A program made the translations under genes and the position numbers. Positions 1-64,000 of a stretch of DNA of 64,000 nucleotides are shown one piece after another (the stretch's first letter is position 1; each line of letters opens with the position of its first letter). The notes below the pieces were generated by a model. It was not told where the DNA came from and searched no databases. It saw only the letters and a program-made list of their open reading frames with translations. Source of the DNA: Methanoplanus limicola DSM 2279 (GTDB lineage: Archaea > Halobacteriota > Methanomicrobia > Methanomicrobiales > Methanomicrobiaceae); NCBI RefSeq assembly GCF_000243255.1, contig NZ_CM001436.1, positions 2,897,175 through 2,961,174 of the forward strand, read 5' to 3'.

Positions 1-652
1 GATCAACCAGAATTAATTGTTTGAAGTACTTACACTTCGGCACACTATCGATATTTTCACTAGTTTATCTAAAAGGAATTAGCGGTTATTAAACAAATTT
101 CCGCATTGTCAGTGCCAACGTCAGAACCGACACCCCCATCCGGGTGCTTTCGGTTCTCCATCTAAGAATCGAGGTAACAATGTTAGGTTTATTGTTATAT
201 AAACACATTGTTTTGCGATTTCTTTGAAAAGCAGAGGAACGCATAATTCAGCGAATCCACTTTTTGCTTTGCAGTCACCTGTAAAAGAACTTACAGGCTT
301 TCCCGAATCCACAGTTGCAGCCACCCTGAGGCGTCTGTCACCGGAATACTTCGGCCTTACAATGTTGTATGCCGCCACATATAAACCCTTGCAGGAAATT
401 AAGAAAATGAACAGACAAACAGGATCACCCACAGGAAAAAAACGGCAGAACAGCGTTATTTCATGAACTTTTGATCACTCGCGCAAATAACACCCAATAA
501 GTAAACAGACAAAAGAGTACACAACACAGAATGTAAAAAAATCCTCATAAGTAATTTAACTTACGTCAAAAACGACATTAAAACGCATAAAAATCCGGAA
601 AAATGCAGAATTTTAAAAAAATCAGATTAAAATAATTAAAAACAGGAAAAAA
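1..652. other. Intergenic region without a supported gene
   Basis: No convincing gene is visible in these 650 bases. Two opposing open frames overlap here (224-466 plus and 121-432 minus), but neither has a Shine-Dalgarno sequence, a recognisable domain or plausible composition, and they are complementary shadows of each other over most of their length. The stretch 470-650 is A/T-rich and probably lies downstream of hisE. The one clear structure is the hairpin at 123-157. The left edge may cut an upstream element that cannot be judged from here. Confidence 0.5.
123..157. other. Strong imperfect hairpin
   Basis: The arms AGAACCGA (123-130) and TCGGTTCT (150-157) pair perfectly. An inner CACCC/GGGTG stem (131-135 with 142-146) closes a six-base loop, leaving a three-base bulge (147-149). 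Thirteen base pairs in 35 bases is unusual for this A/T-rich surrounding. It could be a transcript end, part of a small RNA or a repeat terminus. No U-tract follows on the plus strand, so a simple terminator is not obvious. Confidence 0.45.
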
Positions 653-943
653 TTACTTCCTGCGGGATTCAAGTTCTGAGATAACATCTTCAAATTCGAC
701 CCCAATTCTTTTCAGTGCAAGCATAAGATGAAAGATCAGATCAGCTGCTTCATAGACCTTCTGATCATAATCCGGATTTTTCGCTGCGATTATAAACTCC
801 GCAGATTCCTCACCGACCTTTTCAAGGGCTTTATCAATACCCTTCCTGTGACGGAGAATATCAACAATATAACTTTTTTCAGGAGGATTTAGCTCCCGAT
901 CACACATAATCTGCCATAATTCATCAAAAATATCAGTCCTCAC
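653..943 (-). CDS. hisE: Phosphoribosyl-ATP pyrophosphatase HisE
   Basis: This 96-residue protein has the size and motifs of stand-alone HisE, which hydrolyses phosphoribosyl-ATP to phosphoribosyl-AMP in the second step of histidine biosynthesis. The MazG/HisE-type metal-binding pattern is visible: KVGEESAEFIIAAK in the first half and YEAADLIFHLMLAL in the second, giving the EExxE and ExxD acidic residues. Its start overlaps the 3' end of the KH-domain gene upstream by 11 bases, so the two are probably co-transcribed. No HisI domain is fused to it. A partial hisC lies at the other end of the window, not in an operon with hisE. Confidence 0.93.
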   Translation of the reverse strand: MRTDIFDELWQIMCDRELNPPEKSYIVDILRHRKGIDKALEKVGEESAEFIIAAKNPDYDQKVYEAADLIFHLMLALKRIGVEFEDVISELESRRK

Positions 944-1382
944 ACTTCACCTCCGGTACAAGACGTATTTCACCTATACTTTTTCCAAAATATCTCTGTA
1001 TAAGAATTCTCGCTTTCTCAACATTACAGCCACCCTTACCTATTGCAATACCAAGATCAGACCGTGATACAACCGAAATCATAACATTGCCCCCCTCATC
1101 CTCACAGAGATCTTTTACAACAGCCGGCTTGAGAACATTACTGACAAAAGAGCAGATATCCTCATCATGTTCAACCATCTCAATCCTTCTGCCAAGCACC
1201 TTCTGAAGCTTCTTGATATTGGCACCGTTTTTACCGATTGCAATACCCATATCGCCTTTCTTTATCACATATATTATTCTGTCAAAAGGTTCATCAATAA
1301 CGCAGTCAAGAGCAGTTGATCTTGTAATAATTCTTAATTCTTCGATATATCTTCTTTCTTTAAAACCAAGTAAACTTTGCAT
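933..1382 (-). CDS. NusA-like KH-domain RNA-binding protein
   Basis: The protein (149 aa) consists of two KH RNA-binding modules and nothing else, the architecture of archaeal NusA. The KH signatures are GDMGIAIGKNGANIKKLQ (about residues 44-61) and SDLGIAIGKGGCNVEKAR (about 108-125). Archaeal NusA normally lies between RNA polymerase and ribosomal protein genes. Here it precedes hisE, so this may be a relocated copy or a paralogue. It probably binds nascent RNA or ribosomal RNA; the transcription-factor role is inferred from the family. The 121-base upstream gap contains TATA-like sequence near 1463-1480 on the minus strand. Confidence 0.8.
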   Translation of the reverse strand: MQSLLGFKERRYIEELRIITRSTALDCVIDEPFDRIIYVIKKGDMGIAIGKNGANIKKLQKVLGRRIEMVEHDEDICSFVSNVLKPAVVKDLCEDEGGNVMISVVSRSDLGIAIGKGGCNVEKARILIQRYFGKSIGEIRLVPEVKCED

Positions 1383-1503
1383 TAAATATCCGCATAGTAT
1401 TGGTTTTCATCTGATTAATGAGTTATCTGAAAAAACAAGAAAAAAACATCTGCATGAAGACATATGTATAAAAAATATACTGACTGAAATTAAAAAAAAG
1501 TGA

Positions 1504-1911
1504 TTACTGTGCTTTCGCACATACAATATCCAGTATCCCGTTCTTAGCCACAAAATTACTCTGACCGGCATCAATACTGCACGGAAGATCAACTCTGACC
1601 TCCACACCATCAACGATTATTTTAATAAATTCAGGCTGGATATCAACATCAGGCAGATCAACAATATCAGAAGGAAGAGACACAGTCACATATATCTTCT
1701 CAGGACCGTCAATCACTTCATAATCAACCCCTTCATCATCGCCTAAATCATCTTCATCATCAGAACGGAAAACAAAGGGCTCTCCACCATTACCGGTAAT
1801 TATTGTGCAGCCCAAAAACCGGGCATTCTCCGAGAACGGAAGACTGCTAATTATATCTTCCATCGCCTTTGCAAAATTTCTTAAAATATCATCATTGGGT
1901 TCACGTTTCAT
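1504..1911 (-). CDS. Hsp20/alpha-crystallin-like protein
   Basis: A 135-residue acidic protein whose C-terminal two thirds read like a divergent alpha-crystallin (Hsp20) domain: alternating beta-strand segments EKIYVTVSLPSDI, FIKIIVDGVEVRVDLP and a closing NGILDIVCAK, matching the usual 'NGVLxI' ending of Hsp20 proteins. An acidic linker with DDEDDLGDDEG separates this from an N-terminal helix. The ATG at 1911 is chosen because a longer start at 1959 would overlap the upstream gene by 59 bases and adds a cysteine-rich sequence unlike the rest. The remaining overlap is 11 bases, implying coupling to the ArsR-like gene. It may be a small heat-shock chaperone; assignment is moderate. Confidence 0.65.
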   Translation of the reverse strand: MKREPNDDILRNFAKAMEDIISSLPFSENARFLGCTIITGNGGEPFVFRSDDEDDLGDDEGVDYEVIDGPEKIYVTVSLPSDIVDLPDVDIQPEFIKIIVDGVEVRVDLPCSIDAGQSNFVAKNGILDIVCAKAQ

Positions 1912-2533
1912 AATTACCACACAATTTATACAGGTCGCCTGATCTCTCCACAATACCATTCTCAGTCAGTTTTCTGAGTAAAACCATCAGATCGTCACCG
2001 GAAATACCACAGAATTCTTCCAGGTCCTCAACAGACATATCATATCCGGCCAGTGCAGTTATAAGATTAAACTCTGCCTCACTATTAATTATTTCTTTGC
2101 AGAAAACCTTTAAATCGCGTATTTTTTTCTCAATATCCCTCTCAAGGTAATCGAGATCAACAAGGATTTCGTCACGCGATTTCACCATTTTACGAATAAT
2201 TCCGGTTTTATTAAAGAGAGTCAACTTAAAATCTTCAGTTTCATTCTCAAAATTATGACCCGCGGCCACCAGATCCTCAATATTCACAGTAATCCGGAAA
2301 TCCCTCGACAGATGGTAATACTTCCTCCTGTTAACCTCATCACCATGTGAGATAAGGATACTTTCCCTCTCCATAATCTGGAGATGCTCTATTACGGCCT
2401 TCGGACTTATCATAAGTCTGTCCGAAATCTCGGTAACAAAACAGGGTTTCTGCCTTAAGAGCTGAATAATTCTTCTCCTGTTTCTGTTACCGAGAATATC
2501 AAGAAGGCGGGATACCTCATCACCTTCCAACAT
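1901..2533 (-). CDS. ArsR-type winged-helix regulator
   Basis: About 210 residues. The N-terminal 80 residues form a winged helix-turn-helix of ArsR type: LDILGNRNRRRIIQLLRQ, then VTEISDRLMISPKAVIEHLQIME (recognition helix) and a short wing RRKYYHLS. The remaining 120 residues are a mostly helical, charged segment with a second possible helix-turn-helix-like region near the C-terminus (FCGISGDDLMVLLRKLTENGIVERSGDLY). It is probably a DNA-binding transcription regulator; the effector is unknown. The ATG at 2533 was chosen over TTG at 2542 because a TATA-like box sits about 30 bases upstream, as in leaderless archaeal transcripts. Its end overlaps the Hsp20-like gene, which it may control. Confidence 0.78.
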   Translation of the reverse strand: MLEGDEVSRLLDILGNRNRRRIIQLLRQKPCFVTEISDRLMISPKAVIEHLQIMERESILISHGDEVNRRKYYHLSRDFRITVNIEDLVAAGHNFENETEDFKLTLFNKTGIIRKMVKSRDEILVDLDYLERDIEKKIRDLKVFCKEIINSEAEFNLITALAGYDMSVEDLEEFCGISGDDLMVLLRKLTENGIVERSGDLYKLCGNYET

Positions 2534-2555
2534 ATTTACCAAATGTTAAGAAAAA

Positions 2556-2570
2556 CAATATATATATTTA
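2556..2570 (-). promoter_or_regulatory. TATA box before the ArsR-like gene
   Basis: On the minus strand the sequence reads AAATATATATATTG, a good archaeal TATA box. Its centre lies about 30 bases before the ATG at 2533, so transcription would begin close to the start codon (leaderless mRNA). It overlaps the last codons of guaB, which suggests the regulator can be transcribed independently of the upstream mfnB-guaB genes. Confidence 0.45.
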
Positions 2571-4040
2571 TTTGTTATCAGGCAACCTGTAATTTGGTGC
2601 CTCATCTGTAATCAGAATATCATGCGGATGGCTCTCCACCTGTCCGGCAGATGTTATCCTGATAAATTCTCCATTTTCACGGAGATCTCTGATTTTTGCA
2701 GAGCCGGTATATCCCATAGCAGATTTAAGACCGCCGGTAAGCTGATAGATAATATCCGAAACTTCACCGACATACGGTGTCGCGCCCTCAATACCCTCAG
2801 GAACAAACTTTGTCTGCCCAATACCCTTCTTCTGGAAGTAACGGTCACTTGACTGACCGCCGGTCATCACACCAAGTGAACCCATGCCGCGGTACTGCTT
2901 ATATCTTCTTCCCTTAATTGCAATAATCCTGCCGGGAGACTCATCTGTACCGGCGAGAAGACTTCCAAGCATAACACATTCGGCACCTGCCGCAATTGCC
3001 TTTGCAACGTCACCGCTGTACCTGATACCGCCATCTGCAATTACAGGAACATCATATTCCATACATGCCTGTGCAACAGAAGCAATTGCAGTAATCTGTG
3101 GGACACCTACACCCGCAACAACCCTCGTAGTACAGATTGAACCAGGGCCGATACCAACCTTAAGGGCATCTATCTCACCGGAATATGCATCAGCAGCCGA
3201 AGATGTTGCAATATTTCCGGCAATAACATCAGCTTTGACACTTCCTTTGATCTCCTTTATTGATTTTACGACATTGAGATTGTGCCCATGAGCACAGTCA
3301 GCAACAAGTGCATCAACGCCAGCCTCATCCAGCATAACTGCCCTCTCAAAATCAAAAGGACCAACAGCTGCAGAAACTCTCAGGTTGCCATCCTTATCGC
3401 GGTTCGCATCAGGATACTGATTCTTCTCAAGAAGATCCTGCATGGTCATGATACCGAGTATTCCGCCGTCAGACGATGTCACAGGAAGTCTCTCAACTTT
3501 ATTGTTGTACATAACCTCAATGGCATCCTCAAGTGAAATGTCCTCATTGACAGTGATCGGCCCCGAAGTCATCACTGTCCGGATATTTTCAGCGCCCTTC
3601 TTGGACGCAATCCACCTGAGATCCCTGCGGCTGACAATACCAACGACCTTACCGTTCTCAATAACAGGCACACCGCTGATATTATTCTCATTCATCAGAT
3701 AGTCAACATCAGAGACTGTGGAATTAATATCAACCGTAACAACATTGCGTTCAATGAAATCTTCAGCCTGCTTGACCTTCCGGACCTCCTCAACTTCCTT
3801 ATCAGGAGCCATATTTCTGTGAATGACACCAATAGCGCCCAGACGTGCAAGCGCAACTGCCATCCCCGACTCAGTGACTGTATCCATTGCCGCAGAAACA
3901 AAGGGTATTGTTACACCAATGTTACGGGTGAATCTGGACTTAATATTTGTCTGACTTGGTTCAACCTGCGATGCAGCAGGAATCAGCAGAACATCGTCAA
4001 AGGTATATCCGGTCTCCATCTCAAGTTTATTTTTGTACAT
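2568..4040 (-). CDS. guaB: Inosine-5'-monophosphate dehydrogenase
   Basis: A full-length IMP dehydrogenase (490 aa) converting IMP to XMP with NAD+, the committed step of guanine nucleotide synthesis. The TIM barrel is split by two CBS domains (about residues 95-205). The catalytic loop [13 protein letters not shown] carries the nucleophilic cysteine at position 303. The phosphate-binding segment [10 protein letters not shown] and the mobile flap motif DRYFQ are also present. It starts 14 bases after the mfnB stop codon, so the two genes probably share a transcript. Nothing is unusual in length or catalytic residues. Confidence 0.97.
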
Positions 4041-4054
4041 AACTTACCTAAAAA

Positions 4055-4741
4055 TCACCTTACAAGGTTTAGAGCTTTCTCAACAAGTTCAGGTTTTATC
4101 ACCGCACTTCTGTCGCCGCCGCATACCATGCCACGGACCCCGATAATTTCCGGATTAATCTTCTTTAGTGTTTCAATATCTTCAAACTTTAGTGAACCTG
4201 CAAGCGCAGTCTGTAATGAAAGGGAACGGTTCATCTCCGTAAATTCAGTAAGTTCTGATTCACTCAGGAAATCAAAGAGACCTTTGCCGTCCTTTACCGC
4301 AGTATCGATCATAGCGACATCTGCACCGGCTTTTGCTGCCAGCGGAGCCATCTCAAACGGAGAAATTGCATCAACGCGGTCGTAATCAGCATAAGATGCA
4401 ATAACTACTGTCTTTTCAGGGAATCTCCACTTCACTCCTTTTACAACCGCTTCAATAAACTCAAGCGCGTTCCCTTCCCCCTCAAACATAAGGCCGACTT
4501 TAACATAATCAGCGCCTGCGCTTGCAGCACCGAAAGCAGACTGGGAAGCACTGCCGGGTTTAAAGCTGTAATCACCAATTGCCGCGCTGACCGGTTTTTC
4601 ACTCAGCGATTTAATCTCTGAGATAACCCACGGGAAATTTGCACCTAATGAACCTTCAGAAGGTTTTTTAACGTCAACAATATCTGCAGCAAGTGAATAT
4701 TTTGCCTCTGCAACACTGCTTGGACTGACCAATAAATCCAT
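4055..4741 (-). CDS. mfnB: 4-HFC-P synthase MfnB (methanofuran biosynthesis)
   Basis: MfnB, (5-formylfuran-3-yl)methyl phosphate synthase, condenses two glyceraldehyde-3-phosphate molecules to the furan precursor of methanofuran. The 228 residues match the family along their length: an N-terminal LVSPSSVAEAKYS, the motif DVKKPSEGSLGANFPW with the Schiff-base lysine (K25 or K26) and DYVKVGLM with a second conserved lysine (K81). The C-terminal GVRGMVCGGDR is a phosphate-binding loop. Methanofuran is a one-carbon carrier, so this gene supports methanogen identity. It is first in a minus-strand unit with guaB. A 16-bp inverted repeat lies 17 bases upstream of its start. Confidence 0.93.
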   Translation of the reverse strand: MDLLVSPSSVAEAKYSLAADIVDVKKPSEGSLGANFPWVISEIKSLSEKPVSAAIGDYSFKPGSASQSAFGAASAGADYVKVGLMFEGEGNALEFIEAVVKGVKWRFPEKTVVIASYADYDRVDAISPFEMAPLAAKAGADVAMIDTAVKDGKGLFDFLSESELTEFTEMNRSLSLQTALAGSLKFEDIETLKKINPEIIGVRGMVCGGDRSAVIKPELVEKALNLVR

Positions 4742-4757
4742 AATAAAATTTGGTTAT

Positions 4758-4773
4758 ATCACATAATAGTGAT
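4758..4773. promoter_or_regulatory. Inverted repeat upstream of mfnB
   Basis: ATCAC and GTGAT arms flank a six-base A/T centre, giving a 16-bp dyad between the divergent mfnB and hisA-like genes, just upstream of the mfnB start. The position fits an operator overlapping the mfnB promoter. A chance palindrome in A/T-rich DNA cannot be excluded. Confidence 0.3.
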
Positions 4774-4873
4774 TTTTGTATTAACCTCATTTTTCAGCCC
4801 ATATAGACACATAATTCTAATTATTTTAAAATAAATAAAATTGATGCCTTCTCCGGATAAATAATTCCTGATA

Positions 4874-5548
4874 ATGAAAATAATTCTTGCCGTTGATATT
4901 AAAGGAGGAGAGGTCGTTCATGGCTATAAGGGCAGAAGGGAGATCTACAAACCTCTTGACTGGGGGCTTGCCGGGAGCACAAAACCTTCAGAATATCTGA
5001 CTGAACTGAAGGTCAAATATCCATATCTGGCCGATCTTGACAGAATATGCAGAGATAGTGACAACAATTCAGCAGTTCTTTCATGCAGGGACTGTGGAGA
5101 GTATTCCTATCTCAACCGCGGGGCAGAAACTCCTTCAGAAGCACTGAAAGAACCATGGATAAAAAATGTAATTTCCACCGAGACATGCAGAGGAAATCCT
5201 GAGGATTACACTGATTTTGATTATTTCAGCGTTGTTGTGAAGGACGGAAGAGCGCTTCCGGATGGAAAAAATCCGGCAGCAGTCCTGAAAGAAGCCTCCA
5301 AAGCCGGTTTTGAGGGCCTTATTGTCTTAAACCTCTCAAGTGTGGGTGCAGAGGATTCCATGGGCAGCCTCAGTATTGAGGAGGTAAGAAGTGCATATGA
5401 GGGGACACTACTCTACGGCGGAGGTGTAAACTCAGTTGAGGACCTGTTAAGGCTTCAGGATGCCGGAATTAACGGCGCAATCATAGCAACTGCAGTCCAC
5501 AAAGGCAGAGTTCCCCTAAAATACGTTCAGGAGGGCAGAATTTGCTGA
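4874..5548 (+). CDS. HisA-related TIM-barrel protein
   Basis: A 224-residue protein related to HisA/HisF (phosphoribosyl isomerase) barrels. It begins ILAVDIKGGEVVHGYKGRR, like the HisA β1 strand with its catalytic Asp region, and ends with YGGGVNSVEDLLRLQDAGINGAIIATAVHKG, the typical C-terminal phosphate-binding half. The middle is not normal for HisA: a CRDCG motif (residues 75-79) and reduced conservation suggest a different substrate. Similar HisA-like proteins are widespread in methanogens without assigned function. Its stop overlaps the TTG start of tmk by 7 bases, so the two are co-translated. Whether it can replace HisA is unknown. Confidence 0.75.
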   Translation: MKIILAVDIKGGEVVHGYKGRREIYKPLDWGLAGSTKPSEYLTELKVKYPYLADLDRICRDSDNNSAVLSCRDCGEYSYLNRGAETPSEALKEPWIKNVISTETCRGNPEDYTDFDYFSVVVKDGRALPDGKNPAAVLKEASKAGFEGLIVLNLSSVGAEDSMGSLSIEEVRSAYEGTLLYGGGVNSVEDLLRLQDAGINGAIIATAVHKGRVPLKYVQEGRIC

Positions 5549-6156
5549 TTACAATTGAGGGCATCGACGGCAGCGGGAAGTCGTCCCTGCTTGAGGGCTT
5601 AAAATCTGAATTATCCGATCTTGATGTGGTATATACAAGAGAACCCGGTTCGACATGGATTGGTGAACAGGTGAGGCGCGGGATTGCAGAGAATATCGAC
5701 CCTGTTGCAGAAGCACTTTTGTTCTGTGCAGATCATGCAGCGCATCTTGGAGAGGTTATAAAGCCGTCACTGAAGGAAAACAGAATAATAATATCTGACA
5801 GGTACACCGATTCAAGATTTGCATACCAGGCAGTCACACTCAAAAAGATACTCCCTGAACCTATGCAGTGGTTAAAAGATGTCCATGAGGGCTGGACAAT
5901 AAAACCGGACAGGACATTTCTTCTTGTGCTGCCTGTTGAAGAAGCACTCGCACGGCTGAAGAAAGACCGTGAAAAGCCTGAACATTTTGAATGCGGAAAT
6001 GTACTCAGAGAGGTACTGAACAATTACCTTGAGATAGTAGAGAAAGACCCTGAAAGATTCATATTAATTGACGCTCTGAAAAACAGGGAAGAGATAATTA
6101 AATTCGTGGCAGACTGCATCAGGCAGATGCCGGATAAGCAGAAGGGTAAGAGATAG
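5542..6156 (+). CDS. tmk: Thymidylate kinase
   Basis: Thymidylate kinase (dTMP + ATP to dTDP), 204 aa. The P-loop IEGIDGSGKSSLLEGL begins at residue 4, followed by the DR(E/Y) substrate motif in TREPGSTWIGEQVR, and DRYTDSRFAYQ in the middle. The start is a TTG that overlaps the preceding gene by 7 bases; the next ATG would remove the P-loop. The preceding GAGGGCAGAAT stretch can act as a ribosome binding site. The lid region is short, as in archaeal enzymes. Confidence 0.93.
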   Translation: MLITIEGIDGSGKSSLLEGLKSELSDLDVVYTREPGSTWIGEQVRRGIAENIDPVAEALLFCADHAAHLGEVIKPSLKENRIIISDRYTDSRFAYQAVTLKKILPEPMQWLKDVHEGWTIKPDRTFLLVLPVEEALARLKKDREKPEHFECGNVLREVLNNYLEIVEKDPERFILIDALKNREEIIKFVADCIRQMPDKQKGKR

Positions 6157-6267
6157 AAATTCCTGCCGGCCAGATAAAAAAATACACAGATCTGGAAAAA
6201 ATCGTTAGCAATTATTACCATTCAGAGCAAATAATATCTGACAATAGGATCACGGGGTGAGCAGAAA

Positions 6268-7665
6268 CTGAAAAAAGTCCTGATGGCAGTGGAAGATATA
6301 AAATCCACAATGGAACTGAAAAAGACCCTCAGGAAATATAATTATGAGGTACTTGCATTATCCATCGACAGCTGTGACCTGATCTTTCGGACAGCCGGGG
6401 AAAAACCCGACATTTTGATTATTGATACTGATATAGTCGGAAAAATATCGCCCCTTGATGCCGGTAAAAAAATAATCCGCAACCACAAAAAACCTGTAAT
6501 ATTCATAATAAACTCCAGTAATGAAGGTATTGCAGATGAACTGAAGAGAATTGGCCCCTGCGGGATACTGATAAAGCCTTTTTCAGAAGAGGAAATACTC
6601 CACAGTCTTGGTGTTGCCCTTAAAATCAATAAAGCGGAGCGTGACCGCATAAAAAGACTTGAGACCTCAAATACAGATCCTATAATGGCGGCCCTTGACA
6701 GAATAAATGAACCTGCACTCACAATAAACCGGCGCGGAGCAATTACAAGGGTAAACCATGAGATGGAGTTTTTTTCCGGATATAAAAAAAATGAGATTGT
6801 CGGAAGAAAACTTATAAATTTTTTCAATACCCCGGAATATTCATCTGAATCAGAAGAAGAAACTGCAGTATGGCCTGATAAGATCCAATTCAGAAAAAAT
6901 AACGGCACTCTGGAAAATGTGAGTATAAACTCCGGATTTACATTATCATACAGAACCAACTTTGAAGAGCAGATAATAATCTTAAGAGAGAAGAAGGATT
7001 CCGGATTATCCGGGGAGTTACACACAGATAAAATCTGTTCTGTATTTATGGAAAATATTGACGAGATCTTCTTTGCTGTTGACCGGGACTATAAAATAAT
7101 AAAATACAATAATAAATTTGCTGAAATTGCAAAAAAATTAAATATTACAAAATTTCAGCTCACAAGACCACTCTATGAGACCGGAAATTTCTCAAAACTG
7201 CTAAATATTGGAGATTATGAAGATATATTCAGAACCGGACATAACAGGAACAGAATAGGAAAATTTTCCGGTAAAAACAGGACTCTTATAATAAGTTATA
7301 CCTATCTGCCGGTTTTTGAAGAGGATGAAAATAAGGTCTCGGCCGTGATTACGGTGATAAAGGATATAACTTCCGTTGAAGAAGCAAAGAGGGATTCAGA
7401 AGAGATGTACAGGGAGTATGTCCAGAACCGGGAATTCTTAAATAATATTCATGGATCTATAGGCGGAATAAGGACATCATTGTATAAAATAATTAAATTT
7501 GTTGAGAAAAACCCGCAGAAATTAAGAGATCCCGTATTCAAAGAGATTGCGGGTTATTCAGATGAAGCGGAATCCAACCTGAGAACCTTTGACAGGCTGT
7601 GGTCAAAGTATGAATCAGGAATGAAAAATACCTATAAACCCGGAAGAAAACAGTTAAAAAAATAA
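6268..7665 (+). CDS. Receiver-like and PAS domain signalling protein
   Basis: A signalling protein without a kinase domain. Residues 1-125 (numbered from CTG) resemble a response-regulator receiver: KKVLMAVED at strand 1, PDILIIDTDI with the phospho-acceptor-like Asp, and a conserved lysine in GILIKPFSEEEI. Two PAS domains follow, about residues 140-255 and 265-380, and a helical C-terminus. No HisKA or ATPase domain is seen, so it is probably a partner of a separate kinase. The usual ATG at 6283 cuts off strand 1 (LKKVL) and lacks a ribosome binding site, whereas GGTGAG (6256-6261) lies six bases before an in-frame CTG at 6268, so CTG is preferred. An in-frame stop lies just upstream (6232). 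Confidence 0.75.
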   Translation: MKKVLMAVEDIKSTMELKKTLRKYNYEVLALSIDSCDLIFRTAGEKPDILIIDTDIVGKISPLDAGKKIIRNHKKPVIFIINSSNEGIADELKRIGPCGILIKPFSEEEILHSLGVALKINKAERDRIKRLETSNTDPIMAALDRINEPALTINRRGAITRVNHEMEFFSGYKKNEIVGRKLINFFNTPEYSSESEEETAVWPDKIQFRKNNGTLENVSINSGFTLSYRTNFEEQIIILREKKDSGLSGELHTDKICSVFMENIDEIFFAVDRDYKIIKYNNKFAEIAKKLNITKFQLTRPLYETGNFSKLLNIGDYEDIFRTGHNRNRIGKFSGKNRTLIISYTYLPVFEEDENKVSAVITVIKDITSVEEAKRDSEEMYREYVQNREFLNNIHGSIGGIRTSLYKIIKFVEKNPQKLRDPVFKEIAGYSDEAESNLRTFDRLWSKYESGMKNTYKPGRKQLKK

Positions 7666-7693
7666 AATAAAAAAAAATGTAATTCAAATCAGA

Positions 7694-7834
7694 TTATTTG
7701 ATCTTTTTCTCAAGCTTCTTGAGTTTCTTCTTTGCAGCCTGACTGCCCGCAGCCACCTGCTTTGCGAGTTCCTCTGCCTTTGCCTTCTTAACTTTGTTAA
7801 GTTTTCCCAGTTGTTTTTTACTCGCTGCGGATAT
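7694..7834 (-). CDS. Small lysine/alanine-rich protein, non-standard ATA start
   Basis: An uninterrupted 46-residue frame of strongly coding character: SAASKKQLGKL, then repeated KKAKAEELAKQ and AAKKKLKKLEKKIK to the stop. It is basic and helical, as for a nucleic-acid-binding or ribosome-associated peptide. There is no ATG, GTG or TTG start: the in-frame TGA at 7844-7846 limits it to ATT or ATA. A strong Shine-Dalgarno GAGGT (7841-7845 on the minus strand) lies six bases before ATA at 7832-7834, where 'MSAASKK' would be a normal protein start. Either ATA initiates, or a single base changed the start. It lies between valS and the receiver-PAS gene. Confidence 0.6.
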   Translation of the reverse strand: MSAASKKQLGKLNKVKKAKAEELAKQVAAGSQAAKKKLKKLEKKIK

Positions 7835-7921
7835 AATATTACCTCACTGTACCTTTAACCGGTTTACTTTATCTCACTTCTCATACGAGTTCAGAGATAA
7901 CAGTTCCAAAAATAAAAATAA

Positions 7922-10531
7922 TTATTCCTTCTTCTGAACAGTCAGAATAACATCATCAGTCAGTGTCAGGAGATCAACCTTCTCACCCGCAACACTGTAT
8001 GAATATACAGGCTCAAAGGAATTCTCTAAAACCTCAGTTTCAACGCCATCCATAATTACAGTCCTGGGAGGCGTAATCTTCTCATCCTCTGTAAGTGCCC
8101 TTATAGCATTCATATATGCATTGGCCTGCTTTCTGAACTTAGGCCCGATAAGTCCAAAATTAAATCTTACATCCGATACCGATTTTATGAGTTCAGGCTT
8201 CTCGCACTTCCACTCAACATCTGCATTGAGAGTAGATGACGCATCGCCGCCGTCATTTATCTCATACGGAGAATACACCACAATATGTCCCAGAGGGGCA
8301 TTCAGTGCAAAACCTTCGTCATGCTTATAACGTCGGACCTCTGATACAACCCTTACAAGAAGATCTCCCTGTACTTCAGCATCCGAATCAGAATACTCAT
8401 AGTCAACCCAGGTCCGTTCATGGACACTCTCCTTCCCGCCGGTTAGATGCTTGTAGCACTCCTCTGCAAAGAACGGAGTGATCGGGGCAAGCATTCTGCA
8501 CAACGCATCAACCGATGTCTTCAGGGCAAAAAGTGCGCTCTCTTTACCTTCACCGCTGCCATACAGGCGTCCCTTAACCATCTCAATATAATTGTCTGCA
8601 AAGATCTCCCTTGCAAACTCACGGATGGTCTTTACAGCCCGGTCATACTGGTAAGAGTCCATCGACTCTGTGACTTCGGATATTGCAGATGAAAGTTTTG
8701 CCATAAGCCAGCGGTCTGAAAGCACAGTCGGCCTGTCTGCGATCATTCCCTCTTCTGCCTTATCCAGGTGCATAATGACAAACCTTGTGATATTCCACAT
8801 CTTTGTCTGGAACCTTGCCGCAGCGATGACATCATTCCATGAGAACACGATATCCTGTCCCGTTGCAGCACCGCTTGCACTCCACTGTCTGAAGGCATCC
8901 GCGCCGTGTTTTGAGAGCACTTCCTCCGGCACAATGATATTTCCACGGCTCTTTGACATCTTAAAGCCATCATCACCAAGAACCATACCATTCACAAGGA
9001 TCTCATCCCACGGATGACCTCCTCCTGTCAGTGCCCCTGCACGAAGAATTGTGTAAAATGCCCATGTCCTGATGATATCATGCCCCTGCGGGCGGATCTG
9101 TGCCGGGAAATATTCAGGTACAGACTTACCGTCCCAGCCTGTAATATTCAGGACAGATATTGATGAATCCATCCAGGTATCCAAAACATCAGTCTCACCG
9201 GAAAAGTCAGTGCAGCCGCACTTTGGACATGGTCTCTTTGGCCTGTCAACCGTTGGATCAACCGGGAGATCCTCTTCATCAGGCAGCATGACTTCCCCGC
9301 ATTTATTGCAGAACCAGACCGGAATCGGGGTTGCAAAGATTCTCTGCCTTGAGATGCACCAGTCCCACTCCATCTGTGAAGCCCAGTTTTCAAGGCGCAT
9401 CTTCATATGCTCGGGCGTCCACCGGATTTTATCAGCGGCTTTCAGGATCTCATCATTGTGCACCTTTACAAACCACTGCCTCTCGGAGAGGATTTCAATC
9501 GGAGTTTTGCATCTCCAGCATGCTCCGACGCGCTGTTCGAGATCTTCCTGTCTCTTTAATATGCCTTTCTCCGCCATCTCGGAGAGAATACCATTCCTGC
9601 ACTCCTGAGAGGTCATGCCCGCGTAAGGCCCTGCAATAGCAGTCATACGGCCTTTAAGATCAATTGCCTTTCTGAGATCAAGGTTATGCTTCTTCCACCA
9701 GTGGACATCCTGTTTGTCTCCAAAGGTACAGATCATAACCGCACCGCTACCAAAGGAAGGGTCAACAGCTTCATCTTCTATTACCTTTACGCCATGGCCA
9801 AAGATTGGAACTTTAAGTGTCTTACCGGAGATTTCGGAATAGCGATTGTCATCCGGATGAACGGCAACTGCAACACAGGCGGCAAGAAGTTCCGGCCTTG
9901 TTGTTGCTATCTCAACACCGTCAAAATCAAAGAAGTTGAGTTTTGTTGTCCTGTCCTCATATGATACTTCAGCGAATGCAATCGCAGTTTCACAGCGGGT
10001 ACAGAAATTTACAGGATGCTCACTCTGGTAAACATCACCATTTTCAAACATCCTCAGGAAGGACAGTTGTGTCTTGCCGTAATACTCCGGGAGCATTGTA
10101 ATGTATTCATTGCTCCAGTCGTTTGAGAAACCGCATCTGCGCATGGATTTGCGCATCTTTTCAATATTTTCCAGGGTCAGTTCACGGCACATCTCACGAA
10201 ACTCTGTTCTTGGAACATCATTTTTCGTGATGCCATGAGTCTCCTCAACCTTCACTTCAGTTGGAAGTCCGTGGCAGTCCCAGCCCTGCGGGAACATGAC
10301 ATTATAGCCGTTCATACGCTTATAACGGGCAATAAAATCGATATAACACCAGTTAAAGGCATTACCAATATGAAAATTTCCTGTAGGGTAAGGCGGCGGG
10401 GTATCTATTATAAATCGCGGCTTTGAAGAATTTCTGTCAAAATAATAATTCTCTTCCTTCCATATTCCAAGCCACCTCTCCTCTACCTCCAGAGGATCGT
10501 AATTTTTTGGTATTTCTCCGGTATCAGACAT
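7922..10531 (-). CDS. valS: Valyl-tRNA synthetase
   Basis: An 869-residue class I aminoacyl-tRNA synthetase charging tRNA-Val. The HIGH motif appears as [13 protein letters not shown] (about residues 50-62) and the KMSKS loop as [11 protein letters not shown] (about 528-538). The editing domain between them is intact ([17 protein letters not shown]), and zinc-ribbon cysteine pairs (CNKCGE, CPKCGC) lie near the middle, typical of archaeal ValRS. Length and the EGF/ARWY region fit ValRS rather than IleRS (about 1040 aa). The 189-base upstream region holds a small TCTGCC/GGCAGA hairpin (10575-10594). Confidence 0.95.
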
Positions 10532-10720
10532 TTCCTAAAAATTTGTCTCTATTATCTCATATACTAATCGAAGATCTGCCGCAGTAATGGCAGACATAAG
10601 ATGATTAAAAGAATGATACGGGTCTGCACCGGAAATAAAAGAACCAATTACAGGAGAAATCACAGCCATTCACTAATCAGGTCAGTATAATTAAGGATAA
10701 AATACAAAATTACTACATAT

Positions 10721-11914
10721 ATGCTTCAACGGCCGGATATGTGGGTAGTTGCAATATTATCCGCAATTGCAATCGTTATCGCACCTTTTGTACAGCCACC
10801 GTTCATACTTGCATTAATTACAATTCTCATCAGCGGAGTATTTTATTTCATCCGGAATACAAGATACCCGGCAATAGGGATCAGTATTGTAGCCCTGTTA
10901 TACGGCATTAATATCATTCCGGCTGTTGTATTTCTCACCACTCTTGCAATTGTGATTCTTGGCGAGGCTGCCTACAGAATTTGGCCGAGGGACGATAATT
11001 ATTCATATCTTGCATATCTCGTTGTCGCAAGCGCAGGCGCGGTCTTTGCATCCTATTATCTGGGCTACTTCAACCTGCTTACTCCGATTACAGGGGTTGT
11101 TGTGGCTGCATTATTAAAATCAATATTAAAAGGAAGGGAAGATACGATTATGATTGAGTGCCTCGGCACTGCAATGACTATGTATCTCTTCTATGACCTC
11201 AGATATTTCGTGGATTTCGATCTCCTGATGTCTGCAATAATCATCTCATTTATCTTTGCCTTTATCTCCTACAAGATGAAGGCGGCAGATATGTCAGGAC
11301 TACTGAGCGCAGCCCTTATGGGAATACTGATAATAGTCTTTGCTGATGTAAGGTGGTTTCTGGTAATGCTCACCTTTTTTATACTTGGGGCAGGGTTTAC
11401 AAAGTTCAAATATGAAAAGAAGAAATCTGAGGGTGTTGCAGAATCAAAGGGCGGAGTCAGAGGTTTTATCAATGTTTTTGCAAACGGACTTGTATCGCTC
11501 TGTGCTGCTGTGCTTTACGGGATATCTCCCGAACCTATGTATATTGCCCTGTTTATCGGCAGTGTTGCCGCGGCTATGGCTGACACTTCCGCAAGTGAAC
11601 TTGGAATGCTTGGAAAAACACCATACCTGATAACTTCATTCAAAAAAGTCCCTAAAGGAACAGACGGTGGTGTGACACTTTTTGGTGAGGTTGCAGCAAC
11701 CCTTGCTGCATTTATCGTCTGTATTATCGCATTTATGCTGGGCGCAATTCCGCCTGAGATGGTGCTTGCAGGCACTGCCGCAGGATTTGTCGGGACAAAT
11801 GTGGACAGTTTTATCGGCGCAACCCTTGAAAGAAGAGGAATTATCGGAAATGCAGGGACAAATATTACCTGCACACTCGCCGGCGGACTCTTCGCTATGG
11901 CCTTTTACATATGA
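10721..11914 (+). CDS. DUF92 family membrane protein
   Basis: A 397-residue polytopic membrane protein with roughly ten hydrophobic segments. The C-terminal 220 residues match the DUF92 family: SVAAAMADTSASELGMLGKTPYLITSFKKVPKGTDGGVTLFGEVAATLAAF and GFVGTNVDSFIGATLERRG are its hallmark. Some relatives are phytol-phosphate or dolichol kinases, so a CTP/polyprenyl phosphate kinase role is possible but not shown. The extra N-terminal half (five predicted segments) is common in archaeal members. The ATG at 10721 follows an A/T-rich promoter (ATAAAATACAAAATT). Confidence 0.8.
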   Translation: MLQRPDMWVVAILSAIAIVIAPFVQPPFILALITILISGVFYFIRNTRYPAIGISIVALLYGINIIPAVVFLTTLAIVILGEAAYRIWPRDDNYSYLAYLVVASAGAVFASYYLGYFNLLTPITGVVVAALLKSILKGREDTIMIECLGTAMTMYLFYDLRYFVDFDLLMSAIIISFIFAFISYKMKAADMSGLLSAALMGILIIVFADVRWFLVMLTFFILGAGFTKFKYEKKKSEGVAESKGGVRGFINVFANGLVSLCAAVLYGISPEPMYIALFIGSVAAAMADTSASELGMLGKTPYLITSFKKVPKGTDGGVTLFGEVAATLAAFIVCIIAFMLGAIPPEMVLAGTAAGFVGTNVDSFIGATLERRGIIGNAGTNITCTLAGGLFAMAFYI

Positions 11915-12062
11915 TAACAGAGCTGCAATACAAAAAGTGCAGTGATGAAATGTGCTCAGCTATTTTTTACGGCAACCCGGAATAATAACCAAAATTCCGG
12001 ACAGGAAATCAAAACCTTTACGCATCAGATAAAAATTTAAAATGAAATTTTAGTGCACTCCG

Positions 12063-12953
12063 TCAGGAGTACTTATACCATCTTCCCTTCTCATCATATT
12101 CTCCCTGTCCGGCAATACCTTCTTCTGCCGCAATGTCAGGGGAATCAGGTGAAATGACAAGCGGAATCTCTGCACCTTCAAGATATTTCCTGTAAAATAC
12201 CGCTTTAAAAGGCAGCATCACTGAAATTATCAGCATTGAACCGACAGAGTAAATTAAGGAAGTGACCATAATACCCGTATCTCCAAGCATTGAGAATAAC
12301 ATTTCAGGGTCTGCCGAATATTCACTCATCTCTTCGGCTGACATCTCTGTCAGCGGCATAAGCTCATCTGCAAGAAGACCTGACCAGACAATTGCAAGTC
12401 CGAATACCAGAACAAGAGAGAGCAGAATAAGAACAAGAAAAAAACCCGCGACATTGAAGGGTTTTAGCATCACTCCGGTGATGCTCTTCTTAATAGACTC
12501 AAATACCTTAAGATCTGAAAATACTGCTGCTGTATCAAAAAAGAATACCAGAATAAGGCATGGGATGAAGAATATAAATCCGGATATTACAGAGAGCATC
12601 TGACCTGAAGATCCTGCAAGACTCCCGGGAATCATCACTATGAAGATGAAGAGAAATGCAGCGAATGATATGAAGACTGCCGGCAGTAGTACCCTGAAAT
12701 AATATCTCAGCCCTTCCCTGAAGTAAGCCGCAGGAGAATAATTTCCGGATTTTATCGATCCATAGGTTGCAGCTATAAAAAATGGCATTGCCACAAGCCA
12801 CATCATGAGCACCTTATCGCCATAAAACGAGAGCGTTTCTGTCATTGAGAACCACATCGTCATAAAAGCAAATATCGCAGAAACTATTCCGGCAATCCAG
12901 ATAACAGGGTACCTGAGGAGTTTTAATCCTTCATGCAGAGATTCAAATCCCAT
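12063..12953 (-). CDS. Polytopic membrane protein of unknown function
   Basis: A 296-residue protein with about six membrane segments (for example VIWIAGIVSAIFAFMTMWF, LLPAVFISFAAFLFIFIVMI and VAGFFLVLILLSLVLVFGLA) and a short polar C-terminus rich in acidic residues. It resembles hypothetical membrane proteins seen in methanogens, some of which act like ABC-permease or stomatin-type proteins, but no catalytic motif is visible. It begins two bases after the end of the pyruvate-kinase-like gene, so they form an operon. Confidence 0.7.
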   Translation of the reverse strand: MGFESLHEGLKLLRYPVIWIAGIVSAIFAFMTMWFSMTETLSFYGDKVLMMWLVAMPFFIAATYGSIKSGNYSPAAYFREGLRYYFRVLLPAVFISFAAFLFIFIVMIPGSLAGSSGQMLSVISGFIFFIPCLILVFFFDTAAVFSDLKVFESIKKSITGVMLKPFNVAGFFLVLILLSLVLVFGLAIVWSGLLADELMPLTEMSAEEMSEYSADPEMLFSMLGDTGIMVTSLIYSVGSMLIISVMLPFKAVFYRKYLEGAEIPLVISPDSPDIAAEEGIAGQGEYDEKGRWYKYS

Positions 12954-12955
12954 AT

Positions 12956-13546
12956 TCAGCGATTCCTCGGCATTGCTACGATCTCACGGACCTGAAGATC
13001 GAAATATCCGGAAGTATGCGAGGGTCTGATTACGCACACCGTATCCGCACCTGTGGCTGTTCCTCCAACTGCAATTACTTCGTCAGTAACCGGAATTTCA
13101 CCCTGATCTGCGGCGATGAGTGTGCATTCTACAGCAACTTTAAGACCGACAGCGACCGTCCTTCTGAGTGCTTCTGCTATGGCTTCTGATCTTGAAGAAC
13201 CGCCAAGTTTTGCTCTGCCCGAGATTGCTCTTTCAAGTCCTGACAGGACATGAGTGCCTTTGATTACACGCACACCTTCACTTTCAAGTTTATCTGCGAA
13301 GTTTTTCGGGAATTCCCAGACTCCGGGAGCAGAAAAGCCAACAACATGCGTAACAACAATAAGGGAGATATCTGTACCCTTTACTGCATCAGAAAATATC
13401 TCTGCACTGCCGCCTTTTGTGCTTGCGACAATAATTGTCTTTATTCCAAGTTCCTCTGCACGCTCCACTGCAAAAGAAGCACAGTCTTTTGTATTAGACG
13501 GGCCGGGTTCATCGAAATAGTATGTGGTTTTTGCAGTATAACTCAT
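12956..13546 (-). CDS. Pyruvate-kinase C-terminal-like protein
   Basis: A 196-residue protein related to the C-terminal (alpha/beta) domain of pyruvate kinase without the catalytic barrel. It shows the sequence IKTIIVASTKGGSAEIFSDAVKGTDISLIVVTH followed by a glycine-rich GGTATGADTVCVIRPSHTSGYFD near the end. Related stand-alone proteins occur in many archaea and bacteria; their function is unknown, though the domain usually binds phosphate-bearing ligands. Partner: the membrane protein gene two bases downstream. Confidence 0.7.
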   Translation of the reverse strand: MSYTAKTTYYFDEPGPSNTKDCASFAVERAEELGIKTIIVASTKGGSAEIFSDAVKGTDISLIVVTHVVGFSAPGVWEFPKNFADKLESEGVRVIKGTHVLSGLERAISGRAKLGGSSRSEAIAEALRRTVAVGLKVAVECTLIAADQGEIPVTDEVIAVGGTATGADTVCVIRPSHTSGYFDLQVREIVAMPRNR

Positions 13547-13749
13547 ACAGAAATTATCAACTGCACCGGATATATAATTTCCATGAGTATCACGCCCGGA
13601 AGAAAAGATTATGCCCGGACATCAAATTAAACAGATTGCCGGCAGGAAAGAAAATGCAGTGGTGCAGATAATTGTTACAACATTATAATAATTCATAACC
13701 GTTCGATTAATCATAATCAGGCAATATAAGAGTACAAAGGAGTAATAAT

Positions 13750-14925
13750 ATGATAAATCTGGCTATTGCAGGGAAACCGAACTGCGGCAAATCAACTTTT
13801 TATTCAGCCGCAACGATGGCTCCGGCAGAGATTGCAAATTATCCGTTTACAACAATTGATGCCAACAAGGGTGTCGCGTATGTAAGAATAGACTGCCCGT
13901 GCAGAGAGCTTGGAATTGAAGGCTGCAAAGCATGCATTAACGGGGTCAGATTTATACAGATCGGCCTTATTGACGTTGCAGGCCTTGTTCCTGATGCACA
14001 TAAGGGCAAAGGACTTGGGAATAAGTTTCTTGACAACCTCAGAGAAGCGGATGCAATCCTCCATATAATCGATGCAAGCGGAGGGACAGATGAAGAGGGA
14101 AATCCGGTTGACCCGGGCAGCCATGATCCCTTAAACGACATCGGCTTTATTGAGCATGAGATGACGATGTGGGTTTATGGTCTTTTGGAGAAGAACTGGC
14201 AGAGGCTTCAGAGATCATCACAGGCAAGGACATTTTCAATAACTAATGCAGTCGCCGAGCAGCTTGCAGGCCTTTCAGTTACTGAAGAGGATGTAGTACG
14301 CGCAGAGAACGACTCAGGAGTTAACCTGAAGAACTGCACAGATGATGAACTTGTAAAATTCTGTGAATCTCTGGTATCTGCATCAAAACCCTTCCTTGTC
14401 ATTGCAAACAAGTCAGACTGTGCATCCGATGAAGTTATCGCGAAATTAAAAGATGAGGAGAAGATATCAATAGCAAGCGCGGCAGGGGAACTTGCAATAA
14501 GGAAGGCTACTGAAGCAGGGTTTACCAGTTATGTGCCGGGAGATTCTGATTTTACAATATTAAATCCGGAAAAACTGAGCAAAGCGCAGAACGCAGGCCT
14601 TGAGGCCATAAGAGGTTTCATGAAAAAGGCAGGCGGCACAGGTGTCCAGCAGACGATCAACAGTGCCGTATTTGATCTTTTAGACAGAATTGTGGTATTT
14701 CCGGTTGAGGACGAGAGCAAGTACTGTGACGGCCAGGACAGAATTCTTCCGGACGCATTTCTGATGAAGAAAGGGAGCAATCCTCATGACCTCGCATATA
14801 TGGTCCATACTGATATCGGTGACGGATTTCTGTATGCAGTAGATGCAAAGACAAAGATGCGCATCAAAGAGACTCATGAGCTTAAGGACGGCGATATAAT
14901 AAAAATTGTATCAACAAAGAAATAA
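13750..14925 (+). CDS. ychF: YchF-type redox-regulated ATPase
   Basis: A 391-residue Obg-family P-loop protein. G1 is GKPNCGKSTF (residues 8-17), G3 is DVAGLVPDAHKGKGLG and G4 is NKSD. The altered G4 motif (NKSD rather than NKxD with a purine-determining change elsewhere) is typical for YchF, which hydrolyses ATP. The C-terminal TGS domain (about 320-391) is present. A good ribosome binding site (AAAGGAG, 7 bases before the ATG) and a TATA-like box (GGCAATATAAGAG, about 25-30 bases before) precede it. YchF proteins bind ribosomes and take part in stress responses. In the archaeal form the N-terminal segment is extended by a helical insert. Confidence 0.92.
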   Translation: MINLAIAGKPNCGKSTFYSAATMAPAEIANYPFTTIDANKGVAYVRIDCPCRELGIEGCKACINGVRFIQIGLIDVAGLVPDAHKGKGLGNKFLDNLREADAILHIIDASGGTDEEGNPVDPGSHDPLNDIGFIEHEMTMWVYGLLEKNWQRLQRSSQARTFSITNAVAEQLAGLSVTEEDVVRAENDSGVNLKNCTDDELVKFCESLVSASKPFLVIANKSDCASDEVIAKLKDEEKISIASAAGELAIRKATEAGFTSYVPGDSDFTILNPEKLSKAQNAGLEAIRGFMKKAGGTGVQQTINSAVFDLLDRIVVFPVEDESKYCDGQDRILPDAFLMKKGSNPHDLAYMVHTDIGDGFLYAVDAKTKMRIKETHELKDGDIIKIVSTKK

Positions 14926-14972
14926 CTCCTGAATTGCCGTAAACCACAGTTATTCCGGATAATCATCAGGAG
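14926..14972 (+). terminator. Possible hairpin terminator after ychF
   Basis: A seven-base inverted repeat CTCCTGA (14926-14932) and TCAGGAG (14966-14972) starts immediately after the ychF stop codon, with a 33-base loop containing weaker pairing. The long loop and lack of a T-tract make it weak evidence for a terminator. Confidence 0.25.
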
Positions 14973-15088
14973 AATTCATAATATCCGGAAAAAAGACAAA
15001 TATTTTATTTTCAGATGAATGCCGGGCTGATCAGCAGAATAATTCCGGCAGTATATTTTTTACTGACCGGAATCAACTATCAGATCTG

Positions 15089-15754
15089 ATGTATCCTGCA
15101 AGAATTCCGGAGATAACTGAAGATCTCTTTTCAGCAGAAGAAGCAGCGGAATACAGAACTCTGCAGGAATCTCTTCTGAAGCGCGGTCTGATCCCCCTCA
15201 AAGGAGTAACAGAAGCGGGGATAAATCACGGAACTGTCCTGGAGGTCGGCCCTGGACCGGGTTATCTTGGCCTTGAATGGCTGGGAAGCAGAGAAGTCAG
15301 ACCTGATTCAGAACTGGTTGCAATTGATATAAACCGGAATATGATCGCCATTGCACGGGCCGCTTCTGACAATTACAGAGAGGAAGGTAGATATTCACTA
15401 ATACAAGGGGATGCAGAGAAGATGCCTTTCTGCCGGAATACTTTTGACGGTGCTTTCTCTGCCTACTCACTTCATGAATGGAAAGACCCTGTGAATGTGA
15501 TATCCGGCATTGACAGAATACTTAAAAAATCCTCTTCTGCCATAATTATTGATTTAAAAAGAAATATATTGCCAAAATTCATTCAGAAAGAAAAGAGTAT
15601 GATGAGAAACCAGTCCCGCAAAAATTTTGAGTCATCAGTCAGAGCAGCATATACAGGCCATGAAATTGATGGGATCATGAGTAAAGCAGGCATCCATTAT
15701 TATCATATCTGTGAAGACTCCTTTAATCTGAAAATATCCTGGAAAAAAGATTAG
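15089..15754 (+). CDS. Class I SAM-dependent methyltransferase
   Basis: A 221-residue Rossmann-fold methyltransferase. Motif I is LEVGPGPGYLGLEWLG (about 51-66), followed by the acidic LVAIDINRNMIAIAR (motif II), DAEKMPFCRNTFDGAFSAYSLHEWKDP (motif post-I) and a C-terminal beta strand. This arrangement is typical for UbiE/COQ5-like small-molecule methyltransferases. The substrate is unknown and no neighbour gives a hint. Its start codon at 15089 has no clear ribosome binding site. Confidence 0.8.
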   Translation: MYPARIPEITEDLFSAEEAAEYRTLQESLLKRGLIPLKGVTEAGINHGTVLEVGPGPGYLGLEWLGSREVRPDSELVAIDINRNMIAIARAASDNYREEGRYSLIQGDAEKMPFCRNTFDGAFSAYSLHEWKDPVNVISGIDRILKKSSSAIIIDLKRNILPKFIQKEKSMMRNQSRKNFESSVRAAYTGHEIDGIMSKAGIHYYHICEDSFNLKISWKKD

Positions 15755-15923
15755 AGGTTTAACCCGGAAGATTGAGGAAGAGAAGGATAAATAGGAGATA
15801 TGGGGAATAAGAAATGACAGATGAATGATAAGGGACAAGAGGAAACAGATGAATCGTCAGACAAACGTATGCGAAAATATGTGGAAAAACCTAAATAGAG
15901 AGAAAAGATATTAAATATTTAAT

Positions 15924-16244
15924 ATGGCAGGCGAGATCTATCAGGCACAGGTGATAAAAAATTTCTTTGACTGCATCACCGGTACTGACAGGAATCTGAC
16001 AAGAATATATATGTGTGTCATAAGCCTGGCCAAACTTAGGATGGAAGACCCTGAGAAACTGTCACATATAGTAGATCAGATGAGAAAGAGCAAGCAGAAA
16101 CGTGAGCTGTCAATAGATATTATTGATTATGTCTGTTCATGCGCAAATGAGATAGAGCTTGGATCTGTCCAGACTGCATTCGGAGTAAAAGAGATCTCAG
16201 AGATGGCAGATACATTCAATTCTGTATCCTTTGATTCTCTCTGA
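15924..16244 (+). CDS. Small protein of unknown function
   Basis: A 106-residue soluble, mostly helical protein with no domain I recognise: MAGEIYQAQVIKNFFDCITG at the start, two cysteines in YVCSCANEIE. Its codon pattern looks real and a TATA-like A/T box precedes it. The 168 bases upstream are purine-rich and devoid of other genes. It ends convergently with the coiled-coil gene. Confidence 0.55.
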   Translation: MAGEIYQAQVIKNFFDCITGTDRNLTRIYMCVISLAKLRMEDPEKLSHIVDQMRKSKQKRELSIDIIDYVCSCANEIELGSVQTAFGVKEISEMADTFNSVSFDSL

Positions 16245-16357
16245 AAATTATCTGACCGGCAAAACCCTTTATAAGAACTATTTAAATTCAGAGAATATTT
16301 TTTTGGAAACTAATGATTTAAATCCGGATTATAAAAATAAATTGGAATACAGCCAGA

Positions 16358-17641
16358 TCAGAACTTCAGTTCAACCGGACTTTTACGCCATTCATTCAGG
16401 GAAAGTTCAAGTTCTTTCATAAGTTCAGGAATTTCATTTTCTGCCTCTTCAATCCGGAATTTCAGTGATTCAGTTTCTTCCTCAAGCTTTGTGATCTCTT
16501 CAGTATTCATCTCAAACTTTACTGAGAGTTTATCAAGTTCCCTGCCGGAAGAATAACCTTCTCCCTCTTTTTTAACTGCTGCAATCTCATCAAGAGATAA
16601 CTTCAGTTCATTGCAGCATGATTTAAGCTTCTCCGGGAAGACACCCGGAGATGAGAATAACTCCTCTTCGGTCTTGTTCTTGATGACATCAGGATTTGCA
16701 TCAAATACGGAGGCAAGGGACGGATAAACAGATATGTACAACTCAACTGCCTCGCCCATAAGTCTGCATTTATCATTCTTCTTAGAGAGAATGTCAATCA
16801 GATTATCAACCCTGCCCGCCATCTCCTTATTATTGTCCCTTGAGAACTGATAGGAGGATTTCCGGAAGACATTTCCGGTAGAGGCTATGAGGGCTTCGTA
16901 ATAGTTCTCAGCAGCAGAAAATTTCATCTCAAGCGTTTCAAGCCGCCCGATTAAATCTGCCTCCTCTGAAAATTCAGCCGAGTTCTTCAGGCCCTCCATT
17001 ACAGATTCAATATCGCTTATCTCTCTTCTCAGTTCAGAGATATTATCTGCCGATTCTGAAATTTTCTCTTTATATCTCCGTATTTGACCGTATTTATCCT
17101 CAATAAAATTATACTTCCCCTTTGAAATACCGGACTTCTCCTTCATATCCACAGGAATTTTGACATCTTCAGTCATTTTATTGATAAGTTTACCTACAGA
17201 GTCAATTCCGGATTTTACAGCCTTCATCTCTTCAGGAAAGACAGCACCAAGATACCGGCCCTTACTCCGCATAATCTTTGCAGCTTCATTGACAAACGAG
17301 ATCATTGAATCATAGACCTTATCAGGATCATCTGAAATCCCGGCCCCGATTGCCCTTCTCATTGAATCAATAAATTTAGGTTTTGAATTCCTTGCGACAT
17401 TGAGAAGTTTTTTGTTTGGATGGGCATCATCTGAAAAATCTGCCTTCTCAAGAATATCAAGGGATTTTTTTATCGACTCAAGTGAGTCGCCGGCATTACC
17501 TGCCGCAGACATTGCAGCCCTGCGGATACTCTCCCCGGCCTCCCTTTCAGCCTCTGCAAATATTTCCGGAAGTGAGAAATATTCAATAACCTCAGATTCC
17601 GGCTCTTTCTTTGAAAAAATTTTACTTAAAAAACCTGCCAT
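16358..17641 (-). CDS. Coiled-coil protein of unknown function
   Basis: A 427-residue protein dominated by long coiled-coil stretches, especially about residues 155-270 and 370-415, with heptads of leucine, isoleucine and glutamate. The N-terminal FFKKEPESEVIEYFSLPEIF-like segment is short and acidic. No catalytic or membrane motif is seen. It follows the NMN adenylyltransferase gene by 23 bases and may be co-transcribed with larB and that gene. Its function may be structural. Confidence 0.6.
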   Translation of the reverse strand: MAGFLSKIFSKKEPESEVIEYFSLPEIFAEAEREAGESIRRAAMSAAGNAGDSLESIKKSLDILEKADFSDDAHPNKKLLNVARNSKPKFIDSMRRAIGAGISDDPDKVYDSMISFVNEAAKIMRSKGRYLGAVFPEEMKAVKSGIDSVGKLINKMTEDVKIPVDMKEKSGISKGKYNFIEDKYGQIRRYKEKISESADNISELRREISDIESVMEGLKNSAEFSEEADLIGRLETLEMKFSAAENYYEALIASTGNVFRKSSYQFSRDNNKEMAGRVDNLIDILSKKNDKCRLMGEAVELYISVYPSLASVFDANPDVIKNKTEEELFSSPGVFPEKLKSCCNELKLSLDEIAAVKKEGEGYSSGRELDKLSVKFEMNTEEITKLEEETESLKFRIEEAENEIPELMKELELSLNEWRKSPVELKF

Positions 17642-17664
17642 AATAAAGCCTATTTAGTTCTTTT

Positions 17665-18174
17665 TTAGTCTTTCTTTGAGATCTGACTCAGGCGACGGAC
17701 GCCGCCTATTTCTTCAATAATATCAACAACAACTGACGGTACAAGCTCCTGCCAGTTCTCATCCATGAGCATCCTGCGCCTGATCTCGGTACCGCTATGC
17801 GTCCCCCTCTCATACATTTCAGGAGAGACTACCAGTGTACCCTCTTCCCTGAAGAGTTCAACAACCAAAGGATTACTTGAAAATACGACATCAAACGGGG
17901 GTGACATGGACTTTACGTGCGCAGCCCATAAGGCATTTCTCTGGACATCCTCTATCGGAATTACATAAAACGGGCATTTCAGCTTGTCAAGCGACCTTGT
18001 GATCATCATAATCCTCTCACCGGCAGTAAAGGGATTATTGACAAAATGGCTCATCTGGGCACTGCCTACCCCGATTATAATCTCATCGACTTCATCTGAG
18101 ATGGCCTCAAGTACAGACTGATGCCCGTTATGGTACGGCTGAAAACGCCCGATATAAAACCCTCTCTTAACCAC
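17665..18174 (-). CDS. Archaeal NMN adenylyltransferase
   Basis: Nicotinamide-nucleotide adenylyltransferase, 169 aa, transfers AMP to NMN (or nicotinate mononucleotide) to make NAD+ (or NaAD). The nucleotidyltransferase motif [11 protein letters not shown] lies at the N-terminus and the C-terminal SGTEIRRRM provides the second ATP-binding site. The GTG at 18174 gives the usual length and starts at [11 protein letters not shown]; the longer frame adds 21 unrelated residues. It overlaps the larB stop by 8 bases, so translation is coupled. Context: LarB uses NaAD as substrate, and this enzyme can make that dinucleotide. Confidence 0.9.
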
Positions 18175-18949
18175 GATTCTCACCAGCCATATTTGCAATC
18201 CTTGCGGCGAATGCCCCGGCGGTAAATCCTGCATCAATATTCACCACTGTCAAAACAGCGCATGACTGAAGCATACCGGCAAGTGCGGCCTGCCCCTGAC
18301 CCATATAACCGTACCCGACACTTACAGGCACCCCTATAACAGGTCTGTCAACAAGTCCGGCGATTACAGTCGGAAGTGTGCCCTCACGCCCTGCACAGAC
18401 GACATAGGCATCAACATCAAGCATCTCTTTTATCGCCGGAAAAAGACGGTGGATACCGGCGGCGCCTACGTCATATGCGGTCTTAACCTCACACCCCATA
18501 ACTTCGGCAATAACCTTTGCCTCCTCTGCAACCCTTAGATCTGAAGTTCCGGCAGTGATGATTCCAACCCGCCCGCCCGACTTTTCGATGTCAGGTTCTC
18601 TGGATATGAAAACGGTGGATGCGGTTTCATTATATGAAGAGAAAAAAGCAAGAGATTCTGAAATATTAATAAGAACATCTGCCTGATCTCTGCTGACTCT
18701 TGTGATTAGACATCTTCCGGATACAGGAAGTATCTTCTCCACAATCTCAGTGAGGTGTTCTGTCCTTTTACCTTCAGCCAGAATTACCTCGGGCATACCG
18801 CACCTGACAGACCTTCCGAGATCTATATTGGCAATATTACCTATCTTTTCTATTCTCAGGCCGTCAATCAGTTCCTCAGCGGCATCAGCTGAGATCCTGC
18901 CAGCCTCAAATTCCTTTAAAATTCCTCTTAAAGTATTATTCGAATTCAT
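18167..18949 (-). CDS. larB: Nickel-pincer cofactor biosynthesis protein LarB
   Basis: LarB (about 260 aa) carboxylates and hydrolyses nicotinic acid adenine dinucleotide, the first step of nickel-pincer nucleotide synthesis. The N-terminal half contains the [17 protein letters not shown] segment with the cysteine believed to act in catalysis; the C-terminal half is a PurE-like domain ([24 protein letters not shown]... [29 protein letters not shown]). ATG 18949 is preferred over 18964 because a TATA-like box on the minus strand (18975-18987) places transcription start just before it. Genes for LarC and LarE are not in this window. Confidence 0.9.
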
Positions 18950-18994
18950 CCGGATAATTAACATATGGTTTGGGGTTGAATAATAAGTATTGGC

Positions 18995-19312
18995 ATGACA
19001 TACAGTTATCTTCTCTATGTGACAGTCTTCGGTGCAGCCGTGGTTACTTACCTGTGGCTGAGGGATGCAAGAATATTTTACAGGACAGGTTATCCCGGAT
19101 ACAGAAAGGCAGCATATTATGGTGTTTTTTACACAGCATTATCCCTGACAGGCGTTCTGTTTGCCCTCAGGGGCGAGGAACTTATTTCCCTCATTTTAGT
19201 TCTGATAGCTATCTTCTTTCAGGGCAGAATTGAGAAGGAAAAGGACAAAATATGGTCAAAGACATCCACAATGACTGACAGAATCCTTGGTAATGTGAAT
19301 ATAAGGAAATAA
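18995..19312 (+). CDS. Small membrane protein of unknown function
   Basis: A 105-residue protein with three hydrophobic segments: YLLYVTVFGAAVVTYLWL, GVFYTALSLTGVLFAL and LISLILVLIAIFFQG. The C-terminus is polar and charged. It is not recognised as a known family. It begins 46 bases from the divergent larB start, and is followed 22 bases later by hisS, so it may be the first gene of the hisS-top6BA transcript. Confidence 0.55.
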   Translation: MTYSYLLYVTVFGAAVVTYLWLRDARIFYRTGYPGYRKAAYYGVFYTALSLTGVLFALRGEELISLILVLIAIFFQGRIEKEKDKIWSKTSTMTDRILGNVNIRK

Positions 19313-19334
19313 CAGAGATTTCAGGAGCAATATA

Positions 19335-20552
19335 ATGATTAAAAAGCCAAGAGGAACGAGAGATTTCCTTCCTGACGAGATGGAAGAGAGAAGAGAAGTC
19401 GAGAGAAAGATGCGGGACGTTGCATCCTCATTCGGATACAGGGAGATATGCACACCCACTTTTGAGTCCTCGGAATTATATACAATAAAATCCGGCGAGG
19501 GAATAATAGAGGAGATGTACGTATTTGAGGACAAAGGCGGCAGAAGACTTGCACTTCGTCCGGAAGGCACAGCCGCAGTACTCAGGATGTATGTCAGTGA
19601 AGGAAAAGTCCTGTCAAAACCTGTACGATGGTGTTACCTCTCCGACTGCTACAGGTATGAAAGGCCACAGAAAGGAAGATACCGGCAGTTCTGGCAGTTT
19701 GGTGCGGAGTTAATAGGTGCAGACACAGCGGCGGCAGATGCCGAGATGATCCTGCTGGCCTATGAGATACTGAGTTCCACAGGAGTTAATTTTGAGATGC
19801 ATGTCGGACATCTCTCACCGATGAAACATATTCTCTCAGATCTTGCCGAAGACGACAGAAAGAAGGTTATGGCCCTTCTGGATAAGAAGAATTTTGATGG
19901 ACTAACAGAATATCTGAATTCTGCCGGAAGACCTGAACTGTATGATAAACTGAAAAATCTTGTCGAATGCTCAACCTTAAAAGAGGCAATGGATATCTGC
20001 GGCGACTTTCCTGAATCGAAGAGAATGGCAGATATTCTAAATATCCTTGACCATACAGGAATGAGTTACAGGCTGAATCTGGGCATTGTGAGGGGCCTTG
20101 ACTATTACACAGGCATGGTCTTTGAAGGATTTGCCGACAATCTCGGTGCCGAAAACCAGATTATCGGCGGGGGTTCGTACAGGCTTGCCCACCTCTTTGG
20201 TGGAGAGGACGTTGCATCCTGCGGATTCGGGATAGGTTTTGACAGGGTGATGGTCTCACTCGGTGAAGTTGCTATAGAGAGAAAACCGGTAGTAGCGGTT
20301 GCCTACACACCGGAAGCTGCCTCAAGGGCATTTGAGGTTGCCGGAATATTCAGAAAGGCAGGAATACGCGCAGAAATTAATCTCCTTGAGAGAGGAATAG
20401 GCGCACAGATGAAATACGCGGCAAAGACTGCATCATATGTAGCCCTGATTGGCGCAAGGGAATGCGAATCAGGACTTATAACCTTAAAAGATCTCACTTC
20501 CGGGGAGCAGAAGGAGATATCACCCGTGGATGCTGTATCAGAGGTGGTTTAG
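19335..20552 (+). CDS. hisS: Histidyl-tRNA synthetase
   Basis: A 405-residue class II aminoacyl-tRNA synthetase that charges tRNA-His. The N-terminal KPRGTRDFLPDEMEERREVE is typical, class II motif 2 is seen in RYERPQKGRYRQFWQFGAE, and the histidine-specific signature LGIVRGLDYYTGMVFEG with the histidine A and B regions is intact. Motif 3 is in GFGIGFDRVM. The C-terminal anticodon-binding domain (about 320-405) is complete. It precedes top6B by three bases. Confidence 0.94.
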   Translation: MIKKPRGTRDFLPDEMEERREVERKMRDVASSFGYREICTPTFESSELYTIKSGEGIIEEMYVFEDKGGRRLALRPEGTAAVLRMYVSEGKVLSKPVRWCYLSDCYRYERPQKGRYRQFWQFGAELIGADTAAADAEMILLAYEILSSTGVNFEMHVGHLSPMKHILSDLAEDDRKKVMALLDKKNFDGLTEYLNSAGRPELYDKLKNLVECSTLKEAMDICGDFPESKRMADILNILDHTGMSYRLNLGIVRGLDYYTGMVFEGFADNLGAENQIIGGGSYRLAHLFGGEDVASCGFGIGFDRVMVSLGEVAIERKPVVAVAYTPEAASRAFEVAGIFRKAGIRAEINLLERGIGAQMKYAAKTASYVALIGARECESGLITLKDLTSGEQKEISPVDAVSEVV

Positions 20553-20555
20553 ACA

Positions 20556-22358
20556 TTGGATCTCGCCGAAGAGTTAGCATCTAAACAGCGCAGCATAAGT
20601 GTTGCAGAATTCTTTGAGAAGAACAAACATCTTCTTGGTTTTGACTCTCCGACAAGGGGAATAATTACAACCATCAAAGAAGCGGTTGACAACTCACTCG
20701 ATGCATGTGAGGAGGCGGAGATCCTCCCGGACATTTATGTTGCAGTTAAGAAGACTGACAGGGATGTCTTCCGGATTATTGTGGAGGACAATGGCCCGGG
20801 CATTACACCTGCCCAGGTGCCTTTTGTCTTTGGGAAGCTGCTCTATGGATCACGCTTTCACCAGATCCGGCAGTCAAGGGGTCAGCAGGGTATAGGAATA
20901 TCCGCAGCAGTGCTCTACGCGCAGCTGACCACCGGAATTCCGGCTGTGGTCACTTCAAGAACAGGGCATAAAAGTCCTGCACACAGATTTGAACTTCTCA
21001 TTAAGACAGAGACGAATGAACCTGAGATTGTTAAACAGGAGGAGATTGTATGGGACAGGATGCACGGGACAAGAATTGAGATCGAATTCAAAAGCTCCCT
21101 TGCCGCCAAAAAAAGGCTTCTGGACTATCTCAGATACACATCAGTTGTAAACCCGCATGCAAGAATAAGGGCGGATATTGACGGCGATCTGCACAATTTT
21201 GAGAGGGCGAGCGATGAGATTATTGTCGCACCAAAGGCCATTGCGCCTCACCCTCACGGCATTGAACTTGGCCTCTTAAAGAGAATGGCGGCACTCAGTG
21301 ACAAAAAACTCAAAGAATTTCTGATCGACGGATTTTCCCGTGTAGGAGAGAAGAATGCCGATGAGATAATCGGAATTTCCGGGCTGAAAAACAGCAGGAA
21401 GACTTCCGGGCTGAAGATTGAGGAATTAAAAAGCCTCCTATCGGCGATGCAGACCGTAAGTGTGCCTCCGCCCCCTGCGTCCCAGTGCCTCTCACCTATA
21501 GGTGAGGAGATGATCATAAAGGGGATAGACAAGGAGTTTGAACTTGACTTTGTTAAATCAAGGACGAGAAAAAGCCAGGTCTATTCCGGAAATCCGTTTA
21601 TCATTGAGGCAGCCATAGGATACGGCGGAAAACTTGAATCCGAAGGTTCTGCAACCCTTATGAGGTTTGCAAACCGTGTACCACTCCTCTATCAGCAGGG
21701 TGCATGTGCAATTACAAACGCCGTATCACAGGTGAACTGGAAGTCATATAATCTCCCACAACAGGGGATTCCCACAGGGCCGGTGATGATTCTTGTTCAT
21801 GTGGCATCAACGAATGTCCCGTTCACATCTGAGAGCAAGGATGCAGTTGCTGCCATTGATGAGATCGAAAAAGAGATTGTCCTTGTAATGCAGGACCTTG
21901 GCAGGGAGCTTAAGAACTTCCTGAGCAGGAGGGATAAGAACAAACAGGAGGAAGAGAGAGCGCGTGCTGTCTGCTCACTGCTGCCAGACATTGCTGCCAA
22001 AGTGTCTGAAATTGTTGAAAAGCCCGTACCTGACGTATCACCTCTTGAAGCGCAGATTATGAGAAAGGTCGTTGCAAAGAAGCAGACAATCGGCGGGATC
22101 GTTGAAATAACGGTAAGCAACCACACAAGAAGCCCGGTTTCTGTAACTGTTTACAATATGTCTGAGGACAGTGCAGCAGATGCAGAGCCAAAGACCGATT
22201 TTACCGATGTTATCGGCAGCGAATACAATAAACTGTGGAAGGCGGAGATTGAACCGGAATCTGCATGGAAGGCTACATATACCGGTACAGGCAGCGGGAC
22301 ACTTGATGTACGCGGAGTGGACGGGAAGAAACTCGTGGTGGTGGATCTTGATGCTTAA
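20556..22358 (+). CDS. top6B: DNA topoisomerase VI subunit B
   Basis: A 600-residue GHKL ATPase subunit of topoisomerase VI, the archaeal type IIB topoisomerase that relaxes and decatenates DNA. The Bergerat ATP-binding motifs are visible: [14 protein letters not shown] (N box), [22 protein letters not shown] (G1) and [11 protein letters not shown] (G2). The transducer domain with a conserved lysine occupies the later half and a short C-terminal beta-domain follows. The TTG at 20556 is three bases after the hisS stop; the protein has no earlier start. top6A overlaps its end by 8 bases. Confidence 0.94.
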
Positions 22359-23439
22359 GAAAGAACTTGATGAAGAGGCAACAAAGCGGCTTAAAAATAT
22401 TGCAGGGAAATGGTATGACCAGATCTCCTCTGCAACAATACCATACATCTCGCTTCCGACAAGGACCAAGAAGAATATTGAGTACGATGAAAATTCTGAG
22501 GTCTGGAAGTACGGGAACCGTGAAACTGTGAGGTCGGCATCATCGGCCAAGAGCGCGCTACACCTCCTGAAGATGGCTCATGTAGTCGGATTTTTAAAGA
22601 ATCAGATTGCTGATAACCGGTCATCCACCCTGAGAGAGATGTATTACATCTCTGAAGGATGGAAGAGGGCAAAGTTCTCCGCGCAGGATGAAAGTAATAT
22701 GCTTGTTGAAGACCTTGAAATTATAACTGAACTTTCAAGGGAGGCATTTCATCTCCGGCCCGAGGAGGACGGTGCAGCTATATATGGCCCACTCAGAATA
22801 AAGGAGCAGACGAGGCGCGGGGAGAAGATTATTCACTGCCAGGAGGATGTCGGCGAGGCAGGCTACCCGATTCCGAACAATGTCAACAACCTTGAACTCA
22901 TAGATCATGATGCCAAATTTGTTATTGCGATGGAGACCGGAGGTATGTATGCCCGTCTTATGGAGAACGGTTTCGATGAAGAGCATAATGCAGTTCTGGT
23001 TCATCTTAAGGGTCAGCCGGCCCGCTCTACAAGAAGGGTCTTAAAGAGGCTTAATTCAGAGCTTGGACTTCCGGTGGTTATATTCACTGACGGTGATCCC
23101 TGGTCATACAGGATCTTTGCAAGTATTGCATATGGTTCAATTAAGGCGGCGCATATGTCAGAGATTCTTGCAACTCCGGGGGCGCAGTTTATCGGCGTTC
23201 AGCCTTCTGATATAAGCAATTATGACCTTCCGGCAGACAAGCTTACGGAAGGGGATATTGCTGCCCTGAAAGCAGAGCTTACTGATCCAAGGTTTGACAC
23301 TGAATACTGGAGAAAGGAGATAAATCTGCAGCTTAAGCTTGGACTGAAGTCAGAACAGCAGGCTTTTGCGAGCCGGGGGCTTGACTTTGTGACGAAGGAT
23401 TATCTGCCGGACAGGCTGAGTGAGATGGGGGTAATATGA
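22351..23439 (+). CDS. top6A: DNA topoisomerase VI subunit A
   Basis: The Spo11-like DNA-cutting subunit of topoisomerase VI, 362 aa. The winged-helix domain contains [12 protein letters not shown] with the catalytic tyrosine (Y98 or Y99). The TOPRIM domain has the acidic metal ligands in [14 protein letters not shown] and [15 protein letters not shown]. The ATG at 22351 overlaps the top6B stop, showing translational coupling, and the homologous protein starts here ([21 protein letters not shown]). Its final 18 codons are repeated in diverged form at 23979-24032. Confidence 0.95.
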
Positions 23440-23508
23440 AATATTGTCTCATACAGACATTATTATCTTCGATTAATATCTAAATACACCATAATACTGG
23501 TGATTGAA

Positions 23509-23745
23509 ATGAAAGATAATCTCCTGAATTTAACCGTTCTTATTGAGCAGGATGAGGACGGAATATATGTGGCAAAGGTTCCGGACATTCCAGGCTGCTA
23601 CACACAGGGAAACACCATAGCACAGGCGATGGAGAGAATAGAGGAAGCAATTCATGCCTGTATTGATGCCGGGGAAGATCTGGCAGATATTATGCCGATG
23701 AAATTTATCGGGCTTCAGCAGGTTGAGATTAAGGTTAAGGCATGA
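23509..23745 (+). CDS. hicB: HicB-type antitoxin
   Basis: A 78-residue HicB-like protein: LNLTVLIEQDEDGIYVAKVPDIPGCYTQGNTIAQAMERIEEAIHACIDAG is the partial RNase-H-like HicB core. The ATG at 23509 is favoured because GGTGAT (23499-23504) lies four bases upstream as ribosome binding site; the GTG at 23500 is part of that site. HicB proteins neutralise the HicA mRNA-cleaving toxin. There is no extra DNA-binding domain, so regulation would need another factor. The toxin gene following it is frameshifted, so this antitoxin may now stand alone. Confidence 0.85.
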   Translation: MKDNLLNLTVLIEQDEDGIYVAKVPDIPGCYTQGNTIAQAMERIEEAIHACIDAGEDLADIMPMKFIGLQQVEIKVKA

Positions 23746-23976
23746 GCAGACTTCTTCCGGTTACCGGAAAGCAGATGTGCAGGATTCTGGAACGGCTGGG
23801 ATATATCAGAGTTCACCAGTCCGGCAGTCCACATCAGATATATTCACCCGGACGGAAGAAGAACTGTGGTGCCTGTGCATGATAATGAAAAGCTTGGCAT
23901 TGGTCTTACCAAAGTGATACTGAAACAGGTGAAGTTATCGCGCGAGGATTATGAAGAAGTAAGACGGAATATCTGA
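23742..23976 (+). pseudogene. hicA: HicA-type toxin, frameshifted
   Basis: The frame starts at ATG 23742, overlapping the hicB stop (ATGA), and reads MSRLLPVTGKQMCRILERLGYIRVHQSGS as in HicA dsRNA-binding toxins, including the conserved histidine region. At 23829 one extra cytosine (or loss of two bases) shifts the frame, giving a premature stop near 23882. In the shifted frame the rest of HicA continues perfectly: HIRYIHPDGRRTVVPVHDNEKLGIGLTKVILKQVKLSREDYEEVRRNI, stop at 23974-23976. A single-base repair would restore a complete 78-residue toxin. It is therefore probably inactive, if the sequence is correct. Confidence 0.75.
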
Positions 23977-23978
23977 TA

Positions 23979-24032
23979 TTTTTAACGAAAGATTACCTGC
24001 CGGACAGGCTCATTGATATGGGGGTCATCTGA
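23979..24032 (+). repeat. Diverged second copy of the top6A 3' end
   Basis: The 54 bases repeat codons for the last 17 residues plus stop of top6A (23386-23439): [17 protein letters not shown] against [17 protein letters not shown]. Within the 48 bases from ACG to TGA, 41 are identical; most differences are at third positions, so the copy evolved as coding DNA. It has no start of its own and follows the hicBA cassette after two bases. The copy marks the left border of the glycan island. It is either the displaced original 3' end or the scar of recombination with a relative. Confidence 0.85.
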
Positions 24033-24039
24033 GAACCCG

Positions 24040-24981
24040 TCAATATTCTTTCAGCATATCAGTAAGAGTTTTCTCAAAGTTATACTCCGGAACCCATCCA
24101 ACTGTATTTTTTATTTTAGTGATGTCACTTTTTTGCGTGGGCACTATTTCCGGTAATATCTCTGAAGGCAGATTAACTGTAATTTTATGAGAAGTTATTA
24201 TTTCAAGTGCAACAATAACATCCCTGACTGTAAAAGCATCACCCGAACCAATATTGAACACCTCACCCCGACATTTTTCTTCAAATACAGGTGATGAGAT
24301 TATATCCCAGTAGGCCCTCACAGCATCACGGACATCCACAAAGTCACGCCCGGAATCAAGGGAATATAGGTCAAAGGATTCCCGCAGGCCGGCAATGATC
24401 TCTCCAGTATATTTCACTATTTTTCCGGTGACGAAATCCTCATTCTGCCCCGGACCAAAGAGATTAAACGGGCGTGCCACCGTAATATTCATCCCGTACT
24501 GTCTTGTAAATGAAAGGGCCGCCATCTCACCCGCAGCTTTGCTGACACCGTAGGCACCAACAGGACGAAGGGGATTATCTTCTGATATTGGCATTTCTCC
24601 GGCATAGCCATAGACGGCAGATGAACTTACCACAAGAATCCGGGATTTGTTACAGTGCTTCCTTACAGCTTCAAGAAGGTTGACTGTTCCGACTGCATTC
24701 AGTCTGAACTGCTCTTCATAACTGCCTCTGCGTTCACCTGCAAGATGTATGATATAATCGGGTTTTACTGACGAGATCAGATCTTCGATTTCTGAAACAT
24801 TGCAGATATCAGCCTTTATGAATCTGCAACTTTCAGAGGATTTTGGCTTGGATGAATTATACAGACCATATATTTCCGGTCTGTTCTTTGCTGATGCACA
24901 TTTTTCAGATATATGCTTAATCAGATATCTTCCGGTAAAGCCGGATGCACCTGTGATCAATACCTTCATGAGGCTATTCAT
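24040..24981 (-). CDS. NAD-dependent sugar epimerase/reductase (Rmd-like)
   Basis: A 313-residue extended short-chain dehydrogenase. The Rossmann motif LITGASGFTGRYL begins at residue 8, the catalytic motif is YGVSKAAGE (about 146), and ARPFNLFGPGQ is typical of nucleotide-sugar enzymes. It resembles GDP-4-dehydro-6-deoxymannose reductases and 4-epimerases. The first ATG overlaps the stop of the nucleotidyltransferase gene upstream (ATGA); a second ATG four codons later gives the more usual protein start. It is the last gene of the long minus-strand block. The substrate is not certain. Confidence 0.78.
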   Translation of the reverse strand: MNSLMKVLITGASGFTGRYLIKHISEKCASAKNRPEIYGLYNSSKPKSSESCRFIKADICNVSEIEDLISSVKPDYIIHLAGERRGSYEEQFRLNAVGTVNLLEAVRKHCNKSRILVVSSSAVYGYAGEMPISEDNPLRPVGAYGVSKAAGEMAALSFTRQYGMNITVARPFNLFGPGQNEDFVTGKIVKYTGEIIAGLRESFDLYSLDSGRDFVDVRDAVRAYWDIISSPVFEEKCRGEVFNIGSGDAFTVRDVIVALEIITSHKITVNLPSEILPEIVPTQKSDITKIKNTVGWVPEYNFEKTLTDMLKEY

Positions 24982-25682
24982 GGCAGGAATTTATCCTTGT
25001 ATTTCTCAAACTCTTCTATTGACTTTTCGTAGTCATCCGGACGTCCGATATCAAGCCAGTAACCATCATATGGATAGCTGAATACCGGAGATTGATTCTG
25101 TATAAATGAGTGCATCAGGTTGTCAAAGCCAAAGGGTTTGTTTTTTGGAACAAATTCAAGCATCTCCTTTCTGAAGGCATAGATGCCCATACTTACCTCA
25201 AAGTGATATGTCGGTTTTTCAATGAATTCATTGATCCTGAAACTGTTATCATGCTTCAATACACCAAAATCAATATTGACATCACGCCTGTAAGTTGCAA
25301 CAGTGCCAAGTCCGCCCTTCTCTTTATGGTAATTCATGAAGTGTGAATAGTTCAGATCAGTCAGTATGTCTCCGTTCATCACCAGAAAATTATCATCAAG
25401 ATCTTCTATCAGGTGCAGAGGCGCAATAGTCCCAAGTGGCTCCTTTTCGTGGCTGTACCTGACACTGAGATTCAGATCTGTTGCAGATTCAAGATATGCC
25501 CGGATTATCTCGTGGAGATATCCGGTTGAGATAATTACATCATTAAATCCGGATGACTCAAGCTGCCTGAGAATTACCTCCAGAATTGGATAATCACCAA
25601 TCGGCATGAGAGGTTTTGGAAGAACGGTTGTATATGGCCTAAGTCGCCTGCCCTTCCCGCCCGCAAGTATAACTGCCTGCAT
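24978..25682 (-). CDS. Sugar-1-phosphate nucleotidyltransferase
   Basis: A 234-residue nucleotidyltransferase. The signature AVILAGGKGRRLRPYTTVLPKPLMPIGDYPILE is at the N-terminus, with metal-binding VMNGDILTD in the middle and FIEKPTYHFEVSMGIYAF later. It lacks the C-terminal left-handed beta-helix of the longer enzyme at 40323 and the CBS domains of PtmE. It probably activates a sugar-1-phosphate (GDP or dTDP) for the adjacent 4,6-dehydratase-like and epimerase genes. Confidence 0.85.
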   Translation of the reverse strand: MQAVILAGGKGRRLRPYTTVLPKPLMPIGDYPILEVILRQLESSGFNDVIISTGYLHEIIRAYLESATDLNLSVRYSHEKEPLGTIAPLHLIEDLDDNFLVMNGDILTDLNYSHFMNYHKEKGGLGTVATYRRDVNIDFGVLKHDNSFRINEFIEKPTYHFEVSMGIYAFRKEMLEFVPKNKPFGFDNLMHSFIQNQSPVFSYPYDGYWLDIGRPDDYEKSIEEFEKYKDKFLP

Positions 25683-25691
25683 CTTAGATCC

Positions 25692-26681
25692 TCATATTAT
25701 ATACCGGGAAGTTTTGTAGCATGCAAGATTCTTCCTTATCCATTCAATTGTGATCTCAAGACCCTCTTCAAGAGTGTATTCCGGAGTCCAGCCAAATACT
25801 TCCTTTGCAAGTTTATTGCCGCAGATAAGTTCCATAACTTCGCTGTTCTCCGGACGGACTCTCTCCTCTTTGCAGATGATTTCAGCATCCGGATTTATCT
25901 TCTGAAGAATTATATCTGCAATCTCACCGATTGTAGCGCCCCTTCCGCTGCCGACATTGATGGTCATTCCGATGGCATTGTCTGATTCAGCCATCTTAAC
26001 AAATCCGTTTACAGTGTCATATACAAAGTTCATATCACGCACAGGGGTGAGTGAACCTAAGTGTATTTTGTCTGATTTAAGTGCCTGGGATATTATTGTC
26101 GGAATTACAGCACGGGCTGACTGGCGCGGTCCGAATGTGTTGAAAGGTCTTATCGTAGAAACAGGCAGTTCAAATGAACAGAAGTAGCTCTCCGCAATTT
26201 TGTCAGCGCCTATTTTTGTTGCAGAATACGGAGACTGGCCCTGAAGGGGATGTTTCTCATCTATCGGAGTATAAATTGCAGTGCCATAGGCCTCACTTGT
26301 TGAGGTATGAATTATTCTGCTGACATCATGTTGTCTGCATGCCTGCATGATATTGAGCGTGCCTTTGATGTTTGTATTGACATATGATTCGGGCGCGACA
26401 TAGGAATACGGGATTCCAATCAGCGCGGCAAGATGGAATACATAGTCATTTCCGGCTACTGCATCATCAACGGCAAACCCGTCCGCAATGTCGCCTGAGA
26501 TTACCGAAATTCTGTCATCGTTCTCAGAATAGTTCTCTTCCAGCATTCCCCAGTCGTTGCGCGCATTGTAATGAACAAATGCAGTGACATCTGCTCCGAG
26601 TGCGACCAGTTTATCGACAAGGTGGCTTCCGATAAAACCCCCTGCGCCGGTCACAAGTACCTTTTTTCCCTGCCAGTTCAT
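25692..26681 (-). CDS. NAD-dependent 4,6-dehydratase, LegB-like
   Basis: A 329-residue extended SDR. The Rossmann motif VLVTGAGGFIGSHLVDKL starts at residue 8, the catalytic pattern is STSEAYGTA...PYSATKIGADKIAES, and IRPFNTFGPRQSARAVIPTII is seen in the second half. The start MNWQGKKVLVTGAGGFIGSH and the segment TPIDEKHPLQGQSPYSATKIGAD closely resemble LegB, the nucleotide-sugar 4,6-dehydratase of legionaminic acid synthesis. The presence of NeuB- and NeuA-like genes upstream in the same block supports a link to nonulosonic acid synthesis, although no LegC- or LegG-like gene is seen. Confidence 0.8.
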   Translation of the reverse strand: MNWQGKKVLVTGAGGFIGSHLVDKLVALGADVTAFVHYNARNDWGMLEENYSENDDRISVISGDIADGFAVDDAVAGNDYVFHLAALIGIPYSYVAPESYVNTNIKGTLNIMQACRQHDVSRIIHTSTSEAYGTAIYTPIDEKHPLQGQSPYSATKIGADKIAESYFCSFELPVSTIRPFNTFGPRQSARAVIPTIISQALKSDKIHLGSLTPVRDMNFVYDTVNGFVKMAESDNAIGMTINVGSGRGATIGEIADIILQKINPDAEIICKEERVRPENSEVMELICGNKLAKEVFGWTPEYTLEEGLEITIEWIRKNLACYKTSRYII

Positions 26682-26695
26682 TTGATATCCTTAAA

Positions 26696-27796
26696 TTATT
26701 GATTATATTTATCAATTAAGGTTCTGTAATCCGATTCGGCTTCTGCCATTAGCTTCCACCAGTCCCCGCGCTCAAGAACTGTTTTGCGTGCTTTTTTGCC
26801 AAGCCGGTTTCTGAGGGATTTATCTCCTGCAAGGAGGAGGATCTTCCTGGAGAGGGCATCCGGATCTTTTGGCGGGACGAGTATTCCGTTTTCGCCGTCG
26901 GTTATCCATTCCGGAACTCCGCCAATGTTTGTTGCAATCACCGGAGTTTCTGTTGACATTGTTTCGAGTAGTGATACAGGTGTTCCGTCTGATACTGCTG
27001 TTGTTACAAATATATCTGCTTTGTTTAGATCAACCGGAACCTGTGAATATTCTGTTCTTTGCAGGAAGTTTACAGCATCTGAGAGGTTTTTAGTTTTGAC
27101 GAGATCTTTTATTTTAGGCAGTTCCGGGCCGTCACCCTTGAGATATAACCTGAGATTTTTGTTAATCTTGTATGCCTTTTCAAAGCCTTCTACGAGGGTT
27201 GGCATGTCATATACCGGATAAAAACCACGGTTTGAGAAGATGACTGTGTGATCTTCATCGAATTTTCCGGAATTTTCAGAGGGCGAGAACATTTTAGTGT
27301 CAATGCCAAAGGGGAGGTATTTGATTTTATCCTCTGGAATTCTGAAGTCCTCTATGATATGTCTGTTGATGTCGTGGGAAACGCCATATATCAGATCTAC
27401 CCGATTCAGTATTTTTTTTGTAAATTGGTGAATAATTCTGCTTTGAGGTGGCAGAATGAGTATATCGTCGCCCCATGCAGATACTACTGTAGGGTATTTT
27501 TTTCCGGACGGGAGGTGAAAGCCGTACTTTGTGATGAAGTGCGCGTGGATTAAATCCGGATTTATTTTTGTTACTAGTTTCTGGATTTTTAGATGGCGCG
27601 GCCAGAAGTCCAGGTAGAGGTTGTTGAATTTTCCGGGGATTATGTGCTCGGTAATTTCCGGGTTTTCTTTGATAAAGTTCTCCGGTGCAGGGTCGTATGT
27701 AATCAGGTGTACTTCGTTATCTTTGTTTTTTGCGAAGTATTCAACCCATCTTTGAGTGTGGATTGTCCGGGCGTCTGCGATGAAAGTTAGGATCAT
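26696..27796 (-). CDS. Family 4 glycosyltransferase
   Basis: A GT-B glycosyltransferase of about 366 residues. The C-terminal half has NDLFV-like donor-binding features: DIFVTTAVSDGTPVSLLETMSTETPVIATNIGGVPEWITDGENGILVPPKDPDAL, the classic E-x7-E family 4 motif. The N-terminal half begins MILTFIADARTIHTQRW. The ATG at 27796 was chosen over a TTG 21 bases upstream. It transfers a sugar from a nucleotide donor to a lipid- or protein-linked glycan, probably at the cytosolic face. Confidence 0.88.
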   Translation of the reverse strand: MILTFIADARTIHTQRWVEYFAKNKDNEVHLITYDPAPENFIKENPEITEHIIPGKFNNLYLDFWPRHLKIQKLVTKINPDLIHAHFITKYGFHLPSGKKYPTVVSAWGDDILILPPQSRIIHQFTKKILNRVDLIYGVSHDINRHIIEDFRIPEDKIKYLPFGIDTKMFSPSENSGKFDEDHTVIFSNRGFYPVYDMPTLVEGFEKAYKINKNLRLYLKGDGPELPKIKDLVKTKNLSDAVNFLQRTEYSQVPVDLNKADIFVTTAVSDGTPVSLLETMSTETPVIATNIGGVPEWITDGENGILVPPKDPDALSRKILLLAGDKSLRNRLGKKARKTVLERGDWWKLMAEAESDYRTLIDKYNQ

Positions 27797-27829
27797 GGTA
27801 CCATTACTAAAATTCAAACAAAATATTTC

Positions 27830-29605
27830 CTACTTTGATTCCATATTAATCTCTTTAAGGACTTTTTTAAACTCATTCTTCCACTGTTTCATCCAGTCAT
27901 CTGATGTTCTTGCAAATTGATAGCAGAATTCATCTTTTGCTTCCTGCACTTCAGGTTTATTCCACCAGGATAATGGATCTTTGTATATTTCATTTACCAT
28001 TTTAGCTGCCGATTCAGGGGTTTCATGAAAAATACCGACTTCTCGCAACTGATCAAAATATTTCTGAGCAGATGGTCGTAATTCCCAGTAATATGGATCC
28101 CAGAATACTATGGTTGGAAAATTAGCAACAAATGTTTCAAGATATGTTGTTGCGTTATAAGTGCATATTGCCAGACGACTTTTATTTAGAGATTCTACAA
28201 AAGACATATTACCACCCATTATTTTAATATTTGAATATTTATCAACCCAACGATTCTTTTCATTCCACCCAAAATCATATGGATATAAACGCAAGTAAAT
28301 GATATCATGAACTTGATCTGATAAAAAATTGTAAAACTTAAATTGATCTTCAATATAATTTAACATATGCGGACCAACCGATGCACTGTACATGAAATAA
28401 GAATAACGTGGAACGGTCATACCGATCCAAAGTATAGTTCCATATCTATTTGGTTTAACATTACATTTAAAAATATTAAATTTGCCTGTTGGTAATGGGA
28501 TTACTTTTTTTTCCCCCTTTACTTCCCAACCCCATGAATAATATCTATCACAAATCTTTATCTGATGATCTTCAGATGCTGACCAGAGACCATTCCCATA
28601 ATGTCCACCATGTTGAGTACCTACTACTTTAGCACCTTTCTCTTTAGAATATCCAGCCCAAAAGCAAAAACTTGTCCTTAAATAGGCATTAGCAGTGAAA
28701 ATTATTTCTGGATCCTTTGGATATACTTCGAGAGACATTTCGTGAAAACTCTTATAACTCTCAATAAATGCTTTTAACATATTCTCAGGAATTAATTTAT
28801 TTAACAGCAACTCAAATTCTGATTTACAACTATTAAATTTAATTTTTCTTCTCAATTTAGAATTTAATGTAGATGAATTCATGTAAATATTGCCAGATTC
28901 ATATAGACAGGGAATTTGTCTTAGCAAAATTTGTAATTTTATAATATCTAAATTACTTAGATAACTATCCACAAATACAATTTTATTAAATCCTTCCGAA
29001 AAAAAATCATTATATATTACATTTATTCTCTTTGCTAATTTTTTTATTTTATTTTCACTACTTGAGCAAATGATATTATTATCTGGCTCAATTTTAACAT
29101 CTAACTTTTCATAAGAGATTAAATTAAGAGTTTCTACAATTCGACTATACAAATAAAAATTATATTTATCAAAGCAAAACCAGTTTTGGAACATTTCAAA
29201 ATCATCAGGTATCCAATTATTCGTATCTTTTTTACATATCCATGTATTTGTTACAAGTCCACTTTCATATGCTGTTTTTAATGAAAGATATCTATCATAT
29301 AATATTTCTATAAAATAGTATAACCATGGTCCTACAACAATACGCCAGTAATTTAATGAATAATTTGTATTATGTAGTTCATTCAAATTTTTTGCTAAAC
29401 AGTCTAGATATCTCTCATATATAGAATCCAGATATAAATAGTCATCATATAATATATTCCTATCATCCCAATGATATGGAAGAACTTTGGAATTTAATTT
29501 TGACCATACATCTTTCTGGTCATATATTTTACACCATTCTCCAAGGAATAATATATCTTCATCAGTATTCCAGAATCGTTGATCAGCCGTAGTAACCAAA
29601 AACAT
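27830..29605 (-). CDS. LIC12162-family transferase
   Basis: A 591-residue protein of the LIC12162 family of putative surface-carbohydrate transferases: MFLVTTADQRFWNTDEDILFLGEWC at the start, RIVVGPWLYYFIEILYDRYLSL, and GAKVVGTQHGGHYGNGLWSASEDHQIKICDRYYSWGW in the middle. The second half looks like a GT-B fold with RLAICTYNATTYLETFVANFPTIVFWDPYYWELRPSA. The family was named from a Leptospira protein; its members tend to sit near nonulosonic-acid genes. The donor could be the CMP-sugar acid made by this operon, but that is inference. The coding sequence is visibly A/T-rich compared with core genes. Confidence 0.8.
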   Translation of the reverse strand: MFLVTTADQRFWNTDEDILFLGEWCKIYDQKDVWSKLNSKVLPYHWDDRNILYDDYLYLDSIYERYLDCLAKNLNELHNTNYSLNYWRIVVGPWLYYFIEILYDRYLSLKTAYESGLVTNTWICKKDTNNWIPDDFEMFQNWFCFDKYNFYLYSRIVETLNLISYEKLDVKIEPDNNIICSSSENKIKKLAKRINVIYNDFFSEGFNKIVFVDSYLSNLDIIKLQILLRQIPCLYESGNIYMNSSTLNSKLRRKIKFNSCKSEFELLLNKLIPENMLKAFIESYKSFHEMSLEVYPKDPEIIFTANAYLRTSFCFWAGYSKEKGAKVVGTQHGGHYGNGLWSASEDHQIKICDRYYSWGWEVKGEKKVIPLPTGKFNIFKCNVKPNRYGTILWIGMTVPRYSYFMYSASVGPHMLNYIEDQFKFYNFLSDQVHDIIYLRLYPYDFGWNEKNRWVDKYSNIKIMGGNMSFVESLNKSRLAICTYNATTYLETFVANFPTIVFWDPYYWELRPSAQKYFDQLREVGIFHETPESAAKMVNEIYKDPLSWWNKPEVQEAKDEFCYQFARTSDDWMKQWKNEFKKVLKEINMESK

Positions 29606-29642
29606 GAAAATCCCATTTAGTAAAAACCAGACAGCCTAAATC

Positions 29643-30476
29643 CTACCAACATGTTCTTCCACCATCAACAATTATAGTTGAACCAGTCATATAAGTGGAC
29701 GCATCAGAAACCATGAATATTACTGCTGATTTATATTCATCGGCATTCGCCATTCTGCCCATCGGAATTAATCTTTCAACTTTTTCAGTAAAACTTTCCG
29801 GCTGCTTATTATATATTCCACCAGGACACAGTGAATTGACACGTACACCATCCCTTGCCCAATAAGTGGCAAGATATTTAGTCAGACCAATTAAACCATG
29901 TTTGACTACCGAATATGTAACCGGTTTTACTGGTTGTAAATCCTGAGATAATCCATTAATGGAATAAATACTTTGATCTGGTGCAATGATTCCTAAGTCT
30001 GAGGAAATATTTAAAATAACCCCCTGTTTTCGTTTTGCCATTTCTTGCCCTATTACCTGACAACAAAAGAATGCACCTTTTAATCCAACTGCAAAATCCA
30101 AATCCCAGTTTTCTTCAGGAAAATTCTCAAATCTGCTCCATCCCGGATTTTTTCCTGCATCAACTTTGGGATCATTTGCAGCATTATTTATAAGAATATC
30201 CACATATCCAACTTCAGAGATAATTGAATCATTTAGATTGATTATACTTTCTTTTTTTGTGATATCTGTAATAAACCAGTGAACTTCTGAATCATATTTT
30301 TTGGATAACATTTCCGCTTTTTTCTTAGCGGCAGATTCATTAATATCTACTAAAACTGGTATACCTCCTCCTTCAAGTATTGCTTCGGCATGTTTTTCTC
30401 CAAGAAATCCGGCCCCACCAGTTATAACCGCAATTTTACCATCTAACTTGAAATTATTGATTGTATTTGTAATCAT
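29643..30476 (-). CDS. SDR oxidoreductase, PtmA-like
   Basis: A 277-residue short-chain dehydrogenase. NAD(P)-binding AVITGGAGFLGEKHAEAILEGG is near residue 15, the ILINNAAND motif follows, and the catalytic Ser-Tyr-Lys is in NISSDLG... TYSVVKHGLIGLTKYLA. The insert SDLGIIAPDQSIYSINGLSQDLQPVKPVTYS is typical of the PtmA-type enzymes of bacterial flagellar nonulosonate loci. It may oxidise or reduce a sugar precursor. It is one of two SDRs in series here, separated by nine bases. Confidence 0.78.
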   Translation of the reverse strand: MITNTINNFKLDGKIAVITGGAGFLGEKHAEAILEGGGIPVLVDINESAAKKKAEMLSKKYDSEVHWFITDITKKESIINLNDSIISEVGYVDILINNAANDPKVDAGKNPGWSRFENFPEENWDLDFAVGLKGAFFCCQVIGQEMAKRKQGVILNISSDLGIIAPDQSIYSINGLSQDLQPVKPVTYSVVKHGLIGLTKYLATYWARDGVRVNSLCPGGIYNKQPESFTEKVERLIPMGRMANADEYKSAVIFMVSDASTYMTGSTIIVDGGRTCW

Positions 30477-30485
30477 TTTGTTACC

Positions 30486-31256
30486 TCATAAACACCTTGT
30501 CTGTCCACCATCAATAACAAAATTAGCACCAGTAATGAACTGAGACTTTTCAGAAACCAGAAAGCATACCACTTCAGCAATGTCTTCCGGAATTCCAAAT
30601 TTATGAAGCGGAACATTGTCACTGATGTATTGAATAGTTTTTTCTTCATCTTCTTGCATTTTATTGTACCATGTTCCGCCTTTAAAATATATATTTCCTG
30701 GAGAGATTGCATTTATTCTAATACCTGATGAACCAATTGTATGTGAAGTACTTTTCATATAAGCCAATAATCCAGCTTTTGCAGTAGAATATGTAATTGG
30801 TGCAGAAATACTCTCACAACCCGCAATAGACGACATAATAATTATATTTCCGGACCCATTCTTTTCCATGATTTTTATGGCCTCTCTGGTTATTTTGATG
30901 GATGAAAATAAATTTAATTCCATGCACTTTTCCCATTCTTCATCGGAAATGTCCCAACCTGAAGAAAAACGACCGGACCCAATATTTGCAACAAGTATGT
31001 CCAGTCTACCATTTTTCTTGATTATAACCTGCATAAGTTTTTTAATATTGTCAATATCTGTTAAATCCCCACAAAATTGATTTATCCTTTCAGATGAAAT
31101 ACTCTGAAATTCTAAAAAAGTATCATTTAGATCTTTACCATTTCTTCCTGTTATATAAACAATAGCGCCTTCTTCAAGAAGTTTTTTAGCAATAGCTTTT
31201 CCTATTCCTTTGCTGGAACCAGAAACTAATGCAATTTTTCCGATCAAATTAGACAT
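30486..31256 (-). CDS. SDR family oxidoreductase
   Basis: A 256-residue classical short-chain dehydrogenase: ALVSGSSKGIGKAIAKKLLEEG, LVANIGSGRFSS, IIIMSSIAGCESISAPITYSTAKAGLLAYMKS (Ser, Tyr, Lys) and a C-terminal GANFVIDGGQTRCL. It resembles 3-oxoacyl-ACP reductases and sugar dehydrogenases. Within this operon it probably acts on a sugar or its acid rather than on fatty acids, which archaea do not make by that route. The substrate is unknown. Confidence 0.78.
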   Translation of the reverse strand: MSNLIGKIALVSGSSKGIGKAIAKKLLEEGAIVYITGRNGKDLNDTFLEFQSISSERINQFCGDLTDIDNIKKLMQVIIKKNGRLDILVANIGSGRFSSGWDISDEEWEKCMELNLFSSIKITREAIKIMEKNGSGNIIIMSSIAGCESISAPITYSTAKAGLLAYMKSTSHTIGSSGIRINAISPGNIYFKGGTWYNKMQEDEEKTIQYISDNVPLHKFGIPEDIAEVVCFLVSEKSQFITGANFVIDGGQTRCL

Positions 31257-31313
31257 GTCGTAAATTATGTATTTATTACCATAATTGTTTGTCCTCAGAA
31301 CTAAATATATGTT

Positions 31314-32156
31314 TCAAATTTTAAATCCTGCACCGGAGAGTAAATGAATCACATATTCTTTATTTTTCATAGCAAGTTCTATCTCAGACATTTCATTCTG
31401 ACGTGCAGCCTGAAGTATAAAATTTCTGGAATAGTGAATTTTCTTTAATAATTCAAAACACAATGGCAGATCTGCTGAACCACTTCCAAGTGGAACCGTG
31501 GTTCCATGTAGTAATCTGTCCTTTACATGAATACTTGACACCCATTGTGATAACAAATTTAATTCTAAATTTGGATCATATCCAAGAGACGCACTGTTTC
31601 CAATATCATAATTTAATCTTATAAGTGGGTGGTTAATCTTCCCAAAAATTCCATTAAGTATATCTGGTGGCAAATCTGTTTCCAAATGTAATTCAATTCC
31701 AAACTCTTCAGTAAGAGGAATAATTTCTTCTAAAATCTGAATTAGAATATTGATGTCTTCCTGTGACTTTAATCTGGATGAATCAACAAAAGGAAGGATT
31801 ATATAATCAATAGAGAGCTTATCTCCTCTTTTGATTAACCATTTTAAATGATTAATATTGTTTAATATCGGTTTTGATTGAGAATTAATCAAAAATTCAC
31901 TCATAAAATAATCTGCACATATTGATCTGACATCGACTGATGTTTCACGCATATGCTTCTTTATTTCCTTTATTCCATCATAATTAATAATTGGATTTAC
32001 AGTTTGAGTTTCCTTTTCATAGATCCATTCAATTAAATCCAGTCCTGCCTCTTTTGCAAGGAAAAACTCTTCTCTCCACGAATGAACAGGAAAAGATTGT
32101 ATTTTTCCATCTACTGGTGATGAGAGGCGCCCCTGCATAATGCCAATTTTATTCAA
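31314..32156 (-). CDS. Sugar phosphate isomerase/epimerase-like TIM barrel
   Basis: A 280-residue xylose-isomerase-like TIM barrel. The N-terminal IGIMQGRLSSPVDGKIQSFP is a common start in these proteins. Conserved metal-ligand residues appear in GIELHLETDLPP (Glu), IRLNYDIGNSASLG (Asp) and SSIHVKDRLLHGTTVPLGSGSADLP (His/Asp). It probably isomerises or epimerises a sugar phosphate or keto sugar. It stands between two SDRs and a VOC-fold gene, suggesting a shared substrate. Confidence 0.75.
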   Translation of the reverse strand: MNKIGIMQGRLSSPVDGKIQSFPVHSWREEFFLAKEAGLDLIEWIYEKETQTVNPIINYDGIKEIKKHMRETSVDVRSICADYFMSEFLINSQSKPILNNINHLKWLIKRGDKLSIDYIILPFVDSSRLKSQEDINILIQILEEIIPLTEEFGIELHLETDLPPDILNGIFGKINHPLIRLNYDIGNSASLGYDPNLELNLLSQWVSSIHVKDRLLHGTTVPLGSGSADLPLCFELLKKIHYSRNFILQAARQNEMSEIELAMKNKEYVIHLLSGAGFKI

Positions 32157-32176
32157 AAATATTCACCACATAAAAT

Positions 32177-32611
32177 TTATATTAATTCTACAAACTCAAT
32201 AAATGTCCCATCAGGATCTCTACAGAATGCAACTATGGCATCACCATTTGATGATAATTCAGGTTCACTTATAAATTCAACATTGCTTCCGGACAATTCA
32301 TAATAAAGTGATTTTATATCATCTACAGTAAATGCAATATGTGTAGGGCCAATTCCATTAATTTTTACTCTATTCTCACTTCGATCATGTGGATGTATAA
32401 ATTGAATCAATTCAATTAGGACATCTCCTCCTTTTACTGATAATTTAACAGTAATTATATCAGCACCAGAAATACCAAGAACCTTTGAAATGTAATCTCC
32501 CTTTTCTTCAGTTTTTTTAGAGAGAGTAAATCCCAGATATTTCTGATAAAATTGTAGTGATTTATTTATATCTCTAGTTACTATCCCAAAATGTCTGATA
32601 TTTTTAATCAT
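32177..32611 (-). CDS. VOC (glyoxalase) superfamily protein
   Basis: A 144-residue protein with two βαβββ glyoxalase-type modules: RHFGIVTRDINKSLQFYQKYLGFTLS and GPTHIAFTVDDIKSLYYELSGSNVEF, ending DPDGTFIEFVELI. The metal-ligand positions (His5-like, Glu, His, Glu) are compatible with methylmalonyl-CoA epimerase or glyoxalase I. Its place in a sugar operon suggests an epimerase or isomerase for a 2-keto or aldehyde sugar derivative. Confidence 0.78.
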   Translation of the reverse strand: MIKNIRHFGIVTRDINKSLQFYQKYLGFTLSKKTEEKGDYISKVLGISGADIITVKLSVKGGDVLIELIQFIHPHDRSENRVKINGIGPTHIAFTVDDIKSLYYELSGSNVEFISEPELSSNGDAIVAFCRDPDGTFIEFVELI

Positions 32612-32616
32612 AATAA

Positions 32617-34008
32617 TTACTCATAAATAATCTCAAAAATTGATTCTTCAAATACATCCAAACCTTCATAAAGTGCATCATCAGTAATTGTAAGTGGTGG
32701 ACCAATTTTTATTGATTCTCTTCCAGTATGAACCAGTAGTAATCCTTTCTGCATTGCTTTTTCAGCTATTCGACTTGCAATCTCTGAATCCGGTTCGCCG
32801 GTTTCCGGATTGATAAAAATTACACCAGCTATAAGCCCATCACCAAGAACATATGAAATATAATCAGGATACTTTGCTTTAATCTGATTTAATCTTTCAA
32901 ATAAGAGGATTCCCTTTCTTTTAGCTTCAGCAATGAGATTCATTGATTCAATTACTTCTATATTCGCCAAACCCGCAGCACAGCAGAGAGGATTTGCAGA
33001 ATGGGTACTACTCATAGATCCAATCTCCGGAATGTCCATAATTTCTTTTCTGCCAATAACAGCAGAAAGTGGAAGTGATGAACTTATTCCTTTACCACAA
33101 CAGATCATATCAGGTTCAACTTCATAATGTTGGTAGGTAAAAAGTTTCCCAGTTCTGCCAAATCCGCCCTGAATTTCATCAAAAACAACCAGTATTTTGT
33201 TTTCTCCTGCATATTTGACTAATTCCTGAATATAACTCTTAGGTAAAAGAATAGCTCCCCACCCAATATATGATTCAATTATAAAACCAGCGAGATCCTT
33301 TTTAGGATCAACTCCCGCAGTTATAAGGCTCTTAATATCTTCATGAAATTTAGACTTCCAAAAATTATCTTCATCACCTATAGATTCTGCTAACCAAGGA
33401 TATGGAAAAGGAAGCCTGTGAATGTTTGGATCTTCATAGCCTATCCAGCTTCTGGATTCAGGATTTCCACCAAGCATCTGGGCACCCAGTGTCCTTCCAT
33501 GCATACTCCCATTAAAAGAGACAACTCCGCCTTTTCTTTTTCCAATTTTCGCTCCGTGCATTCGAATTAATTTTAATGCGCACTCTGTTGCTTCAGTGCC
33601 TGAAGAGAGAAGAAATGCTTTTTCAAGATACTCTGGAACAAATTCGATTAACTTTTTCAGATAATTAATTCTGATTTCCGTAATATAGGTATAACTGTGA
33701 AGTAGATCAGAATCCATAACTTCTTTAATTTTAGCCTTAATGGCAGGATTAGAGTGCCCTGCATTTGCAACAAATATTGTTGAAGTAAAATCTATCCAGC
33801 AATTACCATATTTATCATATACCTGAAAATCTTTGGCTTTATCCCAGATAATTGGATATTGACCATGCATAGATCTGCATTCATATTTATCTAGTACCTC
33901 CAATAAAACAATTGAATCAGGAACAGGTAATTTTGTTTTTATCTGACGATATTTTGTATCCACTTCAGAAACATCCACAGGATTTTGGTTAAACATATAT
34001 TCTGCCAT
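32617..34008 (-). CDS. Class III (GABA-type) PLP aminotransferase
   Basis: A 463-residue fold-type I aminotransferase of class III. PLP-binding features are FLLSSGTEATECALKLIR, LVVFDEIQGGFGRTGKLFTYQH and PDMICCGKGISSSLPLSAVIGR with the Schiff-base lysine. The class normally moves an amino group to an aldehyde (4-aminobutyrate, glutamate-1-semialdehyde), so here it may aminate a terminal aldehyde or keto group of a sugar acid. This differs from the DegT-type enzyme at 43593. It lies six bases from the VOC gene. Confidence 0.85.
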   Translation of the reverse strand: MAEYMFNQNPVDVSEVDTKYRQIKTKLPVPDSIVLLEVLDKYECRSMHGQYPIIWDKAKDFQVYDKYGNCWIDFTSTIFVANAGHSNPAIKAKIKEVMDSDLLHSYTYITEIRINYLKKLIEFVPEYLEKAFLLSSGTEATECALKLIRMHGAKIGKRKGGVVSFNGSMHGRTLGAQMLGGNPESRSWIGYEDPNIHRLPFPYPWLAESIGDEDNFWKSKFHEDIKSLITAGVDPKKDLAGFIIESYIGWGAILLPKSYIQELVKYAGENKILVVFDEIQGGFGRTGKLFTYQHYEVEPDMICCGKGISSSLPLSAVIGRKEIMDIPEIGSMSSTHSANPLCCAAGLANIEVIESMNLIAEAKRKGILLFERLNQIKAKYPDYISYVLGDGLIAGVIFINPETGEPDSEIASRIAEKAMQKGLLLVHTGRESIKIGPPLTITDDALYEGLDVFEESIFEIIYE

Positions 34009-34042
34009 ATTATCAGCTCTAGCATTAATTATTCATAAATTT

Positions 34043-34771
34043 TTAGAGATCATATTTGATTTGTTTAAGATGATACTTAAGATTCTCATAATTCTGAATG
34101 GTATCTATCTCTTCAACATATTCTGTAATATAACCCAGAACCTTATCCCCATAGAGTGAATAATTATCAAGAACTAAATTAGGCAAATAAATATCTATAT
34201 ATCCATTTGGATGATATGCCTTTGGAAAAAATTGTCTTGGTAAATTATAATATTCCGGGCGCGGGTCATCCGGGAAAAAACCATCAAGATATTTCCCATT
34301 AAATTTCATCATTTTCTGAGGTGGTTCAGATAATTCATGAACTGAACGCAACGAAGTTGCATCTTTATCATTCTTAATTAAATTAATTGCTTCACACAGC
34401 TTACCCGGATTTCTGAGTGGAGTTGTAGGCCTCAGATTTACAAGATATTTTGGAATTATACCTTCATTTTCTATATACCAGTTAAGGAGATGCAGAATAA
34501 AATAAATATCCTGGGAAGTGTCTGTTGAAATTTCATTTGGCCTTAGGAAAGGAATATCAGCACCATATTTTTTTGCAACATTAGCAATCTCATAAGAATC
34601 AGTAGAAACAATTGTCCGGGTTATTTCATTACAATTTATCCCAGACATTATTGAATATGCTATTAAAGGGAAACCATTCAAATCAATTAAATTTTTTTTA
34701 GGAATACCTTTAGAGCCACCTCTTGCTGGGATTACAGCCCACACTTCATTAACAATTTTCACAGAAATCAC
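34043..34771 (-). CDS. CMP-nonulosonate cytidylyltransferase (NeuA/LegF-like)
   Basis: A 242-residue cytidylyltransferase activating a 2-keto-3-deoxy sugar acid to its CMP ester. The motif WAVIPARGGSKGIPKKNLIDLNGFPLIAY is the CMP-NeuAc synthetase signature. LVNLRPTTPLRNPGKLCEAI provides the metal- and substrate-binding part. The acceptor residues differ from KdsB (48321), so it likely uses a different sugar acid. The 107-base gap to the methyltransferase gene upstream carries no gene. Confidence 0.87.
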   Translation of the reverse strand: MISVKIVNEVWAVIPARGGSKGIPKKNLIDLNGFPLIAYSIMSGINCNEITRTIVSTDSYEIANVAKKYGADIPFLRPNEISTDTSQDIYFILHLLNWYIENEGIIPKYLVNLRPTTPLRNPGKLCEAINLIKNDKDATSLRSVHELSEPPQKMMKFNGKYLDGFFPDDPRPEYYNLPRQFFPKAYHPNGYIDIYLPNLVLDNYSLYGDKVLGYITEYVEEIDTIQNYENLKYHLKQIKYDL

Positions 34772-34877
34772 AATTTATTCATTTTATTATTTATCTAAAT
34801 TAATTATCAATTATAACTAATGTACATTACAATAATTGCCATGCAAACATACAAACCAACACATAAATCTAAAATAA

Positions 34878-35813
34878 TTAAATAGGTTCCCCAATAAACA
34901 TCATATTATCGGTCACCCCATATTTTGCAAGAATGTTCTTATAATCTTTATCAAAATTACTAATGAGAAGATTCAATTCATCTTTTATAGAGCTATCAAC
35001 TGTATCCACAATTGGAAATTTTGGTTCACTTAATCCCATATGGCAACTTTTCTGAGGTTTACCCAATAATATCCAGTTTAGGTGATTTAAAAAATTATAG
35101 TCCTGGAAAAATAAAATATCTCCATTATATCCTGCGGCCCTCATGACTTGCATAAATGAATCCGGAGTGAAATAAAATGTATGAGCTTCATGGAAGTAAA
35201 AATTATGATATTGTTCATTATTGAACAATGACAATAGTGGATCTAACAAATTAGGGACTTCTATCACTATTTTACCTTTTGGTTTAATATAGGATTTAAG
35301 CAGTTTTAAAAACTCAATTGGCTCATCAACATGTTCCAGAGTCTGCAGCGCGCAAACAATATCAAAAGATTTTTTTTCCAAACCTGAATCTTTTAAATCA
35401 CAACCATAGGTTTTACAATTACAAACTTTACTTGCAAATTCAGCTGCACGGGAATCATAATCAACCCCAATTACATCTTTCAGGAAAGGTTTTATATTGT
35501 AAATAAAATGACCTGTTGAGCATCCAACTTCCAATAACCTCATATTAGAATTAATAAGAGGTTTTAATAATTTAAGTCGATTTTCTTGATAATTTACATA
35601 TGAATTAAAAATATCATCATAATTAGAAGTAGTTTCGATATCCGGACCAAAACGTTTTCTATATTCCTCATCATAAAATAATTTAGAATCATCTTTTCTT
35701 TCTTTAAGGATTCCAATTTTACACTTATCACAATAATAGACAATTCCCGGCCCACCCCTTAAACGTTGTGAAATTATTGATAAATCTTTGTTCTTACAAA
35801 GAATACATTCCAT
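34878..35813 (-). CDS. Zinc-ribbon SAM methyltransferase
   Basis: A 311-residue methyltransferase with an N-terminal four-cysteine zinc ribbon (CILCKNKDL and YYCDKCKIG) followed by a class I fold: RLLEVGCSTGHFIYNIKPFLKDVIGVDYDSRAAEFA, then FDIVCALQTLEHVDEPIEFLKLLKSYIKPKGKIVIEVPN. These two-domain proteins often methylate sugars in O-antigen clusters. The reading frame is visibly A/T-rich. It stands between the synthase and the cytidylyltransferase, which hints at methylation of the same sugar acid. Confidence 0.82.
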   Translation of the reverse strand: MECILCKNKDLSIISQRLRGGPGIVYYCDKCKIGILKERKDDSKLFYDEEYRKRFGPDIETTSNYDDIFNSYVNYQENRLKLLKPLINSNMRLLEVGCSTGHFIYNIKPFLKDVIGVDYDSRAAEFASKVCNCKTYGCDLKDSGLEKKSFDIVCALQTLEHVDEPIEFLKLLKSYIKPKGKIVIEVPNLLDPLLSLFNNEQYHNFYFHEAHTFYFTPDSFMQVMRAAGYNGDILFFQDYNFLNHLNWILLGKPQKSCHMGLSEPKFPIVDTVDSSIKDELNLLISNFDKDYKNILAKYGVTDNMMFIGEPI

Positions 35814-35842
35814 TTTGAGCTCCTGTATTTTTTTGTTAAAAT

Positions 35843-36679
35843 TTAGTTATCTTCAAAATATCTCAGTTTTTTAGCAACACCTGCTTCACGTTCTGAGACT
35901 TTTTTATCTGTACTTCCCATAATAGCAGGAATACGTCTTATTGACTGGTTCATTTCTCTTAATTCTTCCTTTATAATTGATGCTGCCTGATCACTGCCAT
36001 ACATAGATTTATCGAGTGTAATATGTCGTTCTATTACGCTTGCGCCAAGAGCAGCAGCAATAATTGACGGAAGAATATCAGCTTCATGTCCGCTGTATCC
36101 AACAGGACACCCATATTTATCATTTAAAATATTCATTATAGACAAATTGATTTCATCATCAGCTGAAGGATATGTTGAAACACAGTGAAGAAGAGTAAAA
36201 GGACAGTTATTATTTTTAAATATATCTACAGCATTATCAATGTCATCAAAGGTGCTCATCCCTGTTGAGATAAATGTCATCTTCTTCTCTTCAGCGATTT
36301 TCTCAATCAAAGGAATATTTGTAAGCATTGCGGATGCTACTTTATTGAATTTATGATTGTACTGTCTCAGAAACAACTGGCTATCTATGTCCCATGCTGA
36401 TGCAAGCCAGTCTATTCCTTTTTGCTTACAATAAATGTCAATTTCATCATATTCTTCTTTACTAAACTCAAGACCTTCCTTCTGTTCACGCTGGGTTGTT
36501 CCCCAGGGACTTTCTCTTGCTGAATTAAGTACATCTTCGGAATATACTGTTTCTATTGTACGTTTCTGGAATTTAACTGCGTCACAACCTGTTTCGACCG
36601 CAGCATCAATTAGTTTTTTTGCGATTTCAACGTCACCATTATGATTAATTCCTACTTCTGCAATAATATATACTGACAT
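35843..36679 (-). CDS. NeuB-family sugar-acid synthase lacking a SAF domain
   Basis: A 278-residue PEP-dependent condensing enzyme: VYIIAEVGINHNGDVEIAKKLIDAAVETGCDAVKFQKRT, STGMSTFDDIDNAVDIF and PVGYSGHEADI... VIERHITLDKSMYGSDQAAS are NeuB signatures. Normal NeuB, LegI and PseI proteins are about 335-350 residues, ending in an SAF antifreeze-like domain that closes the active site of the partner subunit. That domain is absent, as in a Kdn-9-phosphate- or Kdo-8-phosphate-type synthase using a phosphorylated sugar. The KdsC-like phosphatase next door fits a phosphorylated product. Confidence 0.85.
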   Translation of the reverse strand: MSVYIIAEVGINHNGDVEIAKKLIDAAVETGCDAVKFQKRTIETVYSEDVLNSARESPWGTTQREQKEGLEFSKEEYDEIDIYCKQKGIDWLASAWDIDSQLFLRQYNHKFNKVASAMLTNIPLIEKIAEEKKMTFISTGMSTFDDIDNAVDIFKNNNCPFTLLHCVSTYPSADDEINLSIMNILNDKYGCPVGYSGHEADILPSIIAAALGASVIERHITLDKSMYGSDQAASIIKEELREMNQSIRRIPAIMGSTDKKVSEREAGVAKKLRYFEDN

Positions 36680-36710
36680 ATTCAAAACCTTTGAGAATTC
36701 TTTTACTTAT

Positions 36711-37208
36711 TTATTGAGCTAATAGCATATCAATAAATTCTCTTACTGCACCATATCCTCCCTTTTTATTCAGAAGAATATCTGCAACGCTGATTGCTGT
36801 TTCATGAGAATCATTAACTGCCACACTTATTCCTACATTTTCCATGCATGAAACATCATTAGAATCATTCCCAATATAAGCAATATTAATTAGTGAAATA
36901 TTCTTATCGTTTGAGATACGTTCTAAAAGTTCCAGTTTATCATTGATGCCCGAATAACATTCAATTGATAGTTTTGAACATCTAGCTTTAACTACAGCAT
37001 TTTTTTCTTTTGATATTACAATAGTATCAATATTTTTTGATTCTCTCAATAATTCAATACCCAAACTGTCACTTCTATTACATGCTACTGATTCAACCCC
37101 GTTTTTATCTACAAATACTCTATTGTCTGTAAGAACCCCATCAAAATCAAGAACAAGCAATTGAATTTTCTTTAATTTACTTAGAATTTCATCTTTCAAA
37201 TAAGTCAT
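36711..37208 (-). CDS. KdsC-type HAD phosphatase
   Basis: A 165-residue phosphatase of the KdsC subfamily (C0 cap, tetrameric in relatives). Motif I LLVLDFDGVLTDNRVFVDKNG has the nucleophilic aspartate, and YIGNDSNDVSCMENVGISVAVNDSHETAISVADILL is motif III/IV. KdsC relatives remove the phosphate from Kdo-8-P or Kdn-9-P. The ATG at 37208 is used; a TTG at 37199 with GGAGG at a better distance is an alternative start. It overlaps the end of the SIS gene by 20 bases. Confidence 0.87.
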   Translation of the reverse strand: MTYLKDEILSKLKKIQLLVLDFDGVLTDNRVFVDKNGVESVACNRSDSLGIELLRESKNIDTIVISKEKNAVVKARCSKLSIECYSGINDKLELLERISNDKNISLINIAYIGNDSNDVSCMENVGISVAVNDSHETAISVADILLNKKGGYGAVREFIDMLLAQ

Positions 37209-37767
37209 CCTCCACAATTTCACAGATAATATGTGCAACCATTATATGTGCTTCCTGAATCATAGGAGTCACATTTGAAGGTATATTAAGAACAATATCA
37301 GCCAGATCAGAGGTATAATCAGTATTAGACCCAGTAAATAATATCGTGACTGCCCCTTGATCTTTTGCTTTTTCTAATCCAATAATTACAGATTTTGACC
37401 TTCCACTTGTACTAATCCCAATAACTACGTCATTTTTATTGACATAGGCTTCTACCTGACGTGAAAATATTTCATCGAAACTACTGTCATTCCCAATTGC
37501 AGTAAGAATAGAAGTATCAGTTGTGAGGGCCTGTGCAGGAAGACTTCTCCTCCAGAAATTTAATTTATTTATAAATTCAGCTGCAATATGCTGTGAATCT
37601 GCAGCAGAACCACCACACCCAAATAGATATACACAACCATTGCCAGTGTAACAATTTTTTATGTGAGCAGATGATTGTTTTATATTCTCCAATAGTACAT
37701 TATCAGAAATAATTGAATCAATTACTTTTTTATGTTCCAATATGTGATTTATTATTCTTTTATCCAT
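37189..37767 (-). CDS. SIS-domain phosphosugar isomerase (GmhA-like)
   Basis: A 192-residue SIS-domain protein close to GmhA, which converts sedoheptulose-7-phosphate to heptose-7-phosphate. FGCGGSAADSQHIAAEFINK and VVIGISTSGRSKSVIIGLEKAKDQGAVTILFTGSN are the two phosphosugar-binding signatures. Some SIS-only proteins are arabinose-5-phosphate or mannose-6-phosphate isomerases, so the true substrate is open. The preceding transaldolase overlaps its longer GTG start; ATG 37767 is used here. Together with transketolase and transaldolase it may supply an unusual sugar phosphate. Confidence 0.83.
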   Translation of the reverse strand: MDKRIINHILEHKKVIDSIISDNVLLENIKQSSAHIKNCYTGNGCVYLFGCGGSAADSQHIAAEFINKLNFWRRSLPAQALTTDTSILTAIGNDSSFDEIFSRQVEAYVNKNDVVIGISTSGRSKSVIIGLEKAKDQGAVTILFTGSNTDYTSDLADIVLNIPSNVTPMIQEAHIMVAHIICEIVEDDLFER

Positions 37768-37772
37768 AGTAA

Positions 37773-38435
37773 TCACAAATCATTATTAGAATTATTTTTT
37801 ACAGATCTCCAGTCATCCATAAATTTCTGGAGTCCCGCATCCGTAAGATTGTGGTTAAACATTAATGTTAATACATTTGGCGGAACTGTAGCAACATGAG
37901 AACCCGATAATGCTGCATCAAGAACATGCATCGGGTTTCTGATACTGGCAGTAATTATCTCTGAATCAAAATTGTAATTTTCCAGGATTTTGGCAGTTTC
38001 TTTTACTATATTAATACCAGAATATCCAATATCATCCAGTCTTCCGACAAAAATGCTCACGTAAGTTGCACCGGCCTTGGCAGCCAGAAGAGCTTGATTT
38101 GAAGAAAAAATAAGGGTGACATTTGTTTTGACACACATTTCACTCAGTTTTTTGGTTGCTTTTAATCCATCAGGTGTCATCGGAACTTTAACAACAACAT
38201 TATCTGCAATGGAAGATAGTTCTAATGCCTCTTTTATCATTTCATCACAATTTTGACTGATGACTTCAAGGCTGACAGGTCCTTTTACGGTGTCGCAGAT
38301 TTTTTTGAGTAAATCATTCTGGCTGGAACTTTTCATCTCTTTTGCAAGAAGACTTGGGTTTGTTGTAACTCCGTCTATGATATGAGAATATTTTTCGATT
38401 TCATTCAAATTTGCTGTATCAAGAAAAAATTTCAT
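37773..38435 (-). CDS. Transaldolase (fructose-6-P aldolase type)
   Basis: A 220-residue short transaldolase (TalC/FSA type): MKFFLDTANLNEIEKYSHIIDGVTTNPSLLAKE has the family N-terminus; the Schiff-base lysine is in VVVKVPMTPDGLKATKKL. The C-terminal segment contains TYVSIFVGRLDDIGYSGI and HVATVPPNVLTLMF. It transfers a dihydroxyacetone unit between sugar phosphates. As a dedicated copy inside a surface-sugar operon it probably feeds the sugar-acid pathway rather than central metabolism. Confidence 0.9.
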   Translation of the reverse strand: MKFFLDTANLNEIEKYSHIIDGVTTNPSLLAKEMKSSSQNDLLKKICDTVKGPVSLEVISQNCDEMIKEALELSSIADNVVVKVPMTPDGLKATKKLSEMCVKTNVTLIFSSNQALLAAKAGATYVSIFVGRLDDIGYSGINIVKETAKILENYNFDSEIITASIRNPMHVLDAALSGSHVATVPPNVLTLMFNHNLTDAGLQKFMDDWRSVKNNSNNDL

Positions 38436-38441
38436 TTTATA

Positions 38442-39389
38442 TCACCTAAATTTAAGCAGTTCATTTGCTGATTCAATAACCGTCTCTGATGTAAGATTAA
38501 AATGTACAAATAGCTCATCAACTTTCCCCGAAGTTCCGTACATATCATTAACTCCAAGAATCTTCATTGGAACTGGGTAGTTCTGAATTAAGACTTCGGC
38601 TATAGCAGATCCCAAACCACCTATAACATTATGTTCCTCTAATGAGATTACGTGCCCTGTTTCTTTGGCGATATCAATAATCTGTTCTTTATTTAGTGGC
38701 TTAATTGTATGAACATTGATTACTTTTGCCGAAATTCCCTCATTTTCAAGCTTTTTTGCTGCAATAAGAGCTTTTCTTATCATATTACCTGTTGTAAATA
38801 TGGAAATATCAGTTCCGTCTTTTAGGATTGGATATTCTTTTGGATTATATTTGTAATCATCGTCAAAGATCTTAGGAGATTTTCTGCGTGATAATCGGAC
38901 ATAAACCGGACCGTTATAATCTACAGCAAATTCAATTACAGATCGGGTTTCTGCTGGATCTGCGGGTATAATTACATGCATATTTGGAATTGCCCTCATA
39001 ATGGCAATATCCTCAAGTGACTGATGTGTAACCCCGTCCCCACCAAGACTAAGACCAGAATGAGTCATAACCATTTTCACATTTAATTTATCAAGTGCAA
39101 TGGTGTTTCTGATCTGCTCCCATCCTCTTCCGCATCCAAATATTGAAAATGTTGTTACAAAGGGTATTTTTCCACAAAGAGACATCCCGGCAGCAATATC
39201 CAGCATATTTTGCTCAGCAATACCAACATTTATGAATCTATCGGGAAATTTATCCCGGAAAATATCTGTTTTAGTTGAAGAACATAAATCGGCATCCAGA
39301 ACAACAATCTCCTCATTTAATTTACCAAGTTCACATAGTTTATTACCAAAGGCATCTCGATTATTATTACAATTATTTAGATCGTACAT
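38442..39389 (-). CDS. Transketolase, C-terminal subunit
   Basis: A 315-residue half-transketolase with the pyrimidine-binding and C-terminal domains: FINVGIAEQNMLDIAAGMSLCGKIPFVTTFSIF has the catalytic glutamate that activates thiamine diphosphate, and YVRLSRRKSPKI lies later. Its ATG overlaps the stop of the N-terminal subunit gene (TAATG). The split form is usual in archaea; together the two proteins interconvert C5, C6 and C7 sugar phosphates. Confidence 0.92.
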   Translation of the reverse strand: MYDLNNCNNNRDAFGNKLCELGKLNEEIVVLDADLCSSTKTDIFRDKFPDRFINVGIAEQNMLDIAAGMSLCGKIPFVTTFSIFGCGRGWEQIRNTIALDKLNVKMVMTHSGLSLGGDGVTHQSLEDIAIMRAIPNMHVIIPADPAETRSVIEFAVDYNGPVYVRLSRRKSPKIFDDDYKYNPKEYPILKDGTDISIFTTGNMIRKALIAAKKLENEGISAKVINVHTIKPLNKEQIIDIAKETGHVISLEEHNVIGGLGSAIAEVLIQNYPVPMKILGVNDMYGTSGKVDELFVHFNLTSETVIESANELLKFR

Positions 39390-40219
39390 TAGTACCGTCC
39401 CTCCAGATACAAAATGCCTTCTTGTAGTTCTTCTTCTGTCAAAGGTTTGGTGTGATATTCAATTTTATCCTCAATAAACGGAATACCACAACCCTTTACA
39501 GTATTGGCAACTATAAGTGTTGGTTTATTCTTTGATTCATTTGCAAATTTATAAGCATTAAGAAGTTCATCAAAATTATGCCCATTTATCTCAATTATAT
39601 TCCAACCCAGTGACTTCCAGCATGAACTAATATCTCCTAAGGACATTATATCATCAATTGATCCTGTCGATTGCAATTTGTTATTGTCAATAATTACAAC
39701 AAGGTTATCTAATTCATAATGAGCCGCAGACATTGCTGCCTCCCACACCTGACCTTCCTGACACTCACCATCCCCCAACAATACAAAAACACGGTACTTT
39801 TTATTATTCATCTTGCCTGCAAGGGCAATTCCCACAGCAACGGAAATTCCCTGTCCAAGAGAACCGGAAGAACTGTCTAATCCTGGCAAATTATAACTTT
39901 TGACAGGATGGCCCTGTAATCTGCTGTTTAATTGCCTTAATGTTAACAACTCATCAGAATGAAAATAACCTTTTTCTGCAAGAGTGGCATACAATCCCGG
40001 AGCAGCATGGCCTTTACTTAAAATAAATCTGTCTCGGTCGGGATCTGACGGATTACTTGGATCTACATTCATTTCATTAAAATATAATGAAATCAGAATA
40101 TCAACACAGCATAGCGAACTTGAATAATGACCACCACCCACATAAGCAGTCATTTCAATAACTTTTTTACGAATAGATTTTGAGGTATTATTCAAAAACT
40201 TAATATTATTTTCAACCAT
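39389..40219 (-). CDS. Transketolase, N-terminal subunit
   Basis: A 276-residue half-transketolase carrying the thiamine-diphosphate binding domain: GDGECQEGQVWEAAMSAAHYELDNLVVIIDNNK is the GDG-x25-NN motif, and GHAAPGLYATLAEKGYF precedes it. The ATG at 40219 is chosen because AGAGGG lies just upstream; the ATG-less extension to 40249 adds ten unlikely residues. It is the first gene of the minus-strand block. A 103-base divergent region separates it from the dTDP-sugar genes. Confidence 0.92.
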   Translation of the reverse strand: MVENNIKFLNNTSKSIRKKVIEMTAYVGGGHYSSSLCCVDILISLYFNEMNVDPSNPSDPDRDRFILSKGHAAPGLYATLAEKGYFHSDELLTLRQLNSRLQGHPVKSYNLPGLDSSSGSLGQGISVAVGIALAGKMNNKKYRVFVLLGDGECQEGQVWEAAMSAAHYELDNLVVIIDNNKLQSTGSIDDIMSLGDISSCWKSLGWNIIEINGHNFDELLNAYKFANESKNKPTLIVANTVKGCGIPFIEDKIEYHTKPLTEEELQEGILYLEGRY

Positions 40220-40287
40220 TATCCCTCTGATATTTAGAATGGATAACATATAGAAGTTATCTTCTTCACTTAAAAAGTTCCCAACTC

Positions 40288-40304
40288 ATATACTTATATC
40301 TCAT
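40288..40304 (+). promoter_or_regulatory. TATA box of the dTDP-sugar block
   Basis: The sequence CATATACTTATATCTC holds a TATA-like centre about 25 bases before the ATG at 40323, which fits a leaderless archaeal promoter. No ribosome binding site is seen before that ATG. Confidence 0.4.
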
Positions 40305-40322
40305 ATTATCAAATATAATTTA

Positions 40323-41384
40323 ATGAAAGGCCTAATTCTCTCTGGAGGTCATGGAGTAAGACTAAGACCACTTACCCACTCCCAGCAAAAACAGCTAATT
40401 CCTATTGCAAATAAACCAATATTATTCTACGTCATTGAAGACCTTATAGATTCGGGCATAAATGATATTGCAATAATTGTTGGACCAAATAAAGAACAAA
40501 TAATTGAAACTGTTTCTTCAGTAAAATGGGATGCAAAAATATCATACATTTATCAGGATGCTCCAAGAGGACTTGCCCATGCAGTGAAAATTGCAAAGGA
40601 TTTTACCGGAAATGAAAATTTTGTAATGTACCTTGGAGATAATCTTCTAAAAGAGGGAAGCAAAGAATTCGTAGAAGATTTCGTTAAATCCAATGTTGAT
40701 GCCAGCATTCTCCTTACAGAGGTTGAAGATCCTACACAGTATGGAGTTGCTCTTGTGGATGAACAAAACAAAGTCATTGTAAAACTCCTTGAAAAACCAA
40801 AAAACCCACCAACAAATCTTTCAATAGTAGGGATTTACGGATTAACACCAAAGATATATGATGCAATAGAAAATATTACACCATCATGGAGAGGAGAACT
40901 TGAAATTACAGACGCCCTCCACTGGTTGATAGAACAGGATTATACGGTCCGGTATAAAAGAGTTACAGGATGGTGGAAAGATACCGGAATGCCTGAAGAC
41001 ATTATTGATGCAAATAGGCTGGTTCTGGATACAATCAAAACAAATATCAAAGGAGAAATAATTGACAGTACCAAAGCAGGTGAAGTAATAATTGGCGATA
41101 ATTCCATAGTTAAAGGTAATTCAAAGTTATTTGGACCGATGATTATAGGAAAAAACTGTACAATCAATAATTCCATAATAGGGCCTTATACCAGCATAGG
41201 AGATAATTCTACAATTGAAAATACAAATGTTGAAGATTCAATAGTAATGGAGAACGCAAAAATTATAGATATAAATAGAATATCTAAAAGTTTAATTGGT
41301 AAATCAGTCAGCATTAATAAAAACAATAAACAATCAGACGAAATATCTCTAATGATTGGAGACAATTCACAGGTAATATTATGA
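40323..41384 (+). CDS. rmlA: Glucose-1-phosphate thymidylyltransferase, long form
   Basis: A 353-residue nucleotidyltransferase: MKGLILSGGHGVRLRPLTHSQQKQLIPIANKPILFYVIEDL is the RmlA signature, with YLGDNLL metal-binding and VVGIYG later. A C-terminal left-handed beta-helix (hexapeptide turns IIGDNSIVKGNSKLFGPMIIGKNC) makes it the long RmlA type, common in archaea and actinobacteria. It forms dTDP-glucose for the 4,6-dehydratase at 41855. The promoter is a TATA-like box about 25 bases upstream (near 40290-40303), fitting a leaderless transcript. Confidence 0.9.
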   Translation: MKGLILSGGHGVRLRPLTHSQQKQLIPIANKPILFYVIEDLIDSGINDIAIIVGPNKEQIIETVSSVKWDAKISYIYQDAPRGLAHAVKIAKDFTGNENFVMYLGDNLLKEGSKEFVEDFVKSNVDASILLTEVEDPTQYGVALVDEQNKVIVKLLEKPKNPPTNLSIVGIYGLTPKIYDAIENITPSWRGELEITDALHWLIEQDYTVRYKRVTGWWKDTGMPEDIIDANRLVLDTIKTNIKGEIIDSTKAGEVIIGDNSIVKGNSKLFGPMIIGKNCTINNSIIGPYTSIGDNSTIENTNVEDSIVMENAKIIDINRISKSLIGKSVSINKNNKQSDEISLMIGDNSQVIL

Positions 41385-41848
41385 TCGACGGAGTAAACAC
41401 AAAAAACCTAAAATTTCTTCCTGATGAAAGAGGAAGACTAATGGAAATCATGCGCAATGACGAAAAAATATTTGACAATTTTGGTCAGGTATACCTGACA
41501 ACCAATAATCCGGGTGTTGTAAAGGCCTGGCACTACCATAAAATTCAGACAGATTTTGTATGTTGTGTAAAGGGACAGATTAAAGTTGTTCTATATGACA
41601 CAAGGGAAAATTCAGATACTTATAGAGAAGTTAACGAATTCCATATAGGCGATTTCAATCCTATGCTAATTGCTATTCCACCGGGCGTGTATCACGGCTG
41701 GAAATGTATCTCAAATGATGAAGCATTAATTATCAGTATTCCGACAGAACCTTACAACTATGAAAAACCTGATGAATACCGCCTTCCTCCGGACGCTCCT
41801 GACATCCCATACAAATGGATAATGGATTCCGGAAAAATCCACGGGTGA
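41381..41848 (+). CDS. RmlC-type sugar epimerase
   Basis: A 155-residue cupin of the dTDP-4-dehydrorhamnose 3,5-epimerase family, shorter than classical RmlC (about 185 aa). VVKAWHYHKIQTDFVCCVKGQIKVVLYDTRE gives the catalytic histidine region and IAIPPGVYHGWKCISNDEALIISIPTEPYNYEKPDEYRLP the second. The short form also includes related keto-isomerases, so exact reaction is open. Its ATG overlaps the stop of rmlA (ATGA). Rhamnose formation would still need an RmlD; candidates are the epimerase-like genes at 24040 and 46586. Confidence 0.8.
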   Translation: MIDGVNTKNLKFLPDERGRLMEIMRNDEKIFDNFGQVYLTTNNPGVVKAWHYHKIQTDFVCCVKGQIKVVLYDTRENSDTYREVNEFHIGDFNPMLIAIPPGVYHGWKCISNDEALIISIPTEPYNYEKPDEYRLPPDAPDIPYKWIMDSGKIHG

Positions 41849-41854
41849 CATTTT

Positions 41855-42790
41855 ATGAGAATGTTAGTGACCGGGGGTGCTGGTTTTATTGGATCAAATT
41901 TTGTTGAACTCCTCGTAAACCAATATCCAGATGAAGAGATAGCTGTACTTGATAAACTCACTTACGCAGGAAATATAAATTATCTTAAAAATATTAGAGA
42001 GAAAATTGAATTCATACATGGGGACATCTGCAATCCTAATGATATTTTAAAAGCAGGAAAGTGCGATATAATATTCAACTTTGCAGCAGAAACTCATGTT
42101 GACAGATCAATTGAAAACTCAAATAATTTTGTAATTACAGATATTTTAGGTACAAATACACTTCTGGATTATGCATTAAAAAACGACATAGATAGATTTG
42201 TTCAGATCAGCACAGACGAAGTTTATGGCAGTATAAACGCTGGTTCTTTTATTGAAACAGATACTTTTAATCCATCATCCCCGTATTCAGCAAGCAAGGC
42301 TGGTGCCGAGATGCTTGTTTCAGCCTACAATAAAACTTACAGTCTCCCAACAATAATTACAAGAAGTTCAAATAATTATGGCCCACACCAATATCCCGAA
42401 AAATTAATACCGGTATTGATTCTAAAAGCACTGAAGAATGAACCACTCCCAATATACGGAAACGGAAAAAATATCAGGGACTGGATATATGTAGAGGATA
42501 ATTGTAGAGGGATCCTCACTGCCTTTGAAAAAGGAAAAGAAGGTGAAGCATATAATATTGGAGGTGGGTGTGAAAAGCGGAATATCGATATTGCCAAAAT
42601 TATTTTAAAGAGTCTAAATAAACCTGAAAATCTTATTCAGTTTGTTAAAGACAGACCCGGCCATGACTTTAGATATTCTGTAAACTGCGATAAAATAAAA
42701 GATTTGAATTGGAATACAAAATATACTTTTGAAGAAGGCATCCAAAAAACAATAGACTGGTACTTAAGAAATAAGTATATATGGCTTTAG
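41855..42790 (+). CDS. rmlB: dTDP-glucose 4,6-dehydratase
   Basis: An extended SDR of 311 residues. MLVTGGAGFIGSNFVELL, FAAETHVDRSIENSNNFVITDILGTNTLL, STDEVYGSI and YSASKAGAEMLVSAYNKTYSLPTIITRSSNNYGPHQYPEKLIP match RmlB closely. It converts dTDP-glucose to the 4-keto-6-deoxy intermediate. The gene ends exactly where the convergent GT2 gene ends (stop codons at 42788-42790 and 42791-42793, no gap). Confidence 0.93.
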   Translation: MRMLVTGGAGFIGSNFVELLVNQYPDEEIAVLDKLTYAGNINYLKNIREKIEFIHGDICNPNDILKAGKCDIIFNFAAETHVDRSIENSNNFVITDILGTNTLLDYALKNDIDRFVQISTDEVYGSINAGSFIETDTFNPSSPYSASKAGAEMLVSAYNKTYSLPTIITRSSNNYGPHQYPEKLIPVLILKALKNEPLPIYGNGKNIRDWIYVEDNCRGILTAFEKGKEGEAYNIGGGCEKRNIDIAKIILKSLNKPENLIQFVKDRPGHDFRYSVNCDKIKDLNWNTKYTFEEGIQKTIDWYLRNKYIWL

Positions 42791-43591
42791 TCAGCCCTTA
42801 TGAATTAGAGATTTTAATTTCAAATTAAACATTTTTAGATATAATACTAAAACTCTTAAAGGATGCTTTAAAAAAATATTTTCTCCCTTATTTCTCCAAA
42901 AAGAATGTATGTTCCATAATTCAGCAATCATCTGATCAATTTTTTTATAGGTAAAACTCTGATAGTGATCGCGATAATATAGTAAAGATTCATTAATGTA
43001 GTCAATCTGACAGATTTTAGAAATCCGGAGTAATAATTCTAAATCCTCACATAATCTGTAATCAGAATTAAAACCTCCGACCCTGTTCATTACTGAGCGG
43101 CGAACCATAACAGTAGATATTCCAATAAAATTAAAATAAAGAAGATCATCAAAAATAAAACCCTTTTTTAATGCGGAATCTTCAAAAATCTTATTTTTAG
43201 TAATATTATCATTATTATCAATTATTGAATAATTAGAATAAACAAGGCAGACATCCGGATTTTTAATTAAAAAACTACACTGCTTCTCTAATTTGGTCTT
43301 TTCAAAGCAATCATCCTGATCTAAAAAGGAAATATAATCAGATTCAGAAAGTTTTATTCCAAGGTTTCTGGCATTGCTTACCCCTCCATTAGCAGTATTA
43401 TAAACTCTGATTTTATTTCCAAGTTTTAAAATATAATCATGTAAAATATCAGAACTTCTGTCAGTAGAACCATCATTTACAACGATTATTTCCCACTCTT
43501 TGAAAGACTGATTTATAACACTCTCAATTGTTTTCCCGATATATTGCTGACCATTATATACAGGAATTATTACACTTACTTTAGGAGCCAT
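42791..43591 (-). CDS. Family 2 glycosyltransferase
   Basis: A 266-residue GT-A glycosyltransferase. VSVIIPVYNGQQYIGKTIESVINQSFKEWEIIVVNDGSTDRS is the typical N-terminus, DYISFLDQDDCFEKTKL supplies the DxD metal-binding motif, and a C-terminal amphipathic region follows. No membrane span is clear, so it works at the cytosolic side. It starts two bases before the end of the aminotransferase upstream on the same strand. Confidence 0.88.
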   Translation of the reverse strand: MAPKVSVIIPVYNGQQYIGKTIESVINQSFKEWEIIVVNDGSTDRSSDILHDYILKLGNKIRVYNTANGGVSNARNLGIKLSESDYISFLDQDDCFEKTKLEKQCSFLIKNPDVCLVYSNYSIIDNNDNITKNKIFEDSALKKGFIFDDLLYFNFIGISTVMVRRSVMNRVGGFNSDYRLCEDLELLLRISKICQIDYINESLLYYRDHYQSFTYKKIDQMIAELWNIHSFWRNKGENIFLKHPLRVLVLYLKMFNLKLKSLIHKG

Positions 43592-43592
43592 A

Positions 43593-44720
43593 TTATTTGT
43601 TTAATATCTTCATACCTTCACAGACAACATCAATTACTCGTTGAATATTCCCACCAGTAATATCAGGAAACAATGGAAGAGTAATAATTTTTTCATAAAT
43701 TTCTTCTGTTACAGGGAGATCTACATTATCAGATTTATAGTACGAAAACAGATGACTCGGAATATAATGAACACCACAACCAACACCCTTACTATTGAGA
43801 TACTCCATAAGTTTGTCACGGTTATTATCAATGAGCATTACATAAGTAAATAAACCAATATCATTATAGTTATCATTTCTCAATATTGTAATTCCTTTGA
43901 TATTTGAAAATGCAGCATCATATCTCTTTGCAGCAAATATTTTTCTTTCATTCATCTTTTTAAATTTCTCAATCTGAACTAGACCAATAGCTGCATTTAT
44001 ATTGCTCATATGATAGCGGTATCCCTGTGTCACCACATCATAAAACCAGCTCCTCTCATTTTTATACCTGCTCCAGGTATCCTTATCAATACCAAGAATT
44101 CTTTTCTGCTGGATTATTTCCAATAAATTATCATCCTGAAAAACAACGGCTCCGCCTTCACCACAGGTAATATTTTTAATCGGATCAAAACTGAAACATG
44201 CAATATCTGAAAAAGAACCTATTTTTTTCCCATCATAAGAAGAACCAAATGCATGTGCAGCATCTTCAATAACCCTCAGATTATTTTCAGATGCAATTTT
44301 ATTTATAATATTCATATCACATGGTAAACCACGATAATGAACAGGCATAATAACTTTTGTTTTTTCAGTAATTTTATTCTTAATTTCACTGGGATCAATA
44401 TTCAGATCTTCTCTTCTGACATCACAAAAAACCGGTTTTGCTCCGGTTGCTGATATTGCCTGAATAGTTGATATAAACGTAAATGATGGAACTAAAACCT
44501 CATCTCCTTTTGAAATACCAATACTCTCAAGCGCAAGATGAAGCGCGGTAGTTCCGGTATTTGTACACACTACGTTTTTAGCAGAAATAAAATCTTTTAG
44601 CTTTTCTTCAAAGTCATAGACCAGTGAACCCATTCCCAGCCATCCACTTTCGAAAACAGGTTTTATTGCATTTAGCTCATCATCCCCCAAGGAAGGACGT
44701 GATACAGGGATAATATCCAT
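43593..44720 (-). CDS. DegT/DnrJ/EryC1 family aminotransferase
   Basis: A 375-residue PLP-dependent sugar aminotransferase. NTGTTALHLALESIGISKGDEVLVPSFTFISTIQAI, VIEDAAHAFGSSYDGKKIGSFSDIACFSFDPIKNITCGEGGAV (with the Schiff-base lysine) and a C-terminal substrate loop are standard. It probably aminates a dTDP-4-keto or 3-keto sugar made by the neighbouring RmlA-RmlB pair. Its start faces the divergent methyltransferase-like gene at 44813. Confidence 0.9.
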   Translation of the reverse strand: MDIIPVSRPSLGDDELNAIKPVFESGWLGMGSLVYDFEEKLKDFISAKNVVCTNTGTTALHLALESIGISKGDEVLVPSFTFISTIQAISATGAKPVFCDVRREDLNIDPSEIKNKITEKTKVIMPVHYRGLPCDMNIINKIASENNLRVIEDAAHAFGSSYDGKKIGSFSDIACFSFDPIKNITCGEGGAVVFQDDNLLEIIQQKRILGIDKDTWSRYKNERSWFYDVVTQGYRYHMSNINAAIGLVQIEKFKKMNERKIFAAKRYDAAFSNIKGITILRNDNYNDIGLFTYVMLIDNNRDKLMEYLNSKGVGCGVHYIPSHLFSYYKSDNVDLPVTEEIYEKIITLPLFPDITGGNIQRVIDVVCEGMKILNK

Positions 44721-44812
44721 ATATTATTGAACACACTATATTAAATCAATCTTTTTATTTACATCAAGAATCATTATTAAGTCATAATAATAATCAATTA
44801 AAGAGAATTTAG

Positions 44813-45574
44813 ATGAAATTTAAAATGTATACACTTGAACACAAATCAGAATACTTGAATTCAAATATCTTAAATGAAAGATTTTCAAAAGAGGAAATAA
44901 ATAACGTATCCAATATGGAAGGATATTACGAAATAAATAGTTATGAATCATTATTATATAATTTTTTATCAAAACAATCAATTAAATTGTGCACAATACC
45001 TTATCTCGTTCAGAGAATAGAGGATAATAATTATAACAACATATTATCTCTTGGTTCAGGAAGTTGTGTCATTGAACATCTACTAAGTTATTCTACTTCA
45101 GATGAGTGTAATATTTTTGCTACAGATTTTAATCAAGTGCACATATCATTATCTCAAAGATACTTTAAAAATATTTTTTCAGAGAATTTTGACTTCTTCA
45201 CGGACAATATTAAATACCTTTCCAACAAATACAACACAATCTTTGATATAGCCTATTTCCAAAATTCAGCTTATGTAATGGATGATTCAGAATTCATTAA
45301 ACTATTGATTCAATTAAAAAATGAAGGAGTCCAAGAAATTATTGATTTTAGAACATCAATCCCCATAATTAGTTACCCAAAGATAATTGGTGGTGCATTA
45401 AAAAGAAATCTAATTACAAATTATTCAAAAGACAACAAATATTTTGGAAAATTCCATGGATATCAGAGAAGCGGAACGAACATCAAGAAATTATATGATA
45501 AAGCGGGTTTTAAATTGGAAAGAGTAGACAAAATCAAACCATACACATTTACAGCTATAATAAAACCTGATTAA
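44813..45574 (+). CDS. Putative SAM-dependent methyltransferase
   Basis: A 253-residue protein with a weak class I methyltransferase pattern: YNNILSLGSGSCVIEHLLSY (motif I), ECNIFATDFNQVHISLSQRYF (motif II), FDIAYFQNSAYVMDDSEFIKLL. The rest is unrecognised. The coding sequence is very A/T-rich and uses many rare-looking codons, unlike core genes. An 85-base gap separates it from the dehydrogenase gene. Confidence 0.6.
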   Translation: MKFKMYTLEHKSEYLNSNILNERFSKEEINNVSNMEGYYEINSYESLLYNFLSKQSIKLCTIPYLVQRIEDNNYNNILSLGSGSCVIEHLLSYSTSDECNIFATDFNQVHISLSQRYFKNIFSENFDFFTDNIKYLSNKYNTIFDIAYFQNSAYVMDDSEFIKLLIQLKNEGVQEIIDFRTSIPIISYPKIIGGALKRNLITNYSKDNKYFGKFHGYQRSGTNIKKLYDKAGFKLERVDKIKPYTFTAIIKPD

Positions 45575-45659
45575 CATTTGTTATTTAAAAGAATTAACTT
45601 GATGAAAAGCGATATTACATATTATTGCCTATTGAAAATTATAGAATATTATTGTTACC

Positions 45660-46589
45660 ATGAAGCCAAAAATCGCAATTACAATAAGAAACATTGATTC
45701 TTCTTATTGTTTATTCAATAAAATTAAAGAGAATTTTGACTTGAATTACATAAATATTACTAATAAAAGACTTTCAGAAGAAGAAGTTATCAGTGCAATT
45801 AAGGAAGCCGAAGTTGCTATTGCCGGAACTGAGCCATACAATAAAAATGTTTTAAACTCAACAGATAAGTTAAAAGTAATATCACGTGTAGGTGTTGGCC
45901 TTGACAATATTGACCTCAATACAGCTTCAGATAAAAATATAATAATATGCAATACCCCAAATGCTCCAACCCAGGCAGTTGCCGAACATACAATTGCATT
46001 AATCCTTGATATTTGCAAAAATATTGTGACCTATAATCTCAAAGACAATAGAATCAGTGCAAACACCTTTATCGGAAAACTGCTCTCCGGAAAAACCATT
46101 GGAATTATTGGTCTTGGAAGAATTGGTCGTACGGTTGGAAAACTTCTTTCAGCCTTCGGATGTGAAATTGGCTACTATGATCCTTATCTTAAGGAGAAAG
46201 AAACTTACAATGGCTGGATAAATTACTCCTCAATAGATGAACTGCTTGAAAAATCCGACATTGTTACTTTACATATGCCGCCCAAAGATGACAAATCGCC
46301 AATATTAGACAAAAAATCTTTTGAGCACTTCAAAAAAGGTGCAATATTAATCAATACCGCAAGAAGTTCACTGATTGATGAAAAAGCATTCCTTGACGCA
46401 ATTGATAAAGGAATTATTACAGGTGCAGGTCTTGACGTATATGATACTATAATAGAGGATCAGATACAAAATTATCCTCAGATTATACTAACTCCGCATG
46501 TTGCTTCCAATACGAAAGAATCACGCGAAGAAATGGAAAAAGAAGCAATTGAAAATTTAATAAATGCATTTAAAGGAATTAATCCATGA
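45660..46589 (+). CDS. D-2-hydroxyacid dehydrogenase (SerA-like)
   Basis: A 309-residue NAD-dependent dehydrogenase of the D-isomer-specific 2-hydroxyacid family. VISRVGVGLDNIDLNTASDKNIIICNTP, the Rossmann motif IIGLGRIGRTVGKLL, GAILINTARSSLIDEKAFLDAI (catalytic Arg) and PQIILTPHVASNTKESREEME (catalytic His) are intact. It lacks the extra C-terminal domain of serine-pathway SerA. Within this block it may oxidise or reduce a keto-acid precursor of the ulosonic acid. It overlaps the next gene by 4 bases (ATGA). Confidence 0.85.
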   Translation: MKPKIAITIRNIDSSYCLFNKIKENFDLNYINITNKRLSEEEVISAIKEAEVAIAGTEPYNKNVLNSTDKLKVISRVGVGLDNIDLNTASDKNIIICNTPNAPTQAVAEHTIALILDICKNIVTYNLKDNRISANTFIGKLLSGKTIGIIGLGRIGRTVGKLLSAFGCEIGYYDPYLKEKETYNGWINYSSIDELLEKSDIVTLHMPPKDDKSPILDKKSFEHFKKGAILINTARSSLIDEKAFLDAIDKGIITGAGLDVYDTIIEDQIQNYPQIILTPHVASNTKESREEMEKEAIENLINAFKGINP

Positions 46590-47506
46590 AAGCACTCGTA
46601 ACCGGCGGCAAAGGATTTCTGGGGAGACATATTGTTAATGAACTGCTAAAACAGAATATAGAAACAGTAACATACGATATAATAGAGGAACAGGAGGAAA
46701 ATTACAGCAATAATAATAGAGAGAATAATAATGATAATAATCTCTTAACTTACGTAAAAGGAGATATTCTTGATAAATCAGGACTGAAAAAAGCAATGGA
46801 AGGATGCGATCTGGTATTTCATACGGCTGCAATTGCGGACATAAATATTGTCAGAAATATCCCTGAAAAAACAATGGAGATTAATGTTTTAGGAACTACA
46901 AGATGTCTTCAGGCTGCAAGAGAATGTGGTGTCAAAAGGTTCTTATTTGCAAGCTCAGTATATTCCGCAGGAAACCACGGTTCTTTTTATAGTGTCTCCA
47001 AAAAAGCGGGAGAATCACTTTGTAAAACATATTATGAAGAGTTTGGACTCGAATATACTATTCTAAGATACGGAAGTCTTTACGGAACAGAAGCAAACCA
47101 TTGGAATTTCATATACGGCCTATGCAAGCAACTTCTGTTAACCGGAAAGTATACATACACCAGCTCTCCGGATTCACTGCGTGAATACATCAACATATTA
47201 GATGCATCAAGAGAATCTGTCAGAATTGCACGAGAACAGCAATTCGCCAACACGGTTGTAATGCTAGCAGGACACCAGAGAATGATGGTAAAAGAACTTT
47301 TCAAGATGATCGAGGAGATCATAGGAAAAGATATCTCGATAAAATATGAAAAAACGGCTAACAACAGCCATTACGTTGTAACACCTTATTCTTATGAATC
47401 TGATGTCCCAATCAGGATAAACCTGCCTACATATGTAGATATATCAGAGGGTATTTTGGAATGCCTGAAAGCCGTAGATAAAGATTTAAAAGGTGAAAAA
47501 GATTAA
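46586..47506 (+). CDS. NAD-dependent sugar epimerase with Asn-rich insert
   Basis: A 306-residue extended SDR: ALVTGGKGFLGRHIVNEL Rossmann motif, FHTAAIADINIVRNIPEKTMEINVLGTTRCLQAAR and catalytic FYSVSKKAGES. Residues about 36-52 are an asparagine-rich low-complexity stretch (NNNRENNNDNN), not seen in normal relatives, and probably a surface loop. It overlaps the dehydrogenase gene upstream by 4 bases. It may epimerise a precursor sugar for the aldolase-kdsB pathway; the exact substrate is unknown. Confidence 0.8.
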   Translation: MKALVTGGKGFLGRHIVNELLKQNIETVTYDIIEEQEENYSNNNRENNNDNNLLTYVKGDILDKSGLKKAMEGCDLVFHTAAIADINIVRNIPEKTMEINVLGTTRCLQAARECGVKRFLFASSVYSAGNHGSFYSVSKKAGESLCKTYYEEFGLEYTILRYGSLYGTEANHWNFIYGLCKQLLLTGKYTYTSSPDSLREYINILDASRESVRIAREQQFANTVVMLAGHQRMMVKELFKMIEEIIGKDISIKYEKTANNSHYVVTPYSYESDVPIRINLPTYVDISEGILECLKAVDKDLKGEKD

Positions 47507-47512
47507 TTAGAG

Positions 47513-48319
47513 GTGAAATCTATTACTACGCTTAAGAAAAAAATCAAATCCAAAGAAGTTACTATTGGGTCATGGATTACGATCGGTCACTCTTCAATTG
47601 CTGAAATATTATCATTGGGAGGATTTGACTGGTTAACAATCGATATGGAGCATAGTGCCATAACTCTTGCAGAAGCACAAAACCTTATCCAGACAATAGA
47701 ACTATCGAGATGCGTACCCCTAGTAAGAGTTGGATCCAATGATCCAAACCTGATTAAGAGAGTAATGGATGCTGGATCACACGGTGTTATTGTCCCACAA
47801 GTAAACAGCGTTCAGGAAGCAAAGAATGCAGTAAATGCAGTTAAATACCCACCAAATGGGAACAGAGGAGTGGGTCTTGCACGAGCCCAGGGTTATGGTC
47901 TAGATTTTGAAAAATATAAAAAATGGAATGATGAAAACAGCATAGTCATCATCCAAATAGAGAATATTCTGGGCGTTGAAAATCTGGAGGAAATAATTGC
48001 AGTTAAGGGTGTTGACGGTTTTATTGTCGGCCCCTATGATCTCTCCGCATCACTTGGTGTACCCGGGGAATTTGAGCATCCCCGTTACCTTCAGGCTATG
48101 GAAAAGATCAAGACTGTTATAGAGAAGAAAGATACTATTGCCGCTGGATTTCATGTTGTTCCGCTGGAACCAGAGATGGTATTTGACAAGATCAAAGAGG
48201 GTTACTGTTTCCTGGCATACAGCCTTGATTCATTATTCATCGCAGATTATGCAAGGAGAGATCTCTTAAAGATCAAAGGAGATTTATTCTCAGAAATAGA
48301 TTTCATAAAGGAGATATAA
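47513..48319 (+). CDS. HpcH/HpaI family aldolase
   Basis: A 268-residue class II pyruvate aldolase barrel: TIGSWITIGHSSIAEILSLGGFDWLTIDMEHSAITLAEAQ, PLVRVGSNDPNLIKRVMDAGSHGVIVPQVNSVQEA and NRGVGLARAQGYG, with metal ligands Glu in IIQIENILGVENLEE and Asp in GFIVGPYDLSASLG. Family members join pyruvate to an aldehyde to make 2-keto-3-deoxy sugar acids (or split these). The GTG start at 47513 lies inside GAGGTGA; it is used because the N-terminal residues resemble relatives. It is directly before kdsB with one base between. Confidence 0.85.
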   Translation: MKSITTLKKKIKSKEVTIGSWITIGHSSIAEILSLGGFDWLTIDMEHSAITLAEAQNLIQTIELSRCVPLVRVGSNDPNLIKRVMDAGSHGVIVPQVNSVQEAKNAVNAVKYPPNGNRGVGLARAQGYGLDFEKYKKWNDENSIVIIQIENILGVENLEEIIAVKGVDGFIVGPYDLSASLGVPGEFEHPRYLQAMEKIKTVIEKKDTIAAGFHVVPLEPEMVFDKIKEGYCFLAYSLDSLFIADYARRDLLKIKGDLFSEIDFIKEI

Positions 48320-48320
48320 A

Positions 48321-49070
48321 ATGAAGATTGTAGGAATTATCCCAGCAAGGATGGGTTCTTCAAGATTTCAGGGAAAACCACTTGTACCAATATGTGGAAA
48401 ACCAATGATTGAGCATGTATACAGGAGATCAGCTATGAGCCTTACACTTGATGATCTTTATGTAGCCACATGCGACCAAGAGATATACGAAACAGTTAGA
48501 GAATTTGGCGGAAAGGCAATAATGACATCAAACTGCCATGAGAGGTGTACAGACCGGATTGCTCAAGCAGTAGAGAATATTGAAGCAGACATTATTGTAA
48601 ATATTCAGGGAGATGAACCCCTGATCTTTCCTGAAATGATCGATCAGGCCCTAGAACCATTGTTAAGCGATTCAGCAATCGTATGTTCCAATCTAATGGC
48701 TGACATAAATAATGAGAAGGACTTTGAAGATCCCAACGAAGTCAAGGTAGTTGTTGACCTAGATGGTTTCGCACTGTATTTTTCAAGGGAACCGATACCT
48801 TCTAGGAAAAAGGGATCCAGCGATTTTGTCGGCCTCAAACAGGTCTGCATCATTCCTTTCAGAAGGGATTTCCTCTTCAAATATACTAAACTATCTCCAA
48901 CTCCTCTGGAAATTATAGAATCAGTTGATATGCTGAGGGCAATTGAACATGGCTATAAAGTCAAAATGGTGAAAACTCCTTACGAAACATATAGTGTTGA
49001 TACAATAGAAGACCTGATGCATGTTGAAGAGATAATGAAAGATGACGAATTATTCAGGAAATACTCATAA
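48321..49070 (+). CDS. kdsB: CMP-Kdo synthetase-like cytidylyltransferase
   Basis: A 249-residue KdsB-type enzyme forming CMP-3-deoxy-octulosonate or a close analogue: IGIIPARMGSSRFQGKPLVPICGKPMIEHVYRRS, CTDRIAQAVENIEADIIVNIQGDEPLIFPEMIDQAL (the QGDEP motif) and the late TPYETYSVDTIEDL. Kdo is typical of Gram-negative bacteria and rare in archaea. No KdsA- or KdsD-like gene is beside it; its only likely source of a 2-keto-3-deoxy acid in this block is the aldolase one base upstream. Confidence 0.85.
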   Translation: MKIVGIIPARMGSSRFQGKPLVPICGKPMIEHVYRRSAMSLTLDDLYVATCDQEIYETVREFGGKAIMTSNCHERCTDRIAQAVENIEADIIVNIQGDEPLIFPEMIDQALEPLLSDSAIVCSNLMADINNEKDFEDPNEVKVVVDLDGFALYFSREPIPSRKKGSSDFVGLKQVCIIPFRRDFLFKYTKLSPTPLEIIESVDMLRAIEHGYKVKMVKTPYETYSVDTIEDLMHVEEIMKDDELFRKYS

Positions 49071-49189
49071 CAACAAATATAAAATCAACCATTATAATGA
49101 CCAAATTCAACTGCACTCATTAGAATAAATTTGCCTTTTTCCGGCATTGAGATTCTTCTTGAGTCTATCCAAGTGGAAATTGGGTTAAC

Positions 49190-49199
49190 AGGACATACT
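49190..49199 (+). repeat. Target-site duplication, left copy
   Basis: AGGACATACT, a 10-base direct repeat directly outside the left terminal inverted repeat of the insertion sequence. The same ten bases follow the right end at 50966-50975. Ten bases is within the usual range for IS4-family elements. Confidence 0.85.
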
Positions 49200-49536
49200 C
49201 ATATAAGTCAGTTTAAGGGATCTGGACTGAAAAATTGCATACATTTTTGAGTGTACGTATTAATTAGTAACATTTTCCGATTAAATTAACAGGATTTAGA
49301 AATTCTAAAAGAAGATACTTCGCGCAGATTAGGAAATAAGAGGTAAAATGTTGCTATCTCAAGCCATTTTCTAAGCTGTATTATGTCAAATGTAAAATAA
49401 TGGCATATTAAACGTATTTTTAGAATTTTTGAATACAGCTATCGCTAAGGCTAACGACTCAAATATTGTTGGATTGACTTCTACTCTTTAAAAGCCAACA
49501 TATTTGAGTGAAATTCGGTCGTATCCTTTATGTCGG

Positions 49537-50835
49537 CTACATGCAAGTCGCCGCAATGAATCTTCCAAGTTTTTTCCATCTTTCACCAACACTCTCTTTT
49601 CCAAAGATACTCTGATCAATGATACTCAGGAACTCGTGAGCTTTCTCTGCAAAAACTTTAGACCATAACAATGGACCATAACGAGGTTTTTCATCTTCAT
49701 CAAGTGATGCTACCATTTTTTTGTACAGATTTCTGCTCAAAACAAGCCTTATTAACATAGAATAGACATGGATCAGAGCAAGCGGTTCCCTGGCTAAAAG
49801 AAATTTCCCAAGATCATAGTCACTTTTCATCTCCTTGAATAACAGCTCAATTATCCATCGATACCGATATAGCTGATAAATCTCGTCCTTTTTGTAAGCA
49901 TCACCAGGTAAGTTTGTTACATAATTATGCCAAATCTTGTCATTTTCATCCCAGAAACAGACGACTCTGAAATCTGCATTAATTCTTTTTTTGCCCCATG
50001 GTTTTTCTTTATCTCTTCCGGTAAAGGTGCATATTAGCTCAATTTCACCGCTTTTTGGAATTCTATCAAGAAAGTCACCTAAATTCATTCCTTTTTCAAA
50101 AAAACTATCAAAAATCTTAGATTCTGATACAATTTCTTTTAATTTTGGTTTGGCTGAATTCTTGACCCGACTAACAAAAAATCCTCCTCTTTCATTGATG
50201 TTTGCCAAAACATAATGCGAATAATAGCCTAAATCAAAAAGGAAAAGAACGTCTTTTATGTTCCCATCAATCCTGATTTTCTTGTAGTCATGCGTTTTTT
50301 CATCAGTAATTTCAAAGGATTTAAGTGAATGTGATACAGCACTATATACTGCATGAATTTTCAATCCAGCAGCTTCACTTCGTGATCTTGCCGGTGGAAA
50401 TTCCTCTGCAAGTTTTTTGCTCAGTCGAATGATGCTGCTGTCCTGTATCAAGACATCTTTCAGGATCCCAACCGGACCCTTTAATCTTGCAGGTGAATCT
50501 GCAAAGGTTATATTGATATAGTGATCCAGCATCGCTCGTAAGAAAAGAGCCATATTACTGTCAAAACGATTGTGAAAACTCTGATATCTAATCTCTTTTG
50601 TCCCTGCAGATTTCCCACCCAGGTCTTGATAGTCACGATGAATTTCTTCAAGTGTAGGTTTACAGTGACTACTGATCCCAAAAATAAGGACGTATAAGAG
50701 ATATGTCGGATCTAATTTCTTCATCCTCTTAATAAATCCGGTACTGCGTGCTTTTTCCATAATAACTTCAGGAGGGAGTAATTTCTCCTGCCAATTCCTC
50801 AGGGAATTGTTATCATCTTTTTGCTGATGATTCAT
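49537..50835 (-). CDS. IS4-family DDE transposase
   Basis: A 432-residue transposase of the IS4 family, full length and uninterrupted. DDE-type residues are visible in VLIQDSSIIRLSKKL (first Asp), VLFLFDLGYYSHYVLANI (second Asp) and the diagnostic Y-x2-R-W-x3-E-x6-K signature YRYRWIIELLFKEMKSDYDL. It catalyses cut-and-paste movement of the element 49200-50965. The frame and lack of stops suggest the element is still functional. Confidence 0.9.
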   Translation of the reverse strand: MNHQQKDDNNSLRNWQEKLLPPEVIMEKARSTGFIKRMKKLDPTYLLYVLIFGISSHCKPTLEEIHRDYQDLGGKSAGTKEIRYQSFHNRFDSNMALFLRAMLDHYINITFADSPARLKGPVGILKDVLIQDSSIIRLSKKLAEEFPPARSRSEAAGLKIHAVYSAVSHSLKSFEITDEKTHDYKKIRIDGNIKDVLFLFDLGYYSHYVLANINERGGFFVSRVKNSAKPKLKEIVSESKIFDSFFEKGMNLGDFLDRIPKSGEIELICTFTGRDKEKPWGKKRINADFRVVCFWDENDKIWHNYVTNLPGDAYKKDEIYQLYRYRWIIELLFKEMKSDYDLGKFLLAREPLALIHVYSMLIRLVLSRNLYKKMVASLDEDEKPRYGPLLWSKVFAEKAHEFLSIIDQSIFGKESVGERWKKLGRFIAATCM

Positions 50836-50954
50836 ATTTCCAGGTTCCGCGAAGCGGCGCGCGAAAGTATATAAAGGTTCCGATCTGTTGTGGGGTGTGG
50901 GATTATTGGGGAGTAATACTCAAAAATGAAATATTGATGACTTCACGCTAAAAG

Positions 50955-50965
50955 TGACTTATATG
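50955..50965 (-). repeat. Right terminal inverted repeat of the IS
   Basis: TGACTTATATG at the right end is the exact reverse complement of the first eleven bases of the left end (49200-49210). Together they are probably the transposase recognition ends. Confidence 0.8.
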
Positions 50966-50975
50966 AGGACATACT
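50966..50975 (+). repeat. Target-site duplication, right copy
   Basis: AGGACATACT, identical to 49190-49199 and immediately outside the right inverted repeat. Joining the flanks through one copy rebuilds an uninterrupted intergenic sequence between kdsB and the radical SAM gene. Confidence 0.85.
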
Positions 50976-51016
50976 ATACACTAAATAATTAAGGTCAAAA
51001 GCATTAATATATTAAT

Positions 51017-52528
51017 ATGAAAAAATGTAAAATCCTGTTCATATACCCAACATATTACAGAGTAACAGGACTCCCCGTAGGGATTGCCTCCTTGTCAGCC
51101 GTTCTAAAGGAGGCAGGTCATTCTGTAAAAATATTTGAAACCAGTTTTTACCCTGAAATTGCTGATGATAATTCTTTTGAAAAGGATCAAAACGTGACTC
51201 GCGCAAAAAGGAAAATTTCAAAACAAATTGCCAATGATGATGCAATAAAAGATAATAAAACAACAATAAAAGATGACCTATACTCATTAATCAAGGATTA
51301 CTCCCCGGACATTATAGGATTTTCAATACTAGAGCCGAATTACACACAAAGCAGAATTCTAGCAGGTTATATTAAGGAAGAATTCCCTGAAATTCCCCTT
51401 ATTGCAGGAGGTATATTACCTACATTGGCCCCCGAACTGTTGATTGAAGACAGTCTCTTTGATATTATCAGCATCGGTGAGGGTGAAAGTTCTCTTTCAG
51501 AACTGGCAAACAGAATAGCCATAGGAAAAAGCTATGATAATATTAATGGGCTCTGGATACGAAAAAAGGATCGAATAATTAAAAATAGCCAGTTGAAACT
51601 TCATGACGTGAATACCCTCCCTTTTCCGGATTTCAGCGAATTCGATGAAAGACTTTTTTATAAACCAATGCAAGGCCATTTTTATAAGATGATAAACATT
51701 GAAACATCACGCGGGTGTTTTTATAATTGCACATATTGTGCGGCCCCTAGACTCAGGAAGATTTACAGGGAGAATGTAAATGACAAATATAACAGAAACA
51801 TGGATATGGAGAAGGTTATCAAGCAGATTCATTACCAAGTAAACAAATATTCACCTGAATTCATTTACTTCTCCAGTGAAAACTTCCTTGATCTCACTGA
51901 TGCCGATTTTGAGATGTTTATCAATGAATATGAAAAAATAAGACTTCCCTTCTGGATACAAACCAGAATTGAAACAATAAACAAAGACAGACTTTCCGAA
52001 CTTAAGAGGGTAGGACTTTTCTGGATGACAATGGGGTTGGAGCACGGAAACGAAAATTTCAGAAAAAATTTCCTCAGGAGAAGATACCGCAATGAGGACT
52101 TTTACGAAAAAATCAGCATACTAAGTGAACTAGAGATCGGAGCCTCAATAAACAATATATTTGGATTTCCAAATGAAAACAGAGAGCTTATTTTTGATAC
52201 GATAAATACAAACAGAAAATTACTGGATATACATCCAAAACTGGATATCAACATATTTCTTTTTGAACCGTATCACGGTTGCTTCCTGCATGAAATTTGC
52301 GTTAATGAAGGCCTTATAGACGATGAATTTATAGTAACAGAGGGCACTCTTAACGAGACTTCAATCCTAAATTTTTCTAAAGAGCATAAAATGATGCTAA
52401 AAGGTTTAGTCAGGACATTTCCACTTTATCTTAGGTTACCTGAGAAATACTGGGATAAGATCAGAATTGCAGAAAATGATAATCCTGAAGGCAATGAAAT
52501 GTTAAATGAGCTCTTTAAACTGTTATAG
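51017..52528 (+). CDS. B12-binding domain radical SAM protein
   Basis: A 503-residue protein with an N-terminal cobalamin-binding Rossmann domain (about 1-190: ILFIYPTYYRVTGLPVGIASLSAVLKEAGHSVKIFE and DIIGFSILEPNYTQSRILAGYI) followed by the radical SAM barrel. The cluster motif is GCFYNCTYCAAPRL (Cx3Cx2C). The classical DxHxxG B12 box is not obvious, so the domain may not bind B12 base-off. Such enzymes methylate or rearrange unactivated carbons. In this glycan locus the substrate may be a sugar or a lipid carrier. Its promoter lies next to the IS. Confidence 0.85.
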   Translation: MKKCKILFIYPTYYRVTGLPVGIASLSAVLKEAGHSVKIFETSFYPEIADDNSFEKDQNVTRAKRKISKQIANDDAIKDNKTTIKDDLYSLIKDYSPDIIGFSILEPNYTQSRILAGYIKEEFPEIPLIAGGILPTLAPELLIEDSLFDIISIGEGESSLSELANRIAIGKSYDNINGLWIRKKDRIIKNSQLKLHDVNTLPFPDFSEFDERLFYKPMQGHFYKMINIETSRGCFYNCTYCAAPRLRKIYRENVNDKYNRNMDMEKVIKQIHYQVNKYSPEFIYFSSENFLDLTDADFEMFINEYEKIRLPFWIQTRIETINKDRLSELKRVGLFWMTMGLEHGNENFRKNFLRRRYRNEDFYEKISILSELEIGASINNIFGFPNENRELIFDTINTNRKLLDIHPKLDINIFLFEPYHGCFLHEICVNEGLIDDEFIVTEGTLNETSILNFSKEHKMMLKGLVRTFPLYLRLPEKYWDKIRIAENDNPEGNEMLNELFKLL

Positions 52529-52661
52529 AACTCTCCAATCAATCAATCTCTTTTTCCTTAGAATTATTCTCATCAAAACTCATCAAAAAACAGGACAAGA
52601 AAGAATAACGTATTAAACCTAACAAAACAAATAAAATAATTTGGATCGATATAAGTAACTA

Positions 52662-53654
52662 ATGAAAGAAGAGGATATTAGACCTAGAAAAATATTTGAT
52701 GAATACCTTGCTCTTGCCAAAAAAGATGTTAATAATTATTTTTTGACTAAGCCATTTTACTATGTATCCTGCCCCGCCTGCAAGGGAGAAAATAGTAGGT
52801 TCAAATTTCGTAAATATGGCTTTGATTATGAGGAATGCGATAAATGCAAAACATTATATGTAAATCCAAGACCTACACCCGAATCCTTCAGTGATTACTA
52901 CAGTAATTCTCCATCCGTCAAGTATTGGGCCACAAATTTTTACAAAGAAACAGAATCCAGCAGAAGAGAGCTTATCATAAAACCCAAGGCAAAACTTGTT
53001 AAAAGGTATTTGGACAAATATTTGGGTGATACAAATAATACATCCATTATTGACATCGGGGCAGGATATGGTGTTTTTTGTGAGGAACTACAGTTGCTGG
53101 CCGATGAAGGTACAACTGTTGTGGCGATCGAACCCTCAGATTCTCTAAATAGGATATGTATAGAAAAAGGACTTAAAACAGTTCCAAAATTTATAGAAAA
53201 TGTTTATAATAGTGATTTTGAAGGTATGGATATAAGCTGTGCCATATCATTTGAATTGCTGGAGCACCTTCATAATCCGGAATTATTTATCCAAAAATGT
53301 AGTGAGATTATCTCACCGGAGGGGCTTTTGATAATCACAACTCTTACATGGGATGGGTTTGATCTCCAAGTACTGCAGGATAAATCAAGCAGCATTCATC
53401 CACCTCACCATTTAAATTTTTTCACAAAAAAATCCCTTTCAATTCTTTTGGAGAGAAATGGTTTTGAGGTATGTGAGATCACAACACCTGGAAAACTCGA
53501 TGTTGATATAGTATCCAAGCAATTATCAGATATAAAGGATCCATTTATCAGAAAATTAATTGAATCTGACCAGGAGATAAAGGATAACTTCCAGACTTTC
53601 CTCCAAGAAGCTGGACTAAGTTCACATATGATGGCTGTTGCAAAAAAGAAATGA
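52662..53654 (+). CDS. Zinc-ribbon SAM methyltransferase
   Basis: A 330-residue methyltransferase with an N-terminal zinc ribbon (CPACKGENSRFKF and YEECDKCKTLYVNPRP) and a class I fold: SIIDIGAGYGVFCEELQLLADEGTTVVAIEPSDSLNRIC and ISCAISFELLEHLHNPELF. It has the same domain plan as the gene at 34878 but with little direct similarity. It is probably a sugar O- or C-methyltransferase. It follows the radical SAM gene by 133 bases. Confidence 0.82.
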   Translation: MKEEDIRPRKIFDEYLALAKKDVNNYFLTKPFYYVSCPACKGENSRFKFRKYGFDYEECDKCKTLYVNPRPTPESFSDYYSNSPSVKYWATNFYKETESSRRELIIKPKAKLVKRYLDKYLGDTNNTSIIDIGAGYGVFCEELQLLADEGTTVVAIEPSDSLNRICIEKGLKTVPKFIENVYNSDFEGMDISCAISFELLEHLHNPELFIQKCSEIISPEGLLIITTLTWDGFDLQVLQDKSSSIHPPHHLNFFTKKSLSILLERNGFEVCEITTPGKLDVDIVSKQLSDIKDPFIRKLIESDQEIKDNFQTFLQEAGLSSHMMAVAKKK

Positions 53655-53687
53655 TACCAAGGAATCCAGATAAAAAATCCATCAAGA

Positions 53688-55565
53688 TCATATTATAAAA
53701 TAACTCATTTCTTCCGCATCTTCCGGATTGAAGAATTTTTTCTTCATATCCTCCCCAAAAATCAGTAATTTTTCTCTTTCCTTTGTTGACAACCGTAAGT
53801 ATTTATTCAGTGATTTTCTGAATTCATCACTATCATAACAGATGGATACAAAACTCAAATCAGAATATTCAAACGGATTTAAATTCAGCGCAGAGTATTT
53901 GGCCAGCAGAATTGTAGGAATACCAAGGACAGCAGCTTCAACAATCGAACTAGATGCTGTTGAGATTACAACTGCTGCTGATTTAAGAAGAACTTCATTT
54001 TTCTCTTCTTTAAATTCAAATTTCCCCGACATGCCTTTAGCATTTAGGATATCCAAGAAAGCCAATATAATTTTTTTCCCGTGATCTGGATGAGATTTTA
54101 AATAGACATTTAATACACCATTTAATCCGTCCAGAATATCACAAACATTTATCAGTATTTCAAATGCGTCATTCTTATCTCCAGGAAGCAAAAGAAGAAT
54201 GCTACCAGGTATAGGCATATTCTGATTATGAATTCTGAATAAGTATGAATACCTCAATGCCAGACTTGTCTTTACAGGAACATGAGTCAGGTACTTCCTA
54301 ACTTTAATGCTCTCTCTAACCCCCGTGGTGAGAATAATATCAGGTAGCAATCCAGATTCGTATTCAGAATCAAGTGGATATAATCCCAGATAATTTGAGA
54401 AATGTATAAAATGCTGAACTCCTATAATTTTTATAACTTGAGATACATTATTAACTGCCAGACAAAGTGCTTTATCCTGCAACTGATTCTCATGCCAACA
54501 GATTATTCGTTCAATTTTACCCCTGGATACATCTCCTAATCTTAAAAATAAATAATATACTAAGATACTCTTAAATATTCCATCAAAACAGACCCATTTA
54601 TTATCACAGGAATCTGCAAATGAAATATCAATATCTCTAAAATAAGGTAATTTTTCATTAAAAGTTACTGCTTTAACAGCCATATTTAAAGACATTAAAT
54701 AATCAAAAATAGTTAAATAATCTTCTTTAATAATAAAAAATCTATCATTTGCCCGGATTTTTTTGTACAGATTTAACTTATTCAATTTTGTTTCAGTCAA
54801 AGTTGGGTGATAAATCACGTTATATCCATTTTTTTTTAGATAGGATTCTAATCCTGGGAAATAACGATCATTAAAAGAACCGTCTTCAGCAAAATTGGAT
54901 TCATATACAAACAAATCTATTAAAGCAGTTTTACCATCTAAGAAAGAACTTATATTTTTATTCTTCTTACTGTTACTTTTAAAACTTATTTTAGATATTT
55001 TTGCAAAAGTGAAGTTAATAAACGCCTTTAATATAGATTTCCCTATTTCAGCAAATGCCTGCCATAAGAAATAGAATTTACCACGATATGGCCTTGATAT
55101 TGATATAACTGAAATATTTTCATCATCAGCCCATTTTTCAATGAGTACACCAGTAGAATATGACTCAACAACAATTACTATTTTTTTACCCGGATAATTA
55201 CTACAAACTTCCTTTACAAGCTCTAAATAACAGACATTTTGAAATACTTCACTCAGATAAATATTTCTTGAGGATAACGGCGTAAACCACCATTCAAATA
55301 TATCATTATTATTCCGGTTAACATCATCAATATAGTGATTAAAATCATCACGAATTCGATCTGATATTCTGTCGAGTTTCTCTGAAATTTCGATTAATTC
55401 AAATTTATCCTTAAAATAAAACTCATATTCTTTAAACTTTAAATAATCCCTGCCAAAGTATAGCCAATAACTCTCATTATCACTAAAATAGCTAATTTGA
55501 ACCTTATTCAACTTGAAATGAGTACTATATATCAAAATAATCCTATTTTTACCCTCACAACCCAT
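53688..55565 (-). CDS. GT-B-like surface carbohydrate transferase (putative)
   Basis: A protein of about 625 residues, mostly A/T-rich codons. The C-terminal half resembles GT-B or capsule-type transferases: KIIGVQHFIHFSNYL, DIILTTGVRESIKVRKYL, a lone LLLPGDKNDAFEIL and SAAVVISTASSSIVEAAVLGIPTILLAKYSALNLNPF. The QH and SSSIVEAAVLGIP patterns are similar in kind to those in CDP-glycerol and Kdo transferases and also in the LIC12162 protein at 27830. The ATG at 55565 is favoured because AGGTGA lies four bases upstream. Function is inferred only. Confidence 0.6.
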   Translation of the reverse strand: MGCEGKNRIILIYSTHFKLNKVQISYFSDNESYWLYFGRDYLKFKEYEFYFKDKFELIEISEKLDRISDRIRDDFNHYIDDVNRNNNDIFEWWFTPLSSRNIYLSEVFQNVCYLELVKEVCSNYPGKKIVIVVESYSTGVLIEKWADDENISVISISRPYRGKFYFLWQAFAEIGKSILKAFINFTFAKISKISFKSNSKKNKNISSFLDGKTALIDLFVYESNFAEDGSFNDRYFPGLESYLKKNGYNVIYHPTLTETKLNKLNLYKKIRANDRFFIIKEDYLTIFDYLMSLNMAVKAVTFNEKLPYFRDIDISFADSCDNKWVCFDGIFKSILVYYLFLRLGDVSRGKIERIICWHENQLQDKALCLAVNNVSQVIKIIGVQHFIHFSNYLGLYPLDSEYESGLLPDIILTTGVRESIKVRKYLTHVPVKTSLALRYSYLFRIHNQNMPIPGSILLLLPGDKNDAFEILINVCDILDGLNGVLNVYLKSHPDHGKKIILAFLDILNAKGMSGKFEFKEEKNEVLLKSAAVVISTASSSIVEAAVLGIPTILLAKYSALNLNPFEYSDLSFVSICYDSDEFRKSLNKYLRLSTKEREKLLIFGEDMKKKFFNPEDAEEMSYFII

Positions 55566-55664
55566 AATTTCACCTAAAAACTGAATAGGATAATATACTA
55601 TCCACAAATCATTCACAAAATACAATTACAAATAATTGTAATATCACCAAAAATTAAACCCAAA

Positions 55665-57467
55665 TCAATCCCTTTTCTGACTCATATAAAGTCTCTTGTA
55701 CTCCCCACCCAGCGCAATCAGTTCCTCGTGATTACCTTTCTCAACCAAAACTCCATTTTTCATCACAAAAATAACATCAGCATCATGAATTGTGGATAAA
55801 CGATGAGCAATAGTTATAACTGTCATATTCTCTGAAAGTTTGTTCACAGATTCCATTATCCTCTGCTCTGAAATATTATCCAATGAACTTGTAGCCTCGT
55901 CCAGAAGCAGAATTTCCGGATTCCTGAGAATAATCCTTGCAATTGCAACCCTCTGCCTTTGCCCGCCAGATAACTTTATCCCCTGATCACCAATTATTGT
56001 GTCATAACCATCCTTAGTAGCCATTATAAATTCATGAGCATCAGCAAGTTTTGCAGCCCGGATTACCTCTTCATTACTGCAATCAAGACCAAACCTGATA
56101 TTTTCCTTAATGGTATCATGATAAACAAATGTCTCCTGTCCAATATATCCAAGACTAATCAGATAACTTTTGGGATCAAATTCATTCAGATTAACACCAT
56201 CGATATAGATTCCACCGGATGTTGGACTATACAGAAGTGCCAGCAGATTTGCAGTTGTTGTCTTACCCGAACCGGAACTTCCAACGATTGCAACCTTCGT
56301 ATTCTTCTTCACCTCAAAAGAGAGAGCCTTAATAGTTTCCTCAGAACTATCACCATATCTAAACGAAACATTCCGGAATTCAATCCTGTCATTAAAACTG
56401 AATTCATTATTACCGGGGCGTTCTGAAACATTGGATTCCATAGGATCTTTAGATTCATGAGTTTCTAAAATATCCCGGATAAGTTCAAGTGCCGGAAGAT
56501 ACCTCACAATACCTGTCAGACTACTCTGCACCTGAGTAAGAGCAGGAACAAGTCTATAAAGTCCAAGCATAAAAGTTCCAAATATCCCAATATAAGCAAT
56601 AAAATCCCCCCCAGTAAAGACATACAGTAATATTGCACCAAGCGCAATGATTGCAAACATTATGAAATCATTTGAAATCATTGGAACCTTGCTCAAGGCA
56701 TTAACATTAAGATTGGCTTTAAAGAGTCTGCTTATAGCAGTTTCATATTTCTCCCGCCATGAACTAATAGAACCTGTAATAAAAATCGTCTTTATTCCGG
56801 AGATAAATTCCTGATAAACAACAGACTTCTGCATAGAAGCTATATTAACTTCACCGGAATTCCGGTAAACACGAGAAAACAGATGCTTCTTAATAACAAA
56901 AGCATACAACACACCAAGAATAATTACACCAACAGTGAGCCAGAAGGATAAGTAAAACAGAAATACCAGATACATTATGGAGAGCATTATACTTTTTATA
57001 AACTCCACAAACATATTGACAGCCTGACTCCCCTCATTAACCGCCCCCTGCCCGACATACAGAAGATCTCCCTGCTTCTTGCCGGCAAAATAACTATAAG
57101 GCCGGCTCTGAATTGTATAAAACACCCTTCTGTCTATAGAATCACGAACAGTTGAGAACAGATACGCGCCACCATATGCAGCAACTGCATACACGCCGGC
57201 AATCAGCACAGTAGTAATCAGCAACAGAAAAGCCGATGCAATAAACGGATTAACAGATTCCGGCAGTAAAAAATCATAAAATGCATCCAGAAGTTTTGGC
57301 TGGTTCTCAACCCCAAGACCATAATTAATTATCGGATATACAAGTGAGATACGGAAAACCTCAAGAGCACTCAGAATAAGAACCAAAATAAGATATATAA
57401 CAATCAGCTTTTTAAAGGGGCTGAATAAGTAACGCATTATCTTTATAGAATCACTGATTACAGACAT
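55665..57467 (-). CDS. ABC exporter, flippase type
   Basis: A 600-residue fused permease-ATPase half transporter, MsbA/PglK-like. Six membrane segments cover about residues 20-320. The ATPase has Walker A (GSSGSGKTTT), signature (LSGGQRQRVAIARI), Walker B (ILLLDEATSSLD) and H-loop (IAHRLSTIHDADV). It works as a homodimer, probably flipping a lipid-linked oligosaccharide across the membrane for S-layer or polysaccharide assembly. It is separated from the upstream acyltransferase by a divergent region of 251 bases. Confidence 0.9.
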   Translation of the reverse strand: MSVISDSIKIMRYLFSPFKKLIVIYLILVLILSALEVFRISLVYPIINYGLGVENQPKLLDAFYDFLLPESVNPFIASAFLLLITTVLIAGVYAVAAYGGAYLFSTVRDSIDRRVFYTIQSRPYSYFAGKKQGDLLYVGQGAVNEGSQAVNMFVEFIKSIMLSIMYLVFLFYLSFWLTVGVIILGVLYAFVIKKHLFSRVYRNSGEVNIASMQKSVVYQEFISGIKTIFITGSISSWREKYETAISRLFKANLNVNALSKVPMISNDFIMFAIIALGAILLYVFTGGDFIAYIGIFGTFMLGLYRLVPALTQVQSSLTGIVRYLPALELIRDILETHESKDPMESNVSERPGNNEFSFNDRIEFRNVSFRYGDSSEETIKALSFEVKKNTKVAIVGSSGSGKTTTANLLALLYSPTSGGIYIDGVNLNEFDPKSYLISLGYIGQETFVYHDTIKENIRFGLDCSNEEVIRAAKLADAHEFIMATKDGYDTIIGDQGIKLSGGQRQRVAIARIILRNPEILLLDEATSSLDNISEQRIMESVNKLSENMTVITIAHRLSTIHDADVIFVMKNGVLVEKGNHEELIALGGEYKRLYMSQKRD

Positions 57468-57581
57468 TAAAGGACAAACCTGTATTAAATATATGCAAAT
57501 AATGTTATTTTAATCAGATGCCGGATAAAGCATACCTGTTAAAAACACATAAACACCAAAACGAGCACACCAGACTCAACC

Positions 57582-57650
57582 CACCTAAAAACCCATAAAT
57601 TCCACAACCATATTTCCCTCCTAAAACAAACCAATTTAAAATGGAACAGA
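57582..57650 (+). repeat. Diverged copy of the nifH-like promoter and start
   Basis: This 69-base stretch aligns with 58370-58439, the region just before and at the start of the nifH-like gene. The core CAACCATATTTCCCT and AAAACAAACCA are identical, and the start-codon segment reads ATGGAACAGA here against ATGAAACAGA there. A truncated gene start therefore stands upstream of the acyltransferase gene, which looks inserted between the two copies. Confidence 0.6.
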
Positions 57651-57715
57651 CACACCAGAAAAAATTGAAATTTAAGCTGCTCAAAGAAGATATTAAGAAA
57701 ATTTCATGGAGATGA
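57641..57715 (+). other. Possible 24-codon leftover frame
   Basis: An open frame of 24 residues (MEQTHQKKLKFKLLKEDIKK and four more, then TGA) starts at the nifH-like remnant ATG and ends just before the acyltransferase start, overlapping its ribosome binding site. It may be a leader peptide or merely the remnant of a duplicated gene start fused to neighbouring sequence. Evidence for translation is weak. Confidence 0.25.
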
Positions 57716-57718
57716 TAA

Positions 57719-58234
57719 ATGATAACTGATTTTTTTTCAGAAGTACTAAGACACATTATTACTTTATCCCCAGATACCGAACTTTTTTCTGACATCAGAT
57801 GCGCATATTACAAAAAGAAACTCAAAAAATGTGGATTTTTCAGATCAGCACCACTATTAAAAATTTATTGCCCTAAACAAGTTTCTATTGGAAACAATTG
57901 CTCATTCAACTATAATGTTACCATAGATCCATGCCCCAATGGAAGTATAAGTATAGGTAACAATGTTTTAATTGGGCCTAATGTTGTTATCCGCGCTGCA
58001 GATCACAACCATGAAAATATTAATGTTAACATAAATGAACAAGGACACATATCAGGTAAGATAGAAATAAAAGATAATGTATGGATTTGTTCTAATGTAA
58101 CTATAACCAAAGATGTTACAATTGAAGAAGGAAGTATTGTTGCAGCAGGTGCAGTTGTTACAAAAAATGTACCTGCCTATTCTATTGTAGGAGGCATCCC
58201 CGCAAAAGTCATTAAAAATAGAAAAAAAGAATAA
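57719..58234 (+). CDS. Hexapeptide-repeat acyltransferase
   Basis: A 171-residue left-handed beta-helix protein: VSIGNNCSFNYNVTIDPCPNGSISIGNNVLIGPNVVIRAADHNHENIN, and the later VTITKDVTIEEGSIVAAGAVVTKNVPAYSIVGGIPAKVIKNR ending of sugar O-acetyltransferases. The histidine in AADHNHE is the likely catalytic base. GGAGATGA is a clear ribosome binding site six bases or fewer before the ATG. It probably acetylates a sugar of the surface glycan. It sits between two copies of the nifH-like upstream region. Confidence 0.88.
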   Translation: MITDFFSEVLRHIITLSPDTELFSDIRCAYYKKKLKKCGFFRSAPLLKIYCPKQVSIGNNCSFNYNVTIDPCPNGSISIGNNVLIGPNVVIRAADHNHENINVNINEQGHISGKIEIKDNVWICSNVTITKDVTIEEGSIVAAGAVVTKNVPAYSIVGGIPAKVIKNRKKE

Positions 58235-58429
58235 GTCTAATCGCAGGGAAACTACTCAGATGAACTCTCCCAAGAACTAACCATGTGAGTTGAAACACAG
58301 TACTTTCACAGATTCTGCCATCATCTATTATTGAACAACAAAATTGTGGAGAAATAAACCAACATTGACACACCCAAAAAAATATAATATCAACAACCAT
58401 ATTTCCCTTTCAAAACAAACCACTATACA
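58235..58429 (+). promoter_or_regulatory. Upstream region of the nitrogenase-like operon
   Basis: This 195-base intergenic stretch contains a TATA-like AAAAAATATAATATC (58375-58390) about 45 bases before the ATG of the nifH-like gene. The adjacent stretch 58370-58439 is repeated upstream at 57582-57650. No RNA gene or open frame is seen in the rest. Confidence 0.4.
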
Positions 58430-59254
58430 ATGAAACAGATCGCCCTGTACGGCAAAGGCGGAATAGGAAAATCAACAACCTCAGCAAACCTCTCCGCCGC
58501 TTTATCTGAAAAAAACCTCGACATCCTCCAGATAGGCTGCGACCCAAAACACGACAGCACCCGGATGCTCATGCGCGGGGAATGGATACCAACCGTTCTC
58601 GATCTCATCCGGGAAAACGGCGAAAATAACCTCACCACAGAAGAGATAGTCTACAAAGGCTACAACAACATCCGCTGCGTAGAAGCCGGCGGCCCTGAAC
58701 CCGGAATCGGCTGTGCCGGACGCGGCATCATAGCCACCTTCCAGCTCCTTGAAAAACTCGAAGCACTCTATGGCGACATAATCGTATATGACGTCTTAGG
58801 AGATGTCGTCTGTGGCGGCTTTGCAATGCCCATGCGTGAGGGTTACGCTCAGGAGGTATATCTTGTAACCTCCGGAGACTTCATGGCTCTCTACGCCGCC
58901 AACAACATCTGCAAGGCAATTGCAAGGCTCTCAAAGAGGTCAAAGAACCGGTGCAGACTCGCCGGGGTCATCTGCAACTCAGCCAACATAGAGGGCGAGA
59001 GAGAACTGGTGGAAGAATTTGCCAGAAGCATAAACTCCGAGATGATAGCCTTCATACCAAGAAGCAAAACCGTCAGAGTCTCCGAGGTAAACAAACGAAC
59101 AGTTCTTGAATATGCGCCGGAATCAGAACAGGCAGAAGTGTACAGAGAACTTGCAGATAAAATAATCAATAACAGACCTGCGGCAGACAAAACACCTACC
59201 CCCCTTGAGATGGATGAACTTGAAGCCCTCGCACTCAGATATATCAAGGCATGA
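58430..59254 (+). CDS. Nitrogenase iron protein-like ATPase (H component)
   Basis: A 274-residue NifH/BchL/CfbC-type reductase. The P-loop [14 protein letters not shown] is at residues 8-21; the Fe-S cysteines shared between two subunits are C95 ([10 protein letters not shown]) and C128 ([11 protein letters not shown]). Switch segments CDPKHDST and [10 protein letters not shown] are normal. It would deliver electrons with ATP to the D/K-like pair downstream. Unlike true NifH it pairs with unusual partners, so it is not assigned to nitrogen fixation or to the F430 enzyme CfbC. Its end overlaps the D-like gene by 41 bases. Confidence 0.88.
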
Positions 59255-60290
59255 AGGCTGCACAATACAGGGTGCACTCTCAATAACTGCATTTGTTGAT
59301 GACGCAATAACAATAATCCACGGCCCGGCGGGCTGCACCCACCAGTCATCAGCATTCTTCTACTCAGCCCTGATGTACAACGGATATTATGATGTTCCGT
59401 TCATGCTCTCAAGTGAACTGGGAGAGAACGATATAATATTCGGCGGTGAAAAAAAACTCTCTGACACCATAGAAAAAGCACTGGCATACAACCCAAAGGC
59501 AGTATTTGTCATCGGCACCTGCGTCTCAGCAACAATAGGCGACTCTATAGAAGATGTATGCCGGGAATTCACTACAGTCCCTGTAATTCCGGTGAATACA
59601 GCAGGATTCCTCGGCGGATCATTCACCAGCGGATTTGAAGAGGCACTTCTCGCAGTATCCGCCCTGATTGCCGAAGATGAAAGCGCCGTTCTCAAAAAAC
59701 AGAGCAAACCCAAAATTCCGTCTGTGAACATAATCGGAGAGAAAAACCTCGAATCTGACATAGACGAGAACTATGAAGAATTGAAAAGACTCTTAAAACT
59801 CCTGAGTGTCAGAATAAACATACGCCTTGCAAGGCACACAACAGTAGATGATATCCGGAATATGAAACGCGCAGACTTAAACATATTCCGAGAAAAATTT
59901 CCGGACAACATAACAGATCATTTCACCCAAAAGACCGGGCTAAAATATATAGAAGAATTCCCTGCCGGATTTAAAGGCACCATTGAGTTCATAAAAAAAA
60001 TAGCAGAACACCTGGAAATAGACCCCGAATATGCCCTGAGGGCAGAAGAAAAATACCAGCAGTCAATAACAGAAGAGTTCAGTGACATAAAGGGCAAAAC
60101 TATCAATTTTGATTCATTCGGCTTTCAGAATGCAGATTACGACATCCTAAGTGAGATGTCAGAATATTTCGGAATAAAAGTTGACGATGACGGCACTGAA
60201 ATCCCGATACCATTCTCAGCCCCGGTTGGGAGTACAGGAATTAAAAGAATGCTTCATCAGTGGAGGAGGTTTCTCAGGAATGCAGAATAA
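59214..60290 (+). CDS. Nitrogenase component-1-like subunit (D-like)
   Basis: A 358-residue protein of the nitrogenase component 1 superfamily, far shorter than NifD (about 480). Three cysteines match P-cluster-type ligands: C16 in HEGCTIQG, C41 in HGPAGCTHQ and C103 in [17 protein letters not shown]. CfbD, the F430 cyclase subunit, begins differently (it has HPRPSSIVAALY, not seen here). The ATG at 59214 is used; it overlaps the H gene by 41 bases (TTG 59205 is possible). It should form a complex with the K-like protein; the substrate is unknown. Confidence 0.8.
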
Positions 60291-61470
60291 TAACAATGCC
60301 GGCCATAACGCATGTTTCAATCCCCTCTGGCCATGCGCCATGGTAGGTGCGGCATCCTTCCTTGCCGGAATCAAAGATTTGGGGGTAGTCATAAACGGTT
60401 CAAGCGGATGCTACTACTTTGCCGAACTCGCGATACCTGATCCCTTAAGCAGCACATTTCTGGTGCAGGATGAAATTATATTCGGCACAGAAGAGCGCAT
60501 AAAAGAGATAATAGATGGCCTCTCCGGCATATACGATAAATTCGCAGTCATCAACACGTGTGTACCGTCACTGACAGGAGATGACATAACCGGCTTTCTC
60601 AGCAACTATAACACCCTCTTCATTGACCTTCCGGGATACTGCGGCGATTTTGATTACGGGTATAAAAAATCGGCAGAATCCATAGGAATAACACCAGACA
60701 CCGGCAGAGAAGGTGTTAACATAGACGGCATATGTTCCATTGAGCCGTTTCATACCGGAAATTTAAACGAATGCAGAAGGCTACTCTCACTTGCAGAGGT
60801 CCCGGCTGCGGCTGTGCTCTCATCTGACATTTATGATTCAGTAAAAAATCCCTCTGAACTCAGCATTACAGCAAACCCGGATTATGCAGTATCAGGCGCC
60901 GGACACAATTTTTCAGTGCTTGGGATAAAGAATACCACCAGGGCTTTTGAAGCACTCGGAGAGCTGATACCGCAGAGTAATACAGATAAAGTACTGGAAG
61001 AAGCCGGGAGCGCAGAAGAGAATATCATCAAAGCCTGTGACCGCTTCTTAAGGAAAAACGATCCGCCCTCAACTGCAATATTTGCCACAGCAGCCTATGC
61101 AGAATATACAGAAGAAATACTTCAGGATTATCTGGACGCTGAGATCCTCTGCACCGGACACAGGAATATTCCGTCACCCGGAGAGCACAGACTGGATAAT
61201 ATCCTGGAATATGAAGATCAGGAGAGCAATAGATACAGAAAAGGTCATGTCAATGACCTTAAAGTCATCACAGAGATTCTTAATCACGAAAAACCTGATC
61301 TCATCATTGGATCATCATTTGAATCTGTAAAATACCCGGACGCCGGATTCTTCGGAATAACATTCCCTTCAAGGGAGAAGATATCACTCCACAACGCACC
61401 AATAACCGGAATTGAAGGAGAACTTTACTACATTGAAAATATCCTGAACATACTCAGCAGGAAAAGCTGA
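60280..61470 (+). CDS. Nitrogenase component-1-like subunit (K-like)
   Basis: A 396-residue partner of the D-like protein. Cysteines C12 and C19 (ACFNPLWPCAMVGA), C44 (GSSGCYYFAE) and C94 (VINTCVPSLTGDDI) lie at P-cluster-like positions, spaced as in NifK/NifE. The ATG at 60280 follows a strong ribosome binding site (GGAGGAGGT, 60262-60270) and overlaps the D gene by 11 bases, showing coupled translation. A cofactor-binding cysteine and histidine as in NifD cannot be assigned with confidence. Stop codons of this and the NifX-like gene face each other 14 bases apart. Confidence 0.8.
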   Translation: MQNNNNAGHNACFNPLWPCAMVGAASFLAGIKDLGVVINGSSGCYYFAELAIPDPLSSTFLVQDEIIFGTEERIKEIIDGLSGIYDKFAVINTCVPSLTGDDITGFLSNYNTLFIDLPGYCGDFDYGYKKSAESIGITPDTGREGVNIDGICSIEPFHTGNLNECRRLLSLAEVPAAAVLSSDIYDSVKNPSELSITANPDYAVSGAGHNFSVLGIKNTTRAFEALGELIPQSNTDKVLEEAGSAEENIIKACDRFLRKNDPPSTAIFATAAYAEYTEEILQDYLDAEILCTGHRNIPSPGEHRLDNILEYEDQESNRYRKGHVNDLKVITEILNHEKPDLIIGSSFESVKYPDAGFFGITFPSREKISLHNAPITGIEGELYYIENILNILSRKS

Positions 61471-61484
61471 AGATAAAGAACAGA

Positions 61485-62006
61485 TTAAAAAGACATAAAA
61501 CCACAGTTAGGACACTTATCCCCTCTTTCCATCCTTTCTCCGGCAATATAGCCGCATCTGCCACACACATGCGACCTTTGAGTAGGCTTCACGCCCCTGC
61601 GCCCAAAATAAAAGCCTGAAACATTATTTCTGCCGGACAAATCCCCTGCAACAGCTGAATAATCATATGACGGGAGATCACCGGCAAGGTATCTCTCAAG
61701 GGCCTCAGAAATCCTGCAGCCACTGGCAGCATATGGAACGACCCCGCACTCCCTGAAGACACCGCATGACTGGGGACCAAAACCTCCGGCAATCACACAG
61801 TCAACCCCAAGATCTGCCAGAACCTTCGCCGATACAGCACCTGCACTACAGGGAATATCACCGGCAGAATTTTTTACCGACTCAAAACTGACCAGATCTC
61901 CGGATAATACAGTAGCAAGACAGAAAACCGGTGACCTCCCGAATACGGGGGAGACTTCATCCTTAAATGTCCCTTCCCCAAGCGCAGCTATAGCTATTTT
62001 TTTCAT
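61485..62006 (-). CDS. NifX/NifB-like cofactor protein with zinc ribbon
   Basis: A 173-residue protein. Residues 1-115 follow the dinitrogenase iron-molybdenum cofactor domain: IAIAALGEGTFKDEVSPVFGRSPVFCLATVLSG, VKNSAGDIPCSAGAVSAKVLADLGVDCVIAGGFGPQ. A C-terminal rubredoxin-like zinc ribbon follows (CGRCGYIAGERMERGDKCPNCGF, two CxxC pairs). Such proteins carry Fe-S precursors of metal cofactors in nitrogenase systems, but the domain is also common in methanogens in other contexts. It is convergent with the K-like gene, suggesting a shared job. Confidence 0.8.
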   Translation of the reverse strand: MKKIAIAALGEGTFKDEVSPVFGRSPVFCLATVLSGDLVSFESVKNSAGDIPCSAGAVSAKVLADLGVDCVIAGGFGPQSCGVFRECGVVPYAASGCRISEALERYLAGDLPSYDYSAVAGDLSGRNNVSGFYFGRRGVKPTQRSHVCGRCGYIAGERMERGDKCPNCGFMSF

Positions 62007-62122
62007 TTAACAAAACCCCATCCGAAACACCTTTGCCTGATTTAAAGATCTATCCGGATCATATTAAAATTATGTTATATTTACAAAAAAGTAAATGAAG
62101 TAAAATTCACCTGAGGAATATA
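62007..62122 (-). promoter_or_regulatory. Upstream region of the NifX-like gene
   Basis: The 116-base gap is A/T-rich. A short dyad TTTAC/GTAAA with six bases between (62080-62095) lies before the NifX-like start and near the end of the CDP-alcohol transferase gene. It could be an operator or a weak terminator. Confidence 0.25.
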
Positions 62123-62716
62123 TCAGATATTATTCCAGACATGAACAAAACGCTGAATAGCTGTAAAATGCCCAAGCAGACCGAATATCACCATCAGCCA
62201 GCCAAAGGCATTCAGGCCGGCAATATAACCCGGAAATGCAATAAATATTATCCCGGCTGCTATTGTAAGAACCAGCCTGTCAGCCCGTCCTAAAATTCCA
62301 CCATAAAAACGGCCCGCACCAACAGCCTGTGCCTGAGTGCCCAGATATGATGACATAATTACGCCTGTAAGCGCAAAAACGCCCACCGTCCAGGGCGCAA
62401 GACTGCCTGCGAAGATTCCGCAGATCATCACAATATCAGCATACCTGTCAAGGACATGATCAAGGAAATCCCCTTTAAGGCTTGCAATATGCATCTCACG
62501 GGCAATAGCACCGTCAATCGCATCAAAAAAGGCATTCAGGAAGACAAATATCACACCCGCAAATACAGCCGAGAGATAAAAGGCATATCCGGCAACCACT
62601 GAAGCAATGAAAGCGATAACTGTGCACGTATCCGGCCTCAGGCCGATACGGACAGATACCCTCGCCACAGGTTCAATAATTCCCTTCACCTTTGGTCTGA
62701 AGCTGTCAAGTGTCAT
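62123..62716 (-). CDS. CDP-alcohol phosphatidyltransferase (archaetidyl-type)
   Basis: A 197-residue membrane enzyme with the family motif D-x2-DG-x2-AR-x8-G-x3-D-x3-D in FFDAIDGAIAREMHIASLKGDFLDHVLDRYAD. About five membrane helices surround it. It joins CDP-archaeol to a polar alcohol such as inositol-phosphate, in making archaeal polar lipids. The C-terminus overlaps the neighbouring kinase gene by 4 bases. Exact alcohol is inferred from the family. Confidence 0.85.
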   Translation of the reverse strand: MTLDSFRPKVKGIIEPVARVSVRIGLRPDTCTVIAFIASVVAGYAFYLSAVFAGVIFVFLNAFFDAIDGAIAREMHIASLKGDFLDHVLDRYADIVMICGIFAGSLAPWTVGVFALTGVIMSSYLGTQAQAVGAGRFYGGILGRADRLVLTIAAGIIFIAFPGYIAGLNAFGWLMVIFGLLGHFTAIQRFVHVWNNI

Positions 62717-63225
62717 AACAGTGTACCTATATAATCCGACCAGTCAGTATTCCCAAAGGAATAACCCCTTTTTCCGGCCAGAAACTCTTCAATAATATCC
62801 ACTGTCTCTTCAGGCGTCAGAAAAGTACAGTCAATCTCAAGAATATGTTCTTCCGGATGTATATCAAGTGTTTCGATTAATACTGTATCCAGGCATTCGG
62901 CTTCAAGGTTCTCACGAATCTTCTCATCCGGATACCCACGGGACTTCAGCCGTTCTGAAAGGATATCCGGCCTGAGCCTTAAAATAACAATACGGTCTGC
63001 ATCAAGAATATGTGTCAGATGCCCTTCAACGACCGCATCGGGTTTTCCAAACTCCTCATACCACTTATCCTCATCAATGACATCTGCATCCCTCTCAGAG
63101 TCTCTCTCAATGATATAGGGTTTAATGGTATCATTCTGCCGAATGACAGAATACCCGCGTTTCCTGAGAATATCTGCAACGGTTGACTTGCCCGTTCCCG
63201 GAGTCCCGGTAACAGCTGCCATCAT
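62713..63225 (-). CDS. AK6/Fap7-type adenylate kinase
   Basis: A 170-residue P-loop kinase: MMAAVTGTPGTGKSTVADILRKRGYSVI, the acceptor-binding VVEGHLTHILDADRIVILRLRP and a typical lid RGYPDEKIRENLEAECLD. It belongs to the AK6/Fap7 group, which phosphorylates AMP and in eukaryotes and archaea helps 18S/16S rRNA processing in small subunit maturation. It overlaps hisC by 4 bases and the CDP-alcohol gene by 4, so the three form a unit. Confidence 0.88.
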   Translation of the reverse strand: MMAAVTGTPGTGKSTVADILRKRGYSVIRQNDTIKPYIIERDSERDADVIDEDKWYEEFGKPDAVVEGHLTHILDADRIVILRLRPDILSERLKSRGYPDEKIRENLEAECLDTVLIETLDIHPEEHILEIDCTFLTPEETVDIIEEFLAGKRGYSFGNTDWSDYIGTLL

Positions 63226-64000
63226 AGCGAGTTAAACACCTCCAAAAACCTCTCACACTCCCAGTCTTTCCCTATACTGACACGAATGTAGTTATCACCC
63301 AGTCCCGGAAAACTGGTGCACGATCTGACAACAACTCCCTTCCCTGCAAGCATCTCAACCATCTCATCGCCTTTGTATGGAGAGACATCAAACATAACAA
63401 AGTTTGCACCGCCCGGCACTGAATTAAACTTAGATTCGGTCTCAAACCTCTTCTGCCACATCTTTACAGATGATACATAACCCTCAATATATGCTGGATC
63501 TTCAAGGGCACCGGTTGCCGCTGCCGCCGATACGGAGTTAATCACAAAAGGTGTCTGCGCCCTGTTATAGTACTCCTCAAACCATTCCGGGATGAAGGCA
63601 TAGCCGACCCGCATACCTGCAAGACCATATGCCTTTGACATCGTCATTCCGATTATGAGGTTGTCATATTTCTTCATCAGATAGCGGTAGTCAGTATCAC
63701 AGAAGTCCACATAGGCATTGTCTAAGAAGAGCAGTCCGTCAATACCCTCAAGGATCTCCTCAACTGTTTCAGGAGGTGTCACTGTTCCGGACGGGTTATT
63801 CGGAGTGCATAAAAATGAGACCTTGCAGCCCTCAGATTTCCGGATGAATAACCCAGGATCAACCGTAAAATCATCCTCTCTCCCGATACCGACAGACTCA
63901 CCGCCCTGCGCCTTCACTGCAAGACCATAAAAAGAGAATGTCGGAACTGAGACCGACACCCTGTCACCCGGATCTATGAGTGCCCTTAAAGTGGTCTCTA
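63222..64000 (-). CDS. hisC: Histidinol-phosphate aminotransferase (partial)
   Basis: The C-terminal part of HisC, a PLP enzyme of histidine synthesis. The frame is open to the right edge: 258 residues are visible here; the N-terminus is beyond the window. Visible features are CTPNNPSGTVTPPETVEEIL, LFLDNAYVDFCD (Asp for PLP) and MTMSKAYGLAGMRVGY with the Schiff-base lysine. The stop is at 63222. It is co-translated with the AK6-type gene. Confidence 0.9.
   Translation of the reverse strand, partial: ETTLRALIDPGDRVSVSVPTFSFYGLAVKAQGGESVGIGREDDFTVDPGLFIRKSEGCKVSFLCTPNNPSGTVTPPETVEEILEGIDGLLFLDNAYVDFCDTDYRYLMKKYDNLIIGMTMSKAYGLAGMRVGYAFIPEWFEEYYNRAQTPFVINSVSAAAATGALEDPAYIEGYVSSVKMWQKRFETESKFNSVPGGANFVMFDVSPYKGDEMVEMLAGKGVVVRSCTSFPGLGDNYIRVSIGKDWECERFLEVFNSL

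Follow-up and report, generated by a model that had tools for sequence, protein, structure and literature searches.

A widespread aldolase–cytidylyltransferase gene cassette in Methanoplanus limicola suggests PEP-independent synthesis of a CMP-activated 2-keto sugar acid that is probably different from Kdo

Within the window, the 64-kb stretch of Methanoplanus limicola DSM 2279 DNA that was analyzed, four plus-strand open reading frames form a compact row between positions 45660 and 49070. The first (45660..46589) encodes a PGDH-like D-2-hydroxyacid dehydrogenase of 309 aa (DH; PF02826, 6.8e-47) and shares a 4-base ATGA overlap with the second (46586..47506), which encodes a 306 aa extended SDR of the NAD-dependent epimerase/dehydratase family (EPI; PF01370, 8.9e-37). 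After a spacing of 6 bases follows the gene for a 268 aa HpcH/HpaI pyruvate-type class II aldolase with a GTG start (ALD, 47513..48319; PF03328, 1.3e-33). A single base separates the latter from kdsB (48321..49070), which has a GGAG ribosome-binding site immediately 5' of its start and encodes a KdsB-family CMP-ulosonate cytidylyltransferase of 249 aa (PF02348, 3.7e-50), belonging to a subtype referred to here as cassette KdsB. The layout reproduces the tightly linked row of the initial annotation, including all three junctions. A HAD phosphatase and a PF04199 cyclase, which accompany the cassette elsewhere, were not found within the window.

Three genes downstream may be connected with the row. 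A B12-binding radical SAM protein (51017..52528, plus strand) also occurs near or adjoining the row at two further loci (L026 and L039), and a C-methyltransferase-like protein of the MT52 family (52662..53654, plus strand) recurs near aldolase-KdsB pairs at 10 loci; we tentatively associate both with the cassette. On the minus strand, 53688..55625 encodes a putative GT-B type glycosyltransferase, a distant TIGR04326 relative that recurs near archaeal aldolase-KdsB loci and is a tentative candidate for the user of the CMP-sugar. A structure search with its model, of middling confidence (pLDDT 69), matched only a GT-B/UDP-GlcNAc-epimerase-like fold.

The active-site residues D44, H47, R72, E150 and D176 of ALD are invariant in 85 of 85 relatives; from knowledge of HpaI, we take H47 and R72 to be catalytic and E150 and D176 to bind the metal. 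Among relatives with a solved structure, the nearest is the 2-keto-3-deoxy sugar aldolase YfaU, and on the aldolase tree ALD falls on a branch separate from E. coli YfaU and GarL. No relatives of ALD were found in the viral contigs searched. ALD is the sole HpcH/HpaI gene of the complete 3.2 Mb chromosome, which rules out a paralog that might blur the linkage described below. Characterized HpcH/HpaI enzymes are mostly catabolic, and this general knowledge would favor an ALD that cleaves a 2-keto-3-deoxy acid to pyruvate, its place beside kdsB being a matter of regulatory convenience. However, the row contains no catabolic dehydratase or transporter, in contrast to E. coli yfaU and garL, and aldolases of this type are repeatedly paired with two unrelated families of CMP-ulosonate synthetases, so that we consider a catabolic role highly improbable.

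The row KdsB scores 325 bits against NCBIfam PRK13368 (cut-off 255) and 175 against TIGR00466 (cut-off 155), and its fold superimposes on the CMP-Kdo synthetase 1gqc with a TM score of 0.93 and a Z score of 35. The CTP-loop residues R10, R15 and K19, the QGDEP motif and the FSR arginine are invariant among cassette KdsBs, the row KdsB included. In the acid-sugar pocket, the Kdo motif H-x-G-x-Y and Q211 are absent, and the sequence reads Q-V-C-I-I and M at these positions; H181, G183, Y185 and Q211 are replaced likewise in most of 58 cassette KdsBs, which form a separate clade among KdsBs. A KdsB subfamily lacking the Kdo-pocket signature fits a non-Kdo substrate, and the sugar acid activated by the row KdsB is probably other than Kdo. 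We nevertheless considered whether ordinary Kdo could be made by another route, with ALD joining pyruvate to D-arabinose and KdsB producing CMP-Kdo. This condensation is chemically of the pyruvate-aldolase type, and both the close match in fold to CMP-Kdo synthetases and the absence of KdsA from the genome would agree with it. The pocket replacements throughout the cassette clade argue against this route, as does the presence of a second, canonical KdsB in addition to the cassette KdsB in bacteria that make Kdo; moreover, KdtA, which is needed to use Kdo, is missing in Nitrosomonadaceae. We therefore regard synthesis of Kdo by ALD as very improbable.

The scarcity of KdsB in archaea asserted by the initial annotation was borne out: within the order, 14 of 232 genomes carry it, and in the phylum sample 14 of 393. 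Among 20 KdsB-bearing archaeal genomes, 11 have KdsB linked to the aldolase without KdsA, six have KdsA beside KdsB and three have neither. Conservation of aldolase-kdsB neighborhoods, proposed as a check on the initial reading, was thus found in archaea, and it extends much further: a cytidylyltransferase lies on the same strand within 4 kb in 57 of the best 60 aldolase relatives, distributed over about 20 phyla, and these comprise 41 KdsB and 16 NeuA-like enzymes, the latter unrelated to KdsB. With Nitrosomonadaceae set aside, cytidylyltransferase linkage is still seen at 60 of 68 aldolase loci; the seeds of the 80-locus aldolase scan were KdsB-linked aldolases. At 43 of 58 loci, aldolase and KdsB immediately adjoin (within about 70 bp). 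The linkage counts over about 20 phyla rule out chance adjacency, and the aldolase-cytidylyltransferase pairing is conserved well past chance, which removes the first refuting condition of the initial annotation, a pairing confined to this genome. A NeuA-like activating enzyme is present in about one-fifth of linked cassettes, and exchange between KdsB and a NeuA-like enzyme beside the same aldolase recurs several times on the aldolase tree. The recurrence of this aldolase beside CMP-ulosonate synthetases of two unrelated families indicates that they share a 2-keto acid intermediate. The cassette is present in ten Nitrosomonadaceae, all of which lack KdsA and KdtA (see also PMC3087551); in the members of this family examined, the cassette KdsB is the only KdsB found.

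The initial annotation had noted that the row lacks KdsA and NeuB, which holds, and KdsA is missing from the entire genome too: a search of the complete chromosome found none, ruling out a hidden copy elsewhere. The only NeuB-type synthase of the genome (35843-36685) lies on the opposite strand of the window, 9-13 kb from the four-gene row, in a separate row (34043-40249, minus strand) together with KdsC-like, GmhA-like, transaldolase/transketolase and NeuA/PseF-like genes. The KdsC-like gene of this row also resembles Kdn-9-phosphatase. The proximity of such a gene set, and the occurrence of similar sets at cassette loci of some bacteria (L049, L077 and L104), raise the alternative that the row KdsB activates a PEP-dependent ulosonic acid supplied by the NeuB-type synthase, the aldolase being unrelated. 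However, the NeuB row has a cytidylyltransferase of its own, the NeuA/PseF-like enzyme at 34043-34771 (minus strand), and elsewhere NeuB occurs within 9 kb of aldolase-KdsB at just 12 of about 90 loci, most being without it. A supply from NeuB is accordingly a quite improbable explanation of the row.

EPI contains the motifs GxxGFxG, S-YxxxK and R-[ED]-Y-[IV]-[HN]-x-x-D. In DH and its relatives, the catalytic residues R235 and H280 are kept (65 of 65), and the E-P motif, which provides the catalytic Glu, retains its proline in 64 of 65 relatives; the row DH lacks this motif, reading DVYDTIIED where relatives have DVF..EPY. The initial annotation assigned DH and EPI to preparation of the aldehyde. 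For DH this is doubtful, because D-2-hydroxyacid dehydrogenases act on alpha-hydroxy acids. DH is the most frequent cassette neighbor after the aldolase (64 loci), and two genomes (G504 and G385) have DH and SDR genes together with a KdsB of the cassette type, but neither a linked aldolase nor KdsA. Both observations would suit an oxidative route, in which the SDR or dehydrogenases yield an aldonic acid that DH oxidizes at C2 to a 2-ketoaldonic acid, the substrate for activation by KdsB, leaving the aldolase a precursor or side reaction. Set against this are the missing Glu-Pro motif of the row DH and six loci where the aldolase is retained and DH is missing nearby (L015, L016, L031, L081, L106 and L108), the first three of which have no SDR near the aldolase-KdsB pair either. 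We consider the oxidative route unlikely.

We favor, with a probability of roughly two in three, the reading that the row represents a cassette of wide distribution that makes a CMP-activated 2-keto sugar acid by means of an aldolase and independently of PEP; the acid is probably other than Kdo. ALD would condense a sugar-derived aldehyde with pyruvate, or possibly hydroxypyruvate, to a 2-keto sugar acid, a step that would replace the PEP-dependent synthase (KdsA/NeuB), and the adjoining cytidylyltransferase would turn this acid into a CMP derivative destined for a surface glycan. The direction of the aldolase, its substrates and product, and the roles of DH, the SDR and, at other loci, the HAD phosphatase and PF04199 cyclase are predictions drawn from sequence. 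The aldolase-based interpretation put forward initially is therefore strengthened by the conserved pairing, the absence of KdsA and the non-Kdo pocket, and weakened in its assignment of DH as the preparer of the aldehyde. Points that count against the favored reading are the cassette-type KdsB of G504 and G385, which has no aldolase linked to it, the NeuB-type synthase within the window, the mostly catabolic character of known HpcH/HpaI enzymes and the choice of KdsB-linked aldolases as seeds of the 80-locus scan. We lean slightly toward a broader proposal, namely that an HpcH/HpaI aldolase with interchangeable KdsB- or NeuA-like enzymes defines a PEP-independent class of CMP-ulosonic acid synthesis in about 20 phyla, whose product may be neither Kdo nor sialic acid and which would include the sole KdsB of the Nitrosomonadaceae examined, where KdsA and KdtA are lacking. 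If correct, this would be an additional, aldolase-based way of building acidic surface sugars, and an unrecognized sugar acid would be predicted on archaea, ammonia oxidizers, Bacteroidota and Campylobacterota. 'CMP-Kdo synthetase' annotations outside LPS makers may then refer to enzymes for which Kdo is not the substrate.

To our knowledge, every well-known pathway to a CMP-activated ulosonic acid relies on a PEP-dependent synthase. In the accessible, open-licence part of the literature, we found no paper describing an aldolase-kdsB pairing or an aldolase-based CMP-ulosonate route, a weak sign of novelty, nor one describing an HpaI aldolase with an O-antigen or acylneuraminate cytidylyltransferase; the bacterial and archaeal aldolase-cytidylyltransferase gene set is apparently undescribed so far. 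The row resembles the CMP-Kdo pathway (KdsD-KdsA-KdsC-KdsB), which is present as a KdsD-KdsB-KdsC-KdsA row in a member of the same genus (G001, locus L018), in the family and fold of its cytidylyltransferase and in the expected activation of a 2-keto sugar acid with CMP. It differs in having neither KdsA nor KdsD in the row and no KdsA in the genome, in the altered KdsB pocket and in the aldolase that would take the place of the PEP-dependent synthase. With the CMP-sialic acid, Kdn, pseudaminic and legionaminic acid pathways (NeuB and NeuA types) it would share activation of an ulosonic acid by CMP, whereas the condensing enzyme in the row is predicted to be an HpcH/HpaI aldolase, and NeuB and genes for N-acetyl-hexosamine precursors are missing from the row. 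ALD itself appears, from its sequence, to have the fold family, catalytic residues and pyruvate-type aldol chemistry of HpaI, GarL and YfaU/RhmA; those enzymes are encoded in catabolic operons, whereas ALD and its relatives lie in glycan loci beside a cytidylyltransferase.

The dehydrogenase gene DH (45660-46589, +) overlaps by 4 bases the extended SDR gene EPI (46586-47506, +); a 6-base gap leads to the HpcH/HpaI aldolase gene ALD (47513-48319, +), and a 1-base gap separates ALD from the last gene of the row, which encodes a KdsB-family cytidylyltransferase (48321-49070, +). The linkage described in the initial annotation is present in the window DNA, and all four family assignments are secure. 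A transposase-like ORF, IS4-type by eye (49537-50835, -), separates KdsB from a B12 radical SAM gene, which adjoins the row in locus L026. The chromosome is a single contig of 3.2 Mb, 99% complete. Genome searches identified ALD as the one HpcH/HpaI gene, no KdsA by PF00793 or TIGR01362, and one NeuB, which lies inside the window in a different row. A second ulosonic acid row, of the PEP-dependent type (34043-40249, -), encodes a split transketolase, an FSA/transaldolase, a GmhA-like isomerase, a KdsC/Kdn-9-phosphatase-like HAD, a short NeuB-like synthase, a methyltransferase and a NeuA/PseF-like cytidylyltransferase. Next come genes for an aminotransferase, a VOC protein, a TIM-barrel protein and two SDRs, and segments of the row reappear beside the aldolase cassette in loci L049, L077, L090 and L104.

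We propose that ALD would add pyruvate, or the hydroxypyruvate used by some HpcH/HpaI enzymes (e.g. hydroxyketoacid aldolase entries among solved relatives), to an aldehyde, and that KdsB would turn the resulting 2-keto acid into a CMP derivative, for which a GT-B enzyme such as that at 53688-55625 is a possible transferase. The aldolase residues are intact in the window sequence and the alignment of row aldolases, as is the CTP site.

Archaea were surveyed with KdsB alone, the aldolase being kept out of the query. KdsB was rare, as the initial annotation had said, both among 60 relatives and in the larger samples of the order (232 genomes) and the phylum (393). Up to 20 kb was read around the matches, and HpcH/HpaI and KdsA were then searched in the 20 genomes with a KdsB match. 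KdsA was present and adjacent to KdsB in G001, G065, G402, G284, G370 and G328, and an aldolase was linked to KdsB, with no KdsA, in 11 of the 20 (G000, G195, G173, G190, G015, G036, G032, G064, G019, G058 and G144, the last frame-shifted, in a fragmented assembly); G195 repeats the DH-EPI-ALD-KdsB order exactly (L026). G504, G385 and G073 had neither. G504 and G385 count against the proposed route: they carry a cassette-type KdsB with neither partner, so its substrate may sometimes be supplied in another way. In G073, which also lacks HpcH, an HMGL-type aldolase gene lies with a HAD near KdsB (L032, 5533-10267), possibly another aldolase-based pairing. An archaeal subtype of the aldolase-KdsB locus (L015, 11164-14694; L016, 5262-8785; L031, 3086-6597) has additional HMGL-type (4-hydroxy-2-oxovalerate-aldolase-like), LdpA-like ferredoxin protein and HAD genes. 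At three loci (L042, 8916-10301; L043, 9613-10812; L044, 9677-10870) that are archaeal canonical Kdo rows, the KdsB adjoining KdsA and KdsD seems to be a fusion protein with a KdsC-like phosphatase domain.

After a single scan of 85,000 species with the alignment of ten row aldolases, the neighbours of 80 new loci were clustered with those of the archaeal loci. The recurring set comprised the aldolase (85 loci), DH (64), KdsB (60), EPI (52), HAD phosphatase (49), PF04199 cyclase (27) and a second, NeuA-like cytidylyltransferase (20). Among the 60 aldolases closest to that of the window (at least 240 bits), 57 had a cytidylyltransferase on the same strand within 4 kb (41 KdsB, 16 NeuA-like only), and one of the three exceptions begins at a contig end; by a rough estimate that assumes ~8 neighbours and a genome with ~3 cytidylyltransferases among 3,000 genes, chance would place one in roughly 1% of neighbourhoods of equal size. 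With Nitrosomonadaceae excluded, 60 of 68 aldolase loci retained a KdsB or NeuA-like gene, and KdsA was near the aldolase at none of the 80 scanned loci. The seed being KdsB-linked aldolases, these counts describe that clade rather than the whole superfamily; linkage is often missing in distant aldolases, where 5 of the 12 scoring under 200 bits have it. Linked loci span ~20 phyla, many as single metagenome-assembled contigs; cultured carriers include Nitrosomonas marina, Nitrosospira multiformis, N. briensis, Winogradskyella tangerina, Draconibacterium mangrovi and Mucilaginibacter segetis. Five loci (L047, L060, L061, L064 and L079) combine aldolase and cytidylyltransferase with a sugar-phosphate cyclase resembling 3-dehydroquinate synthase, joined in varying combinations by GFO/IDH/MocA, SIS and SDR genes; the common core may there be fed by another aldehyde.

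The strongest argument for the aldolase route is the exchange of partners. In the aldolase tree the partner alternates several times between KdsB and NeuA-like enzymes, the nearest solved relatives of the latter being CMP-sialate synthetases; starred branches force at least 4-6 changes (quick tree, approximate). These two distinct families catalyse the same kind of reaction, in which CMP is transferred to a 2-keto sugar acid, and their interchange beside one aldolase would be difficult to account for unless that aldolase makes their substrate or something that directly yields it.

That substrate is probably not Kdo. Cassette and canonical KdsBs separate in a tree of 79 sequences (support 96/85). 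Cassette enzymes retain the CTP loop, QGDEP and the FSR substrate arginine, and have the second substrate motif and Q211 replaced (H181 to Q in 54/58, G183 to C in 45/58, Y185 to I in 49/58, Q211 to M in 50/58); at these positions the alignable canonical KdsBs still have H, G and Y and, in most cases, Q. The motif is RHIGVYAYR, and docking places the changed residues in contact with Kdo (PMC7717453). The fold predicted for the window's KdsB is plainly that of the family (TM 0.93 and Z 35 against 1gqc, a CMP-Kdo complex). The residues at the changed positions presumably touch Kdo in the 3K8D complex too.

A compact KdsB-aldolase-DH-SDR(-HAD) row occurs throughout sampled Nitrosomonadaceae (L059, L072, L080, L092, L099 and others), with a divergent GT-like gene (cluster c7) beside it. 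Neither KdsA nor KdtA, a user of Kdo, was found in ten Nitrosomonadaceae, nor a KdsB besides the cassette one in three checked, and N. europaea has lpxK alone of nine Kdo2-lipid A genes (PMC3087551); their KdsB is unlikely to serve ordinary Kdo-lipid A. Most other bacteria checked had KdsA and a second, canonical KdsB.

The initial annotation had DH and EPI prepare the aldehyde, roles that found no support. EPI carries an R-E-Y-I-H-type motif, usual in NDP-sugar SDRs, and so may act on a nucleotide-bound sugar instead. The PGDH-like DH would act on an alpha-hydroxy acid; the window copy may be weak or dead, because its Glu-Pro motif is lost, the active-site stretch (DVYDTIIED) being altered and one codon shorter, and the proline is retained in 64 of 65 relatives. 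That a HAD phosphatase occurs so often suggests that a precursor or the product is phosphorylated.

A literature search of open-licence papers found no enzyme assays on this gene set, and the route is highly testable. The core of the annotated route, an aldolase plus a cytidylyltransferase with no KdsA, is supported, and from its conservation we infer that the row represents a novel form of CMP-ulosonate synthesis.
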